A stretch of DNA of 43,919 bases, from IMG/VR virus record IMGVR_UViG_3300029813_000135, positions 1 through 43,919 of that record. One strand, 5' to 3'. A program made the translations under genes and the position numbers. Below the pieces are notes generated by a model. That model had not been told where the DNA came from. It saw only the letters and a program-made list of their open reading frames with translations, and searched no databases. The stretch is from a virus. Shown piece after piece: positions 1-43,919 of the stretch (position 1 is the first letter of the stretch; each line of letters opens with the position of its first letter).

Positions 1-141
1 GACGAAAAACGTCCCTGCGGATGTTGAGCCGATAACTTATTTCTTACCTGATTGAGAATATCATCTGCGTTCATTAGAACTCAGTAGAAAGACTTGATTT
101 TGCTTTATCAACCCTCTTAAGTTTCATCTTTCGATTGTAAC
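1..141. repeat. Terminal direct repeat, left copy
   Basis: These 141 bases are identical to 43779-43919. They carry the 3' end of the gene at 74-622 and, in bases 1-74 on the minus strand, a second partial copy of the 5' end of the adaptor gene (43136-43852). The repeat cuts through two genes that read continuously once the ends are joined, so the contig is a closed circle or a circularly permuted genome. The length equals a common maximum assembly k-mer, so it need not be a biological terminal redundancy. Confidence 0.95.
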
Positions 142-622
142 CCATCTTAAATTCCTCAAAGTCAACTTCCACTGCTCCATATGCTTGTTTAAGGAAATTA
201 GCGTAATCCTTCATCTCACATTTTCCATAAAACTGCTTTGCGTATTCTGCTACATCAACATATCCGCTGCCATTAGTAATAACAGGAAACGAGGCTTTGG
301 GATTAAATTCATATATATCTTCTTTCTCATCTCTTGTTAATTTACAGGGATAGAGGATACAGTAAAATGCCCCTCGGTGAGAGAATCTAAGAAATAAATG
401 TTTCCTTAAATCTTCCTCTGGTTGTAATGGAGTCCCTGTAAAATGTTCTACTATCTCTTTAGAATCTTTAACACTAACAACGCACAAATGTATTGGAGGT
501 TCAACATTATATTCCTCATAGGTAGCGTTCACATATTTTGCAATATCTTTATACTCAATCTCTGGGATAATTTTTGCAATTTTATCTTTAATTGCACTCA
601 ATCTGCAAGTTAAGTTAGCCAT
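74..622 (-). CDS. Conserved-position virion-module protein of unknown function
   Basis: A 182-residue protein encoded between the major capsid gene and the head-tail adaptor gene. It starts at an ATG preceded by GGAGGAG with a 5-base spacer, and its TAA overlaps the ATG of the adaptor gene (TAATG) across the circle junction. It is soluble, mixed alpha/beta in composition, with a basic C-terminal tail (MKLKRVDKAK). I do not recognise a family. Its place suggests a head-completion, decoration or packaging-linked role, but that is inference from gene order only. Its C-terminal codons are repeated in the right terminal copy at 43853-43919. Confidence 0.85.
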   Translation of the reverse strand: MANLTCRLSAIKDKIAKIIPEIEYKDIAKYVNATYEEYNVEPPIHLCVVSVKDSKEIVEHFTGTPLQPEEDLRKHLFLRFSHRGAFYCILYPCKLTRDEKEDIYEFNPKASFPVITNGSGYVDVAEYAKQFYGKCEMKDYANFLKQAYGAVEVDFEEFKMGYNRKMKLKRVDKAKSSLSTEF

Positions 623-650
623 ATTATCTCCTCCATTTATTATTAAAGAC

Positions 651-673
651 GGGAGGGGATTTGAACCCCTCCC
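651..673 (-). terminator. Strong hairpin after the major capsid gene, T-arm-like
   Basis: On the minus strand GGGAGGGG pairs perfectly with CCCCTCCC around a 7-base loop TTCAAAT. It lies 13 bases beyond the capsid stop codon and ahead of the RBS of the next gene. The following GTCTTTAAT is only a weak U-tract, so the element may be a partial terminator or an mRNA-stabilising 3' end that separates abundant capsid mRNA from downstream genes. The loop fits the T-loop consensus of tRNAs, but no acceptor or anticodon arm is present. Confidence 0.6.
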
Positions 674-685
674 ACCTCAAGGCCG

Positions 686-1825
686 TTAAGCCGTAAGCGT
701 TAAACTGGCTAAGGTTAAAGGATTTCTGCACTTCAAACTTTTCATTGTAATAACATTGAATCCTTTACGAGTCTTAGCACCATAATCAACTTTCAGGACA
801 CTGGTAGGCAATAAGGTCTTTGCCGTTACATATCTTTCATCAAAACCAAAACCAGTGTAAGACCAATCGTTGACTAACATTCTATGTGGAATAATCGTTA
901 AAGGCATACCGATATATGTATCAAGGTTAAAAACCGTGAACTCAAGTTTAGGAACAACTGACCTAACCCAAGTGCTGTCGTAAAGTCCCCTAATTTTCCT
1001 TAAAAGGTCTCCACCTACTAACATATATTTTCTACCATTACCGTAGGAGTGAAGTTTCCAAATGTAATCTCTCCAATCATCCATATCAAAAGCAGCCTGT
1101 GTTGCAGTAAGGATGTGGTTTCCCGCATCCATTGTCTCAGCCTCTGCTGTCCAAAATCTTAAACCACCACCGTTGTAATAAACATCGCTACCAATTGTAT
1201 CTTTATATCTGCTGTTTAATATTAAACCACGTTCAATATCCTTGTTATGCTCGGTAAGAGCTTCCTGTCTCTGATAAGCAGTGTCGTTAAACCTATCATC
1301 TTCAAGACTCTTTCTTAAAGATTCGGTAACTTGTGTCCCGTGGCCGCTAACCCAGTTCCATAAGTCCGAATACTCATAAGATTCAACAGAAGGCTCTCCA
1401 CCTTCCGCCCAACCCTTAGTTGCCTTGGAAAGTTTAACATCATCAAGCACGATACCAGAAGCAGAGTTCATAAAACCTCTTGTTACTTCTAATGTCGTTG
1501 CGTTAGTTATTGTGCCAATCAACATCCATTCATCTGCTCCACCACTCGCATCAGTAAATATTACATCGCCTTCGTGGAAACCAGTTGTGCTATCTACAAC
1601 CACTGTGGTTACGCCAGCACCCAAGTTACCAACCATATTTATCTTCACAAAACCAGGATTCTCGTCTTGAAGCACCCACCAATATTTACTATTCGGTGCA
1701 GGTTCATTCCCTGCAAGACTCAACATTTGACTAAATGGATTCCAGGAAGGTTCTCTATAAACAACCTTTTCCTCAACATCTTTATAGTCATTTGCTATTG
1801 CACTTAAATCACCTAATATACGCAC
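686..1825 (-). CDS. Major capsid protein (HK97-fold, SU10/DUF5309-like)
   Basis: A 379-residue protein that I read as the major capsid protein, the subunit of the icosahedral head. Length, composition and features such as the N-terminal 'YREPSWNPF' segment and the C-terminal 'VDYGAKTRKGFNVITMKSLKCRNP' region (shown partly) resemble the SU10-type capsid family. Gene order portal - small gene - scaffold - this gene supports it. It starts at GTG with AGGGGG and a 5-base spacer; this SD pairs with the 16S CCUCC tail through one G-U wobble. A strong hairpin follows the gene, as expected for a highly expressed message. Family recall is from memory; the structural role is the firmer part. Confidence 0.82.
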   Translation of the reverse strand: MRILGDLSAIANDYKDVEEKVVYREPSWNPFSQMLSLAGNEPAPNSKYWWVLQDENPGFVKINMVGNLGAGVTTVVVDSTTGFHEGDVIFTDASGGADEWMLIGTITNATTLEVTRGFMNSASGIVLDDVKLSKATKGWAEGGEPSVESYEYSDLWNWVSGHGTQVTESLRKSLEDDRFNDTAYQRQEALTEHNKDIERGLILNSRYKDTIGSDVYYNGGGLRFWTAEAETMDAGNHILTATQAAFDMDDWRDYIWKLHSYGNGRKYMLVGGDLLRKIRGLYDSTWVRSVVPKLEFTVFNLDTYIGMPLTIIPHRMLVNDWSYTGFGFDERYVTAKTLLPTSVLKVDYGAKTRKGFNVITMKSLKCRNPLTLASLTLTA

Positions 1826-1841
1826 TTTTACCCCCTATTGT

Positions 1842-2657
1842 TTATTTCTTGTTTAAGCCAAACCAATCTTCAAACTCCTTGACTTCTGCGTCTTCCCCAA
1901 GGTTAGTTCTACCTCCAGGACCTTCGGTTTGAGGGGGTTGTTTACTAAGAAATGCTATTCGCTCTTCCTCTGTTGCAACGTTGTTGAAAATAAATTCTAT
2001 GGGCTTTGTAGTTCCCAATGCTGTCTTTCTTATATTTGTAGCCCATTCTTTTTCATCATCGTTGCCCTCCACTTTGCCTGAGAGAATTTGTCCAATAATA
2101 CTGTTATCGGGATTCTCTAAGTCAAAATATTTTTTAGCAATTTCTTCGCCTACCCTTGTCTCTAAACTATTATATCCTTCTTTATACTGTTGTGCTCGAA
2201 ACCTTCCAAGTAATTGGGCGGTAGCACTTTGGCTCTGTGCCTTAATGGCACTCAACTCTGCCTTCAATGTTTCTGCTTGACTAAGTCCTTCCTCTACTGT
2301 GCTCTTATATTTATCTGTATTTTCCATTATCGCAACCAATTCATCAACTTTACTCATATCAATTTTCACTGGAGTGCCGCCTTCTCCCTTAACTGGAAGA
2401 GTGGTCTCCGCAAGTGTAGTCTCAGCAAAAGATTCCATTTTATCTTTATAACTTTTCAGTAGTTGTCCTTGCTCTGTAATTTTACCCTGAGCACTGTGGT
2501 AATCCTTTGCTATCTTTATAAGAGCCTCAGACGTTGTTTCGTCACCGCTTAATTTACTGTTGAGGAATTTCTCGTCAATTCCCATCTCCTCGGAAAGTGC
2601 CTTGATGTCAACCTTGGTATCAGAGGGGTTTATGTTTCCCTTGTTCTCTTTTTCCAT
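1842..2657 (-). CDS. Putative capsid scaffolding protein
   Basis: A 271-residue, acidic, highly helical protein immediately upstream of the major capsid gene. It has few hydrophobic patches, extended predicted coiled coil around residues 50-150 (many Glu, Lys, Gln, Ser) and an acidic C-terminus (EDAEVKEFEDWFGLNKK). That profile and position are typical of phage scaffolding proteins, which direct procapsid assembly and then leave. It starts at ATG with AAGGAGG 5 bases upstream. No protease domain or active site is evident. Confidence 0.72.
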   Translation of the reverse strand: MEKENKGNINPSDTKVDIKALSEEMGIDEKFLNSKLSGDETTSEALIKIAKDYHSAQGKITEQGQLLKSYKDKMESFAETTLAETTLPVKGEGGTPVKIDMSKVDELVAIMENTDKYKSTVEEGLSQAETLKAELSAIKAQSQSATAQLLGRFRAQQYKEGYNSLETRVGEEIAKKYFDLENPDNSIIGQILSGKVEGNDDEKEWATNIRKTALGTTKPIEFIFNNVATEEERIAFLSKQPPQTEGPGGRTNLGEDAEVKEFEDWFGLNKK

Positions 2658-2666
2658 ATTGCCTCC

Positions 2667-3032
2667 TTAGTGAGGTTGTAGCGTTAAACCTGCACGCAAT
2701 CTATCCAGCGATGCCATATTGGTATCTCCATCTTTACGCCTGAATATTTTGCGAATGTTAGGTGCTAACAACTTATTCACTTGTTTTTCCTTACTCAATT
2801 TTGCCCACCTATCTTCTGCAAATTCCACATTGTCTTTCAGAGCGTTTAACCATTTAATATATTCTCTTACGCTATCAATACGTTCTATAGGAACTGTCTC
2901 TAACATACCACTACATTCTTCTTTAGTAGTATTAATTAAATCAAAAATAGCGTTTCGTGCATCTTTATCTATGTTTGCTAATCGCTTATATAAATCAATC
3001 CAAAATTTTAACTCGTCTTTAGCGTTTCTCAT
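2667..3032 (-). CDS. Small helical protein between portal and scaffold
   Basis: A 121-residue, charged and mainly helical protein, with its start one base past the portal stop codon region and a GGGAGGG SD. It has no membrane segment or recognisable motif. It sits in the portal-scaffold interval, where small head-assembly cofactors are often found. The C-terminus is basic (RKIFRRKDGD) then Leu-rich. Function not recognised. Confidence 0.75.
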   Translation of the reverse strand: MRNAKDELKFWIDLYKRLANIDKDARNAIFDLINTTKEECSGMLETVPIERIDSVREYIKWLNALKDNVEFAEDRWAKLSKEKQVNKLLAPNIRKIFRRKDGDTNMASLDRLRAGLTLQPH

Positions 3033-4697
3033 TTACCCTCCCTTAAACATTGAACTATAACCACCACCACCAGCCAGACTCTTTGCTCCTTCTTGTCGAG
3101 CCGCCATAGCCTGTTGGGCTGCTAACTGCTCCATTAAGGCTGCCTTCTCTGCCCTCACTTCCTCATCTGTTTTCAATATCTTTTCAATACCTGGAATATC
3201 AAACGTTTCACCAAGTAACTTAAATGCTTCTCCCTCATTAAGATAGATAGGAGCAATACTACCAATGACTCTAATAAACTGAGCGATTCCCATCCGTTTT
3301 TGCTCATCTTTAAGAACCTCACTTGCCATTTTGGCCTGTATTTGCGTGTGGTATTTTTTCAAATCCTTAGGTCTTAACTGACCAAACTTCTCGTATTCTG
3401 GTGTGCCTATCGCATTTTCCCCTGCTACCTTGTCAAAAAAATCATCTGGAGCGAATCGAATCATTATATCTAATACTCTTTCTATCCAGGGAAGCCAGAA
3501 ATGACTTTCGGCATTTTTCATAAGCGTCCAGAATCTACCGCTGCCTTTCTCTGTCAACATTACTTCTGGAGTTGTCATTCTCTTGGATGGAATATTAATT
3601 TGTGTCCAGGGCGAAACCCCCATTGTGCTATATGCAGATTGTTTCAGTGAATCCATTTCAAGTGAAAGACTTTTAGTTACATCGTCAGCAGATAATGCAA
3701 CAGGAATATTAGTCATATCATTAGACATTATCATATCACCAGGTCCAGAAACTTCAAATTGTGTATATAACCCACTTGGAACAACCCATCTTGTATGAAC
3801 ATTCCTGATTAAATCATCTAACCTTAAATTAGCCAATTCATTGGTGTATAACTGTGTCCACATTAACTCATCAGCAATTCCCCAACCAAAAGGAGTGTTG
3901 CTTTCTGTAAAACATTGGCCTAAAACAAACGGAAATTTATATGGAAACTTATCTAATTTTCTAATCAAATACTTGCGGTCCATAAATGTAAGCACTTCTT
4001 CTTTAACCCTATCCCAAACCTCTGTCAACTCTATACCCTTTTTACCAGTATGCTCTCTTGGACTGTTAGAAGCATAGTAATGTTTTTCTTGAAGAGTCTT
4101 TTTAATCTTTTTGTAAGCAGCCTCGTTACCATATCTGCTTTCTAAATAATTAAGAGACACTAACTTTCGGTGTCCAGCCCACTCCACTTTATCCCAAGTA
4201 TTTGCTTTGGAATCAAAAAGAAAATTCCATAAGTTAATAACCTCTGTCTCAAAAAGTTTAGTAGTATCTATTTTACCTTGCAAGTTATAGGCAGGCATTA
4301 CCTTTACAACTGTATTACCAAAAATATTTTTATCTTGAACTCCATTATAAAGAGGCGTAAAAACATTAGGTTCACTCCAAAGGAAAGCCAATCCCTTTCT
4401 GGTTCTTCGCTCTAACTCACGCAATAAATCTGTATCACCCTTACCTGCAATCTCTACCGTTATAGCCTCAGAATAACCAAAGAAAGCCATTAATTCCCGT
4501 GCAGAAAAAGTGTTAATCATTGGGCCTATAATAGGAACGTGAACATCTGCCACAACTTCTTTTTGCTCCTCATCAGACCCTGTAATACCTCTAAAATATT
4601 TATAATATCCTTCCCAGTTAGGAGAATATTGTGAAATAAAATTATCGCTTTCCGTAAATCTTTTTTGCCATTCAAGAACTTCTTTGTCTGTATCTAT
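3033..4697 (-). CDS. Portal protein; likely start is ATA at 4697-4695
   Basis: The dodecameric portal through which DNA is packaged and ejected. About 554 residues from the proposed start. Portal-like features include a Trp/Tyr-rich N-terminus (W-Q-K-R ... Y-Y-K-Y-F-R-G), a long central alpha/beta body and a helical, Gln/Ala-rich C-terminus ending in a Gly-rich tail. The first canonical start is GTG at 4553, which has no well-spaced SD and would remove 48 portal-like residues. The open frame extends up to a TAG at 4709-4707. Exactly there, AGGGGG plus 5 bases precedes ATA, the same layout as the capsid gene's AGGGGG-5-GTG. I therefore place the start at ATA. The gene lies downstream of the terminase and of a small coiled-coil gene. 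Confidence 0.8.
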   Translation of the reverse strand: MDTDKEVLEWQKRFTESDNFISQYSPNWEGYYKYFRGITGSDEEQKEVVADVHVPIIGPMINTFSARELMAFFGYSEAITVEIAGKGDTDLLRELERRTRKGLAFLWSEPNVFTPLYNGVQDKNIFGNTVVKVMPAYNLQGKIDTTKLFETEVINLWNFLFDSKANTWDKVEWAGHRKLVSLNYLESRYGNEAAYKKIKKTLQEKHYYASNSPREHTGKKGIELTEVWDRVKEEVLTFMDRKYLIRKLDKFPYKFPFVLGQCFTESNTPFGWGIADELMWTQLYTNELANLRLDDLIRNVHTRWVVPSGLYTQFEVSGPGDMIMSNDMTNIPVALSADDVTKSLSLEMDSLKQSAYSTMGVSPWTQINIPSKRMTTPEVMLTEKGSGRFWTLMKNAESHFWLPWIERVLDIMIRFAPDDFFDKVAGENAIGTPEYEKFGQLRPKDLKKYHTQIQAKMASEVLKDEQKRMGIAQFIRVIGSIAPIYLNEGEAFKLLGETFDIPGIEKILKTDEEVRAEKAALMEQLAAQQAMAARQEGAKSLAGGGGYSSMFKGG

Positions 4698-4709
4698 ATT
4701 TGCCCCCTA

Positions 4710-4922
4710 TTATACCGTGGTTTTAGGAACTCTATACTCCGTCCCGCTATCATACCCACTCGTATATGGGCCATAAGTTATGATGGGATACCAAGGAGAA
4801 CTGGGATACGGATAAGGACAATATTCCTTTTTACGCTCTTCTAAAACTTTAATCTTTTCAAGTAATTCCAAATATTCTTGGGTTAATGCTATTTTTTCCT
4901 TTAATTCTTCAATTTCACTCAT
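4710..4922 (-). CDS. Small coiled-coil, Tyr/Pro-rich protein
   Basis: A 70-residue protein with an N-terminal heptad-like coiled coil (residues 2-32, IEELKEKI...LLEKIKVLEER) followed by a Pro/Tyr/Ser-rich tail. Its ATG has AGGAGG 5 bases upstream. It is the first gene after a strong minus-strand promoter (4991-4964) and ends 13 bases before the ATA proposed to start the portal gene, so it probably heads the portal-capsid transcript. Function not recognised. Confidence 0.8.
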   Translation of the reverse strand: MSEIEELKEKIALTQEYLELLEKIKVLEERKKEYCPYPYPSSPWYPIITYGPYTSGYDSGTEYRVPKTTV

Positions 4923-4963
4923 ATTACCTCCTGTTATACTGTAATTATACTACCTCTACTATA

Positions 4964-4991
4964 AAGATAATCGCTTTTTCTAAAAAGTCAA
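4964..4991 (-). promoter_or_regulatory. Late promoter upstream of portal module
   Basis: Minus strand: -35 TTGACT (4991-4986), 16-base spacer, -10 TATCTT (4969-4964), then TATAGTAGAGG. The block TTATCTTTATAGTAG is almost the same as in the promoters at 8009-8036 and 14423-14451, which argues for a shared recognition pattern. It would drive the 70-residue gene, portal, scaffold and capsid genes independently of the terminase transcript. Confidence 0.72.
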
Positions 4992-5011
4992 CCCCTAAAC
5001 AAAGTTTTTCT

Positions 5012-6580
5012 TTACCATCCACCTTTAAATAGTTTTCTATGGCGTGGCCTCCAGCCTTTTCGGACCTTGCCGCCCTTACAATATGGACGTATATTGTTAT
5101 CTTCAAACATTTGAATCCCATAGGCTATCATATCAGGTATGGTGTCCTGGCTCATCTCCCTATAATACTTAATTTGTTTAAGAGCGGGTTCGGGAATCCC
5201 AAGATGGAAATACATTTTTCTATCGTGTAACTTAGGTTCTATTCTCATCATAATTCGTTCATCTTTGCCAGTAGAATGGTGTTTTAACTCACAAAACTTG
5301 TGCTCTACATCAGATTCCCGTATTCTCTCTTCTCCTAAAAGTTCTTTTATGGTAATTTGGCCAAAGACTTCAACGCCAAGTTTCCTGGCATCAAACAATT
5401 TATCCAATCTTATCATTTCATCAAATCTAACAGCAGGAGGCCAACCGTTACCCTCTTTAGCGTATCTTATAAACCAATTGTCCTCATTATCTCGTTGAAT
5501 TGCTCCTATACCACAAGTATCCTTCCCTCTCCCAGACGTATCAAGTGCAATCATTGTAGCAAGTAACGGGGCTTCAAACCTTTGACCATCTTCTGTTACC
5601 CGTATCACCTTACCGTCGTCATCTTCTTCCTCCCAATAGCGTATATATTCATATTTAGAGAGCGGTGCATTTTCTTCGGACACTGCTTCCAGTAAATATT
5701 GAGTGGTAAACATTTTATCGCCTCCACCATCCCTATACAAATCATCACGCTTCTGTTTAATATATTCTGGAGTAAATTTTTCAGAAAAAAACACACCTCC
5801 ATCGTTATCGTATAGAGGAATTTTACACAAAGTGGTATTATCTCTTTTTTCTAAATCAGCATACAAGTCATCTGGATGCCAGGGAGTGTGAGGATAAATA
5901 ATTGGAGTATCTATATCATTCACAAGGTTTGTAAAGTTATCGGAAAACTCTTTAACGTGATTCCTTTTAATTTCCGAGTTATAGTTTTCTCTGTTAACAA
6001 TATCATCTGCAATAATCCAATCAAAATGCCAACCCTCTGTCTTACTTTTCTCAGTAAACAAGTAAACAGTAGGCTCTTTTAACGCTGTGGCTGTTCTGTG
6101 AACTGTAAATTGAGTCTTAGACCAATCGGTAAGGGGTGAATTAACTGAGTGTTGTGGAGGTATTTCAGGGAAAATAGCTCTAAACATAGGACTTAAAATC
6201 ACATCTTTCTGTTCCTGGAGAAAAGCCTTACAAAGATTCATATTACCAGCGGTTATTGCTCCCCTGGTATTAGGATTATTGATAATTTTCCAAATTGGGT
6301 AGCCTACAGTAACCATTGAAGACTTGAAACTGCCTCGTGGAAGTCGCAGTAACAATCTTATCCAGGGTTCATACTGTATTTTGTGCATAATACTGCCGTG
6401 GAGATGCCAATTCATACAAAATTTAAGTTCTCCCGACTTTACAGCACCTTCGTGGAAGCCGCACAGATACTTTGTGCAGAGATAAAGGTCGTTTTGAAAT
6501 ATATATCTATATTTTAGTTGTTTTTCAGAAAAATGATAGGTGATTCCATTAACCTGTAGGGTTTTTCCACCCATCTTCAA
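5012..6580 (-). CDS. Terminase large subunit
   Basis: The ATP-driven packaging motor and nuclease, 522 residues, normal length for the family. A Walker A-like P-loop is at residues 81-88 (PRGSFKSS, preceded by a hydrophobic strand), Walker B at about 188-193 (WIIADD), and the RNase H-like nuclease domain begins with Asp347 in 'ALDTSGRGKD'; a further acidic site lies near 'IPDMIAYGIQMFED' close to the C-terminus. The gene overlaps the preceding putative small-subunit gene by 32 bases; an internal ATG two codons in is an alternative start. The C-terminus is strongly basic (KGGKVRKGWRPRHRK), suitable for DNA contact. Confidence 0.95.
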   Translation of the reverse strand: MKMGGKTLQVNGITYHFSEKQLKYRYIFQNDLYLCTKYLCGFHEGAVKSGELKFCMNWHLHGSIMHKIQYEPWIRLLLRLPRGSFKSSMVTVGYPIWKIINNPNTRGAITAGNMNLCKAFLQEQKDVILSPMFRAIFPEIPPQHSVNSPLTDWSKTQFTVHRTATALKEPTVYLFTEKSKTEGWHFDWIIADDIVNRENYNSEIKRNHVKEFSDNFTNLVNDIDTPIIYPHTPWHPDDLYADLEKRDNTTLCKIPLYDNDGGVFFSEKFTPEYIKQKRDDLYRDGGGDKMFTTQYLLEAVSEENAPLSKYEYIRYWEEEDDDGKVIRVTEDGQRFEAPLLATMIALDTSGRGKDTCGIGAIQRDNEDNWFIRYAKEGNGWPPAVRFDEMIRLDKLFDARKLGVEVFGQITIKELLGEERIRESDVEHKFCELKHHSTGKDERIMMRIEPKLHDRKMYFHLGIPEPALKQIKYYREMSQDTIPDMIAYGIQMFEDNNIRPYCKGGKVRKGWRPRHRKLFKGGW

Positions 6581-7199
6581 CCTTTTTACTGACTACTCTA
6601 TTTACAACATCTTGTTTTATATACGGTAACAGTTCATCCATCTCCGCCAATGCCTTTTTATCATCTGCTGTAGCCTCTGTCGTTGGCTGTTGACCCTCGA
6701 TATTACCTCGTGATGGAGAAGTATTACTGATAGCCTTCTCCGCTGCCTTGAGGGCATCGAGCATTGCGGAGAAATTACCCTCGTTTTCATAAATATCTGC
6801 AAGTTTGAGCATTTTCTTATGGATTAACAACAGTTGGTCCTGGGAATAATTACCAATTCCTTTAGCCAAAGCAACTTCTTTATTAATTTTATTAATGCTT
6901 ATCTCTTTGTATTCCTGGTCAGGGTCTTTCTTATAGATTTGCTGTAAAGTTTCCTTGCTTTGAATTTTAGCACCAGGATAAATTTTCTTATAATAGGCTA
7001 CAGGGTGTTTTTCACTTTTGAATATTTCTGGGTGTTTAGAGTTTAAGTGTGTAGTAAGAATTGTGCCATAATACATTTCTGGGTAGACCTTACACTCATT
7101 TGCCTGATAGCAAGCCAGGCAAAGGACGTGTCCATAAGCGTAAAGAATACCATCTTTCTCTAATTTTTCGATGGCTTCTTTAGATAAACCGTATTTCAT
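6549..7199 (-). CDS. Putative small terminase-like protein with zinc-finger pattern
   Basis: A 216-residue protein directly upstream of, and overlapping, the large terminase gene; that position is the usual one for the small subunit, which recognises phage DNA. Residues 27-56 contain C-x2-C-x5-C then H-x4-H, a pattern compatible with a zinc finger. The middle is helical (KLADIYENEGNFSAMLDALKAAEKAI), as in terminase-associated proteins that hold tandem helices. Its ATG overlaps the previous stop (TAATG). No helix-turn-helix is clear, so the small-subunit assignment rests mainly on context. Confidence 0.6.
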   Translation of the reverse strand: MKYGLSKEAIEKLEKDGILYAYGHVLCLACYQANECKVYPEMYYGTILTTHLNSKHPEIFKSEKHPVAYYKKIYPGAKIQSKETLQQIYKKDPDQEYKEISINKINKEVALAKGIGNYSQDQLLLIHKKMLKLADIYENEGNFSAMLDALKAAEKAISNTSPSRGNIEGQQPTTEATADDKKALAEMDELLPYIKQDVVNRVVSKKVEDGWKNPTG

Positions 7200-7531
7200 T
7201 AATAATATCTTTCAGTTGTATCTGGCTTAGCAGCCTCAATTGTATCTGGTGTCTCCCATTTTTCCTTAGAATATTCTTCAAGGGCAAGAAGAGTATCAAT
7301 TCTTTTAAGTAATATTCCATCCCCTGGTTTATCTGTTCCCTCATCAATTTTCTTTTGTAAATCATCTGATTTATGTTGCAACCACTCTCGTTTATACTCC
7401 CCCTCTTCGGTTAACCCGTCTTCGCCTTCTGCCATTGTTTTTAATCCACCGTGGCGTGTTTTCTCAGGATTAAAAAATCTATGTAAGGCTTCTATTAAAA
7501 CGCTAAACAGACCTGCTTCCATTTCAGCCAT
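7199..7531 (-). CDS. Acidic late protein of unknown function
   Basis: A 110-residue, highly charged protein, mostly helical after residue 45. Starts at ATG with AAGGAG and a normal spacer and is translationally coupled to the next gene through TAATG. Located in the first late block before the terminase. No motif recognised. A packaging accessory role is possible from position only. Confidence 0.75.
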   Translation of the reverse strand: MAEMEAGLFSVLIEALHRFFNPEKTRHGGLKTMAEGEDGLTEEGEYKREWLQHKSDDLQKKIDEGTDKPGDGILLKRIDTLLALEEYSKEKWETPDTIEAAKPDTTERYY

Positions 7532-7532
7532 A

Positions 7533-7772
7533 TTACATCTCCTTTATAATTTTTTTGATATTAACATTTAATTTTTCTGGGTGTTCATATAAAATATCCA
7601 TTGAATCATTATACTCATCAACATCCTCAAGACTTTCCCTTGTTTCGCCAACTATAGAAATATTTTTATAGGGTGTTTTTTTGGAACTAACAATAAGAGC
7701 ATTATATCTATCAATTTTAATCCATCTGCCAGTCATAGGATTTCTTGCTTGCACTATATCTATATGACCCAT
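7533..7772 (-). CDS. Small late protein of unknown function
   Basis: A 79-residue protein. The N-terminal half 'ARNPMTGRWIKIDRYNALIVSSKKTPYKNI' region (in part) looks like a short beta-rich fold often seen in phage hypothetical proteins; the C-terminus is helical and basic. Its ATG lies inside the end of the preceding frame (13-base overlap) after AGGGGAAAT. Function not recognised. Confidence 0.7.
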   Translation of the reverse strand: MGHIDIVQARNPMTGRWIKIDRYNALIVSSKKTPYKNISIVGETRESLEDVDEYNDSMDILYEHPEKLNVNIKKIIKEM

Positions 7773-7996
7773 ATTTCCCCTAAGGGCGTATAGGGAGAGG
7801 ACTGTCCCACGGAGAGGCCAATCCCCGTATTACCCCTCATCTGCTCGCTTCGTTTGACTTTATTCCAGTATCGAGCAGAACCTTTCCTGTTCTCCCCCGC
7901 CAAGAGTTCAACGGCAGGAAATTGCTTTAAGGCACGAAAGACACCTTTCTTCAGCCACCTATACGTTAATTTAATAAAAGTTTGTTTCTGTTTCAT
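7760..7996 (-). CDS. Basic 78-residue ORF at head of late transcript (may be a structured RNA)
   Basis: First open frame of the late unit. A longer reading starting at 8020 would begin inside the promoter, so ATG 7996 is preferred, though only a weak GAGAG lies upstream. The product would be basic (KQKQTFIKLTYRWLKKGVF...). The DNA is clearly more GC-rich than its surroundings and contains two 7-bp inverted repeats, CTGCTCG/CGAGCAG and TTTCCTG/CAGGAAA, each with a loop of about 25-30 bases. The segment could be a coding gene, a structured leader RNA, or a recent acquisition. Confidence 0.45.
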   Translation of the reverse strand: MKQKQTFIKLTYRWLKKGVFRALKQFPAVELLAGENRKGSARYWNKVKRSEQMRGNTGIGLSVGQSSPYTPLGEIWVI

Positions 7997-8008
7997 CTCT
8001 CTATTATA

Positions 8009-8036
8009 AAGATAACACATTTTTACTATTTGTCAA
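8009..8036 (-). promoter_or_regulatory. Main late promoter
   Basis: Minus strand: TTGACA (8036-8031), 16-base spacer, TATCTT (8014-8009), followed by TATAATAGAGAG. It lies at the start of the leftward gene run and shares TTATCTTTATAATAGA with the promoter family described in the findings. Perfect -35 and a moderate -10 indicate recognition by a sigma-70-type polymerase. Confidence 0.78.
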
Positions 8037-8158
8037 GGGGTAAAATAAAATTTCATTGTTATTTCACTTAGTGCCCATAATTGTCCACTATCGTATAATC
8101 TCTCAAAAACTGAGAATTGAGTAAACAAAATACAACAAGTTGATATATGTTTCCTGTT

Positions 8159-8178
8159 ACTTATCATATTTGATAAGT
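8159..8178. repeat. Perfect 8-bp palindrome
   Basis: ACTTATCA at 8159-8166 and TGATAAGT at 8171-8178 with a 4-base centre. It lies about 120 bp behind the main late promoter, in gene-free DNA, so it is a candidate operator site for a dimeric regulator. It occurs once. Confidence 0.55.
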
Positions 8179-8481
8179 TATAGAAATAAAAAGAGGGAGA
8201 GGAGTATATCTTATCTCTCTAATAGAAATACTCTTATATAACATCTCTTCTTATAATAATTATTAGGCCTAATAGATGGCAAGAAAGAATCCCTTATAAT
8301 ACATTTACAAAAGTTACTATAGATATAGATGAGGGTTTATTAAGGATAAGAACAACAAAAGGGGGGTTTAAGGTCTTTTACACGAGTTACATATATATAA
8401 GAATGTATACCCTATAAGATTTTATACCTTATCATTATATTATTATATAATATAGAGAATTATACACTGTAATATTATAAT

Positions 8482-8510
8482 ACTATACTATACTATATAT
8501 ACTATACTAT
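8482..8510. repeat. ACTAT tandem tract
   Basis: Five ACTAT units, three in tandem then two after a 4-base ATAT break, inside a run of almost pure A/T. This is typical of easily melted DNA at origins, though no initiator-binding function can be read from it. Confidence 0.6.
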
Positions 8511-8752
8511 ATAATATATATAAGAGGTATAAAATATTGTAGTATAATTGTAGCAGGATATTATAAATAAAGGTTTATATTTTCTCTTATACCTTACTAA
8601 TAACATTATGATATTATACAGTTATCCTTCTCCAGATTTTACAAGGGTTACTATTGTATAATTGTATGAGGTTATTAATACAATAATACATTGATACAAT
8701 TAAGATTTAACCTGATAAGCTGATATACTTATAAGGCTATAAATATATGCAC

Positions 8753-8892
8753 TATGTAAGGTGTTACATACTCCCAGCCCTTGTAATCAAAGGGTTATCG
8801 GTGTTACTCTAAAAGTATGTAAAGTGTTACACTATGCAAACTCTTGCAATTACTATATTATAATAAAAGTATGTAATGGGTTACATACTTTT
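8753..8892. repeat. Three related palindromes, operator- or iteron-like
   Basis: Site 1: TATGTAA-GGTG-TTACATA (8753-8770). Site 2: TATGTAA-AGTG-TTACACTA (about 8817-8834). Site 3: AAAAGTATGTAA-TGGG-TTACATACTTTT (8865-8892), a perfect 12-bp inverted repeat around TGGG. The sites are 50-65 bp apart and sit just before the early promoter. They look like binding sites for one symmetric protein. Site 3, followed by T, could also work as a weak terminator. Confidence 0.7.
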
Positions 8893-8942
8893 TCAGGGTT
8901 CTCTGGTTTTCTATTGTTAAGAGTGTGGGATTTACAAGGGTT

Positions 8943-8970
8943 TTGACTTTTGGTATGGTTTTTGTATATA
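8943..8970 (+). promoter_or_regulatory. Early promoter
   Basis: TTGACT (8943-8948), 16-base spacer, TATATA (8965-8970), followed by TATATTATAG. An 18-base spacing to an overlapping TATATA is an alternative. It precedes the first plus-strand gene at 9035 and lies 50 bp beyond the last of the three palindromes. Confidence 0.65.
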
Positions 8971-9000
8971 TATATTATAGTTCTTTGATAAACTAATAAT

Positions 9001-9017
9001 TCTATGGGGTTGAATGT
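9001..9017. repeat. 17-bp inverted repeat, left arm
   Basis: TCTATGGGGTTGAATGT. Its exact reverse complement is at 9448-9464. The left arm lies in the 5' leader of the first early transcript, directly before the AAAAGGAG SD of the gene at 9035. Confidence 0.9.
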
Positions 9018-9034
9018 GAAAAGGAGTATTTATA

Positions 9035-9256
9035 ATGTGGAGTATTAAAGTAATAAGACAAAATAATGAAAAAGTGTATCAAGAATATAAGGCTACGGAG
9101 AAAAGAAAAGCAGATAAAATAAGACAATGTATTAGGGACGGTGTAGAGGAATACTTTGATAGTTTCCTATTCCCTTGCGAGGTGAGGTCTTACTTTGAGG
9201 TCAAGCCCATTATAAAGCCTATTCTAAGGCGTATGAAAGAGCAAGGGGTTCTATAA
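9035..9256 (+). CDS. First early protein, unknown function
   Basis: A 73-residue basic protein, first gene of the rightward unit. ATG is preceded by AAAAGGAG. The C-terminal half (EVRSYFEVKPIIKPILRRMKEQGVL) reads like a short helical DNA-contact or winged-helix fragment, but no motif is definite. Early promoter-proximal genes often take over or redirect host functions; nothing in this sequence shows which. Confidence 0.75.
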   Translation: MWSIKVIRQNNEKVYQEYKATEKRKADKIRQCIRDGVEEYFDSFLFPCEVRSYFEVKPIIKPILRRMKEQGVL

Positions 9257-9258
9257 AT

Positions 9259-9435
9259 ATGAAAAATAAAGCGAGAGTGGAGCGTAAAACATTCCGACGG
9301 ACTATGTTACAAGTGCAAAGGGATAATATTAGAGCAAAGCGAGCAATAAGACCCACGAGAGAAGAACAGAAAAGACATCAGCAAGGACGGCAAATTTTGA
9401 TAGACGCTGGTTTAATAGGTATTCCAAGACAGTAA
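9259..9435 (+). CDS. Small, very basic protein
   Basis: A 58-residue open frame (MKNKARVERKTFRRTM...) starting 3 bases after the previous stop. Arg/Lys-rich and Gln-rich, helical, ending 'IDAGLIGIPRQ'. There is no clear SD, so it is probably translated by coupling. Function not recognised; it may bind nucleic acid. Confidence 0.6.
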   Translation: MKNKARVERKTFRRTMLQVQRDNIRAKRAIRPTREEQKRHQQGRQILIDAGLIGIPRQ

Positions 9436-9447
9436 AATCAAAAAAAT

Positions 9448-9464
9448 ACATTCAACCCCATAGA
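9448..9464. repeat. 17-bp inverted repeat, right arm
   Basis: ACATTCAACCCCATAGA, the exact reverse complement of 9001-9017. It lies in the gap after the second early gene, 33 bp before the -35 box of the next promoter. The two arms bracket a two-gene cassette. Confidence 0.9.
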
Positions 9465-9496
9465 CAAAATATTAAGATACTTTACACAACTTACAC

Positions 9497-9524
9497 TTGA
9501 CAAAATGGGAAAGGTTGTTAATAT
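9497..9524 (+). promoter_or_regulatory. Second early promoter
   Basis: TTGACA (9497-9502), 16-base spacer, TAATAT (9519-9524). It precedes the SD GGAGG and ATG of the gene at 9551, and follows a 113-bp gap after the first two genes, so the two-gene cassette and the rest of the early unit can be controlled separately. Confidence 0.65.
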
Positions 9525-9550
9525 AAGACAAATAGACGGAGGCTTAATAA

Positions 9551-9799
9551 ATGGATAAAACAACTAAAGAAGTAAAAGCAATAATGAAAGGATTAAAAAG
9601 GATTGAAACGAAAGTCAAAGCAGTGGGTTTATATCTACCCAAAGGTTATATATACCTTGACTACTCTAAAAAAGAGCAGTATAAGGTTGTTTATTGTCCT
9701 AATAGCGGAGCAAGAAAGGTTTTATACAACGGAGCAAGCAAGGACACAGCAAAGCGGAAGTGTAAGAAGTTTATAAAAGATACAATCAAGGGAGAGTAA
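9551..9799 (+). CDS. Small basic early protein
   Basis: An 82-residue Lys-rich protein behind GGAGG. The centre 'YKVVYCPNSGARKVLYNGASKDTAKRKCKKF' (partly quoted) is beta then helix, reminiscent of small nucleic-acid-binding domains. Its stop overlaps the next ATG. Function not recognised. Confidence 0.75.
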   Translation: MDKTTKEVKAIMKGLKRIETKVKAVGLYLPKGYIYLDYSKKEQYKVVYCPNSGARKVLYNGASKDTAKRKCKKFIKDTIKGE

Positions 9800-9969
9800 T
9801 GATAAAATTATATAAAATTGGGTTTTATGATAGCAATGGTAGTTTATCAGGATACATTGAAACATCAAGAGGGAAAATTTTGATAATAGAGGGAAAAGAA
9901 AAAGCAAGAAAATTCGTATCCTTAATTGATAAAGAATACCAAAATAGGTATAAAATAAAGGGGGTATAA
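9799..9969 (+). CDS. Small early protein
   Basis: A 56-residue frame (MIKLYKIGFYDSNGSL...) whose ATG overlaps the previous TAA (TAATG). Beta-rich then a helix with 'EKARKFVSLIDKEY'. Followed at once by a GGGGG-type SD of the next gene. Function not recognised. Confidence 0.65.
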   Translation: MIKLYKIGFYDSNGSLSGYIETSRGKILIIEGKEKARKFVSLIDKEYQNRYKIKGV

Positions 9970-9971
9970 AA

Positions 9972-10232
9972 ATGAAAACATATAGAATATACACAGAGGA
10001 TAAAAACAAGGACAAGGTTATTGAGTTAGTTTCCAAGTCTTTTGATAGTTTTACTGTTATGAATGGGTTGGGTTATTGGAAAGGTATTCCAGAGAAGGCT
10101 TTGATTATAGACATAGTAGATAAGCGATATTCCTTAAGTCAAGTCAATAACCTATGCGTAGAGATAAAAAAATTGAATAAACAACAAGCGGTATTACTAA
10201 CAGCAACCAAAACTTCAAGGTATATCATATAA
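9972..10232 (+). CDS. Early protein of unknown function
   Basis: An 86-residue protein behind AAGGGGGTATAAAA-ATG. The pattern of short beta strands and helices (MKTYRIYTEDKNKD ... FTVMNGLGYWKGIPEKALIIDIV) resembles small ferredoxin-like domains common among phage hypothetical proteins. No catalytic motif. Confidence 0.75.
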   Translation: MKTYRIYTEDKNKDKVIELVSKSFDSFTVMNGLGYWKGIPEKALIIDIVDKRYSLSQVNNLCVEIKKLNKQQAVLLTATKTSRYII

Positions 10233-10472
10233 ATGACAACCCGTGACAAATGGTATCCCAGACAAAAGCTATCAAACCCTAACACCCCTAAGGGTGCTAT
10301 AATTATAGGAAGTATAGAGCGAGCAAACGGGGTAGTCATTGAAACCTTTTACATAATAGATGGGGAAACATACTATATTGAAAACACGGGGAACGCAATT
10401 CCCCACAAGTTTAACAAAGGGCTTATAGATGAAAACAAATGGGGCAAACACCTAACAGGGGAGGATAAATAA
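10233..10472 (+). CDS. Early protein of unknown function
   Basis: A 79-residue frame that begins directly after the previous stop. Mostly beta-strand composition (AIIIGSIERANGVVIETFYIIDGETYYIENTG). SD is weak, so coupling is likely. No recognised family. Confidence 0.65.
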   Translation: MTTRDKWYPRQKLSNPNTPKGAIIIGSIERANGVVIETFYIIDGETYYIENTGNAIPHKFNKGLIDENKWGKHLTGEDK

Positions 10473-10768
10473 TGACAAATAAAGAAGTAGTGCAAGCGTG
10501 GAAAGATGGAAAGAAGGGAAAAGCGGGAAGCCTAACAACTGATGGCATATATTTATGGAGTTATCACCTTAAAATAGGTATGACGGGGCAAGATGGATAT
10601 AAATATATTGCAAATTATACAGCTCGTGATGACAAAGGTTGTTTTGGATACAAGACAAAGCATTGTTTTGTTTCCCAGACCACTTCTACACATATAGGAC
10701 TTGCACGCAGGGTTGCATATAGCATTGACTTTGATAGTATAATACAAGAGAAAGGGGAGGACAATTGA
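10472..10768 (+). CDS. Early protein of unknown function
   Basis: A 98-residue protein, ATG overlapping the previous TAA behind GGGGAGG. N-terminal 'NKEVVQAWKDGKKGKAGSLTTDGIYLWSYHLKIG' resembles a known type of small phage protein that begins with an 'VxxxWxxxxxA..gsl.tdG..LySY...Ia' pattern, function unknown. Confidence 0.78.
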   Translation: MTNKEVVQAWKDGKKGKAGSLTTDGIYLWSYHLKIGMTGQDGYKYIANYTARDDKGCFGYKTKHCFVSQTTSTHIGLARRVAYSIDFDSIIQEKGEDN

Positions 10769-10959
10769 AACAAATAAAACAGTATAAAGAGATGATAAAA
10801 GACAATGGATATATTCAACGCAATCTTGTCATAAATTTTTTACAGAATGGATGTATAGCAGACTACGAATTGATAGCAGAGATATATAATAACGGTATGG
10901 GTTTAATGGATTATCAAAACCTTCAAACAGCACTTGACGAATTAAAAGAGGAGGCATAG
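10765..10959 (+). CDS. Small early protein, TTG start
   Basis: A 64-residue helical protein starting at TTG that overlaps the previous stop (TTGA), with GGGGAGG 5 bases upstream. 'KDNGYIQRNLVINFLQNGCIADYELIAEIY' looks like a small helical bundle, perhaps helix-turn-helix-like. Function not recognised. Confidence 0.7.
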   Translation: MKQIKQYKEMIKDNGYIQRNLVINFLQNGCIADYELIAEIYNNGMGLMDYQNLQTALDELKEEA

Positions 10960-11142
10960 ATGATGGCAAATTTTACAAAAGCAGGTAGGAAGGCTGACTA
11001 TATTACTATACAAGGAAAAGAATTATTTATCGATGAAAACTTACACGACTATTACACGAAAGAGACGGGAGCGAAAATCCTCTGCGAAAACAATGGAAAA
11101 GAATGGGGATACACCGATGATGGGAAACTAATAAAAACATAA
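10960..11142 (+). CDS. Small early protein
   Basis: A 60-residue protein behind GAGGAGG; either of two tandem ATGs could start it. It contains a beta-rich 'ADYITIQGKELFIDENLHDYYTKETG' segment. No family recognised. Confidence 0.7.
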   Translation: MMANFTKAGRKADYITIQGKELFIDENLHDYYTKETGAKILCENNGKEWGYTDDGKLIKT

Positions 11143-11155
11143 GGGAGGTATAAAA

Positions 11156-11386
11156 TTGAAAGAAATAAAAGACATTATTGTCAAGGGTAGAAAAGGGTGT
11201 AACCTTATTTATGCAAGGATACCTCCAGACAGTAAAATCACAATAGGAAAGAAGGAACTTTATGTTTATCACAAAGATATAATGGGAAAGTATTATAGAC
11301 ATTACAGAATAAAGACAAGGGATATAAAAGAGATACTTATTTTATCAACACTCTACAAGGGAGGTATAGATGGTAGAATTTTATAG
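11156..11386 (+). CDS. Small early protein, TTG start
   Basis: A 76-residue basic protein starting at TTG behind GGGAGG. It overlaps the next gene by 17 bases. Several strands with basic loops (KGRKGCNLIYARIPPDSKITIGKKELYVYHK). Function not recognised. Confidence 0.68.
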   Translation: MKEIKDIIVKGRKGCNLIYARIPPDSKITIGKKELYVYHKDIMGKYYRHYRIKTRDIKEILILSTLYKGGIDGRIL

Positions 11387-12026
11387 AGGATACAAAATCA
11401 AAATAGAACCAGATGAGTTTAACGATGACCCACGAGATTGGGATAATTTGGGGACTATGATATGTTTTCATAAGAGATACGAGTTAGGAGACCCAACTCC
11501 TTTCACCGCTGACGATTTTGCGGGTTGGATTGACCTTGCCAACTACTTGAAAGAAGAGGTGGGGGTAGTTCTAATATTCTCCTTATACCTGTATGACCAT
11601 AGTAGTTTGACTATAAAAATAGGCAATTTCTATGGAATGTTACCAGAAGGACACGCAGAATTTGATAGCGGACAGGTAGGTTATATCTATGTAACTCGAC
11701 AGGACATACTGAAAGCATATCCCAGTTGGAAACACCTAACAGCAGGGCGATTATATCAGGTTACCAAAGTCTTAGAAGCGGAAGTAGATATATATAATAA
11801 ATATCTTAACGGAGAAGTGTATCTAATGACAATCACTAACCTTTCAGGAGACCATATAGAGGATTGTGGAGGTTTTTATGACATAGATGACACCCTTGCA
11901 GAAGGTAGAAATATAATTGACCAAGATATAGCGGGAGTTATGGCAAAGCACATCAAGACAGTGAAAAGTTATATCACGCAGGGTGTTCCCGCAATGTATA
12001 GGAAACCCTGCCCCATAAAAACATAA
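11370..12026 (+). CDS. Conserved phage/plasmid hypothetical protein
   Basis: A 218-residue protein of a type I recognise as widespread in phages and plasmids but without a known role. Characteristic pieces are 'DNLGTMICFHKRYELGD' near residue 27, 'LYLYDHSSLTI' near 73, 'FDSGQVGYIYVT' near 98 and 'LEAEVDIYNKYLNGEVYLM' near 133. GGGAGG precedes the ATG. The fold of these markers is conserved in order and spacing, so the gene is almost certainly functional. It occupies a typical early-operon slot. Confidence 0.9.
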   Translation: MVEFYRGYKIKIEPDEFNDDPRDWDNLGTMICFHKRYELGDPTPFTADDFAGWIDLANYLKEEVGVVLIFSLYLYDHSSLTIKIGNFYGMLPEGHAEFDSGQVGYIYVTRQDILKAYPSWKHLTAGRLYQVTKVLEAEVDIYNKYLNGEVYLMTITNLSGDHIEDCGGFYDIDDTLAEGRNIIDQDIAGVMAKHIKTVKSYITQGVPAMYRKPCPIKT

Positions 12027-12040
12027 ACAGGGAGGGTATA

Positions 12041-12235
12041 ATGATAAAATGTGATTACTGTAACAAGCGGGCAAAGTATAATATAGCAAACACAACACTT
12101 ATTTACGAAATAGATGATGATGATAGTTATACTTTGACAGATGATTATTTGGAAAACGCAGGGGACAGAGTCAATTTACATTTATGTCAACAACATTACG
12201 ATGAATATTGGCAAATGGAAGGCACGGAGGTATAA
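12041..12235 (+). CDS. Small zinc-finger-like protein
   Basis: A 64-residue acidic protein with C-x2-C at residues 4-7 and a later C/H pair (LHLCQQHYDEYW), arranged like a small treble-clef zinc site. ATG behind GGGAGGG. Its TAA overlaps the next ATG. Probably structural zinc binding; target unknown. Confidence 0.75.
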   Translation: MIKCDYCNKRAKYNIANTTLIYEIDDDDSYTLTDDYLENAGDRVNLHLCQQHYDEYWQMEGTEV

Positions 12236-12453
12236 TGGCACATATAACATCAACTAACAGTATATCTAAAGAGAGACAGCAAGCAATAGATATATTAGAA
12301 ACTTTAGGGGAAAGGTTAGAAGAATATAGGCAAGATTTAATTCATATTGTAGGCGATAAACCACTTTATAAAATTTTTGACTGTAAAGATGGCGATACAT
12401 TCTGGTATGATTGTGAAGATGCAATTGTAGAAATTTTAACAAAGGAGGCATAG
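12235..12453 (+). CDS. Small early protein
   Basis: A 72-residue helical acidic protein. A start at 12208 is possible but GGAGG lies 4 bases before the ATG at 12235, so that is chosen. 'ERQQAIDILETLGERLEEYRQDL' forms an amphipathic helix. Function not recognised. Confidence 0.72.
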   Translation: MAHITSTNSISKERQQAIDILETLGERLEEYRQDLIHIVGDKPLYKIFDCKDGDTFWYDCEDAIVEILTKEA

Positions 12454-12609
12454 ATGGATTATATGGATTATAAAATCTTGTGGCTTAAAACAATAGACTA
12501 TTTTAGAACTGCTCGTCAACCAGTCGAATGGACAGCAGAGGAAATAATAGAACTAATGGAAGAACGGGAACTTGCAATGGTTCGAAAACTCTCAGTAGAG
12601 AAGGTGTAA
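12454..12609 (+). CDS. Small early protein
   Basis: A 51-residue frame behind AAAGGAGG with ATG right after the previous TAG. Trp-containing helix (KILWLKTIDYFRTARQ) followed by 'EWTAEEIIELMEERELAMVRK'. Its TAA overlaps the next ATG. Function not recognised. Confidence 0.68.
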   Translation: MDYMDYKILWLKTIDYFRTARQPVEWTAEEIIELMEERELAMVRKLSVEKV

Positions 12610-12758
12610 TGAGAAAGTTTACAATTGTATTATCACGCTTGCAGATTGAAAAATTTAAAGAATATCTCGATGGGGAGATAGACAAGGAAGACATAGAAGG
12701 CAAAATAGATGATGCAGTCCAGCGGTTAGTCGATAACGCCCTTGAATATATAATATAA
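12609..12758 (+). CDS. Small early protein
   Basis: A 49-residue protein coupled to the previous gene by TAATG. A longer frame from 12528 lacks an SD and overlaps the upstream gene, so it is rejected. 'FTIVLSRLQIEKFKEYLDGEIDKEDIEGKIDDAVQRL' suggests a strand then helices. Function not recognised. Confidence 0.66.
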   Translation: MRKFTIVLSRLQIEKFKEYLDGEIDKEDIEGKIDDAVQRLVDNALEYII

Positions 12759-12769
12759 AGGAGGTATAT

Positions 12770-12937
12770 GTGAGAAAATCAGCAACCATATTTATTCTTT
12801 CAGCTATAAACAGTCTTGTTAATAAATGTGATAGAAGTATTGAGTCTGACATAAATATTAATTTATTGAAACAGAAATACGGAACAGGAATCCGTAAAAA
12901 AAAGTCAAAACAAAGGAGGCACAAACGAAAAAAATAA
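12770..12937 (+). CDS. Small basic protein, GTG start
   Basis: A 55-residue frame with GTG 5 bases after AAAGGAGG. N-terminal helix with hydrophobic face, then a very basic tail (GIRKKKSKQRRHKRKK). The end overlaps the start region of the next gene. The basic tail covers that gene's SD and poly-A run, so part of its composition follows from regulatory sequence. Confidence 0.55.
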   Translation: MRKSATIFILSAINSLVNKCDRSIESDININLLKQKYGTGIRKKKSKQRRHKRKK

Positions 12938-13098
12938 AATTTGACGCCTATGATTATGCAGTAATAGCAGACGCTTTAGAATATTATAAAGAACATTGCG
13001 AAGAAGAAGGTATCAGCGATGAAAGAGTGGACAAGTTAGAGCAACACTTTACAGTATTGTGGAGAGAACAATTGGATTTAGAGTTAAAGGAGGGATGA
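12925..13098 (+). CDS. Small acidic protein with ACG start
   Basis: A 57-residue frame KKIKFDAYDYAVIADALEYY... ending in TGA just before the next ATG. AAAGGAGG (12912-12919) and a 5-base spacer lead exactly to ACG (12925-12927). The in-frame stretch back to a TAA at 12895 has no ATG, GTG or TTG, and the first canonical codon downstream (GTG, 34 codons in) would lose more than half of the helical protein. ACG initiation is therefore the best reading. Function not recognised. Confidence 0.68.
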   Translation, partial: TKKIKFDAYDYAVIADALEYYKEHCEEEGISDERVDKLEQHFTVLWREQLDLELKEG

Positions 13099-13311
13099 AT
13101 GGATGAAGATGAGGGTCTTCTTTCTGTAAAAATAATAGAGAGTGTTTACGATGAAGTTATATGTCCAATATGCGGAGATATAGTGGAATGGGAACTTGAA
13201 CCAGACCCAGACAATTTATATTATTTTTGCACACATAAAGAATGTGGCTTAGAGTTTACATTGAGACCTGAGGGGTATTTACTTGAAACGAAAAGAATAG
13301 AGGAGGCATAG
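13099..13311 (+). CDS. Zinc-ribbon-like protein
   Basis: A 70-residue acidic protein with C-x2-C (ICPICG, residues 23-26) and a second C-x4-C (FCTHKECG), spaced as in a zinc ribbon. ATG directly after the previous TGA behind AAAGGAGGG. Likely a small structural zinc protein; partner unknown. Confidence 0.78.
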   Translation: MDEDEGLLSVKIIESVYDEVICPICGDIVEWELEPDPDNLYYFCTHKECGLEFTLRPEGYLLETKRIEEA

Positions 13312-13482
13312 ATGGACGAATTTATTATAATTACTAAAGCAATAAAATATATATATGAACTGATTGATTGTAAAGATAGAGAACCAGACAAAGCATTGAT
13401 TTACAGGAAAATGATTGTGTGTTGTATAACAGAATTAGAAGACATTATAGAAACAAAGGGATATAGTGAGAAGGAGGCTTAA
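13312..13482 (+). CDS. Small early protein
   Basis: A 56-residue helical protein behind GAGGAGG. 'IITKAIKYIYELIDCKDREPDKALIYRKMI' forms two helices. Its TAA is immediately followed, in the same frame, by the ACG proposed to start the next gene. Function not recognised. Confidence 0.7.
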   Translation: MDEFIIITKAIKYIYELIDCKDREPDKALIYRKMIVCCITELEDIIETKGYSEKEA

Positions 13483-13731
13483 ACGTTTAGAGTAAAAATA
13501 TTAAAAGTTTTGGAAAAGATACCACAAGATTTGCTTGACAAGGCTTATTCTGTAAATTTTGGTAGGGCTACAACAGTAAAGATACAGATAGACTACAATA
13601 GTAAGATTGTTAAAAAATATATATTAGATAAAGGTATCACTACTCGTATAAGTGCCAATGGTTTTACTGAATGGTGGTATACAGTCAAGGTAGATGATAC
13701 AGATATACTTATTGAAATAATAATGACATAG
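13483..13731 (+). CDS. Early protein with ACG start
   Basis: An 82-residue frame beginning ACG-TTT-AGA-GTA, directly after an in-frame TAA. AAGGAGG-CTTAA-ACG is the same layout as AGGAGG-CTTAA-ATG of the genes at 16501 and 17116, with C in place of T in the start codon. The first canonical start, TTG at 13510, has no SD and lies 32 bases beyond the GGAGG. The product has an N-terminal 'FRVKILKVLEKIP', then beta strands. Function not recognised. Confidence 0.75.
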   Translation, partial: TFRVKILKVLEKIPQDLLDKAYSVNFGRATTVKIQIDYNSKIVKKYILDKGITTRISANGFTEWWYTVKVDDTDILIEIIMT

Positions 13732-13739
13732 GAGGTTAG

Positions 13740-13892
13740 ATGCTTAAAAAAGAATTAGAAGAAGCGGTAGACATACTCAAAGAGAAACTTGCAAGGTGCG
13801 AAAAGGAATTATTTGCCTCTTGTAATAGGAATACAGAATTGAGGGAAAAATTAATAGATGCGAGAGTTAAACACATCACCCGTAAATGGTAG
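13740..13892 (+). CDS. Small coiled-coil protein
   Basis: A 50-residue, wholly helical protein (MLKKELEEAVDILKEKLARCEKEL...) with heptad spacing over most of its length; ATG behind TAGGAGG. Likely a dimeric coiled coil. Role unknown. Confidence 0.7.
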   Translation: MLKKELEEAVDILKEKLARCEKELFASCNRNTELREKLIDARVKHITRKW

Positions 13893-13901
13893 GAGGTATA
13901 A

Positions 13902-14084
13902 GTGAGATTATATCAAAAACTCCGTGCTTTTAAGGCGGGGAAGAAAGTATATTGCGTTTACATTGAAGGGAAAAGACGCTACTTTTTAGGGACTTCCGAT
14001 ACTCAGGCTGCAAGTAAATTCCATTTTCATAGTGTATATAGAAGACCAGCCATTTATAAACTTTGGTATTTATTAAGGAGGTAA
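13902..14084 (+). CDS. Small very basic protein, GTG start
   Basis: A 60-residue Arg/Lys/Tyr-rich protein behind TAGGAGG. 'AGKKVYCVYIEGKRRYFLGTSDTQAASKFHF' suggests a small beta-sheet with a helix, similar to the arm-type DNA-binding domains of phage recombinases, but nothing catalytic follows. Assignment uncertain. Confidence 0.68.
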   Translation: MRLYQKLRAFKAGKKVYCVYIEGKRRYFLGTSDTQAASKFHFHSVYRRPAIYKLWYLLRR

Positions 14085-14085
14085 T

Positions 14086-14349
14086 ATGAAAAACAAGGCC
14101 ACAGTAAAAATGTTTGTGCAAGATGCGGTTGATTTCTATCTTAGATGGTATAAGAGTTCGACCTCAAAAATTACATTAACGGGCAATTCTCTCATATACG
14201 CCGTCCAAGCAGATATGGGTCGGGTAAACAGATACCCCAGAGACGGAACTATTATGAGAGAGTTAAGAAGTCTTCGAAAAGATGGCTACGATATTGAATG
14301 TATTGACACCCGCAAATCCATATACCGCATAAGCAAACGAGATAATTGA
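14086..14349 (+). CDS. Putative winged-helix protein
   Basis: An 87-residue basic protein behind AAGGAGG. The C-terminal half 'DGTIMRELRSLRKDGYDIECIDTRKSIYRI' has the helix then beta-hairpin pattern of a winged helix, where the wing carries 'KSIYRIS'. A DNA-binding regulator or replication accessory is plausible. It ends the second early block, before the promoter at 14423. Confidence 0.7.
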   Translation: MKNKATVKMFVQDAVDFYLRWYKSSTSKITLTGNSLIYAVQADMGRVNRYPRDGTIMRELRSLRKDGYDIECIDTRKSIYRISKRDN

Positions 14350-14422
14350 GATTTTTATCAGGGTTACTGTAATGACACGTATATACTTATGTAATTACGC
14401 AAAGAAAAACGTCAATACACCC

Positions 14423-14451
14423 TTGACAAATAGGTTGAAAGATGTTATATT
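14423..14451 (+). promoter_or_regulatory. Internal early promoter
   Basis: TTGACA (14423-14428), 17-base spacer, TATATT (14446-14451), then TATAATAGAGG. It lies in a 134-bp gene-free gap. The spacer and downstream bases match the endolysin promoter closely (both contain AAGATGTTAT), which suggests selection on more than the two hexamers. Confidence 0.8.
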
Positions 14452-14483
14452 TATAATAGAGGACAAACAATACAGGAGGTTTT

Positions 14484-14681
14484 ATGAAAATCAATATTAA
14501 CAGAACAGGTGAAATAGCGGTTTCGTTAAAATATTCTGAGGAGTTTCCTGGAGATGCAAATTTAATAGCTGAAAAAGATGGGGAAACAATGTTATTGGCA
14601 ACCATTGAATATGATACAGAAAACATATATTTGTTTCGAGATGGATGCAACAAAGTGGGCTTAGAACCTATCCTTTATTAG
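14484..14681 (+). CDS. Small beta-rich protein
   Basis: A 65-residue protein, first gene of the transcript from the 14423 promoter, behind CAGGAGG. Alternating strands (IAVSLKYSEEFPGDANLIAEKDGETMLLATI). No recognised family. Confidence 0.72.
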   Translation: MKININRTGEIAVSLKYSEEFPGDANLIAEKDGETMLLATIEYDTENIYLFRDGCNKVGLEPILY

Positions 14682-14689
14682 AGGATAAT

Positions 14690-14911
14690 ATGATAAAATA
14701 TAGAATACGCAAATTACACGGAAAACGAGGCACTGATTATGCACACGGGGAATGTGATTCATTATACATTAGGTCTGGAGATGCAAGTTGGGTTACCGTA
14801 AGAAATGGGGTGCTCATTGTTACTACCGACAAGGAACATTGGGTAAGACCACAGCAAGTAGTAGACATTATGAAAGAACCACCATTGGGGGATAACGGTA
14901 AGACAATATGA
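14690..14911 (+). CDS. Small early protein
   Basis: A 73-residue protein. GAGG with a 5-base spacer supports ATG 14690 over an upstream in-frame ATG at 14645 that overlaps the previous gene. Composition is beta-rich with Trp (ASWVTVRNGVLIVTTDKEHWV). Stop overlaps the next ATG. Function not recognised. Confidence 0.7.
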   Translation: MIKYRIRKLHGKRGTDYAHGECDSLYIRSGDASWVTVRNGVLIVTTDKEHWVRPQQVVDIMKEPPLGDNGKTI

Positions 14912-15117
14912 ATAGACTACCATACGCCAACCAGATAAATTTAGAGTTCGATGAGGACGACAGATTGGTATACCATTTTACGCCTCATTCTACAAGAGAG
15001 ATGGAAATATGTCAACAGTATTTAGAGCGAGAGGGCAACCACTACACCGACGCAGGTTGTCACGACATCTTTAGAGACGTGATAAGACAATTAATGCACT
15101 TAAAAAGGAGGGAGTAA
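14908..15117 (+). CDS. Small early protein
   Basis: A 69-residue acidic protein coupled by ATGA to the previous gene. Contains His and Cys residues (HYTDAGCHDIFRD) without a clear metal motif. Function not recognised. Confidence 0.68.
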   Translation: MNRLPYANQINLEFDEDDRLVYHFTPHSTREMEICQQYLEREGNHYTDAGCHDIFRDVIRQLMHLKRRE

Positions 15118-15386
15118 TGATAGCGACCCTAAACACTATTAGAGAATGGCTTAATTGGGCAAAAGAGGGAAGATATACGCACTTAATAGTTATGTGTGAT
15201 GAATTTGATTATTCAGATTATCCCGTGTATATCTCATTGGAACAAAACATAGAAGAAGAATATGAAAAATGGCGGAAAGAACCAATGCAGAGAGTAATGG
15301 AAGTATATGATTTAAGTCTTGATATAGAGGCACAACTCAAGGAAACAAAAGCATTACATTTAGGGCAAATAAGTAAGGAGGGATAA
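15117..15386 (+). CDS. Early protein of a common phage type
   Basis: An 89-residue protein behind AGGAGGG. 'YTHLIVMCDEFDYSDYPVYIS' near residue 20 is a pattern I recall from many phage hypothetical proteins (threonine-His-hydrophobic strand, then acidic 'CDxFDYxDYPVYV'). The C-terminus is helical (EQNIEEEYEKWRKEPMQRVMEVYDL). Function unknown. Confidence 0.8.
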   Translation: MIATLNTIREWLNWAKEGRYTHLIVMCDEFDYSDYPVYISLEQNIEEEYEKWRKEPMQRVMEVYDLSLDIEAQLKETKALHLGQISKEG

Positions 15387-15685
15387 TGGGAATAACTATA
15401 AGTATTATATCTTTTGTATTAGGTTTTAGTATATGTTTTGCTATGTTTCAGCGTGCATACCATAGATATAACTCAGAATGGAAGGAGCTGAAAGAAAAAG
15501 CAGATAAACGAGATACTGAAAATACAGAAAATCAAATAATAATAAGCAAACTACAAAAGAAAATTGACGCACTTACTCCAAATACTTACGAACTCTTAAA
15601 AAAGTTATGTGCAGTTACAGGACTTGATGTAGAAGATATAATAAGAAAATTCCATAGCGAATATAGCCTTAGGAGAATATTTTAG
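15386..15685 (+). CDS. Membrane-anchored coiled-coil protein, paralogue A
   Basis: A 99-residue protein: membrane helix at residues 3-21, then 'RAYHRYNSEWKELKEKA' and a coiled coil. The RAYHRYNS motif and overall plan recur in the gene at 23055, so the two are paralogues within one phage. The cytoplasmic coil probably interacts with another protein. ATG behind AAGGAGGG. Confidence 0.8.
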   Translation: MGITISIISFVLGFSICFAMFQRAYHRYNSEWKELKEKADKRDTENTENQIIISKLQKKIDALTPNTYELLKKLCAVTGLDVEDIIRKFHSEYSLRRIF

Positions 15686-16059
15686 TGAGAGGTAGTGGAT
15701 ATTTGTTTGTAATTCCTGGAACGCTTCCAGGGTTAAACGCTATAATTGCATCTGCAAAAGAGCATTGGGCTGCTTATAGGAAAATGAAGGAGACCGCCAC
15801 CCAGAAGGTAGTAGTGGCACTAATCAATTCTAATGTTCCTAAGATGGGTAAAGTTCAATTAGATATTGAGTGGTTTGAACCCAATAAAAAGAGAGACAAA
15901 GACAACGCAATGGCAGGTGTTAAATTTATCTGGGATGGATTGGTTGCAAAGGGTATTATACTGAACGACACCTGGCGGTATCAAGGTGATACTAAACACC
16001 ACTTTGAGGTTGACAGAGATAATCCCAGAATAGAAGTAATTGTAACAGAGGAGGTTTAG
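15685..16059 (+). CDS. RusA-like Holliday junction resolvase
   Basis: A 124-residue endonuclease that would resolve branched DNA before packaging. The RusA signature is visible: N-terminal 'VIPGTLPGLN', then 'KKRDKDNAMAGVKFIWDGLVAKGIILND' around residues 70-96, with the metal-binding Asp residues and conserved Asp-Asn. Length fits the family. Starts at GTG with GGAG 9 bases upstream. Part of the recombination set with the Rad52-like and RecB-like proteins. Confidence 0.88.
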   Translation: MRGSGYLFVIPGTLPGLNAIIASAKEHWAAYRKMKETATQKVVVALINSNVPKMGKVQLDIEWFEPNKKRDKDNAMAGVKFIWDGLVAKGIILNDTWRYQGDTKHHFEVDRDNPRIEVIVTEEV

Positions 16060-16060
16060 T

Positions 16061-16294
16061 ATGGAAACAGAAACCTGTAAAGATATAATAGTAGAGAAAA
16101 TTTTGGCAGTTTTCTACGACTTGGACTTGGGGGAAATAATAGACAATCTCGACGAATATAGTGGAATCGTAGATACACTTGCAGAGGAACTATATAATAA
16201 ACTTGAGAAAGATTTAAGCAATAAAAACACAGATGAAGGTAAAATTGTGCATTTATATAATTGGTTGGATGAAAACAATTACTTTGATTGTTAA
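16061..16294 (+). CDS. Small acidic protein
   Basis: A 77-residue, helical, strongly acidic protein behind GAGGAGG. 'EKILAVFYDLDLGEIIDNLDEYSGIVDTLAEELYNKL' makes a helical bundle. An acidic fold of this size could mimic DNA, but nothing specific shows that. Confidence 0.7.
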   Translation: METETCKDIIVEKILAVFYDLDLGEIIDNLDEYSGIVDTLAEELYNKLEKDLSNKNTDEGKIVHLYNWLDENNYFDC

Positions 16295-16304
16295 GGGGGT
16301 ATAA

Positions 16305-16481
16305 GTGAACGACAAGATACTGGTTATAGTAAGACACACCGCAGGAAACAGTGAGGTTGGTAATATACATACCACGGTAAGAGAATTTGATTTTACTACA
16401 ACAATTGAAGAAGTATATAAAACAATGAGAAAATTAGGCAATTGGGATATAGTAATACCCTTACAGCAAGAGGTAAGGTAA
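16305..16481 (+). CDS. Small early protein, GTG start
   Basis: A 58-residue frame behind AAGGGGG (4-7 bases). Strands then helix (DKILVIVRHTAGNSEVGNIHTT...). Function not recognised. Confidence 0.68.
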   Translation: MNDKILVIVRHTAGNSEVGNIHTTVREFDFTTTIEEVYKTMRKLGNWDIVIPLQQEVR

Positions 16482-16500
16482 AATTGAAAAGGAGGCTTAA

Positions 16501-17106
16501 ATGGATAAAGCAAACAGTCGGGAAATAGTTGAGATAGAGGCGAGCAATGCAGGTATTGTAATACAAGCAGAGCAACAGGAAATTGCAAATCAAGCAGATG
16601 TGGATAATGCTAATATAGTTTTGAATCACATAACCAAACAGATGAAAACAATTGAGGAGAAACGCAAGACATTCACTCAACCGCTCAATCAATCCTTGAG
16701 GGAAATTAACAGCACTTTCAAGAAACTGGTAGAGCCTTTGAAATCAGCAAGAGAAATCTTGAGGGATAAAGTGATGGACTGGCGTCGAAAGGAACAGGAA
16801 AAAATCCGCATAGAACAAGAACGCATAATGAAAGAGGAGCAGCGTAGACGAAAGATACAGGAGGCACACAAGGACAGAGGACACGAGGTCAGCGAGCCTG
16901 TTGTAATGACCAAGCCTGAACCCCTAAAAAAGACAGATTCAACCCAGATACGCAAGGACTGGAAGTTTGATATTCTTGATTCAACAAAAATTCCACGAGA
17001 ATACCTGTTAGCAAATGAGACAAAGATTCGACAAGCAATCTGGAATGGAGTTAGAGAGATACCAGGTGTCAGGATATATCAAAAAGAAACAATGGTAAAC
17101 AGATAG
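16501..17106 (+). CDS. Conserved coiled-coil protein of recombination modules
   Basis: A 201-residue protein behind AAGGAGG. Residues 20-130 are a long charged coiled coil (EEKRKTFTQPLNQSLREINSTFKKL, then RRKEQEKIRIEQERIMKEEQ, both in part); the C-terminal domain has 'RKDWKFDILDSTKIPREYL' and 'VREIPGVRIYQ', which I recall from many phage genomes near single-strand annealing proteins. Function unproven; a recombination accessory role is inferred from that usual company. Confidence 0.85.
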   Translation: MDKANSREIVEIEASNAGIVIQAEQQEIANQADVDNANIVLNHITKQMKTIEEKRKTFTQPLNQSLREINSTFKKLVEPLKSAREILRDKVMDWRRKEQEKIRIEQERIMKEEQRRRKIQEAHKDRGHEVSEPVVMTKPEPLKKTDSTQIRKDWKFDILDSTKIPREYLLANETKIRQAIWNGVREIPGVRIYQKETMVNR

Positions 17107-17115
17107 GAGGCTTAA

Positions 17116-17346
17116 ATGGAATATAAAATAAAAAAGCAAATCGCAGAAACCAAAGAATGTGCTGAGATATTTCTTCAAGAAGAGGATGACCACAATTATT
17201 TAATGATAAAGTTTCCCCACGAACCCGATAGTTCTGCCTATTATGTATTGGAGGTAGGCAATAATGGCAATATAAAACGTGAAGAGAATATGCCCCTTAA
17301 ATTTGGATTTAATTTAGATAGTGAAGGCCGAGTAATTATAACATAG
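17116..17346 (+). CDS. Small beta-rich protein
   Basis: A 76-residue protein behind TAGGAGG-CTTAA-ATG. Composition suggests a beta barrel or sandwich (DDHNYLMIKFPHEPDSSAYYVLEVGNNGNI). No family recognised. Confidence 0.72.
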   Translation: MEYKIKKQIAETKECAEIFLQEEDDHNYLMIKFPHEPDSSAYYVLEVGNNGNIKREENMPLKFGFNLDSEGRVIIT

Positions 17347-17362
17347 GGAGACAGAAAAACAA

Positions 17363-17677
17363 ATGAAGATAACAAAGCAGTGGTTACAAACTAACAATGC
17401 TTGCGGAACTGCAATAATATTATTTAGAAAACGCTACAAAAGTATTGATGCCATTACACTATTGGAGGTATTAATAGAAGAAGAAAGATTTGATTGGACC
17501 GTTTGGTTACTGTATCACGTAATGAACTCAAATCAATATACACAATATATTAAATATTCTAACGATATTACTTCTAAGTTTTATGGTGCGAATATTGATA
17601 TTCGGTTAGGATGCGACCCAACAATAGCACTTACCATTCTCCAAAATGGCATTAAAATACTCAAGGAGGTTGTGTGA
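17363..17677 (+). CDS. Helical protein of unknown function
   Basis: A 104-residue helical protein. 'KQWLQTNNACGTAIILFRKRYKSIDAITLLEVLI' resembles a short motif found in phage and bacterial hypothetical proteins (K-x-W-L..x.aC..g...F), sometimes within larger proteins. SD (AGGGAG) is 12 bases before the ATG, longer than usual. Function unknown. Confidence 0.74.
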   Translation: MKITKQWLQTNNACGTAIILFRKRYKSIDAITLLEVLIEEERFDWTVWLLYHVMNSNQYTQYIKYSNDITSKFYGANIDIRLGCDPTIALTILQNGIKILKEVV

Positions 17678-18030
17678 TTGTATGGAAGGTAACTAATAGC
17701 GATAAGCGGTCTGTTGTTGCACGCTTCCTGGCAGAAGTGCAATATAAAATGGGTAAACCAGCTAAAGCCCCTCAATGGTTTGCCGATAGGGGTTATTATT
17801 TATTTGCTTTTAGCCGATTAAAAGATGCACGGGAATATGTAACAGGAATTAACAATAGAGTGTATAGAGCAGAAGGAAAAAATGTTACTCGCAAATTACC
17901 ACAGTTTTGCGATACTTTTGAAATAGATATGAGAAGGTTAACCATATCTCAATCCTTGGGCGGTAACCGACAATTCCCCAAGAATACAGTAATGTGCGAG
18001 GAGATAACCTTGTTAAAGGAGGTAATATAA
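17674..18030 (+). CDS. Early protein, GTG start
   Basis: A 118-residue basic protein overlapping the previous stop. 'VWKVTNSDKRSVVARFLAEVQYKMGKPAKAPQ' is followed by 'GYYLFAFSRLKDAREYV' - an arrangement seen in small phage proteins of unknown role. AAGGAGG precedes the GTG. Confidence 0.75.
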   Translation: MIVWKVTNSDKRSVVARFLAEVQYKMGKPAKAPQWFADRGYYLFAFSRLKDAREYVTGINNRVYRAEGKNVTRKLPQFCDTFEIDMRRLTISQSLGGNRQFPKNTVMCEEITLLKEVI

Positions 18031-18031
18031 T

Positions 18032-18208
18032 ATGCATATAATCTTAAAAGCTAAAGTATATAATAGAATAGTAACAACAAAAGCAAAGTTTGATGACGAT
18101 GATTTCGCCGAGTTACTTTATACTATACAAGATTTTCTGCGTGGATTAGGCTACGATTCAGATGTAATAGAAAAACATATAAAACCTGAGATATTCCCTG
18201 ATGGATAA
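18032..18208 (+). CDS. Small early protein
   Basis: A 58-residue frame (MHIILKAKVYNRIVTTKAKF...) behind AAAGGAGG with a 10-base spacer. Overlaps the next gene by 8 bases. Strand-helix composition. Function not recognised. Confidence 0.65.
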   Translation: MHIILKAKVYNRIVTTKAKFDDDDFAELLYTIQDFLRGLGYDSDVIEKHIKPEIFPDG

Positions 18209-18434
18209 GAGAAAAACAGAGTATGTTAATATAAGAATAAGAAGTGTTATCAAGGAAGACTTCTCAGATATATGTAGTGCTTTGGGGACAAATATGTCAG
18301 TCTCGATTAGGAATTTCATCCAGGGTGTTAATCATTTATCCTTAAAAGAGGCGTCCCTTCTACTTGACAAGTTAGACAAATTGGCAAGTGAGCATAAGGA
18401 TACAGCGTATAACATTTCAACTAAAAGTGTATAG
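18201..18434 (+). CDS. Putative ribbon-helix-helix regulator
   Basis: A 77-residue protein. 'KTEYVNIRIRSVIKEDFSDICSALGTNMSVSIRNFI' has the order beta strand - helix - turn - helix of the Arc/CopG fold: strand YVNIRIR, helix ending near ALG, then 'MSVSIRNFI'. Such proteins bind palindromic DNA as dimers of dimers, so it is the best internal candidate to bind the repeated palindromes at 8753-8892. No toxin partner lies next to it. Confidence 0.75.
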   Translation: MDKRKTEYVNIRIRSVIKEDFSDICSALGTNMSVSIRNFIQGVNHLSLKEASLLLDKLDKLASEHKDTAYNISTKSV

Positions 18435-18443
18435 GAGGGTAAT

Positions 18444-18776
18444 ATGAAATGGAGTAAAAGGCAACGCAAGGCCATACAGAAAGTAATAAAACGTTACCAA
18501 TGGGTGCTCAAAGATTTACAATCCAGATATATTTATATATTAGATTCGGATTCTTGTGCTTTCTGTCAGATGTATCAATGTGGAGGTAACACTAAATGTC
18601 CCAGTGCGTTTTTTACTAATAACAACCATTGTATGTCCCACCCATTACTGGTAAGACTCCAGAAGAATCTTTACAATTACAACCATTGCAAAAAGGGTTC
18701 AGAGAAATGGCTACGCAAAGCAATCCAAGCCCGTATGGAATTTTGGCAAGAGCAATTAAAAGAAGGGGAAAAATGA
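18444..18776 (+). CDS. Cys-rich basic protein
   Basis: A 110-residue protein behind TAGGAGGG. Helical basic N-terminus (SKRQRKAIQKVIKRYQWVLKDLQ), then a Cys/His cluster from residue 38 to 65 (C-x2-C-x4-C-x5-C ... C-x2-H) that probably binds zinc or a cluster, then another basic helix. Stop overlaps the next ATG. Function unknown; nucleic-acid binding is plausible. Confidence 0.75.
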   Translation: MKWSKRQRKAIQKVIKRYQWVLKDLQSRYIYILDSDSCAFCQMYQCGGNTKCPSAFFTNNNHCMSHPLLVRLQKNLYNYNHCKKGSEKWLRKAIQARMEFWQEQLKEGEK

Positions 18777-18970
18777 GTGTATTAAATTGGTTCTTCTCGG
18801 TTACACTTTTTTCTATGGGTGGTTTACTCCTTTATGGGGCTACTCAAGACAAGGAAGAATTGGGGTGCAGTGCGGATTGGATATATTCTCTGGCTCAATT
18901 AGGATTGGTAGTTATGGCTATGGCATATTGGATAATGAGTTATTTCTTCTTTGCAGGTATCTGGAGATAA
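18773..18970 (+). CDS. Small two-helix membrane protein
   Basis: A 65-residue protein with membrane helices at about residues 6-22 and 42-62. A longer frame from 18629 has the wrong overlap; AGAAGGGG just before ATG 18773 and the ATGA overlap decide the start. It could be an early membrane protein such as a superinfection-exclusion factor; there is no direct evidence. Confidence 0.74.
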   Translation: MSVLNWFFSVTLFSMGGLLLYGATQDKEELGCSADWIYSLAQLGLVVMAMAYWIMSYFFFAGIWR

Positions 18971-18971
18971 T

Positions 18972-20300
18972 ATATATAAACTATATTCCGAGTCCGCTGA
19001 GAAGGCTGTAATAGGTAGTTGTCTTGTTAATAAAGAGATAATACCTGATACCCTATCTATGTTAGAACCTGTGGACTTCTACGCACCTCAGCACTTCAAT
19101 ATATTTAAGGGTATTAAAACTTTATATGACAAAAAAACAGTTCCCGACATAATCACTATAACAGAATACTTAAAAGATAAAGGGATTCTGGACTCTGTTG
19201 GAGGGGCAAGTTATATCAGCAATATGGCAAGTTGTAGCGTAAACAGTGGGAATGTAGAATACTACGCAAGAATTGTGCGAGAGAAGGCAGTGCTACGAGA
19301 ATTGGAATTAACTTTAGTGAACATAACAAACCAGATAACGGGTTGCGAAGACGCCGAGGTATTGCTTAACGAGGCGGAAAAGAAGATAATGGCACTCAAC
19401 CTTTACAGGAAGGATACAGACGTAGAGGACGTAACAACTATCGCTAAAAGGACGATGAAAATTATCGAAGAACGAGCTAAGCGGAAGACCAAATTGATAG
19501 GATTGTCCACTGGATTATCAGACCTGGACAATATGACCCTGGGCTTTCAGAATAAGCAACTTATTATTATAGGTGGGCGTCCCTCCAAAGGCAAGAGTGC
19601 CCTGGGACTTAATATTGCTACATATCTTGCTCTTTACAAACAAGTTCCTGTTGCATTTTTCTCTATTGAAGACAGTAAGGAACGTATCGTTAATCGTATC
19701 TTTGCGTCTCAATCCAGGGTAGACAATAGAAGGGTCAGGCTGGGCTCAATGGATTCAGATGAGTGGTCGGCAGTAGCCGATGCAGTAACCGAACTCACAA
19801 ATGCTCCACTTTATATTGCAGACGCCTCGTATCTCAACAGACACGAACTAAACCGCACAGCGAGACGGTTAAAAAGGAATAAAGGAATACAAATACTTTT
19901 TATAGATTATCTTCAACTCCTCATAGGGGATGTATCGGCTAATCGAGAGAGAGAAATATCTTCCATATCACTATCTCTAAAGGCATTGTCGAAAGAGTTA
20001 AGTATACCCGTTGTCGCTATGGCCCAATTGAATCGCAACCCTCTATACAGGGGGTCTAAGCCACGTCTGTCAGACCTGCGAGAATCGGGAGCAATAGAGA
20101 ATGATGCTGATGTAGTAATGCTTCTTCATCGACCTAACATAGAAAAGGCTGAACAAGAGGAATGTGAGATAACATCCCTAATTATAGCAAAGCAAAAGGA
20201 CGGTCCGATAGGGGAGATAAATATGTTGTTCCATAAGAAGTATTTACGATTTGATAACTATAGCGAAGAAGATGAATTGGTTGCAGGCTTTAACACATAA
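18972..20300 (+). CDS. DnaB-type replicative helicase, possible ATA start
   Basis: The hexameric replicative helicase. Domains: N-terminal interaction domain (first ~110 residues, starting SAEKAVIGSCLV), linker, then RecA-like motor. Walker A is GGRPSKGKSA (about residue 201-210), Walker B ILFIDYLQLL (about 308-317), and 'RESGAIENDADVVMLLHR' follows. Normal length at about 442 residues. The canonical upstream TTG at 18951 lies inside the preceding gene and has no SD; GGAG-ATAAT-ATA lies one base after that gene's stop, so ATA 18972 may be the true start. No primase or polymerase gene was found, so the host's are needed. Confidence 0.92.
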   Translation: MYKLYSESAEKAVIGSCLVNKEIIPDTLSMLEPVDFYAPQHFNIFKGIKTLYDKKTVPDIITITEYLKDKGILDSVGGASYISNMASCSVNSGNVEYYARIVREKAVLRELELTLVNITNQITGCEDAEVLLNEAEKKIMALNLYRKDTDVEDVTTIAKRTMKIIEERAKRKTKLIGLSTGLSDLDNMTLGFQNKQLIIIGGRPSKGKSALGLNIATYLALYKQVPVAFFSIEDSKERIVNRIFASQSRVDNRRVRLGSMDSDEWSAVADAVTELTNAPLYIADASYLNRHELNRTARRLKRNKGIQILFIDYLQLLIGDVSANREREISSISLSLKALSKELSIPVVAMAQLNRNPLYRGSKPRLSDLRESGAIENDADVVMLLHRPNIEKAEQEECEITSLIIAKQKDGPIGEINMLFHKKYLRFDNYSEEDELVAGFNT

Positions 20301-20309
20301 GGAGGGATA

Positions 20310-20708
20310 ACGGATACCAGTAAAAAACGTATCAAAATGTGTGAGAAAGCAAAAGAAATACAAAGGGAATATTTCTATCAATTTCAATCAACAAGTGGTG
20401 ATTGGATATATTGTAAAGAGAATAATAAAATTGTGGTTCTTTATTTTAATAGAGAACACGGAAGCCCCCCAGCAAAATATCAAGATATTAAAACAGCTAT
20501 CTGGTTACCCACACAAGACCAATTGCAGGAGATGAGTAATATGACTTGGTGGGATTTTGATAAAAGATGTAATGAAATCAGAAAATGCTTCTTAGAAGAC
20601 CCTTTATCGGAGTGGGAGATGGAAACCAAAGAGCAAACTGGTATATGTGTTGTGATGGAAAAAAGATTTAATAAATTCTGGGATAACGAAAAGGAGGTAT
20701 GGATATGA
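20310..20708 (+). CDS. Early protein with likely ACG start
   Basis: About 132 residues, or 123 if it starts at the ATG at 20337. GGAGG-GATA-ACG (20310) has the same layout as GGAGG-GATA-ATG of the gene at 15386, while the ATG at 20337 is 31 bases beyond the SD. The protein contains 'STSGDWIYCKENNKIVVLYFNREHGSPPAKYQD' and is Trp-rich. No family recognised. It follows the helicase by 9 bases. Confidence 0.65.
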   Translation, partial: TDTSKKRIKMCEKAKEIQREYFYQFQSTSGDWIYCKENNKIVVLYFNREHGSPPAKYQDIKTAIWLPTQDQLQEMSNMTWWDFDKRCNEIRKCFLEDPLSEWEMETKEQTGICVVMEKRFNKFWDNEKEVWI

Positions 20709-20920
20709 GTGATAATATAGAGGGAAAAACAATAGACAATACAACTGAATTTTATGAACCACCTATTCAAGTGGCACTGACTTTAGAAGAAATTGGATAT
20801 TTAATAAGTGGGTTATATTGTTTGGGTCACCCATACCCCGAAGGTTTCGATTTAAGGCATAAACTGGAAAATGTTTACAATAGATATATAAACCAAAGGA
20901 GGAACAATGAAAAAGAATAA
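20705..20920 (+). CDS. Small early protein
   Basis: A 71-residue acidic protein. Two in-frame ATGs exist; 20705 is chosen for the AAGGAGG distance (7) and the ATGA overlap. 'LTLEEIGYLISGLYCLGHPYPEGFDLRHKLENVYNRYI' is typical of a helical phage protein with 'LT.eE...L...L'. Function unknown. Confidence 0.75.
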   Translation: MSDNIEGKTIDNTTEFYEPPIQVALTLEEIGYLISGLYCLGHPYPEGFDLRHKLENVYNRYINQRRNNEKE

Positions 20921-21323
20921 CCATATATTCGAAGAAGGAGTTAAATATTACTTTACAGGTGGTATAGATAGAAGTAAACAACAACAACTAATTCTAAAAT
21001 ATCCTGGCAAGGAAGATTTAGAACTTCCTATTAACACCATAACGCTTAATAGACATAATGTTACTATTGAACTCACTCCTGCACCTGTTGAGGTTGAATT
21101 TATATATTACGAAAAAATTAACAAATGGATAAGGTCAACTAAACAAAAGAAACACCCATTGGGTTGCGAGTGGTGTGGAAAAGAATTTGAAACACCTGCA
21201 AGATTCTTTTATTGTGATGGAGTAACAGAATATGCTTTCTGCTCGAAATTATGTATGAATCATTGGGAACAAGCGGATTCCCTTCACAGGATAGCCAATA
21301 AATTAGAAACAGGAGGTAAATAA
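20907..21323 (+). CDS. Zinc-finger protein (treble-clef, FCS-like)
   Basis: A 138-residue protein: an N-terminal beta-rich domain, then 'CEWCGKEFETPARFFYC' and 'AFCSKLCMNHW' (residues ~91-121). The C-x2-C ... C-x3-C arrangement is like MYM/FCS-type zinc fingers. It overlaps the previous gene by 14 bases and starts behind AAAGGAGG. Probably binds nucleic acid or protein in the recombination module. Confidence 0.78.
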   Translation: MKKNNHIFEEGVKYYFTGGIDRSKQQQLILKYPGKEDLELPINTITLNRHNVTIELTPAPVEVEFIYYEKINKWIRSTKQKKHPLGCEWCGKEFETPARFFYCDGVTEYAFCSKLCMNHWEQADSLHRIANKLETGGK

Positions 21324-22426
21324 TGGCAAAAGAGAAAAGTAAAGAATTAACTAAAACACAAGCCAAATGGGAACTACGAGAGAGATTTAAGAAGGCTTGG
21401 GATATACTGTTTAGGGAATATCCCGATGCCATACAATTAGTTCCTGTTGCTGAAATTCCAGCAAAGAAAAAACGTAAAGAGGGAGTGCCACCTGACGCAT
21501 ATATTATTGGTGCATATATGGAAGCAACCAGATTAAAAAACCTTATGGAAGAAGTAATGAATAACGATGGTCTTTTAGAATATAATGCTAAGGTATATGC
21601 TTATAATGGTAAATGGTATGGAGATGGACATATTTGTATTCTATATAAAGGCTATGAGTTTAATTACTATGATAGTGGGAATGGAGCAGATAACAAGGAT
21701 GCTGTTTCTGATACCTTTAAGCGAACTGCCCGTTGGACTGGTATTAATGACAGGTTTTGGCAAATGAAAACAGCGTATGTAAAGTATACTCCCGCAGTAG
21801 AAAATCTATTTAAGTATGGAGATGCCAGCCTAAAATCTCTTGGGGGAGAACTTAAACAAGGCGAACTTCTATTGGAGAAAATTCCTCAGTTTGAAGTTAT
21901 AGATTTCTATGACTTAGTAGCCACCACAAAAGATATGGGAGCATTGCCTTGGCAAGATACAACCCCACCAGACAACCAGAATCCACCAGCACAGGTCATA
22001 CCTGCTGAGAGGATACTTTCGGGTTACACTGATGAGCAAATGGTATTAGTTAATAAACTAAAATCCTCACACATCTGGACACAAACTGATTTTGTTAGAA
22101 TAGACGAGGATATGGCAAACGGTAAGAATGTTATAGATATAATGCTTGCTGTTATAGATAAGCGAAAGAAAATGGAGAAGTGGATGAATGAGGAAGCAAA
22201 TACTAAAGGCAGAGAATTAAATGGATTCCTCTTAAAATTCCTAACAGAATTAGCCTCGGTGGATACCATAAGAGTAATACCAGACTATCTAATGGAATGG
22301 ATAAACACGAATAAAGACAAACCTGCCGACGAAGGTATTATAGAATTAAACGCCTTTATACACGGTAAACTCATCAATAATGAACATTATCAAACATATA
22401 TAGCAATATCAAAGGGGACACAATGA
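21323..22426 (+). CDS. Rad52-like single-strand annealing protein
   Basis: A 367-residue protein behind CAGGAGG. Residues 60-160 contain a beta-sheet with 'YAYNGKWYGDGHICILYKGYEFNYYDSGN' (split), followed by 'NKDAVSDTFKRTARWTGI', the K..A..DA.KRA.r..G pattern of Rad52/Rad22-type annealing proteins. The C-terminal half is helical, and may carry partner contacts. In phages such proteins promote recombination between single strands, and here it stands with a RusA-like resolvase and a RecB-like nuclease. Assignment by motif, not alignment. Confidence 0.75.
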   Translation: MAKEKSKELTKTQAKWELRERFKKAWDILFREYPDAIQLVPVAEIPAKKKRKEGVPPDAYIIGAYMEATRLKNLMEEVMNNDGLLEYNAKVYAYNGKWYGDGHICILYKGYEFNYYDSGNGADNKDAVSDTFKRTARWTGINDRFWQMKTAYVKYTPAVENLFKYGDASLKSLGGELKQGELLLEKIPQFEVIDFYDLVATTKDMGALPWQDTTPPDNQNPPAQVIPAERILSGYTDEQMVLVNKLKSSHIWTQTDFVRIDEDMANGKNVIDIMLAVIDKRKKMEKWMNEEANTKGRELNGFLLKFLTELASVDTIRVIPDYLMEWINTNKDKPADEGIIELNAFIHGKLINNEHYQTYIAISKGTQ

Positions 22427-22602
22427 CGCCAAGAAAGGTGCGAAGAAATATGATTAAGATAGATACATTCCTTAATCAGGACCAAGTTACCGCAGATTCA
22501 CCGCTCAGGCAATCGTGGCAGGATTTTAAGGTGAAGTTTAATCAGCAGTATAGTAGAAAGTCAACACGTAAAATATGGAGGCGGAAATGGTCAGTCGGTT
22601 AG
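22423..22602 (+). CDS. Small basic protein
   Basis: A 59-residue frame starting with an ATG that overlaps the previous stop (ATGA after AAAGGGGACACA). 'LRQSWQDFKVKFNQQYSRKSTRKIWRRKW' is basic and Trp-rich. It overlaps the start of the next gene. Function not recognised. Confidence 0.62.
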   Translation: MTPRKVRRNMIKIDTFLNQDQVTADSPLRQSWQDFKVKFNQQYSRKSTRKIWRRKWSVG

Positions 22603-22865
22603 ATATTATAATTGGTATTCTTGGCGGTATAAGCGTGCTTTATGTAATCATTGTTAACATCTATTGTTATCGCCGAGATAAAAAATGGTATCGTGCTTGT
22701 CGTGGTAGCGGTAGAGATTACGATGATTGGCGGGATATATCTGACTTAGCGTTACAGCGAGAACAATATAAAGTGAATCAAGAATTATCGGAAAAAGTGG
22801 ATAAAAGAGTGGAAGCAATCCGCCAACGTCATTTAGGAGAAGAAAAAGATTGTGCCGATTTTTGA
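22587..22865 (+). CDS. Membrane-anchored small protein
   Basis: A 92-residue protein from ATG 22587 (GGAGG with 5-base spacer); an ATG at 22575 lacks an SD. Membrane helix at residues 4-24 (LDIIIGILGGISVLYVIIVNI), then a charged helical cytoplasmic tail ending 'EKVDKRVEAIRQRHLGEE'. Function unknown. Confidence 0.75.
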   Translation: MVSRLDIIIGILGGISVLYVIIVNIYCYRRDKKWYRACRGSGRDYDDWRDISDLALQREQYKVNQELSEKVDKRVEAIRQRHLGEEKDCADF

Positions 22866-23058
22866 ATACAAGTGCCCTGAATGTGGTTGCATATTTGAGC
22901 GGATGAAGCCTGCCGTCACCAGGAAAACTGGGGTGTGTCCCCAGTGTAAGCATAAATATTGTAAACTTCTTCCCAGTAAAGGGCAAGCATTACGGTTCAA
23001 GGGAAGTGGTTTTTATGAAACGGATTATAAAATTAAATCTAAAGGGGAGGAAAAATGA
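22852..23058 (+). CDS. FmdB-type zinc ribbon protein, GTG start
   Basis: A 68-residue protein starting MPIFEYKCPECGCIFE, the standard start of FmdB/CxxC-CxxC zinc ribbons; the second knuckle is 'GVCPQCKHKYCK'. The MPI opening fixes the GTG start although GGAG is 12 bases away. The C-terminal 'RFKGSGFYETDYK' also fits the family. Role in phages is unknown; such proteins may act in regulation. Confidence 0.85.
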   Translation: MPIFEYKCPECGCIFERMKPAVTRKTGVCPQCKHKYCKLLPSKGQALRFKGSGFYETDYKIKSKGEEK

Positions 23059-23402
23059 TTGAATGTTGTATAAGTTTTATAGCAGGGTCTTTATTTGTAT
23101 ATCTGTTATTTGCCAGAGCATACCATAGATATAATTCACAATATGAAGAATTAATAGATAAAGCCAAAAAATATAGAGACCAATATTCTATGGAATCTCA
23201 AGCAGTAAGTAAATTGGAAACAGAAATAAAACAATTGAAACCGCACAATTTACGAATGGCAAGAAAACTTTTAGATGCAGTGGGTATCAATTTAGCAAAA
23301 GAAATGGGCCCATATCTGAGGGAAGCAGATTACTTTGACTGGAAATACACAAAAATTGCAGATTTGTTTTGGGGAGAATGGAAAGAAAATGAGAGAATTT
23401 AA
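23055..23402 (+). CDS. Membrane-anchored coiled-coil protein, paralogue B
   Basis: A 115-residue protein: membrane helix at about residues 3-20, then 'RAYHRYNSQYEELIDKAKKY' and a coiled coil. It shares RAYHRYNS and plan with the protein at 15386, indicating duplication. The C-terminus is distinct, with 'READYFDWKYTKIADLFWGEW'. ATG behind GGGGAGG. Confidence 0.8.
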   Translation: MIECCISFIAGSLFVYLLFARAYHRYNSQYEELIDKAKKYRDQYSMESQAVSKLETEIKQLKPHNLRMARKLLDAVGINLAKEMGPYLREADYFDWKYTKIADLFWGEWKENERI

Positions 23403-23763
23403 TGTAGAAAAGTGGAATAGTATTTTATCTTTTTGGGAAAGCCAGAAAACGGGGACTCCAATTTGCGTTCTCAAGAGTGTCGGGCAATTGGATGACCTTA
23501 TTGAGGTTCTAACGTTTGTTAAAAATAACGCCATTTTCGACGAGAGAAGCTCTGTATCAGTAGGAATGTATGAGAACACGGCTGCCTGGATGGCAGAGAA
23601 TCCCCATAGACCTCGATGGAATCTCTCTGTAAAAATTGGCAATCCTAAGGGACGTAGTAGACAACCGTCAGAACAGACATTTAGTGGAAATCAACAAGCG
23701 GAAGAATTACCTCACGGATTCGAAGGAAATCCACAGAAACGAAAGTTACCTTGGGAAAAATAA
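23389..23763 (+). CDS. Early protein with disordered C-terminus
   Basis: A 124-residue protein. A start at 23335 would overlap the previous gene by more, so ATG 23389 is chosen. The N-terminal 80 residues are folded (VEKWNSILSFWESQKTGTP...), followed by a Gly/Ser/Gln/Arg-rich tail ending 'NPQKRKLPWEK'. The folded N-terminus with a flexible tail recalls single-stranded DNA-binding proteins, but motifs are not clear. Its stop lies 3 bases before the tmRNA-like RNA. Confidence 0.72.
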   Translation: MREFNVEKWNSILSFWESQKTGTPICVLKSVGQLDDLIEVLTFVKNNAIFDERSSVSVGMYENTAAWMAENPHRPRWNLSVKIGNPKGRSRQPSEQTFSGNQQAEELPHGFEGNPQKRKLPWEK

Positions 23764-23766
23764 TAT

Positions 23767-23840
23767 GGGGGTGAAAGGTTCGACTGGTAGTAAGGAATTA
23801 CCTTACCACCAGGACTCGGTTTCAATTACCGACACCTCCA
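23767..23840 (+). ncRNA. tmRNA-like tRNA-like domain lacking the mRNA-like part
   Basis: A 74-nt element between two genes. Acceptor stem: GGGGGTG (23767-23773) with CACCTCC (23833-23839), giving a G3:U70 wobble, the alanine identity pair of tRNA-Ala and tmRNA; A at 23840 is the discriminator. D-loop-like GGTTCGACTGG (23777-23787) resembles the tmRNA GG-A-TTCGAC-GG motif. A hairpin of 12 bp with one A/C mismatch (CTGGTAGTAAGG / CCTTACCACCAG, loop AATTA) takes the place of tmRNA helix 2 and everything beyond. GAC (23813-23815) then precedes a perfect T-arm (TCGGT-TTCAATT-ACCGA), as in tmRNA. There is no CCA in the DNA, no D-stem, no anticodon loop with U33 and no tag ORF. Alternatives: a degenerate tRNA or a processed mRNA element. 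Confidence 0.82.
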
Positions 23841-23859
23841 ATACAATAAGGAGGAAACA

Positions 23860-24117
23860 ATGAGTAGAGAAATCAAGACAAATATAAAAGGCAGTGAAGT
23901 TGTTATTAATACAAAAAACCATAGAGAGCAATGTATGGAGTTAGTGAGAACCGCTGTGAGAGTAAGCACTCCAGGATTGCGAAAATTAATAGAAGGTGAA
24001 AATGTTATACAGATAAGAATTGACGACGAGTATCTATCGTTTATTGTTATCGAATATGTAACACGTCAAACACCAGGATTAGCCGCCTTTACATATCCGA
24101 GGCTTACAGATGAGTAA
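23860..24117 (+). CDS. Early protein of unknown function
   Basis: An 85-residue protein behind AAGGAGG, between the tmRNA-like RNA and the RNA ligase. Strand-helix alternation (TNIKGSEVVINTKNHREQCMELVRTAVRVSTPGLRKLI). Overlaps the ligase start by 8 bases, so the two are translationally coupled. Function not recognised. Confidence 0.75.
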   Translation: MSREIKTNIKGSEVVINTKNHREQCMELVRTAVRVSTPGLRKLIEGENVIQIRIDDEYLSFIVIEYVTRQTPGLAAFTYPRLTDE

Positions 24118-25039
24118 TCAAAGTTTTAACTTACCGCACTTACCATCTTTCCCTAAAATTTTTCACATTGGAGAAAGACAAATAACAGAACTGTTTAACG
24201 GCGTAGTAGAGATAACGGAAAAGGTTGACGGCAGTCAATTTAATTTTGGGAAGGACAAAGAAGGGGAATTGGTATATAGAAGCAAGGGACAAGACTTAAC
24301 CTATCGTCCAACACCTAAAATGTTTGAATTGGCGGACAACTATATCCATTCAATAGACCATAAAATACCTATGGATACATACTTCTTTTGCGAATTTCTC
24401 AATAAGCCTCACCATAATGTCTTAAATTATGAGCGAGTGCCAAAGAATAATTTGTATCTCTTTGGCGTAATGGAAGGCCAGGTATTTGTTAATGATGCTT
24501 CTACACTATATAAATATGCTGACTCTCTGGGTATAGAGCGTCCCAACATTTTATTCTCTGGGCTGGTAAACACTATTGAAGAGTTAGAAGTATACTTGTT
24601 GTTTAATAGTATTCTTGGCAGAGAAATTGTTGAAGGTATTGTAGTGAAAAACTATAATCAGTGTGCGGTCATCACCTCTAACCTTATTCTACCAATGGCA
24701 ATGGGTAAGTATGTCAACGAAAAGTATAAAGAACGGCACAACAAAGACTGGAAACAATCGAAGTCCAGAAAGGGTAAACTGGAAATGTTTATCCAAAGTT
24801 TTAGAAGTGAAGCCCGCTGGCAAAAAGCTGTTCAACATTTGCGAGAAGCGGATAAATTAGAAGGTGCTCCACGAGACATAGGCAACTTAATAAAAGAGAT
24901 AGCCGTAGACCTTACGGAAGAGGAAGCAGGTAATATTAAAGAGGGACTATATAAAATTTTTAAGAAAGATATTGTCCGTGCAGCACAGGGTGGATTTCCC
25001 GAATGGTATAAAGAACAATTAGCCAAACAAGCGTTTTAA
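24110..25039 (+). CDS. RNA ligase (nucleotidyltransferase superfamily)
   Basis: A 309-residue ligase that would seal RNA ends through covalent lysyl-AMP. Motif I is K38-V-D-G-S, Arg/Ser/Lys at 57-59 fits motif Ia, 'YFFCEFLN' near 91-98 fits motif III, 'EGIVVK' at 175-180 fits motif IV, and K200 in 'MGKYVNEKYK' fits motif V. The set resembles T4 Rnl2-like and other phage RNA ligases. Phages use such enzymes to repair RNAs, particularly tRNAs cut as a defence. Its closeness to the tmRNA-like RNA suggests a shared role in RNA repair, which is inference. Confidence 0.88.
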   Translation: MSNQSFNLPHLPSFPKIFHIGERQITELFNGVVEITEKVDGSQFNFGKDKEGELVYRSKGQDLTYRPTPKMFELADNYIHSIDHKIPMDTYFFCEFLNKPHHNVLNYERVPKNNLYLFGVMEGQVFVNDASTLYKYADSLGIERPNILFSGLVNTIEELEVYLLFNSILGREIVEGIVVKNYNQCAVITSNLILPMAMGKYVNEKYKERHNKDWKQSKSRKGKLEMFIQSFRSEARWQKAVQHLREADKLEGAPRDIGNLIKEIAVDLTEEEAGNIKEGLYKIFKKDIVRAAQGGFPEWYKEQLAKQAF

Positions 25040-25048
25040 GGAGGTATT

Positions 25049-25351
25049 ATGGGATTAAGTGTTGAACTATTTAAGTTTGCAGAAATAGCCGAAGAGATAA
25101 ATAATATATTGGGCTGGAGTGGTAACGACAATTTTGAGATATGCTATGACCACAACGATAATCTGGCAGGTGGCACAGAAACATCTGTAAGCCTGATATT
25201 TAGACCAGAGGTTGCCCTTCTCAAGATAACCTACAATGAATTACAGCAAATAATGGATTGTTGCACAGAAATTAAGGATATAGATGTTTATGTTAATGCC
25301 GAAGAAGGTGAATATGAGCCAGAGTTTATACTATATATTAGGTTAAAGTAA
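25049..25351 (+). CDS. Early protein of unknown function
   Basis: A 100-residue acidic protein behind AAGGAGG. Helix then beta strands (VSLIFRPEVALLKITYNELQQIMDCC...). No family recognised. Confidence 0.74.
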   Translation: MGLSVELFKFAEIAEEINNILGWSGNDNFEICYDHNDNLAGGTETSVSLIFRPEVALLKITYNELQQIMDCCTEIKDIDVYVNAEEGEYEPEFILYIRLK

Positions 25352-25362
25352 AGGAGACGTAA

Positions 25363-25584
25363 ATGTTACAATATACAACAGAGGGAAGATTTCATTTACT
25401 CAATGCACGATTTGATTGCGAGGACGAAATTATATGCGGTGATGAAGGTATCCGTTTTATGAATGAAGGTAAGAGAGAACTTATGATATGGCTTACAAAA
25501 ATAGTTATGCAATTTCCCAATAAAGATATTATTGTTGAGACAAAAGCACACATTGGGGATAACGCAGCGAATATGGAGTTTTAA
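25363..25584 (+). CDS. Small acidic early protein
   Basis: A 73-residue protein behind AAGGAGACGTAA-ATG. Helices with Cys (RFDCEDEIICGDEGIRF) but no complete metal motif. Directly before the RecB-like nuclease gene, nearly touching it. Function not recognised. Confidence 0.7.
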   Translation: MLQYTTEGRFHLLNARFDCEDEIICGDEGIRFMNEGKRELMIWLTKIVMQFPNKDIIVETKAHIGDNAANMEF

Positions 25585-25585
25585 G

Positions 25586-26482
25586 GTGGAGTATAGAAAC
25601 GATGGCCTGCCCCGTATTTTCTTTGAAGGTATTAAACACGATACCTATACGGGGGACCGAGATAAACGAGACTTTAGTTGCACGGAGTTATTGCGAACAC
25701 CCAAACAGTTTCACTTATTGCAGCGGCACTATGATGAAATTGTTATACCTGCCTCTACACACATCTTTGCAATGTTAGGGACTGCGTTACATTACTATTT
25801 GCAAAGCATTGACATTCCCGATACCATTCAAGAGGAACGCATCAGCACTAATATCAACGGTCAGATTCTCGACGGGGCTCTCGATATATATTGGATAAAA
25901 CAACAACACCTGCAAGACGTTAAGGTAACGCCTGTATGGTCTTTCGTCTATAAAAATCAATACCCCGATTGGGAAAAACAATTAAACACATACGCTTACC
26001 TTTGTCGCCAGGAGAAAAAGTATCTCATAAAGAGATTGAGTATTGTGGCTTTATATAGAGATTGGAGACCATCGGAACTCAAAAAATACTTGACCTATCC
26101 AGAGCACAATTACGATGCAATTGAGTTTGACGTATGGGACACAGAAAAAGTAAAGAAATACCTACAGGACAGAATAGCGTTAATGTGTAGCTATAAGAAT
26201 GACGCCGATGATGATATACCTATCTGTGATATACAAGACCGCTGGCAAAAGCCCGATGAATGGGCTATCTATAAGGGTAAGAAACGAGACAGAGCGGTTA
26301 AGGTTGTTCACACTACCTATGATGATGCAATGAAATGGGTGCACGACCATCCTCGCCCTGAGAATAAGGCACAGTATGAGATTATCAAAAGGGAAAGTAT
26401 ACCCTTGAAATGTATTGAATATTGCAAGGTGAACAAGTATTGTAATTTCTATAAAGAGTATATAGAGAACAAGGGAGGTTAA
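25586..26482 (+). CDS. RecB/Cas4-like PD-(D/E)XK nuclease
   Basis: About 298 residues from GTG 25586 (GGAG with a 7-base spacer; the longer ORF from 25532 overlaps the previous gene). 'MLGTALHYYL' is the helix before the active site, 'ILDGALDIYWI' the first acidic strand, and 'LQDVKVT' the D-x-K core; 'YPDWEKQLNTYAYL' is the QxxxY-type helix. A C-terminal Cys cluster (CIEYCKVNKYC, with possibly an upstream fourth Cys) could hold an iron-sulfur cluster as in Cas4 or AddB-like enzymes. Likely an exonuclease that feeds the annealing protein. Confidence 0.85.
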   Translation: MEYRNDGLPRIFFEGIKHDTYTGDRDKRDFSCTELLRTPKQFHLLQRHYDEIVIPASTHIFAMLGTALHYYLQSIDIPDTIQEERISTNINGQILDGALDIYWIKQQHLQDVKVTPVWSFVYKNQYPDWEKQLNTYAYLCRQEKKYLIKRLSIVALYRDWRPSELKKYLTYPEHNYDAIEFDVWDTEKVKKYLQDRIALMCSYKNDADDDIPICDIQDRWQKPDEWAIYKGKKRDRAVKVVHTTYDDAMKWVHDHPRPENKAQYEIIKRESIPLKCIEYCKVNKYCNFYKEYIENKGG

Positions 26483-26483
26483 T

Positions 26484-26564
26484 ATGTTTGGTTGTATAAT
26501 AGTAATAGTTCTTGGCATTATATATTTCGGTGCGCTTCTTATTTGCAGGTGGGTTGAGAGGTAA
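26484..26564 (+). CDS. 26-residue membrane peptide
   Basis: A tiny frame, MFGCIIVIVLGIIYFGALLI then CRWVER, with a strong SD (GGGAGG, 5-base spacer). A single membrane helix with a positive C-terminal end. It overlaps the next ATG by one base (TAATG). The SD and coupling make it likely to be expressed; role unknown. Confidence 0.65.
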   Translation: MFGCIIVIVLGIIYFGALLICRWVER

Positions 26565-26968
26565 TGATGGATAATCTTAAATCCAAAGTAGTGTCCCTTG
26601 AACTTGCGAAGAGGATGGAGAAATTGGGGTGGGAAAAGGAGACGATTTTTTGTTGGTGTATTAAGGATTTATTTGAAGATGATGAACCTCAAATTCTTAT
26701 AAAACCAACAGAGATAGCAAAAAAAAGTGGTTGCACAAGAATTATGATGTCCCCCCTTTTCTGCGAGGTATGGGATGAGTTGCCACTAACAATAGAATAT
26801 GAGAAGGAATCTTATATGAAATATGTAGACGGTGATAATTATGTAGATTATCGAAGTTATACAAGAGAGTGTATAATATGTGGTGAGATTAATGAAAAAC
26901 CAATCCAAGAAAATGCAGGTGAACTTTGGTGTTGGCTTAGAGAAAATGGATATATCGAGGAGGAGTGA
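26564..26968 (+). CDS. Conserved phage hypothetical protein
   Basis: A 134-residue protein. N-terminal 'SLELAKRMEKLGWEKETIFCWCI' and C-terminal 'AGELWCWLRENGYI' form a pair I recall from many phage hypotheticals (LA..L...G..., then AP.l...L.eWL...g). The central region has several Cys residues. Stop overlaps the next ATG. Function unknown. Confidence 0.82.
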   Translation: MMDNLKSKVVSLELAKRMEKLGWEKETIFCWCIKDLFEDDEPQILIKPTEIAKKSGCTRIMMSPLFCEVWDELPLTIEYEKESYMKYVDGDNYVDYRSYTRECIICGEINEKPIQENAGELWCWLRENGYIEEE

Positions 26969-27144
26969 TGTATAAAATATTCTTAAAAACGATAAGCAGT
27001 TTTGTGGTAGTTTATATGTCTATATGTTTAATTGCTGCTATAATAAAAGATAATGGGGTAACAATTGGGGATTTCCTTGTTATTATAATAGCAATTCTAT
27101 TGGCCTTATTTACCTATCATCGTGTTGATGAAATAGAAGAATGA
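26968..27144 (+). CDS. Last early gene, two-helix membrane protein
   Basis: A 58-residue protein with membrane helices at residues 10-26 and 36-50, behind GAGGAGG. Last gene of the rightward unit. Small membrane proteins at such a place are often exclusion or signalling factors; no direct evidence. Confidence 0.7.
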   Translation: MYKIFLKTISSFVVVYMSICLIAAIIKDNGVTIGDFLVIIIAILLALFTYHRVDEIEE

Positions 27145-27156
27145 TTGTTATATAAT

Positions 27157-27189
27157 TAAATAGGGTAACAAAGAAACTAAATAGGGTAA
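27157..27189. repeat. Tandem TAAATAGGGTAA pair
   Basis: TAAATAGGGTAA occurs at 27157-27168 and 27178-27189, 21 bp apart (two helix turns), in the convergent gap between the early and late units. The spacing suggests a protein-binding pair, but nothing else supports it. Confidence 0.6.
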
Positions 27190-27192
27190 AAC

Positions 27193-27215
27193 GGGGGAGA
27201 CAATACCCCCTTTTA
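27193..27215. terminator. Bidirectional terminator between converging units
   Basis: AAAACGGGGG-AGACAATA-CCCCCTTTTA: a 5-bp GC stem with an 8-base loop, A-run on the left and T-run on the right, so both strands carry a U-tract after the hairpin. It lies exactly where the rightward and leftward units meet; the stop of the gene at 27213 is inside the T-run. Confidence 0.8.
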
Positions 27216-27386
27216 TCTTTCATCCCAAATACTTTTACAGATTCCACCAACAACTACATTGACTTTGGCTTTATCCTTACTTTTAACCTTATGTTGAGCG
27301 GCAAGCCTAACGTGTTTATCTCCATAACAGCGATTAAACCAGTGCTTCCGCTCCTCGCCCTTAGTGGGTTTTATCCTTATTGGCAT
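27213..27386 (-). CDS. Small basic late protein
   Basis: A 57-residue Lys/Arg-rich protein with two Cys and two His (HWFNRCYGDKHVRLAAQHK). GGAGG 6 bases before ATG 27386 favours this start over one at 27410. It is the last gene of the leftward unit, ending in the terminator. Function not recognised. Confidence 0.7.
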   Translation of the reverse strand: MPIRIKPTKGEERKHWFNRCYGDKHVRLAAQHKVKSKDKAKVNVVVGGICKSIWDER

Positions 27387-27747
27387 ATTTATCCTCCACT
27401 TCTTGAGCAATTAATTTGTTGTCTATACCTAATTCATCTAATCGGCAAGCCTCTGATAAAATAAAATAGTTAACCCCGTCAACAATACTATCAACTATAG
27501 ATTCATTTTTAGGGGTATCTTTTTTCCATAGGTTGGCAATCCTAATAAGTTTCACTATAAGCAATCTCACTGCCTGTGCCTTGGGGCTGTCATCCAATTC
27601 TAACGCCTCGCATATTATAGTTTGCTTCTTAAAATTGTCAATCACGTCCTCTTGTGTTGCGTAATCGTGTCCTTTGGTCAACGAAAGGTTTTTGGCTTGC
27701 TCTGTTATTAAATTAGATAGTGCCTGTAATCGTATTCTATTCAACAT
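27361..27747 (-). CDS. Nucleotide-metabolism-like protein (DUF1599/Nmad1-like)
   Basis: A 128-residue helical protein. 'LTKGHDYATQEDVIDNFKKQ' and later 'LIVKLIRIANLW' and 'ESIVDSIVDGVNYFILSEA' fit the pattern of the DUF1599 / nucleotide-modification-associated family (KG.DY, then KL.Ri..l, then es..Ds..D..nY), which is related to MazG-type helical folds that act on dNTPs. Family by recall. It overlaps the preceding gene by 11 bases. Confidence 0.65.
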   Translation of the reverse strand: MLNRIRLQALSNLITEQAKNLSLTKGHDYATQEDVIDNFKKQTIICEALELDDSPKAQAVRLLIVKLIRIANLWKKDTPKNESIVDSIVDGVNYFILSEACRLDELGIDNKLIAQEVEDKYANKDKTH

Positions 27748-28036
27748 TCCCTTCTTTATAGCGATATAATCGCTCTATAGTAACTATACAGCCTTTGGGA
27801 ACTAATTGCACATTACTTACGTCATCTTTTTCTAAACTATAGCTACCTGCCAATATTATACAGTCCTTTCTGTTCTCAACAAGTAATCCAACACTTGCAA
27901 ATTTCATAGGGGGATACCTCTTCAAGGTCTCTCTTTTCATCCACGCTATAGTTTCTCCAGTTTCAAGCCCTAAATTAAAATCAGCAGAATCAATCCATTC
28001 TACATAGTAACACTTTTCAAGTGTAAGTTTTTTCAT
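27737..28036 (-). CDS. Late protein of unknown function
   Basis: A 99-residue protein behind TAGGAGGG. Beta-rich composition with 'CYYVEWIDSADFNLGLE...' and 'SVGLLVENRKDCIILAGSYS' as in small SH3-like or barrel domains. Placed between the phosphoesterase and the DUF1599-like gene. Function not recognised. Confidence 0.74.
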   Translation of the reverse strand: MKKLTLEKCYYVEWIDSADFNLGLETGETIAWMKRETLKRYPPMKFASVGLLVENRKDCIILAGSYSLEKDDVSNVQLVPKGCIVTIERLYRYKEGNVE

Positions 28037-28044
28037 ATACCCTC

Positions 28045-28920
28045 CTATATTTCACAGCGAACTTTGAACGCCAAACTATCTGTTTTAAGACCTGGTATAC
28101 GTTGTCGCTGTAATTCAACATTAACAAATACACCACCTATAGGTTTAGGTGCGTGTTGTTTTATTTCTTCATAGGTTGGCAAATCCGAATTAAGGGATTC
28201 AGGATAATTCCTATAGAAAGCCCCTGTTTGCACGGCTCTATTATCAGTGGATACCAGAAATCCGTGGTTATCCTTTCTGAATACTGGAGATATAGTTACA
28301 TCTCTAACAGCCCAGCAATGATGTTTGTGTCCGAATACAAATAAATCATAATTCCAATTAGACGCCTTTCTATTTACATCGGTTATTCCCTTCGTAACAG
28401 CCGAACTGCCACCAGAACCGTGGTGATATAAAATCTTAAATATCTTTACTCCGTTGCTGGATTTTGCTTTGAATCGATAACCTAAATATCCAGTGTATCC
28501 CCCGTAAAGGATTTTGCTTTCATTATCCAATTTATGATTGAGTGTCATTGTTAATATACGAATCATATCAATTCCAAGATATTTTAACACAGCCGCTTCG
28601 TGATTACCCATCCCGATTAAGTCAATGTTTCCAGCAAAGGGCTCTAAGATAGAAGACATTAAGGCAATTGCGTGCATAGGAGCATCGTCTCGTTCTCTTA
28701 ACTCAGGAATTAACAGTGTAGGATTCCACCTCTTATCACCGTGAGGAAAAATAGCGTCAAATATATCACCTATTAAGATAATCCTTGCGTCTCGTGCTTT
28801 GGCTTCTTCCATTTCCTTGACAAACGCATTAATATCACTACTTTTTATACCATAGTGTATGTCTCCAGCAAAGTAAAATGTCTGTTTGTGCACATCTGGA
28901 GTTTTATAATAAACTTTCAT
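28045..28920 (-). CDS. Calcineurin-like metallophosphoesterase
   Basis: A 291-residue phosphoesterase with all metal motifs: D-x-H (FAGDIHYG, residues ~17-24), GD (LIGDIFD, near 49), GNHE (about 106), 'YHHGSGG' (about 165) and 'GHKHH' (about 197). This is the two-metal catalytic site of enzymes such as SbcD and phosphodiesterases. It lacks SbcD's partner. Its SD AGGAGGGTA is exactly complementary to the loop of an upstream hairpin, suggesting translational control. Its position after the lysis genes is unusual for a DNA-processing enzyme. Confidence 0.9.
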   Translation of the reverse strand: MKVYYKTPDVHKQTFYFAGDIHYGIKSSDINAFVKEMEEAKARDARIILIGDIFDAIFPHGDKRWNPTLLIPELRERDDAPMHAIALMSSILEPFAGNIDLIGMGNHEAAVLKYLGIDMIRILTMTLNHKLDNESKILYGGYTGYLGYRFKAKSSNGVKIFKILYHHGSGGSSAVTKGITDVNRKASNWNYDLFVFGHKHHCWAVRDVTISPVFRKDNHGFLVSTDNRAVQTGAFYRNYPESLNSDLPTYEEIKQHAPKPIGGVFVNVELQRQRIPGLKTDSLAFKVRCEI

Positions 28921-28921
28921 T

Positions 28922-28980
28922 TACCCTCCTTTATTGAGAGGCAATAAATTTCTAATGAGGAGGGTATCAAAGAAATTTAT
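28922..28980 (-). promoter_or_regulatory. Possible H-type pseudoknot masking the phosphoesterase RBS
   Basis: In the minus-strand RNA, ATAAATTTCT (28980-28971) pairs with AGAAATTTAT (28953-28944), a perfect 10-bp stem. The 17-base loop contains TACCCTCCT (28966-28958), the exact 9-base complement of the SD region AGGAGGGTA (28930-28922), which sits just before the ATG. The two helices interlock as a pseudoknot. When formed, the SD would be hidden. No ligand or protein is suggested by the sequence. Confidence 0.7.
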
Positions 28981-28994
28981 CACCCCAAATTTCA

Positions 28995-29579
28995 TTACCA
29001 TAACTTTTTTCCCACTATAAAGCCTATCTCCCCATCTGTAGCAATGTATACTACTCCTTGAACCCTCCAGGGGACATATTCTATACCAGATGTAATTAAA
29101 CCCTTACCAGCGGCCTCCTGACCCCATATCCATCCAAATGAGAGTCCTGTCCACCTAAAAAAATCTTTATCGTGAGTAAAATCTAATTTGTTTCCCAAAA
29201 CTACCACTTGAAATCTCTTCACGTAGGGGTATATCCACTCTGAACCTGTAGTGTCACCGCAAAATTGGGTTTGTATTGTTATATGTTTACCATCAGCCTT
29301 CACACTTCTCATCATAGAAGTATATGAACTGTCATAATATACTGTATCATATACTACAATAGGTTCTACTTTCTCTTGTGTTATTCTTTCTAATCCCCTA
29401 ATTTTAGTATCTGGTTCTGGTCTATATTCTGGTTTATAGAAATGTTGAGTGGTATATTCTGGGATAGCACTATCAAACTGTTTATGTATAATCATTATAA
29501 CCTTAAACACCCAGAGTGCTATTATTAACATCAGGGCGAAACGAATAAAACCATAAAGATTGCTAAATGCTTTTATCAT
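28995..29579 (-). CDS. Membrane-anchored protein in the lysis region
   Basis: A 194-residue protein with an N-terminal membrane helix (FALMLIIALWVFKVIMII, residues 13-30) and an extended C-terminal domain with beta strands. The linker has charged, Tyr- and Pro-rich sequence (YRPEPDTKIRGL). Coupled to the endolysin gene by TAATG. The plan is that of an inner-membrane spanin-like or other envelope protein, but family is not clear. Confidence 0.72.
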   Translation of the reverse strand: MIKAFSNLYGFIRFALMLIIALWVFKVIMIIHKQFDSAIPEYTTQHFYKPEYRPEPDTKIRGLERITQEKVEPIVVYDTVYYDSSYTSMMRSVKADGKHITIQTQFCGDTTGSEWIYPYVKRFQVVVLGNKLDFTHDKDFFRWTGLSFGWIWGQEAAGKGLITSGIEYVPWRVQGVVYIATDGEIGFIVGKKLW

Positions 29580-30007
29580 TATGCGTTCTCTATCTTTAGA
29601 AATGGGTCAACAACACAGGTTACCTTTCTATCTCTTTTAATAGGTCTTAATTTTATAAAAGCATTATCTCTAATGGCGTCAACAGCAGTAAGGGTTTTTC
29701 TTCCTCCACCAGAAGCACCGATAGAATATTTACTGTCTATGCAAAATTCCACGTGTGTAATAGGGTTTCCATAGAATACTAAACAACCCTTATATGGTAT
29801 AATTACTTTACAGTCTTCAAAGTATTTAGCCTGACTGCGTGCCGTTGGGGCTGGTTTACCTCGTGGGAAAAAGCCAACCGATTTACCTACTTCACCAGTG
29901 AACCTACTACAATCAAAACCAGAAGGGTCATCTCCTCCCCATTTATACCATTTGCCTATATAACTCCAGGCAACTTGACAAGCATACTCTCTACGAATGT
30001 TTCCCAT
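29579..30007 (-). CDS. NlpC/P60-type endolysin
   Basis: A 142-residue peptidoglycan hydrolase. The catalytic Cys is in 'SGFDCSRF' (about residue 28-35) and the His in 'ITHVEFCID' (about 89-97), the standard order for NlpC/P60 cysteine peptidases that cut stem peptides; 'WYKWGGDDP' leads into the site. The longest frame starts at 30037 inside the promoter -10, so the start is ATG 30007, with AAGGAGG and a 6-base spacer. No signal peptide, so release relies on the holin-like proteins upstream. Confidence 0.9.
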   Translation of the reverse strand: MGNIRREYACQVAWSYIGKWYKWGGDDPSGFDCSRFTGEVGKSVGFFPRGKPAPTARSQAKYFEDCKVIIPYKGCLVFYGNPITHVEFCIDSKYSIGASGGGRKTLTAVDAIRDNAFIKLRPIKRDRKVTCVVDPFLKIENA

Positions 30008-30027
30008 TAGCCACCTCCTTCTAATAT

Positions 30028-30056
30028 AAGATAACATCTTACAATCTTTTTGTCAA
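30028..30056 (-). promoter_or_regulatory. Endolysin promoter
   Basis: Minus strand: TTGACA (30056-30051), 17-base spacer, TATCTT (30033-30028). It lies between the holin-like gene and the endolysin gene, so the endolysin, membrane protein, phosphoesterase and downstream genes can be transcribed separately. The spacer AAAAGATTGTAAGATGT resembles that of the 14423 promoter. Confidence 0.78.
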
Positions 30057-30059
30057 GGG

Positions 30060-30227
30060 TTATTTTAAGATTTTCTGTTTAACTATTTCCATACCTGCAT
30101 ACGCAGTAGAAATTCCCGCCAATGTAGGGACTGCAATTCCACCGTCCACTTTGCCTGTCATCCACCCGATGAATATAAATCCCATTGCAAGTAAAATCAC
30201 CGAATACTTACGATAGCCTATTAACAT
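30060..30227 (-). CDS. Putative holin
   Basis: A 55-residue protein, MLIGYRKYSVILLAMGFIFI..., with two membrane helices at about residues 8-24 and 30-46. 'RKYSVILLAMGFIFIGWMTGKVDGG' then 'AGISTAYAGMEIVKQK' matches a common phage holin-like pattern (R-K-[FY] ... L.G..dG......l.gi..aY...Nv.QK). Directly upstream of the endolysin. AAGGAGG with a 9-base spacer. Confidence 0.75.
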   Translation of the reverse strand: MLIGYRKYSVILLAMGFIFIGWMTGKVDGGIAVPTLAGISTAYAGMEIVKQKILK

Positions 30228-30424
30228 AATATTTCACCTCCTTCTCCTTTTGTTATTCTTATCTTCATTCTATACTTAAATGACATAGAGTGAATTAATC
30301 TTACAATATCTTCATATATTAAAATATATTCTTTGTCTCCCTTCTTCTTTGAAACCCAATAATCTCTGGTTAAAGTTTCCAATACAGATAAATCTGTCTC
30401 AAAACCACTGGCCTGTTCTTCCAT
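30221..30424 (-). CDS. Small late protein in the lysis region
   Basis: A 67-residue charged protein (ATG overlapping the previous TAA). Helical 'TDLSVLETLTRDYWVSKKKGDKEYILIYEDIVRLIHSM', then a basic strand. No membrane segment. Overlaps the holin-like gene by a few bases. Function not recognised. Confidence 0.68.
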   Translation of the reverse strand: MEEQASGFETDLSVLETLTRDYWVSKKKGDKEYILIYEDIVRLIHSMSFKYRMKIRITKGEGGEILC

Positions 30425-30654
30425 TATTTCTGTCCACCGTTCATTCTTTTTATTTCCCCTACCAATTTATACACTACTTGATTCAAACTTTTTAAGTCGG
30501 TTCGTATCTCCTTTTTGAAATCCCCTATACAGTCCTCAATTTTATCTTGTTCTATTTTAAGATGGTTGACCTTTACCCATTGTTTAGTTATGGTTGCAAC
30601 GATTGTAATAAAGGCAAAACCTAATCCGTATATGACTCGTATATCGTTTAACAA
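30424..30654 (-). CDS. XhlA/holin-like membrane coiled-coil protein, TTG start
   Basis: A 76-residue protein with an N-terminal membrane helix (VIYGLGFAFITIVATIT, residues 7-23) and a charged coiled-coil tail (KIEQDKIEDCIGDFKKEIRTD...). Such single-helix proteins with amphipathic tails assist phage lysis. TTG behind GGAGG with a 4-base spacer decides the start. Confidence 0.72.
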   Translation of the reverse strand: MLNDIRVIYGLGFAFITIVATITKQWVKVNHLKIEQDKIEDCIGDFKKEIRTDLKSLNQVVYKLVGEIKRMNGGQK

Positions 30655-30663
30655 ACTACCTCC

Positions 30664-32019
30664 TTAATCATCAAAAACTACTTCTACAAAACAAATAAAA
30701 TCATCCAATGTGAAAGTCCCACTAACTTTATCATATTTCAGTGATATTACATTACCAGCAACAAAAGTATCTATTCCTCTTGCTTGAGTATCGTAAGCCT
30801 TAATTATTCCAGTTCCCGTTACTGACGCTACTTTACTAAATACATTTACTCCATTTTTATAAACTTCTATTTCTGCAGTTCCTATTGCCGAATAATTTGT
30901 GCAATTTACTAACATACTAACTCCAACAATTGAACCTGCACGAGGCATTACATATCCTATGGTTGCCGACATTGTAACACCATTATAAACTCGCATCCAC
31001 GCATCGTCGGAACGTGCCGTATTTTCGCCAGCCCCAAAGTTTTGTCGAGAACCTTTAATTTCTCCCGTTACCAATAAATTACCATCATTAACATTAACAT
31101 TGGCATCATCTATATCTACAACGGCCTTGGCAACGTTTCCTGTTATTGTTATTCTGGGTATTACTGTGCTACTACCATCCCAAGTCCTAAATACAGTGCT
31201 GCCCTTTTTATACATTGCAAACTCTCTGTCCCCAGTGCCCGAAAAATTAAACGAAAACAGTGTGCCATCTGGAACACTGGTAGGCGATTCAAAATTCATA
31301 TCGTATGTAGCAATTTGCATATTAAAAATATTCTCAGCACTACTATTAAACCACGCCGTATTACCTTTTACGTTCAATGCTTTAGGTAAATTAGAACTCA
31401 GAATACCCACTTTCGCATTTATTGTCATATTGGCCGCATTAACATCCACATCCAGAGTGCCTGGAGGGTTAGTGATTATTGCACCATTATTCATTCGTAT
31501 CTTCTCAGGGAGAAGGGTGTCTATATAGGCTCGTTTACCCCTATCACTAATAGAACCGTAATCTATATAGTAATCACTGTGTAAAGTGTTCGTATCTATT
31601 GCAAAGATTCCTCCTCCCGATTGGTCTTTAATAATAAAATCATTGGGAGGGTCAAACACCCAATATAAACGAGATGTATTTGAACCTATTTTAGGAAACT
31701 CAAAAGTAATTGTATCACCACGAGGAGTTACTATATTCCACAGGTAAGCATCAATGTCTGTGGTAACAAACATACGGTGAGTTCCTGTCAATTGTATTGT
31801 ATCCAATTTTGCACGGGGACATTCAAGGGAATCGGTGAAATTTGCATAAGGAGATTCGACATATCCCGCTTTAACAAATGTAGTATCATTTGTAGTAGTG
31901 TCAATCATTCTGAGAAAATATGGCATATAAAATTCTAATATAGCCTCGTGCCTTGGGGTATATGCTGTTACAGTTAAAGCTATTATACTTATTGATACCA
32001 TTAAGATGAAACGTTTCAT
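30664..32019 (-). CDS. Fibre-like protein with signal peptide
   Basis: A 451-residue protein. Residues 1-19 (MKRFILMVSISIIALTVTA) form a clear Sec signal peptide, unusual for a virion protein. The body is beta-rich with Asp/Thr/Asn repeats and 'DVDVNAANMTINAKV' and 'VDIDDANVNVNDGNLLVTGEI' segments like beta-helical shafts of tail fibres, then a C-terminal beta-sandwich-like domain (from about 330). It is either a receptor-binding fibre or a secreted/outer-surface protein. Gene order (after internal virion proteins, before lysis genes) suits a fibre. Coupled by TAATG. Confidence 0.75.
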   Translation of the reverse strand: MKRFILMVSISIIALTVTAYTPRHEAILEFYMPYFLRMIDTTTNDTTFVKAGYVESPYANFTDSLECPRAKLDTIQLTGTHRMFVTTDIDAYLWNIVTPRGDTITFEFPKIGSNTSRLYWVFDPPNDFIIKDQSGGGIFAIDTNTLHSDYYIDYGSISDRGKRAYIDTLLPEKIRMNNGAIITNPPGTLDVDVNAANMTINAKVGILSSNLPKALNVKGNTAWFNSSAENIFNMQIATYDMNFESPTSVPDGTLFSFNFSGTGDREFAMYKKGSTVFRTWDGSSTVIPRITITGNVAKAVVDIDDANVNVNDGNLLVTGEIKGSRQNFGAGENTARSDDAWMRVYNGVTMSATIGYVMPRAGSIVGVSMLVNCTNYSAIGTAEIEVYKNGVNVFSKVASVTGTGIIKAYDTQARGIDTFVAGNVISLKYDKVSGTFTLDDFICFVEVVFDD

Positions 32020-32432
32020 TAGCCCTCCTTAATTATAAAGGTTATTTTGAAAGTATCAGGCACTGGTTCTCCATATACACCCATATCAACGGTAAACCCT
32101 GTATCTGTATATGATAATATATAAAAATCTCTTCTATAGTTGATTGGTTGTAACCCAACAATAAAAGCATTTTCAATAGTCGCTGGCACTTTATTCCCGT
32201 AAACATCAGTTAAAAAACTATATTTAATAAACAGCGGGAAAGAATCACCATTAGATAACGTATGAATCACCCGATATTCTTTTGTGCGGTCTGCAGATGA
32301 GGTATAGTTAATGCTCTGAGTATTAAGTATTTTAGTAATAATAGTATTGGGTATTTGTAAGGTATAGTCTTCTAAACCCCTTCTTACCTTAATTACTTTA
32401 TCTCTCTTATCCAAATACAATACATCATCCAT
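32019..32432 (-). CDS. Small virion-module protein
   Basis: A 137-residue beta-rich protein between the giant internal protein and the fibre-like gene (AGGAGAGG before ATG). 'DVYGNKVPATIENAFIVGLQPI' and 'GVYGEPVPDTFKITFIIK' look like repeated beta units. Possibly a tail or fibre-attachment protein. Function not recognised. Confidence 0.72.
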   Translation of the reverse strand: MDDVLYLDKRDKVIKVRRGLEDYTLQIPNTIITKILNTQSINYTSSADRTKEYRVIHTLSNGDSFPLFIKYSFLTDVYGNKVPATIENAFIVGLQPINYRRDFYILSYTDTGFTVDMGVYGEPVPDTFKITFIIKEG

Positions 32433-32433
32433 C

Positions 32434-35400
32434 TTAATCCTCTCCTATATATGCACCATCAAATTGCCTATTAATCTTTCTCATTCCCCATTTTTCACCA
32501 ATACCCTGAGCAGCCTCATATTCCCCCTGCTTTAACAATCTAAGCATTTCTTTACGAGCAGTATACATATTACTAATACCAAAGTAATCACTCCAGGCAC
32601 GCAGAGGTTTACCACCATAATAAAATAATCCAGTCTTATCATCAACATAAGGCATTTCACGGTTCATATCTCTTATAAGTTTCATAAAATCTGTTACACC
32701 GTAGTAGCACGGGATTCCAACCATTGCACTCATTTTCAAATCTTTTAACGCAGCCTGTTCCCATTCCTCTACACCGTATTGTTTAGCCTTAATTAACTCT
32801 ATTGCATTAAAAAGCGTTTGAGGGATTGGGCCATAAGGACGCATAGGAAGTATTCCCTGTAATATCCAGGGTTTTATGTTCATCCCAAAATACTTTTGAA
32901 ATAACGCTATTAACAAAACACCCTTTGCTATATGTCTGGCAAAACCCATAAAATCTTGCTTAAACAGTGATGGAATATAAGTGCCTAAATACCAGGTAGG
33001 CCAAGTCATAAATTGTCCCATTACCTTTCCTTTAGTAGAAGCCCAAATAGAGGGTGTTCCTAATTTGCCATATTCCCAGTTAGAATTAGCCTGTTGGATA
33101 AATCCATATTCATCCTTTACTCGTTCTACCAGGGTGTTCATTCTTTCGTAATCCCCTCTTCGTCTCGCACCTTCCGCCTCCATTGCTATATCCATCCAGT
33201 GGTCTTTGAGATATGGGTCTTGCTTACTACCAACTTTTCTAACTCCCCAAAGGATACCGCCTTTCTTACCCAAATGTAAACCTCTATTGATATAATGGGT
33301 CATTTGCATCCTTGCCCCTTCATAGGTAGGAACACGGTTTACGTAATGGTCAACTGCTGTGAACATAAATAAACTTTTTTGTAACAATCTTGTTAAATGA
33401 GTATCGAAATCTTGATTGAGAACGGGAACACCGATAGTTCTTAAAATACCTTGTTCCCAGGCCTTTTCCCTAACGGCAGGATTAAACCAAGTGCCGTATA
33501 AACCTCTCATCCACCAATAGATAGTCATCCCAGGAGGCACATTCATTGGACCTTGCAATGCGTTCTTAACTGCTGCGGATGCTTTAAGACCTAAACCCCC
33601 TGCATAGATAAAGGAAAATATTGTATTGACTAATCTGCGAGCATCGGCTTGTTCTGTCTTAACACCAGGAATTTTATCAACCCAATTTTGAATTAAATTA
33701 AGCACTTGTTTATCATTGGATGTAGGTTCTCCTCTCATTCTAACTATCCAATCTTGCCAAATCATTTTACTGTTATCGGACAATCTGTGCATTTCCTTGC
33801 CAACCATTTTAGGTGCTTCCACTGCTTCGGCAAAAAGTTTTAATGGCACGGCCAAATGTTGAGCTCTTAATCCTCTATTCAAATACAAATCCATTCCAGC
33901 CCAACCCGAATATGGCTGCTCAATCCATTCATCTAACGTCCATTTTCTATCTCTAACCTCCCGCATTGTATCGTTAAAATTCTTAATCTTTCGGTTAAAC
34001 GCTGTAAAGTTAGGAGATTCAGCCACTGTAAATATGTAAGGCATATAATCTTTTATAGTAAGACTTTCACTTATCCCCAGCGTTTTCCGTAATCCTTCCT
34101 TTAATGTCCAGGTGTTGTTGCCCCAATAAGGAGAACTCATATCAGAAGGAATATAAGCCCTCATTTCTGTAAGGGTTTCGCTTAACGCCTTCTCTCCTGC
34201 GGCTGAGGCCAAATGGCCATAACCTTTTTCCTTTAATAAACCCATTAAATCTTTACCAGTATGTCCCATAAACATACTATACGTAAACACTCTAAAGGCA
34301 GTATCCTTAAATATACCACTTACCAACCCACGAGGTAATCTCTTTCGCATAATACTTACTAAATCGTGTATTGCTTCTTGTTTAAGATGAGTGTATTCGT
34401 TTTGTCCTAACCGAACTCCCTCATAATATTCAAACAATCCATCGTGTATCGCTTGTTGTGGTTTACCTCTTATTGCATCAAATAAATTATCACTATATTC
34501 ATCAACGGACCGTGCTTTGTTCACGTAACCTGCTATCCTTGATTGAGCAGCCCTGCTGGAAATAGTCTCTAAATTGGTAATTTCGTCTATCATAGCCCCT
34601 GTTTCATAACTAAATAAATCCTCTGGTTTCAACGCACATCCCAATTGAGCCTCAGTCCACTTGGCTATAATATTCATAAATTTATCTACTTCTGTTTTTC
34701 CCTCTCCTACTAATCCACCTAACATTATAGCCCCGTCTGGCAATGTAATACGCTGTGTGCCAGCATCCTTTAATAAAACCGTTAACCTATCTAACTCTTC
34801 TCCTGTAGCAGGTTTTATCTCCATCTCATACATTGACTTAAAGGCTTCCAGTGTCTGCTTGGTGGCAAAATCTAAATCGTTGACAGATTCCAATTTTTCT
34901 AAATTAAATGTCGTTTCCGTAGGGTCGTTATACATAGTCATAATATTCTCTTTAGAAAAGACATCCTTGTAGCGAGCCATATAAGCCAAATACATTTTGC
35001 GTAATGTGGGTGTAGTTTTAATATTCCGCCAGGTTTTTTTACCTACCTGAGTATCTCTTACATATTCGGGTGTCTCGGTTTTCATTGCTTTCTTATCCAT
35101 ATTGTCAAATACTTTCCTGTAATCCATATAATTCAAATCTTCCATTTTACGATTACCTTGCTTGGCATAGGCTTCTGCATCTTTTAGAATACCCCTCTTT
35201 GCATAATGGTCAAGACGTGGTTCGCTTAAAGAAGGAAAACGTGCACGCAATAATCTTTTCTTGGCATCAAAGGCATCTTTAGTAGCAGCCTCAATGTGTC
35301 CCCTGTATCCTAAAATATCTCCCATACTTGACATTCCAAAAATAACAGGCAATAAATTTTCAGCGGGAACTTCGGTCATCTCCCATAAAAATGCTTCAAG

Positions 35401-36552
35401 GAAATCGTTTCCACCTAAACCCCCTTGCTGTTCGTAGACTCCCCTCACTCCTTGTAATGCAGCCACAATAGATTGTTCAACCTCTTCCCCAACCTTTGTA
35501 AGGGGTGGAGGTATATGATGTTGTAAAGCCCAATATTTCGCAATACCACCAATCATTGTTCCTAATTCAGCACTTCGCATTACATCCTGAATATCCTCTG
35601 CATAAAAAGGTTCTTGGGTTTTCGATTTATCTATTGTTTTTTGTAAAGCAGTCATTGAAGCATAAGACATTCCAAATTCTAAACCACCTGTTGCAGAATA
35701 CATAAAACTTTGCCCTGCCTTCATTAAAGGAGTAACAACTTTAGCCTTTGTTAAAGAGTGGTCAGCCCAACGTCCAAGTGCATTAGAAAGAGGTCTCATT
35801 TTAGGCCCTAATATTTTTTGCATTGACATTAATTGTATTATTAAAGAGGTTAAAGCCCCAAGGTTGGCTATTGCTCTTAACCCAGGTTGTCTGTTTATTT
35901 TGGTTACTCCTGCACCAGAAAAACTAATAAAATCTTTTACTATAGGTGTAGCAGTAACAACACCCCACAGTAAAGCGTTTTCTGTCCCCGTATCCGCAGC
36001 GGTTAAGTTAATAGTCTTGTGGTGTGCTATAGTTCCTTGCCTGTAAAGGTCTCGACTTATCGCTCCACCTTCATCGTAAACAACATCGGTTGGTAGAGTT
36101 TCAAATGGAGCTGTAAACATACGGTATAAAAAAGACAAGGCCTCGTCTCTCCCTTGCTCAAATATATCCCTTACATCTTCTCCCACTCCTCCCACTTGCA
36201 TAAAATGTTTACGTTGTATTTCTTTCGCCACCTCAGGAGATAACTTAGCAATATAATCATAAGCCCCTTTTCCAGTTAATTTGGGAAGGTGTTTTGCCTT
36301 CTCTTCGTAATCGGGAACACCTATCGCTTTTAAGGCAGTAGAAAAAATCTCTTCTAAAGGTTGTCCCTCCTGGTAATAAAATTTATCCTCCATAAAAGGA
36401 GTCCAGGTAGGTTTTGCCATAGCATAAGAAGTTATTTCCTCTAATTGCCCTGGCGTTTCTAAAAACGTTTTGGCAGCACGAACAGAACCTGCACGCAATC
36501 TCTGTCCTAATAAATCACCAGTTAATCTTAACCCTTTCAGAAATTCCTGCAT
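32434..36552 (-). CDS. Giant internal virion (DNA-ejection) protein
   Basis: A 1,372-residue protein; ATG 36552 (AAGGAGA upstream, TAATG overlap) is preferred over 36582. Mostly helical with several hydrophobic stretches in the C-terminal third (GVLLIALFQKYFGMNIKPW, etc.) that could cross a membrane. Size, position after two other internal proteins and before the fibre match T7 gp16-type ejection proteins, which form a channel for DNA. No lysozyme or transglycosylase motif was seen. Assignment by context and composition. Confidence 0.75.
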   Translation of the reverse strand: MQEFLKGLRLTGDLLGQRLRAGSVRAAKTFLETPGQLEEITSYAMAKPTWTPFMEDKFYYQEGQPLEEIFSTALKAIGVPDYEEKAKHLPKLTGKGAYDYIAKLSPEVAKEIQRKHFMQVGGVGEDVRDIFEQGRDEALSFLYRMFTAPFETLPTDVVYDEGGAISRDLYRQGTIAHHKTINLTAADTGTENALLWGVVTATPIVKDFISFSGAGVTKINRQPGLRAIANLGALTSLIIQLMSMQKILGPKMRPLSNALGRWADHSLTKAKVVTPLMKAGQSFMYSATGGLEFGMSYASMTALQKTIDKSKTQEPFYAEDIQDVMRSAELGTMIGGIAKYWALQHHIPPPLTKVGEEVEQSIVAALQGVRGVYEQQGGLGGNDFLEAFLWEMTEVPAENLLPVIFGMSSMGDILGYRGHIEAATKDAFDAKKRLLRARFPSLSEPRLDHYAKRGILKDAEAYAKQGNRKMEDLNYMDYRKVFDNMDKKAMKTETPEYVRDTQVGKKTWRNIKTTPTLRKMYLAYMARYKDVFSKENIMTMYNDPTETTFNLEKLESVNDLDFATKQTLEAFKSMYEMEIKPATGEELDRLTVLLKDAGTQRITLPDGAIMLGGLVGEGKTEVDKFMNIIAKWTEAQLGCALKPEDLFSYETGAMIDEITNLETISSRAAQSRIAGYVNKARSVDEYSDNLFDAIRGKPQQAIHDGLFEYYEGVRLGQNEYTHLKQEAIHDLVSIMRKRLPRGLVSGIFKDTAFRVFTYSMFMGHTGKDLMGLLKEKGYGHLASAAGEKALSETLTEMRAYIPSDMSSPYWGNNTWTLKEGLRKTLGISESLTIKDYMPYIFTVAESPNFTAFNRKIKNFNDTMREVRDRKWTLDEWIEQPYSGWAGMDLYLNRGLRAQHLAVPLKLFAEAVEAPKMVGKEMHRLSDNSKMIWQDWIVRMRGEPTSNDKQVLNLIQNWVDKIPGVKTEQADARRLVNTIFSFIYAGGLGLKASAAVKNALQGPMNVPPGMTIYWWMRGLYGTWFNPAVREKAWEQGILRTIGVPVLNQDFDTHLTRLLQKSLFMFTAVDHYVNRVPTYEGARMQMTHYINRGLHLGKKGGILWGVRKVGSKQDPYLKDHWMDIAMEAEGARRRGDYERMNTLVERVKDEYGFIQQANSNWEYGKLGTPSIWASTKGKVMGQFMTWPTWYLGTYIPSLFKQDFMGFARHIAKGVLLIALFQKYFGMNIKPWILQGILPMRPYGPIPQTLFNAIELIKAKQYGVEEWEQAALKDLKMSAMVGIPCYYGVTDFMKLIRDMNREMPYVDDKTGLFYYGGKPLRAWSDYFGISNMYTARKEMLRLLKQGEYEAAQGIGEKWGMRKINRQFDGAYIGED

Positions 36553-38204
36553 TATTCTCCTTCTGTGGTTATGGTAGCCCAACCAATTATAGGTTTCTCT
36601 TCAAAAGAATAAACACCAAAACCTTGCAAAATCTTAAACATTTCTCTGGTTATAAAATCCCTAATATCCTCTTGCGAGGAACTACCAACATCTATATTTT
36701 GGATATGCTTCTGTAAGTCATCTCCTAATTCTCTCGCTACCTTTATACCTGCATCGCCACCAGCCACAGTAGACACAGCAATATCAGATAATGTTCCTTT
36801 TATATATGACATCTCTTGTTGATATAATGGGTCTTTATATCCACTGTAAATAGACTTCTGTAAAACATTAGGGATACCCCTATCAGACATCATATCCAAC
36901 ATTATCTGTGCAGACCTCTCGTAAAAATTCATTAAAGCATCTTGCTCGGCGGTTGCCCTGGCATCCATTCGCTGTAAAATATTACTCAAAGAAGTTCTAC
37001 CAGTTCGCCCTATATCGGAAGTTAAGTGTCCAGTTAATTGTCTCATTATTTGTTCTTGTGCTCCTTCTGGAGCATACATCTGCGTAAAGTTCCTGGCTAC
37101 TGTATAGGCTTCCCTTGCAGGTGTCATCTGTCGGGAGTAAGACTCTAAAAATTGAGAGGCTTGAGGATTAACAACAGGTGTAACAGTCATTGTCCAACCA
37201 TTAGCAGCAAGTATTGACGAAACTGTGCTGGGAAGTTCTCCCATTTCCGAGGCAGTCGGATGTGTTTTTGCTCTGGCGAATGACATTGCAGCCTTGTTCA
37301 AATCTCCCATTGAAGCTAAAAGTTGCAGTGTAACTAACTGTAATCCAGTTCTTTGCTCTGAGGGAGTCTTTATAATTTCATCCAGCATTGATTGTAAAAA
37401 CCCTTCCGTTAAATGTCCTAATAAGTCCTGGCTACCCAATTTAGCATTAGGCGTAGATAAATCTAAAATAGCAGAATTGTCAATATAAAGGTTTTCATAT
37501 TCCCCGCTGGTAGAAGTAAAAGACGAAATTCTTTCCTGAGCCTCTGGAGACATTTCAATATCTAAATATTTCGACACCCTATCCCTATAAGAGGTAAAGG
37601 CAGGCCACAAATATCGCAATGCCAAAGAAGCATAACCTAATGCTCTTCTGGGAAGTCCAGTTCTTTTTAATGCTTGTCTTGATGTCCAAATATTTTGATT
37701 TGCCCTTTTTCCATCTGTAGCATCTTCTCGTGGCAAATTATTCCATTTGTTTACCATATCATTATTAGCAGCCAATGATTCATCTGTTCCAATATGTAAA
37801 TTGTCGTTAAATATAGCCAAATCCTTCTCAATTGTAGGGTCTAAATCTTGAGGCATTACTTTCAACGCTTCCGTCCTACGAGATTCCATTTCATCCCTGC
37901 GACCCGATTGATATCCCATAAAAGCCAACAATTTATCTGGAGTCATCCCAGTCGTTTTTTGCTTCATACCTGCTATTTTTAATTGTGTTTGCATACCAAA
38001 CATAGACAGTAAACCCTGCATCAAAGCAGTTGATTCAGCCCGTTGCTCTCTTGCTTGGAACTGTTCCGCTTGTGTTTTCATTGCTTCTGCCATTCTCCGT
38101 GCTTCGGCAGTTGTGGCAGCAGTTTGCGTGGTCAATTGTTGCATCTGCATATATCGAGTAATGTCTTCTCCCATAGCCCGTCTAATTATTTCACTTGTTC
38201 CCAT
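36552..38204 (-). CDS. Internal virion protein (gp15-like position)
   Basis: A 550-residue, strongly helical, Gln/Ala/Met-rich protein (e.g. TRYMQMQQLTTQTAATTAEA near the N-terminus). It lies between a smaller Ala/Gln-rich and a giant helical protein, an order like T7 gp14-gp15-gp16. ATG with GGAG and a 7-base spacer. Enzyme motifs are absent. Probably ejected with the DNA. Confidence 0.78.
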   Translation of the reverse strand: MGTSEIIRRAMGEDITRYMQMQQLTTQTAATTAEARRMAEAMKTQAEQFQAREQRAESTALMQGLLSMFGMQTQLKIAGMKQKTTGMTPDKLLAFMGYQSGRRDEMESRRTEALKVMPQDLDPTIEKDLAIFNDNLHIGTDESLAANNDMVNKWNNLPREDATDGKRANQNIWTSRQALKRTGLPRRALGYASLALRYLWPAFTSYRDRVSKYLDIEMSPEAQERISSFTSTSGEYENLYIDNSAILDLSTPNAKLGSQDLLGHLTEGFLQSMLDEIIKTPSEQRTGLQLVTLQLLASMGDLNKAAMSFARAKTHPTASEMGELPSTVSSILAANGWTMTVTPVVNPQASQFLESYSRQMTPAREAYTVARNFTQMYAPEGAQEQIMRQLTGHLTSDIGRTGRTSLSNILQRMDARATAEQDALMNFYERSAQIMLDMMSDRGIPNVLQKSIYSGYKDPLYQQEMSYIKGTLSDIAVSTVAGGDAGIKVARELGDDLQKHIQNIDVGSSSQEDIRDFITREMFKILQGFGVYSFEEKPIIGWATITTEGE

Positions 38205-38205
38205 T

Positions 38206-38895
38206 TTAATACTCCATCATTTTAACTGGTGTAGGTTCTGCCGTTTGAAAAATTGAAGCACCACCTAACATTAACTTTGACAAATTGCGTAACTCTAAAT
38301 CCCATCGTTCATCGTGAGTTTCTGCCGCAAGCATCTTCGCCATTAGAAAACGATTATATAAGTCTGTTTGACCCGTGGCAGGAACAGTTGGTTTCATACC
38401 TTCTAAGAATCCTTCCATCCTTTCCGTTGCTTTCACTTGTTCACCTTGTTGGTATTTCATCATTGGATATGCCGCAAGAGCACCCGCTGCTCCACCTATT
38501 AGTTCACGTATCCCCTGTCGTCTCGAAACACCAGCCTGATATGCAACTTGTGCTTGCTGTTGCTGCCAAGCCCGTTGTGCTGCAACCTGTTGTATTTCAT
38601 ATTTACTTAACTCTCTACCAAAAATCTCCATTCTTTTTTGCTCCAACTGGGAAACGCCCTCAAGATACGCACCACCTAACGCAGTCCCTGAACGCATTGC
38701 TTCCCTTCTTAAAATTGCCTGAGACTCTCCTACTTCACCAGCCAATGTTTCTCGAAGAGAGGCAGCATATCTTGCTTTTTCAGCAGCAAACGGTAAATCA
38801 CGCAGTTCTTCTTGTCCACCAAAAAGTTCTCCTATGATACCACCTCCCAATTGTATTCCAGCCGAAAGCAATGTGCTACTTAATAATGGTTCTAT
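38206..38895 (-). CDS. Internal virion protein (gp14-like position), likely ATA start
   Basis: About 229 residues. Gly-rich hydrophobic N-terminus (SAGIQLGGGIIGELFGG), long Gln/Ala-rich helix (SKYEIQQVAAQRAWQQQQAQVAYQ) and a second hydrophobic stretch (ELIGGAAGALAAYPMM); this plan is typical of small internal or ejection proteins such as T7 gp14. The canonical TTG at 38871 has no SD. AAGGGAGG-TTACA-ATA at 38895 has ideal spacing and the same frame (adds 8 residues), so ATA is proposed as start. Confidence 0.8.
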   Translation of the reverse strand: MEPLLSSTLLSAGIQLGGGIIGELFGGQEELRDLPFAAEKARYAASLRETLAGEVGESQAILRREAMRSGTALGGAYLEGVSQLEQKRMEIFGRELSKYEIQQVAAQRAWQQQQAQVAYQAGVSRRQGIRELIGGAAGALAAYPMMKYQQGEQVKATERMEGFLEGMKPTVPATGQTDLYNRFLMAKMLAAETHDERWDLELRNLSKLMLGGASIFQTAEPTPVKMMEY

Positions 38896-38906
38896 TGTAA
38901 CCTCCC

Positions 38907-41900
38907 TTAACTTGTTTTACCGTAACCCGTTCTTGTGTTTATTGCCATACTTCTTATACGATATTTTCCATCATCTTCCAATAAATTGACAACTGTATCG
39001 TCTGGTCTCCTCAATTGAATGTTAAACCCATCTGTAGTATCTCCATACCATATTACAATATAACCATCTATTGTGCAGAAAACCCCTGCATCAGTATTAT
39101 TGGAAGAACTATCATAACACAATGACGTATCTTCTATTTTATCTAAATTCTGATTATATACATATAATTCCATATAAGCATTACCCGCTGCCGTCTGACG
39201 CCAAAAAATAGTATACAATTTTCTATTAACAGGATTCCAACTCATTTGTGTAAATTGGCTATCTCTAATACCAGCCTCATTTATAGATTTAATCTGTGTT
39301 TTACCTCTCCGTAAATAAAGCGGAACTTCGGTTGCACCGTATGTTTGTTTGGGAGAATAAACCCATAAATTATCATTTGGAAAAACAGACATACATAAAC
39401 CAGTTTTATCAATATTAATAGTGCTATTTAATTCTAATGTGGTAAGATTCCTAAATTCCAACTTTTTCCACCCTGTCGCCTTATAATAAGTTATTAATTC
39501 ATTTTCTAATATATCCATTGTTATTGGATAATCATATAAATCATCCTTTGTATTTACAACCACGGGACTCGCTTTGTCGGATACATCTATAAGGTATAAC
39601 TCAGTATTAGTGTCTGTCCCAGAACAAGCATATACATAGTTACTTTTTACTACTATCGAGTATCCCCAACTTCCCTCGACGACAGATAAAGCAGAATATT
39701 TATATCCTCCTATATTTTTTAAGGTCAAACTACCATCGGATTCTATTTTATAAATATATAAATATGGATAAGTATCGCTCTTTTTAATAAAAGCGTATAA
39801 ATATTCATTATATACCTGAACAGCCATTACATATTCCCCTACATCCAAAGTTTGGTCTAAAGATAAAAGACCTTTTATGTTCAATGTATGTATATTGATG
39901 GGATTTGCTCCAACGAAATCCCTGTAAAAAACATACTGGGGATAAGTAGTAATATCAGGCATTGCAATATTGCTTTTCATTTGCTCCCAATACTCTAATT
40001 CGTAATTATGTAAAGCCCAATCAACACCAGTAGCGTAAAGTTTTAACTGACAATATTTACCCTCTATATAATCTGGTAAATCAATATATATAGATTTTAA
40101 TCTATCGTATAACGGAACTGTCGTAGGATATACACCCTCAACATCACTGGAAGACAACCGCTCTGCTCCCAACGCTTTAATTTGTATATTAAGCCAGGTA
40201 TCATCTGCCGTTCCCTGTAAGGATAAATACCATTTTCTAAACTCTTTTACAATATGACTATACAATAAATATCCTGTTTCAATTTCAGTATCTATGGGAA
40301 TAGACCCACCCGAATCTCCACTATACCATTCTTTCACATTGCTTTTATCTAACTCATATATATTCTTATAAACCGCATTAGGATTTTTTCCGATACCCAA
40401 TACAACGTCATCGCCAATAGGTAAAAATCCGTAGAAGGCTTTATCCAGTTTATTCCAAAAACCCCATTTAGACAACATATAACTAAACTCCGTGCTGCCT
40501 TCATTAGACACCAAATATGAACCCTTCAAATTTACTGAATGTAATTTATCTCCAGTGTCTCCAGTTCGCTGAAAACCCAATAGGAGACTGTCCACCGTTG
40601 GAGTAAACAAAGCATCACCCAATTCCATATCAACAGTTACCTTAAATGTGGTAGCCCCAGGATGATTGCCATTCACATCATACGGCAAAGCGACATCATC
40701 GGCTGAACCCTGGTCCGTCTCTACATCTATTCGTATATCGGCAGTAGTGCCAGGCAACATCATACTACCATATAATTTATTAAATTTATCAAAATCAGCA
40801 TCCGCACTAAAATCTATTGTATTGCTAACCCACGAACCAGAAGTGGCATAAGAGGCTGTGCTCTCTGTGTTACCCCATAACTTAACAAAAAATACTTTGT
40901 CCCAGTCGTGCCAATTGGAATCAGCACCATAATATTTACCTACATCACCAGCGTGTCTCTCACCAAAAGCATACTCTCTATAATTGCCCACGCCAATTTT
41001 TTGAACCATAAACCAATAATAAGTGCCAGGCTGTAATTTATATTTGTTGTGCCAATCATAATTTACTAAAGGTATTCCAAAATTATAGTTCTCCGCATAA
41101 TCTAATGCAGTTCCTGTTCCCGTGCCTTCGGGATGTCCACTAATATCTGGCTGAATAGTAATAACAGGGTCACCAGGTAACCCTATTGTAGAACTAATAA
41201 AATTTATTCCTCTATTTAACTCGGTTTCGTCATCAACTGTAAATCTTATAGCCCAACTATTAACATCGGTTGTCTCACCACCATTTTCAATATCTGACCA
41301 ATTGGATGGGGTAAATATTTTCGCACCCGAACCATATAAGGAAAATCTTAGAATATTTTTACAGCCACCTAAAATATAATCACTCCAGTTGTCACCATCG
41401 TCACTTTGCTGTATATAATAAGGATACATTTGGGAGTGTTCATTGTCACTATCGTTTATCATTGCCCTTTTAATCATCCAAGTCTGAGCACTCTGTCCTT
41501 GTTGTGGTATAATAAGCCAATAGGCGGTATTGTATTCTATATCTTCATATTCCTCTAATTTGAACGGCCATTCTTTCCAAGTTTCACCTATTTTTTCAGC
41601 AAACGAAACAATAACATTATCGGCATCAGGCTTATCTCCTCCATTGGTTTCGTTTCCCCATATTTCGCAGGTAAAATCAGCCTCAAAATCTCCATATCTT
41701 TTCATATATAATCCTAATTTAGAAAAAGAAAACTTTTGTCCTGCTGGACCTGGAATAATAAACTGTATAGCCTTATATCCACCTGTGTATGTTACAAAAT
41801 AATCTCGATAAGGATATAAATACCCATCATTATTCTGTCTCTCTATAATGCCTGTTCCGACAATAGGCTTCATATACTGTAAAGATATTGCCCCTGGGAT

Positions 41901-43136
41901 TACACTTGTGCTTATACCATCGCTGGGTGTCCCCTGATTATAATCTTGCTGAGATGTCCATAAAGCCCAACGTTGTTCTTTTTGTAATCCAGAAAAATCT
42001 ACAGAATTAATACCTGGTATAGTGTCAGGCTTTTTGCCATCAAAATATCTAAACCCTTTTTCGTTTATCCATACCAAACTACCTTTCCATATCTGCATAG
42101 AACCTCTGAAAGCACCTTCGCTAACAATTACTTGTGAAGTATTAGGCTCGCCAGTTAAAGCATAGATTTTATTCGGAGTCGAAACAAATGTATATTTTTC
42201 GTGCCCTATCACATTTGTAGGGATTTCCAATAAATCATAAACATCAGTATCGTTAAAATAGGACTGTCCAATTTCAGAGTGTTGCACAATTGTAGGACTC
42301 TCAACTGTATTGGCTAACCATAACATACTATCGTGAGAAATTCCCATAAGTGCTTTAGGTGAAATTGTCTTAGCCTCATCGGGATTGTATTCGTAAGCAG
42401 TTGTTATTCTGTCTACCAGTTCATCGTCTAATTCTACTGTTGAAGTATCACTATCTTCAATCTCCACCACAAAATACCAGGTAGTCCCATCATCAGGACT
42501 GGCATATACTCTACGGTTATTACTAATATTGGGAGGAGTATCCATTGTAATTTCTACTTTCTGTGTATTCTTAAACAATTTCACTCCTGCGTTTCTACTT
42601 ATTGGGCTTCTACCACCTCGATATTCATAGTCATAGGCAAACAACCATTCAAGTTCTTTTTCCGCCTCACCTTCTTCTACTAACCGAACCAAAACATCCA
42701 TTGGAGCACTGCCCCGTATTAAAGGCTGATGACCTGGTCGCCATCGCCACATACCATCTTCCATATTCCCCATATAAAACTCTCCGTTATGCGAAACAAA
42801 CCAAGTCGGAGCGTTTAAGGTAGGAGATGTAAATAGGGTATCCTTTAAGTTAAACTGAGGATATTTATATATTTCTATAGTATTATTTGAAGTATAAACA
42901 AACACATAATCATCTCCACGAGTTTGGAAATACCCATAACTCAACACATTTTTACCGATTGCCTTCGCTATCTGACAACCATTTATAGTTTTAGGCACTC
43001 CCTCTTTGTCAACTTTCATATTAGTAAAAGTTGTAAAAAACTCAGGAGATAATTTCTCTGGAGGCACATCCAGATTTAATCCTTTGAAAACATTTTGGGG
43101 GAATTGGAAGTATTTATCGTTGGGGTCGCTACTCAT
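38907..43136 (-). CDS. Large tail/nozzle protein
   Basis: A 1,409-residue beta-rich protein following the adaptor gene. The N-terminus (residues ~10-60, KGLNLDVPPEKLSPEFFTT and NMKVDKEGVPKTINGC) has the GLN...P....N......G......G opening of podoviral nozzle/tail-tube B-type and tail stabilisation proteins, which form a beta-propeller beneath the adaptor. Blade-like repeats (e.g. VSHNGEFYMGNMEDGMWRW, LVWINEKGFRYFDGK) follow. The size is much larger than T7 gp12 (about 800), so the middle and C-terminal parts probably add carbohydrate-binding or fibre-type domains; a second propeller-like region occurs from about residue 1,090 on. ATG behind GGGAG. Confidence 0.82.
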   Translation of the reverse strand: MSSDPNDKYFQFPQNVFKGLNLDVPPEKLSPEFFTTFTNMKVDKEGVPKTINGCQIAKAIGKNVLSYGYFQTRGDDYVFVYTSNNTIEIYKYPQFNLKDTLFTSPTLNAPTWFVSHNGEFYMGNMEDGMWRWRPGHQPLIRGSAPMDVLVRLVEEGEAEKELEWLFAYDYEYRGGRSPISRNAGVKLFKNTQKVEITMDTPPNISNNRRVYASPDDGTTWYFVVEIEDSDTSTVELDDELVDRITTAYEYNPDEAKTISPKALMGISHDSMLWLANTVESPTIVQHSEIGQSYFNDTDVYDLLEIPTNVIGHEKYTFVSTPNKIYALTGEPNTSQVIVSEGAFRGSMQIWKGSLVWINEKGFRYFDGKKPDTIPGINSVDFSGLQKEQRWALWTSQQDYNQGTPSDGISTSVIPGAISLQYMKPIVGTGIIERQNNDGYLYPYRDYFVTYTGGYKAIQFIIPGPAGQKFSFSKLGLYMKRYGDFEADFTCEIWGNETNGGDKPDADNVIVSFAEKIGETWKEWPFKLEEYEDIEYNTAYWLIIPQQGQSAQTWMIKRAMINDSDNEHSQMYPYYIQQSDDGDNWSDYILGGCKNILRFSLYGSGAKIFTPSNWSDIENGGETTDVNSWAIRFTVDDETELNRGINFISSTIGLPGDPVITIQPDISGHPEGTGTGTALDYAENYNFGIPLVNYDWHNKYKLQPGTYYWFMVQKIGVGNYREYAFGERHAGDVGKYYGADSNWHDWDKVFFVKLWGNTESTASYATSGSWVSNTIDFSADADFDKFNKLYGSMMLPGTTADIRIDVETDQGSADDVALPYDVNGNHPGATTFKVTVDMELGDALFTPTVDSLLLGFQRTGDTGDKLHSVNLKGSYLVSNEGSTEFSYMLSKWGFWNKLDKAFYGFLPIGDDVVLGIGKNPNAVYKNIYELDKSNVKEWYSGDSGGSIPIDTEIETGYLLYSHIVKEFRKWYLSLQGTADDTWLNIQIKALGAERLSSSDVEGVYPTTVPLYDRLKSIYIDLPDYIEGKYCQLKLYATGVDWALHNYELEYWEQMKSNIAMPDITTYPQYVFYRDFVGANPINIHTLNIKGLLSLDQTLDVGEYVMAVQVYNEYLYAFIKKSDTYPYLYIYKIESDGSLTLKNIGGYKYSALSVVEGSWGYSIVVKSNYVYACSGTDTNTELYLIDVSDKASPVVVNTKDDLYDYPITMDILENELITYYKATGWKKLEFRNLTTLELNSTINIDKTGLCMSVFPNDNLWVYSPKQTYGATEVPLYLRRGKTQIKSINEAGIRDSQFTQMSWNPVNRKLYTIFWRQTAAGNAYMELYVYNQNLDKIEDTSLCYDSSSNNTDAGVFCTIDGYIVIWYGDTTDGFNIQLRRPDDTVVNLLEDDGKYRIRSMAINTRTGYGKTS

Positions 43137-43852
43137 TAAATTCTCTCCCTTAACCCATAGAATCCTCTCGTTCTGGCTTTTGGAATAATAGATGCAACTC
43201 CCATTTGAGCAATAGAGTCCCTTTCCAGCCTACGTAAATTCTTTCCATATTTCATTTCAAAAACATTGTGCATATTCACACCCTTGTCTTTTATCATTGC
43301 TTCACTACATATCGCAGGCACTAAAGTCAATTTTGCTATATGGTCGTCAAGGTCTATTGGGTCATATTGAGCATACGTTTTGATTTGTATCGCTTCCAGA
43401 TACAGTGTATCATAATCGTTACTGTAGATATATATTGTTTGCCCTTTAATTGTTCCCAGGACCCTTGGTTTATAAGAAGATAAATCGTAATCCATCATAT
43501 AACCAGATAAAAAGGGAAGCCAATTTATAGGTATTCTATAACTATTTCCTTCTACCATTGCTGTTAAACTTGGAATATAAAAAACATAAGTATTGCTACT
43601 GCCGTCCACCCAAGTAGATAAATCACCCTCCGTCCATTCCTTGTTACGTGCTGATTCCGTTAAACTAACAGAACCCGCAATAACAAAGTTATACAAATAA
43701 TTATATCCACCAATAGCATATAAATCTGGGATGACCTTCTCATTCAGCGTATTATTTAATTCCTCTAACAAATACGGAGACGAAAAACGTCCCTGCGGAT
43801 GTTGAGCCGATAACTTATTTCTTACCTGATTGAGAATATCATCTGCGTTCAT
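43136..43852 (-). CDS. Head-tail adaptor protein
   Basis: A 238-residue protein between the gene at 74-622 and the nozzle gene. The helical N-terminus (DDILNQVRNKLSAQHPQGRFSSPYLLEEL) and C-terminal helical part, with a beta insertion carrying 'RIPINWLPFLSGYMMDYD', match the adaptor type of podovirus tails (T7 gp11-like), in which a ring sits under the portal. Its ATG overlaps the previous gene's TAA in the repeat; the stop overlaps the next ATG. The first 74 bases of the window repeat its 5' end. Confidence 0.75.
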   Translation of the reverse strand: MNADDILNQVRNKLSAQHPQGRFSSPYLLEELNNTLNEKVIPDLYAIGGYNYLYNFVIAGSVSLTESARNKEWTEGDLSTWVDGSSNTYVFYIPSLTAMVEGNSYRIPINWLPFLSGYMMDYDLSSYKPRVLGTIKGQTIYIYSNDYDTLYLEAIQIKTYAQYDPIDLDDHIAKLTLVPAICSEAMIKDKGVNMHNVFEMKYGKNLRRLERDSIAQMGVASIIPKARTRGFYGLRERI

Positions 43853-43919
43853 TAGAACTCAGTAGAAAGACTTGATTTTGCTTTATCAACCCTCTTAAGT
43901 TTCATCTTTCGATTGTAAC
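43779..43919. repeat. Terminal direct repeat, right copy
   Basis: Identical to 1-141. Position 43919 joins 142 in the circular molecule. The last 67 bases (43853-43919) are a second copy of the 3' end of the gene at 74-622. Confidence 0.95.

Follow-up and report, generated by a model that had tools for sequence, protein, structure and literature searches.

A phage RNA reduced to the tRNA-like domain of tmRNA belongs to a covarying family that probably jams or hijacks host ribosome rescue

Introduction

The closest described counterpart of the RNA reported here comes from mycobacteriophage DS6A, whose tmRNA is listed as 'TLD only', i.e. as consisting of the tRNA-like domain (TLD) (tmRNA Website 11587; PMC4131195, PMC11915505). 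The portion of PMC4131195 that cites Mao et al. 2009 states that a TLD similar to that of DS6A strongly inhibits tmRNA whether or not it can be charged, perhaps by titrating SmpB. In tmRNA, alanine is specified by the G.U third pair, and SmpB sits at the elbow formed by the D- and variable loops in the place of an anticodon arm (PMC3985003, PMC8363625), with the UUCGAC region of the D-loop being an SmpB contact (PMC8363625). A tmRNA fragment was seen on the ribosome together with SmpB and EF-Tu (PMC8363625), and a crystal structure shows SmpB bound to an engineered TLD in which a short hairpin connects the 5' and 3' parts (PDB 2CZJ; PMC3985003). Tagless tmRNAs are further known from the mitochondria of jakobids and oomycetes and from two plastids, including one of about 65 bp in Mallomonadaceae (PMC11915505). 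Phages such as phage G, Wildcat and Melnitz carry full or two-piece tmRNAs, which are phage ssrA-type genes like the one described below but have kept the message part (PMC4131195, PMC9004378).

Here, we investigated a stretch of viral DNA of 43,919 nucleotides (IMG/VR record IMGVR_UViG_3300029813_000135, positions 1 to 43,919; called the window throughout), in which a preliminary description made from the letters alone had recognized a tmRNA stripped to its tRNA-like domain and had taken it to be without a described phage counterpart. The DS6A precedent contradicts the latter statement (PMC4131195, PMC11915505); it is the sole phage TLD-only example that we found in the open-licence literature, and a report on the family that escaped us is possible. 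What is new is the number and spread of TLD-only phage RNAs, their covariation, their unbroken alanine identity and their apex module.

Results

The RNA in the window is composed of the following parts:

23767-23840, plus strand: whole TLD-only tmRNA-like RNA, 74 bases, through discriminator A73
23767-23773, plus strand: 5' strand of the acceptor stem, GGGGGTG, 7 of 7 pairs formed, carrying G3 of the G3:U70 pair
23774-23778, plus strand: linker AAAGG, single-stranded, D-stem absent
23779-23784, plus strand: UUCGAC D-loop motif, aligned to the family model
23785-23811, plus strand: P2 hairpin in the minimum free energy (MFE) fold, with one A.C mismatch and a 5-nt loop
23812-23815, plus strand: GGAC variable-region motif, read in the sequence and aligned to the family model
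23816-23832, plus strand: T-arm TCGGT-TTCAATT-ACCGA, perfect stem, from sequence and fold
23833-23839, plus strand: 3' strand of the acceptor stem, CACCTCC, carrying U70
23840, plus strand: discriminator A73, read in the sequence, A in all 113 distinct copies of the family

All tmRNA hallmarks named in the preliminary description (G3:U70, the 7-bp acceptor stem, A73, the D-loop motif, GGAC and the T-arm) are thus present at these positions. The D-loop motif in its wider form, GGTTCGAC, occupies 23777-23784 and has no D-stem around it, and the encoded sequence 23767-23840 does not include a 3' CCA. The P2 hairpin stands at the position of the tag and the pseudoknots: the stretch from UUCGAC to GGAC comprises 27 nt closed by the hairpin, it contains neither a tag frame nor a resume codon, and it leaves no room for pseudoknots, which bears out the proposed loss of the mRNA-like and pseudoknot part. 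The hairpin that closes the gap had been given 12 base pairs; the hairpin itself stands, but with 11 standard pairs and one A.C mismatch in the MFE fold instead of 12 unbroken pairs. The MFE of the RNA is -31.4 kcal/mol compared to -19.0 kcal/mol for shuffled sequences (z = -4.07), and none of 200 shuffles was as good.

By its anatomy, a complete TLD without a tag, the window RNA fits the TLD-only phage tmRNA type represented by DS6A. Both are tagless phage RNAs with little beyond the tRNA-like domain of tmRNA; DS6A is, however, a single case from a mycobacteriophage, and the likeness is judged from anatomy and description. The TLD of PDB 2CZJ has the same design, 5' and 3' TLD parts joined by a hairpin, but is man-made from Thermus tmRNA and has a UUCG loop. 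The organelle tmRNAs share the lack of a tag reading frame but differ in being the organelle's own tmRNA, kept together with a nuclear SmpB, whereas the phage adds its RNA to a host that presumably has a tmRNA of its own. Permuted tmRNA genes, in which the 3' part comes first, have a different order from the window RNA.

A search with the tmRNA covariance model had been put forward as a test of the proposal, and its outcome was supportive: in a genome search with the Rfam one-piece tmRNA model RF00023, positions 23767-23843 were aligned to model positions 1-374, i.e. from the first to the last, at 44.3 bits (E = 3.9e-18), just under the gathering cut-off of 47. The RNA shares with this model the acceptor stem with G3:U70, A73, the UUCGAC D-loop, the start of P2, GGAC and the T-arm, and it differs by lacking the tag frame and the pseudoknots and by its length (74 nt versus 374 model positions). 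The absence of tag and pseudoknots rules out that it is a canonical tmRNA. In 39 of 41 related records RF00023 scored at or above the cut-off, the top matches being the short RNA itself, and the other matches in these 41 phage records, which include many tRNA genes, reached at most 33 bits. ARAGORN and Rfam at the gathering threshold called nothing at the window RNA. The tRNA-model search that had likewise been suggested was run as well; RF00005 did not match the window RNA, and ARAGORN called no tRNA there. A default cmscan alignment of the stretch to tmRNA (7.6 bits) was misaligned and was dropped. We also built a covariance model, R1, from 40 other phage copies, excluding the window. R1 gave the window RNA 54.9 bits (E = 9e-13) with the next best match at 11.1 bits, and because the model was built without the window, this score excludes a chance origin of the RNA.

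Copies of the RNA were collected with two pattern scans of viral contigs, in which UUCGAC, GGAC, part of the T-arm and a short gap were fixed, while acceptor pairing, position 3:70 and base 73 were left free. The short gap shuts out normal tmRNA. The first scan returned 84 stretches, 63 of them with acceptor and T-arm intact, and the second returned 113, nearly all intact. Scan results, four copies from cultured phages and the window added up to 154 parsed copies (113 distinct, mean length 79 nt). G3:U70 was present in 153 of the 154, including every correctly parsed copy; in the sole exception (L118) the acceptor was misread, an inner UUCGAC being the one with the better stem. A73 was constant in every parsed copy, and the acceptor stems comprised 33 different ones, all intact. 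In cellular genomes (257 billion bases), a stricter pattern that matches 56 viral loci gave 12 matches, only two of which were good, and both also occur as viral contigs: one lies on a single-cell contig, apparently a duplicate of a viral contig record, and the other in Parafrankia. In this Parafrankia EUN1f copy (L105), a tRNA-like gene at 2892-2963 lies 14 nt before the TLD-only RNA at 2978-3052, and its viral-contig version (L087) has an integrase.

ARAGORN overlooks nearly all genes of the family, which are also unannotated in cultured phages; copies that are unannotated or lie under a hypothetical ORF occur in the Streptomyces phages LuckySocke, GiJojo, pSt2308, Shaeky and BRock and in Stenotrophomonas phage Jojan60. 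On the minus strand of one record (L139, 5905-6228), ARAGORN calls a tag-bearing tmRNA of 324 nt that looks spurious, probably due to a wrong 5' end; a complete TLD-only RNA (5908-5987) makes up the 3' part of this call.

Compensatory changes in related phages, a further check named in the preliminary description, were found in abundance. Across 40 copies, 96.3% of the cells of an 18-pair structure were paired compared to 68.5% in shuffles, a percentage that is biased for the acceptor and the T-stem, which our parser demanded, and not for P2, which it did not demand. Both-side changes amounted to 201 cells versus 55 in shuffles and the covariation score to 0.717 versus 0.150, and when the structure was slid along the alignment the paired cells dropped to 40-51%. 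Acceptor, P2 and T-stem all covary strongly across the family, P2 with both-side changes at all six positions, and a hand tally of 51 distinct copies of the first scan agreed with this result. A decayed ssrA copy, picked up by a phage that integrates in ssrA, or an attachment site would hardly look like this. Some mycobacteriophages do have the 3' half of ssrA adjoining an integrase; in the present family, however, both halves are present, fully paired and heavily covarying, and the 33 acceptor stems are all intact. A tyrosine integrase (PF00589) is absent from the window and present in 6 of 46 related records. We therefore regard a relic or attachment site as very improbable. In the mycobacteriophages Shandong1 and Milly (L108 and L109, around position 3000), a 3' half of ssrA lies beside the integrase and is evidently the attachment site; halves of this type are easily mistaken for a TLD-only RNA.

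The apex of P2 reads AA[AG]NCC or a close form in 71 of the 113 distinct copies, in most cases with a small hairpin and GGA after it; this A-rich internal loop with its small apical hairpin is common but not universal. The window RNA has a plain P2 hairpin without the AA[AG]NCC...GGA module, and the window is therefore a divergent member with regard to its P2 part. In the Streptomyces phages Alone3 (L113, 2956-3032) and Riptide (L206, 2477-2553), the A-rich apex is kept and the D-loop, GGAC or the T-stem is altered, which would suit a separate function of the apex.

The window RNA nearly fills a gap of 96 nt (23764-23859) between two ORFs in a run of nearly touching genes, its neighbours being as follows:

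23335-23763, plus strand: upstream ORF of up to 142 aa, stop 3 nt before the RNA, no family match
23860-24117, plus strand: downstream ORF of 85 aa, no family match, preceded by GGAGG at 23850-23854
24110-25039, plus strand: RNA ligase gene (PF09414, E = 3.8e-11) within this gene run, about 270 nt downstream of the RNA

This intergenic position in a dense gene run, and the finding that in several phages the RNA directly precedes the major capsid gene, would suit a processing signal, i.e. a tRNA-like fold that recruits RNase P and RNase Z to a polycistronic transcript and sets the ends or the stability of neighbouring messages, with no later role for the RNA itself. Acceptor and T-arm would suffice for such cutting, and UUCGAC, GGAC, the constant G3:U70 and the covarying P2 helix are left unexplained; in tRNA arrays, moreover, the neighbouring tRNAs already offer cut sites. 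We consider a processing signal improbable.

Genes for tRNAs occur in 47 of 153 loci, in 35 of them at a distance of at most 200 nt from the RNA, almost always on the same strand and with spacings down to 0-1 nt. Several copies lie within 0-9 nt of a tRNA gene, as expected for an RNA trimmed by tRNA enzymes. In a number of small phages (L017, L044, L056, L164, L177 and others) the RNA is flanked by prohead protease or portal genes on one side and by the major capsid gene on the other, at a distance of about 120 nt from the latter (gene identities assigned by eye from the sequences). Since the neighbours of the RNA are tRNA genes in some phages and structural genes in others, its expression time may differ among phages.

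In Streptomyces phages an RNA ligase gene is found about 1.6-1.9 kb downstream of the RNA at the end of the tRNA array, and a functional link between ligase and window RNA is possible. The ligase gene of the window and of the Streptomyces phages, and the tRNA arrays common around the RNA, could be accommodated if the RNA lured host defences or toxins that target tRNA or tmRNA, or if the phage RNA ligase encoded nearby used it as a substrate. The RNA has no anticodon, however, and thus offers no bait to anticodon nucleases, the ligase is present in only 14 of the 46 records bearing the RNA, and no gene family recurs beside it, which makes a lure or ligase substrate quite improbable. Clustering of the neighbours gave no shared partner gene, the largest cluster covering 12 of 113, and the context therefore gives no pointer to a pathway.

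Neither an SmpB gene (42 related phage records) nor a full-length tmRNA (41 records) was found; many of these records are fragments, and the absences are correspondingly provisional. With the region and with the right half of the window as queries, BLASTN against 50,697 phage records gave nothing real, and the terminase of the window has distant relatives only (22-25% identity). Relatives of the window RNA ligase (L002-L009) and of its DnaB (L115) have no intact copy nearby; in one of the ligase relatives, a divergent candidate that scores 35.5 bits with R1 lies at another place in the record.

Discussion

The RNAs of this family probably jam or hijack the host ribosome-rescue system. For the window RNA, we assign a probability of roughly 0.52 to an alanylated decoy that diverts SmpB and stalled ribosomes from host tmRNA. 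This is the best-supported function because a DS6A-like TLD strongly inhibits tmRNA according to the portion of PMC4131195 discussed above, and the decoy was among the functions offered in the preliminary description. A purely passive SmpB sink, offered alongside it, is harder to reconcile with the retention of G3:U70 in all correctly parsed copies. The constancy of this pair across otherwise free acceptor stems, and that of A73, neither of which had been fixed in the scans, suggests that charging, and thus ribosome entry, matters.

In such a decoy, the RNA would be part of the transcript of several small genes close to replication genes and would be processed like a tRNA, with CCA presumably supplied by a host enzyme. 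The host alanyl-tRNA synthetase would charge it via G3:U70 and A73, and SmpB would bind the elbow of D-loop and GGAC, replacing the anticodon arm, as judged from the conservation of these determinants; with no smpB in the 42 phage records, host SmpB would have to serve. The resulting Ala-TLD:SmpB:EF-Tu complex may compete with host tmRNA for SmpB and stalled ribosomes. With resume codon and tag absent, trans-translation would be left unfinished, and since the TLD-only RNA could not complete it, tagging and proteolysis of stalled products would be predicted to fall during infection, with a putative benefit to the phage.

Several observations count against the decoy. The RF00023 score of the window RNA is below the cut-off (44.3 versus 47 bits), the D-loop or T-stem is damaged in the cultured-phage copies of Alone3 and Riptide, and a shared partner gene is lacking. 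In addition, the reported inhibitor worked uncharged, and the strict conservation of G3:U70 exceeds the need of a passive sink.

The main rival of the decoy is a tagless rescue RNA, which would serve phage translation rather than obstruct host rescue. A charged TLD with SmpB would enter ribosomes that had stalled on phage mRNAs that are cut or incomplete, the nascent chain would become peptidyl-Ala-TLD, the broken mRNA would leave, and the chain would be freed by drop-off, by peptidyl-tRNA hydrolase or by a backup factor. Such an RNA needs the alanine identity, which is kept without exception and which a passive sink does not need, and it explains the constancy of G3:U70 equally well as the decoy. 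The many copies in tRNA arrays would be part of translation-support kits, and the tagless mitochondrial tmRNA, kept together with SmpB, is thought still to aid incomplete mRNAs (PMC11915505). We nevertheless consider tagless rescue unlikely, since the DS6A-like TLD, as reported in the cited part of PMC4131195, inhibited tmRNA, and no ribosome-freeing step is known that would follow peptidyl transfer without the stop codon of the tag.

Tentatively, both the decoy and tagless rescue can be placed in a wider frame, a widespread class of tmRNA-derived, alanine-chargeable phage RNAs that would act on host rescue by taking over nascent chains, thereby either blocking tagging or rescuing ribosomes without a tag, with the A-rich P2 apex making a contact of its own in most members. 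The existence of over 100 distinct copies that have kept the alanine identity points to many phages disturbing or borrowing host rescue by way of an RNA of about 75-80 nt. For the question of what phages gain by acting on trans-translation, the family offers a directly testable case, and its members are predicted to serve SmpB, AlaRS and EF-Tu as minimal substrates of natural origin.

Weaker R1 candidates of 31-38 bits were found in Microbacterium phage Skylord (L111, 2938-3027), Gordonia phage GMA2 (L110, 2963-3041), a Synechococcus MAG (L099, 4779-4851) and a viral contig (G076, of L008, 35426-35521). These are possibly divergent family members with an altered D-loop.
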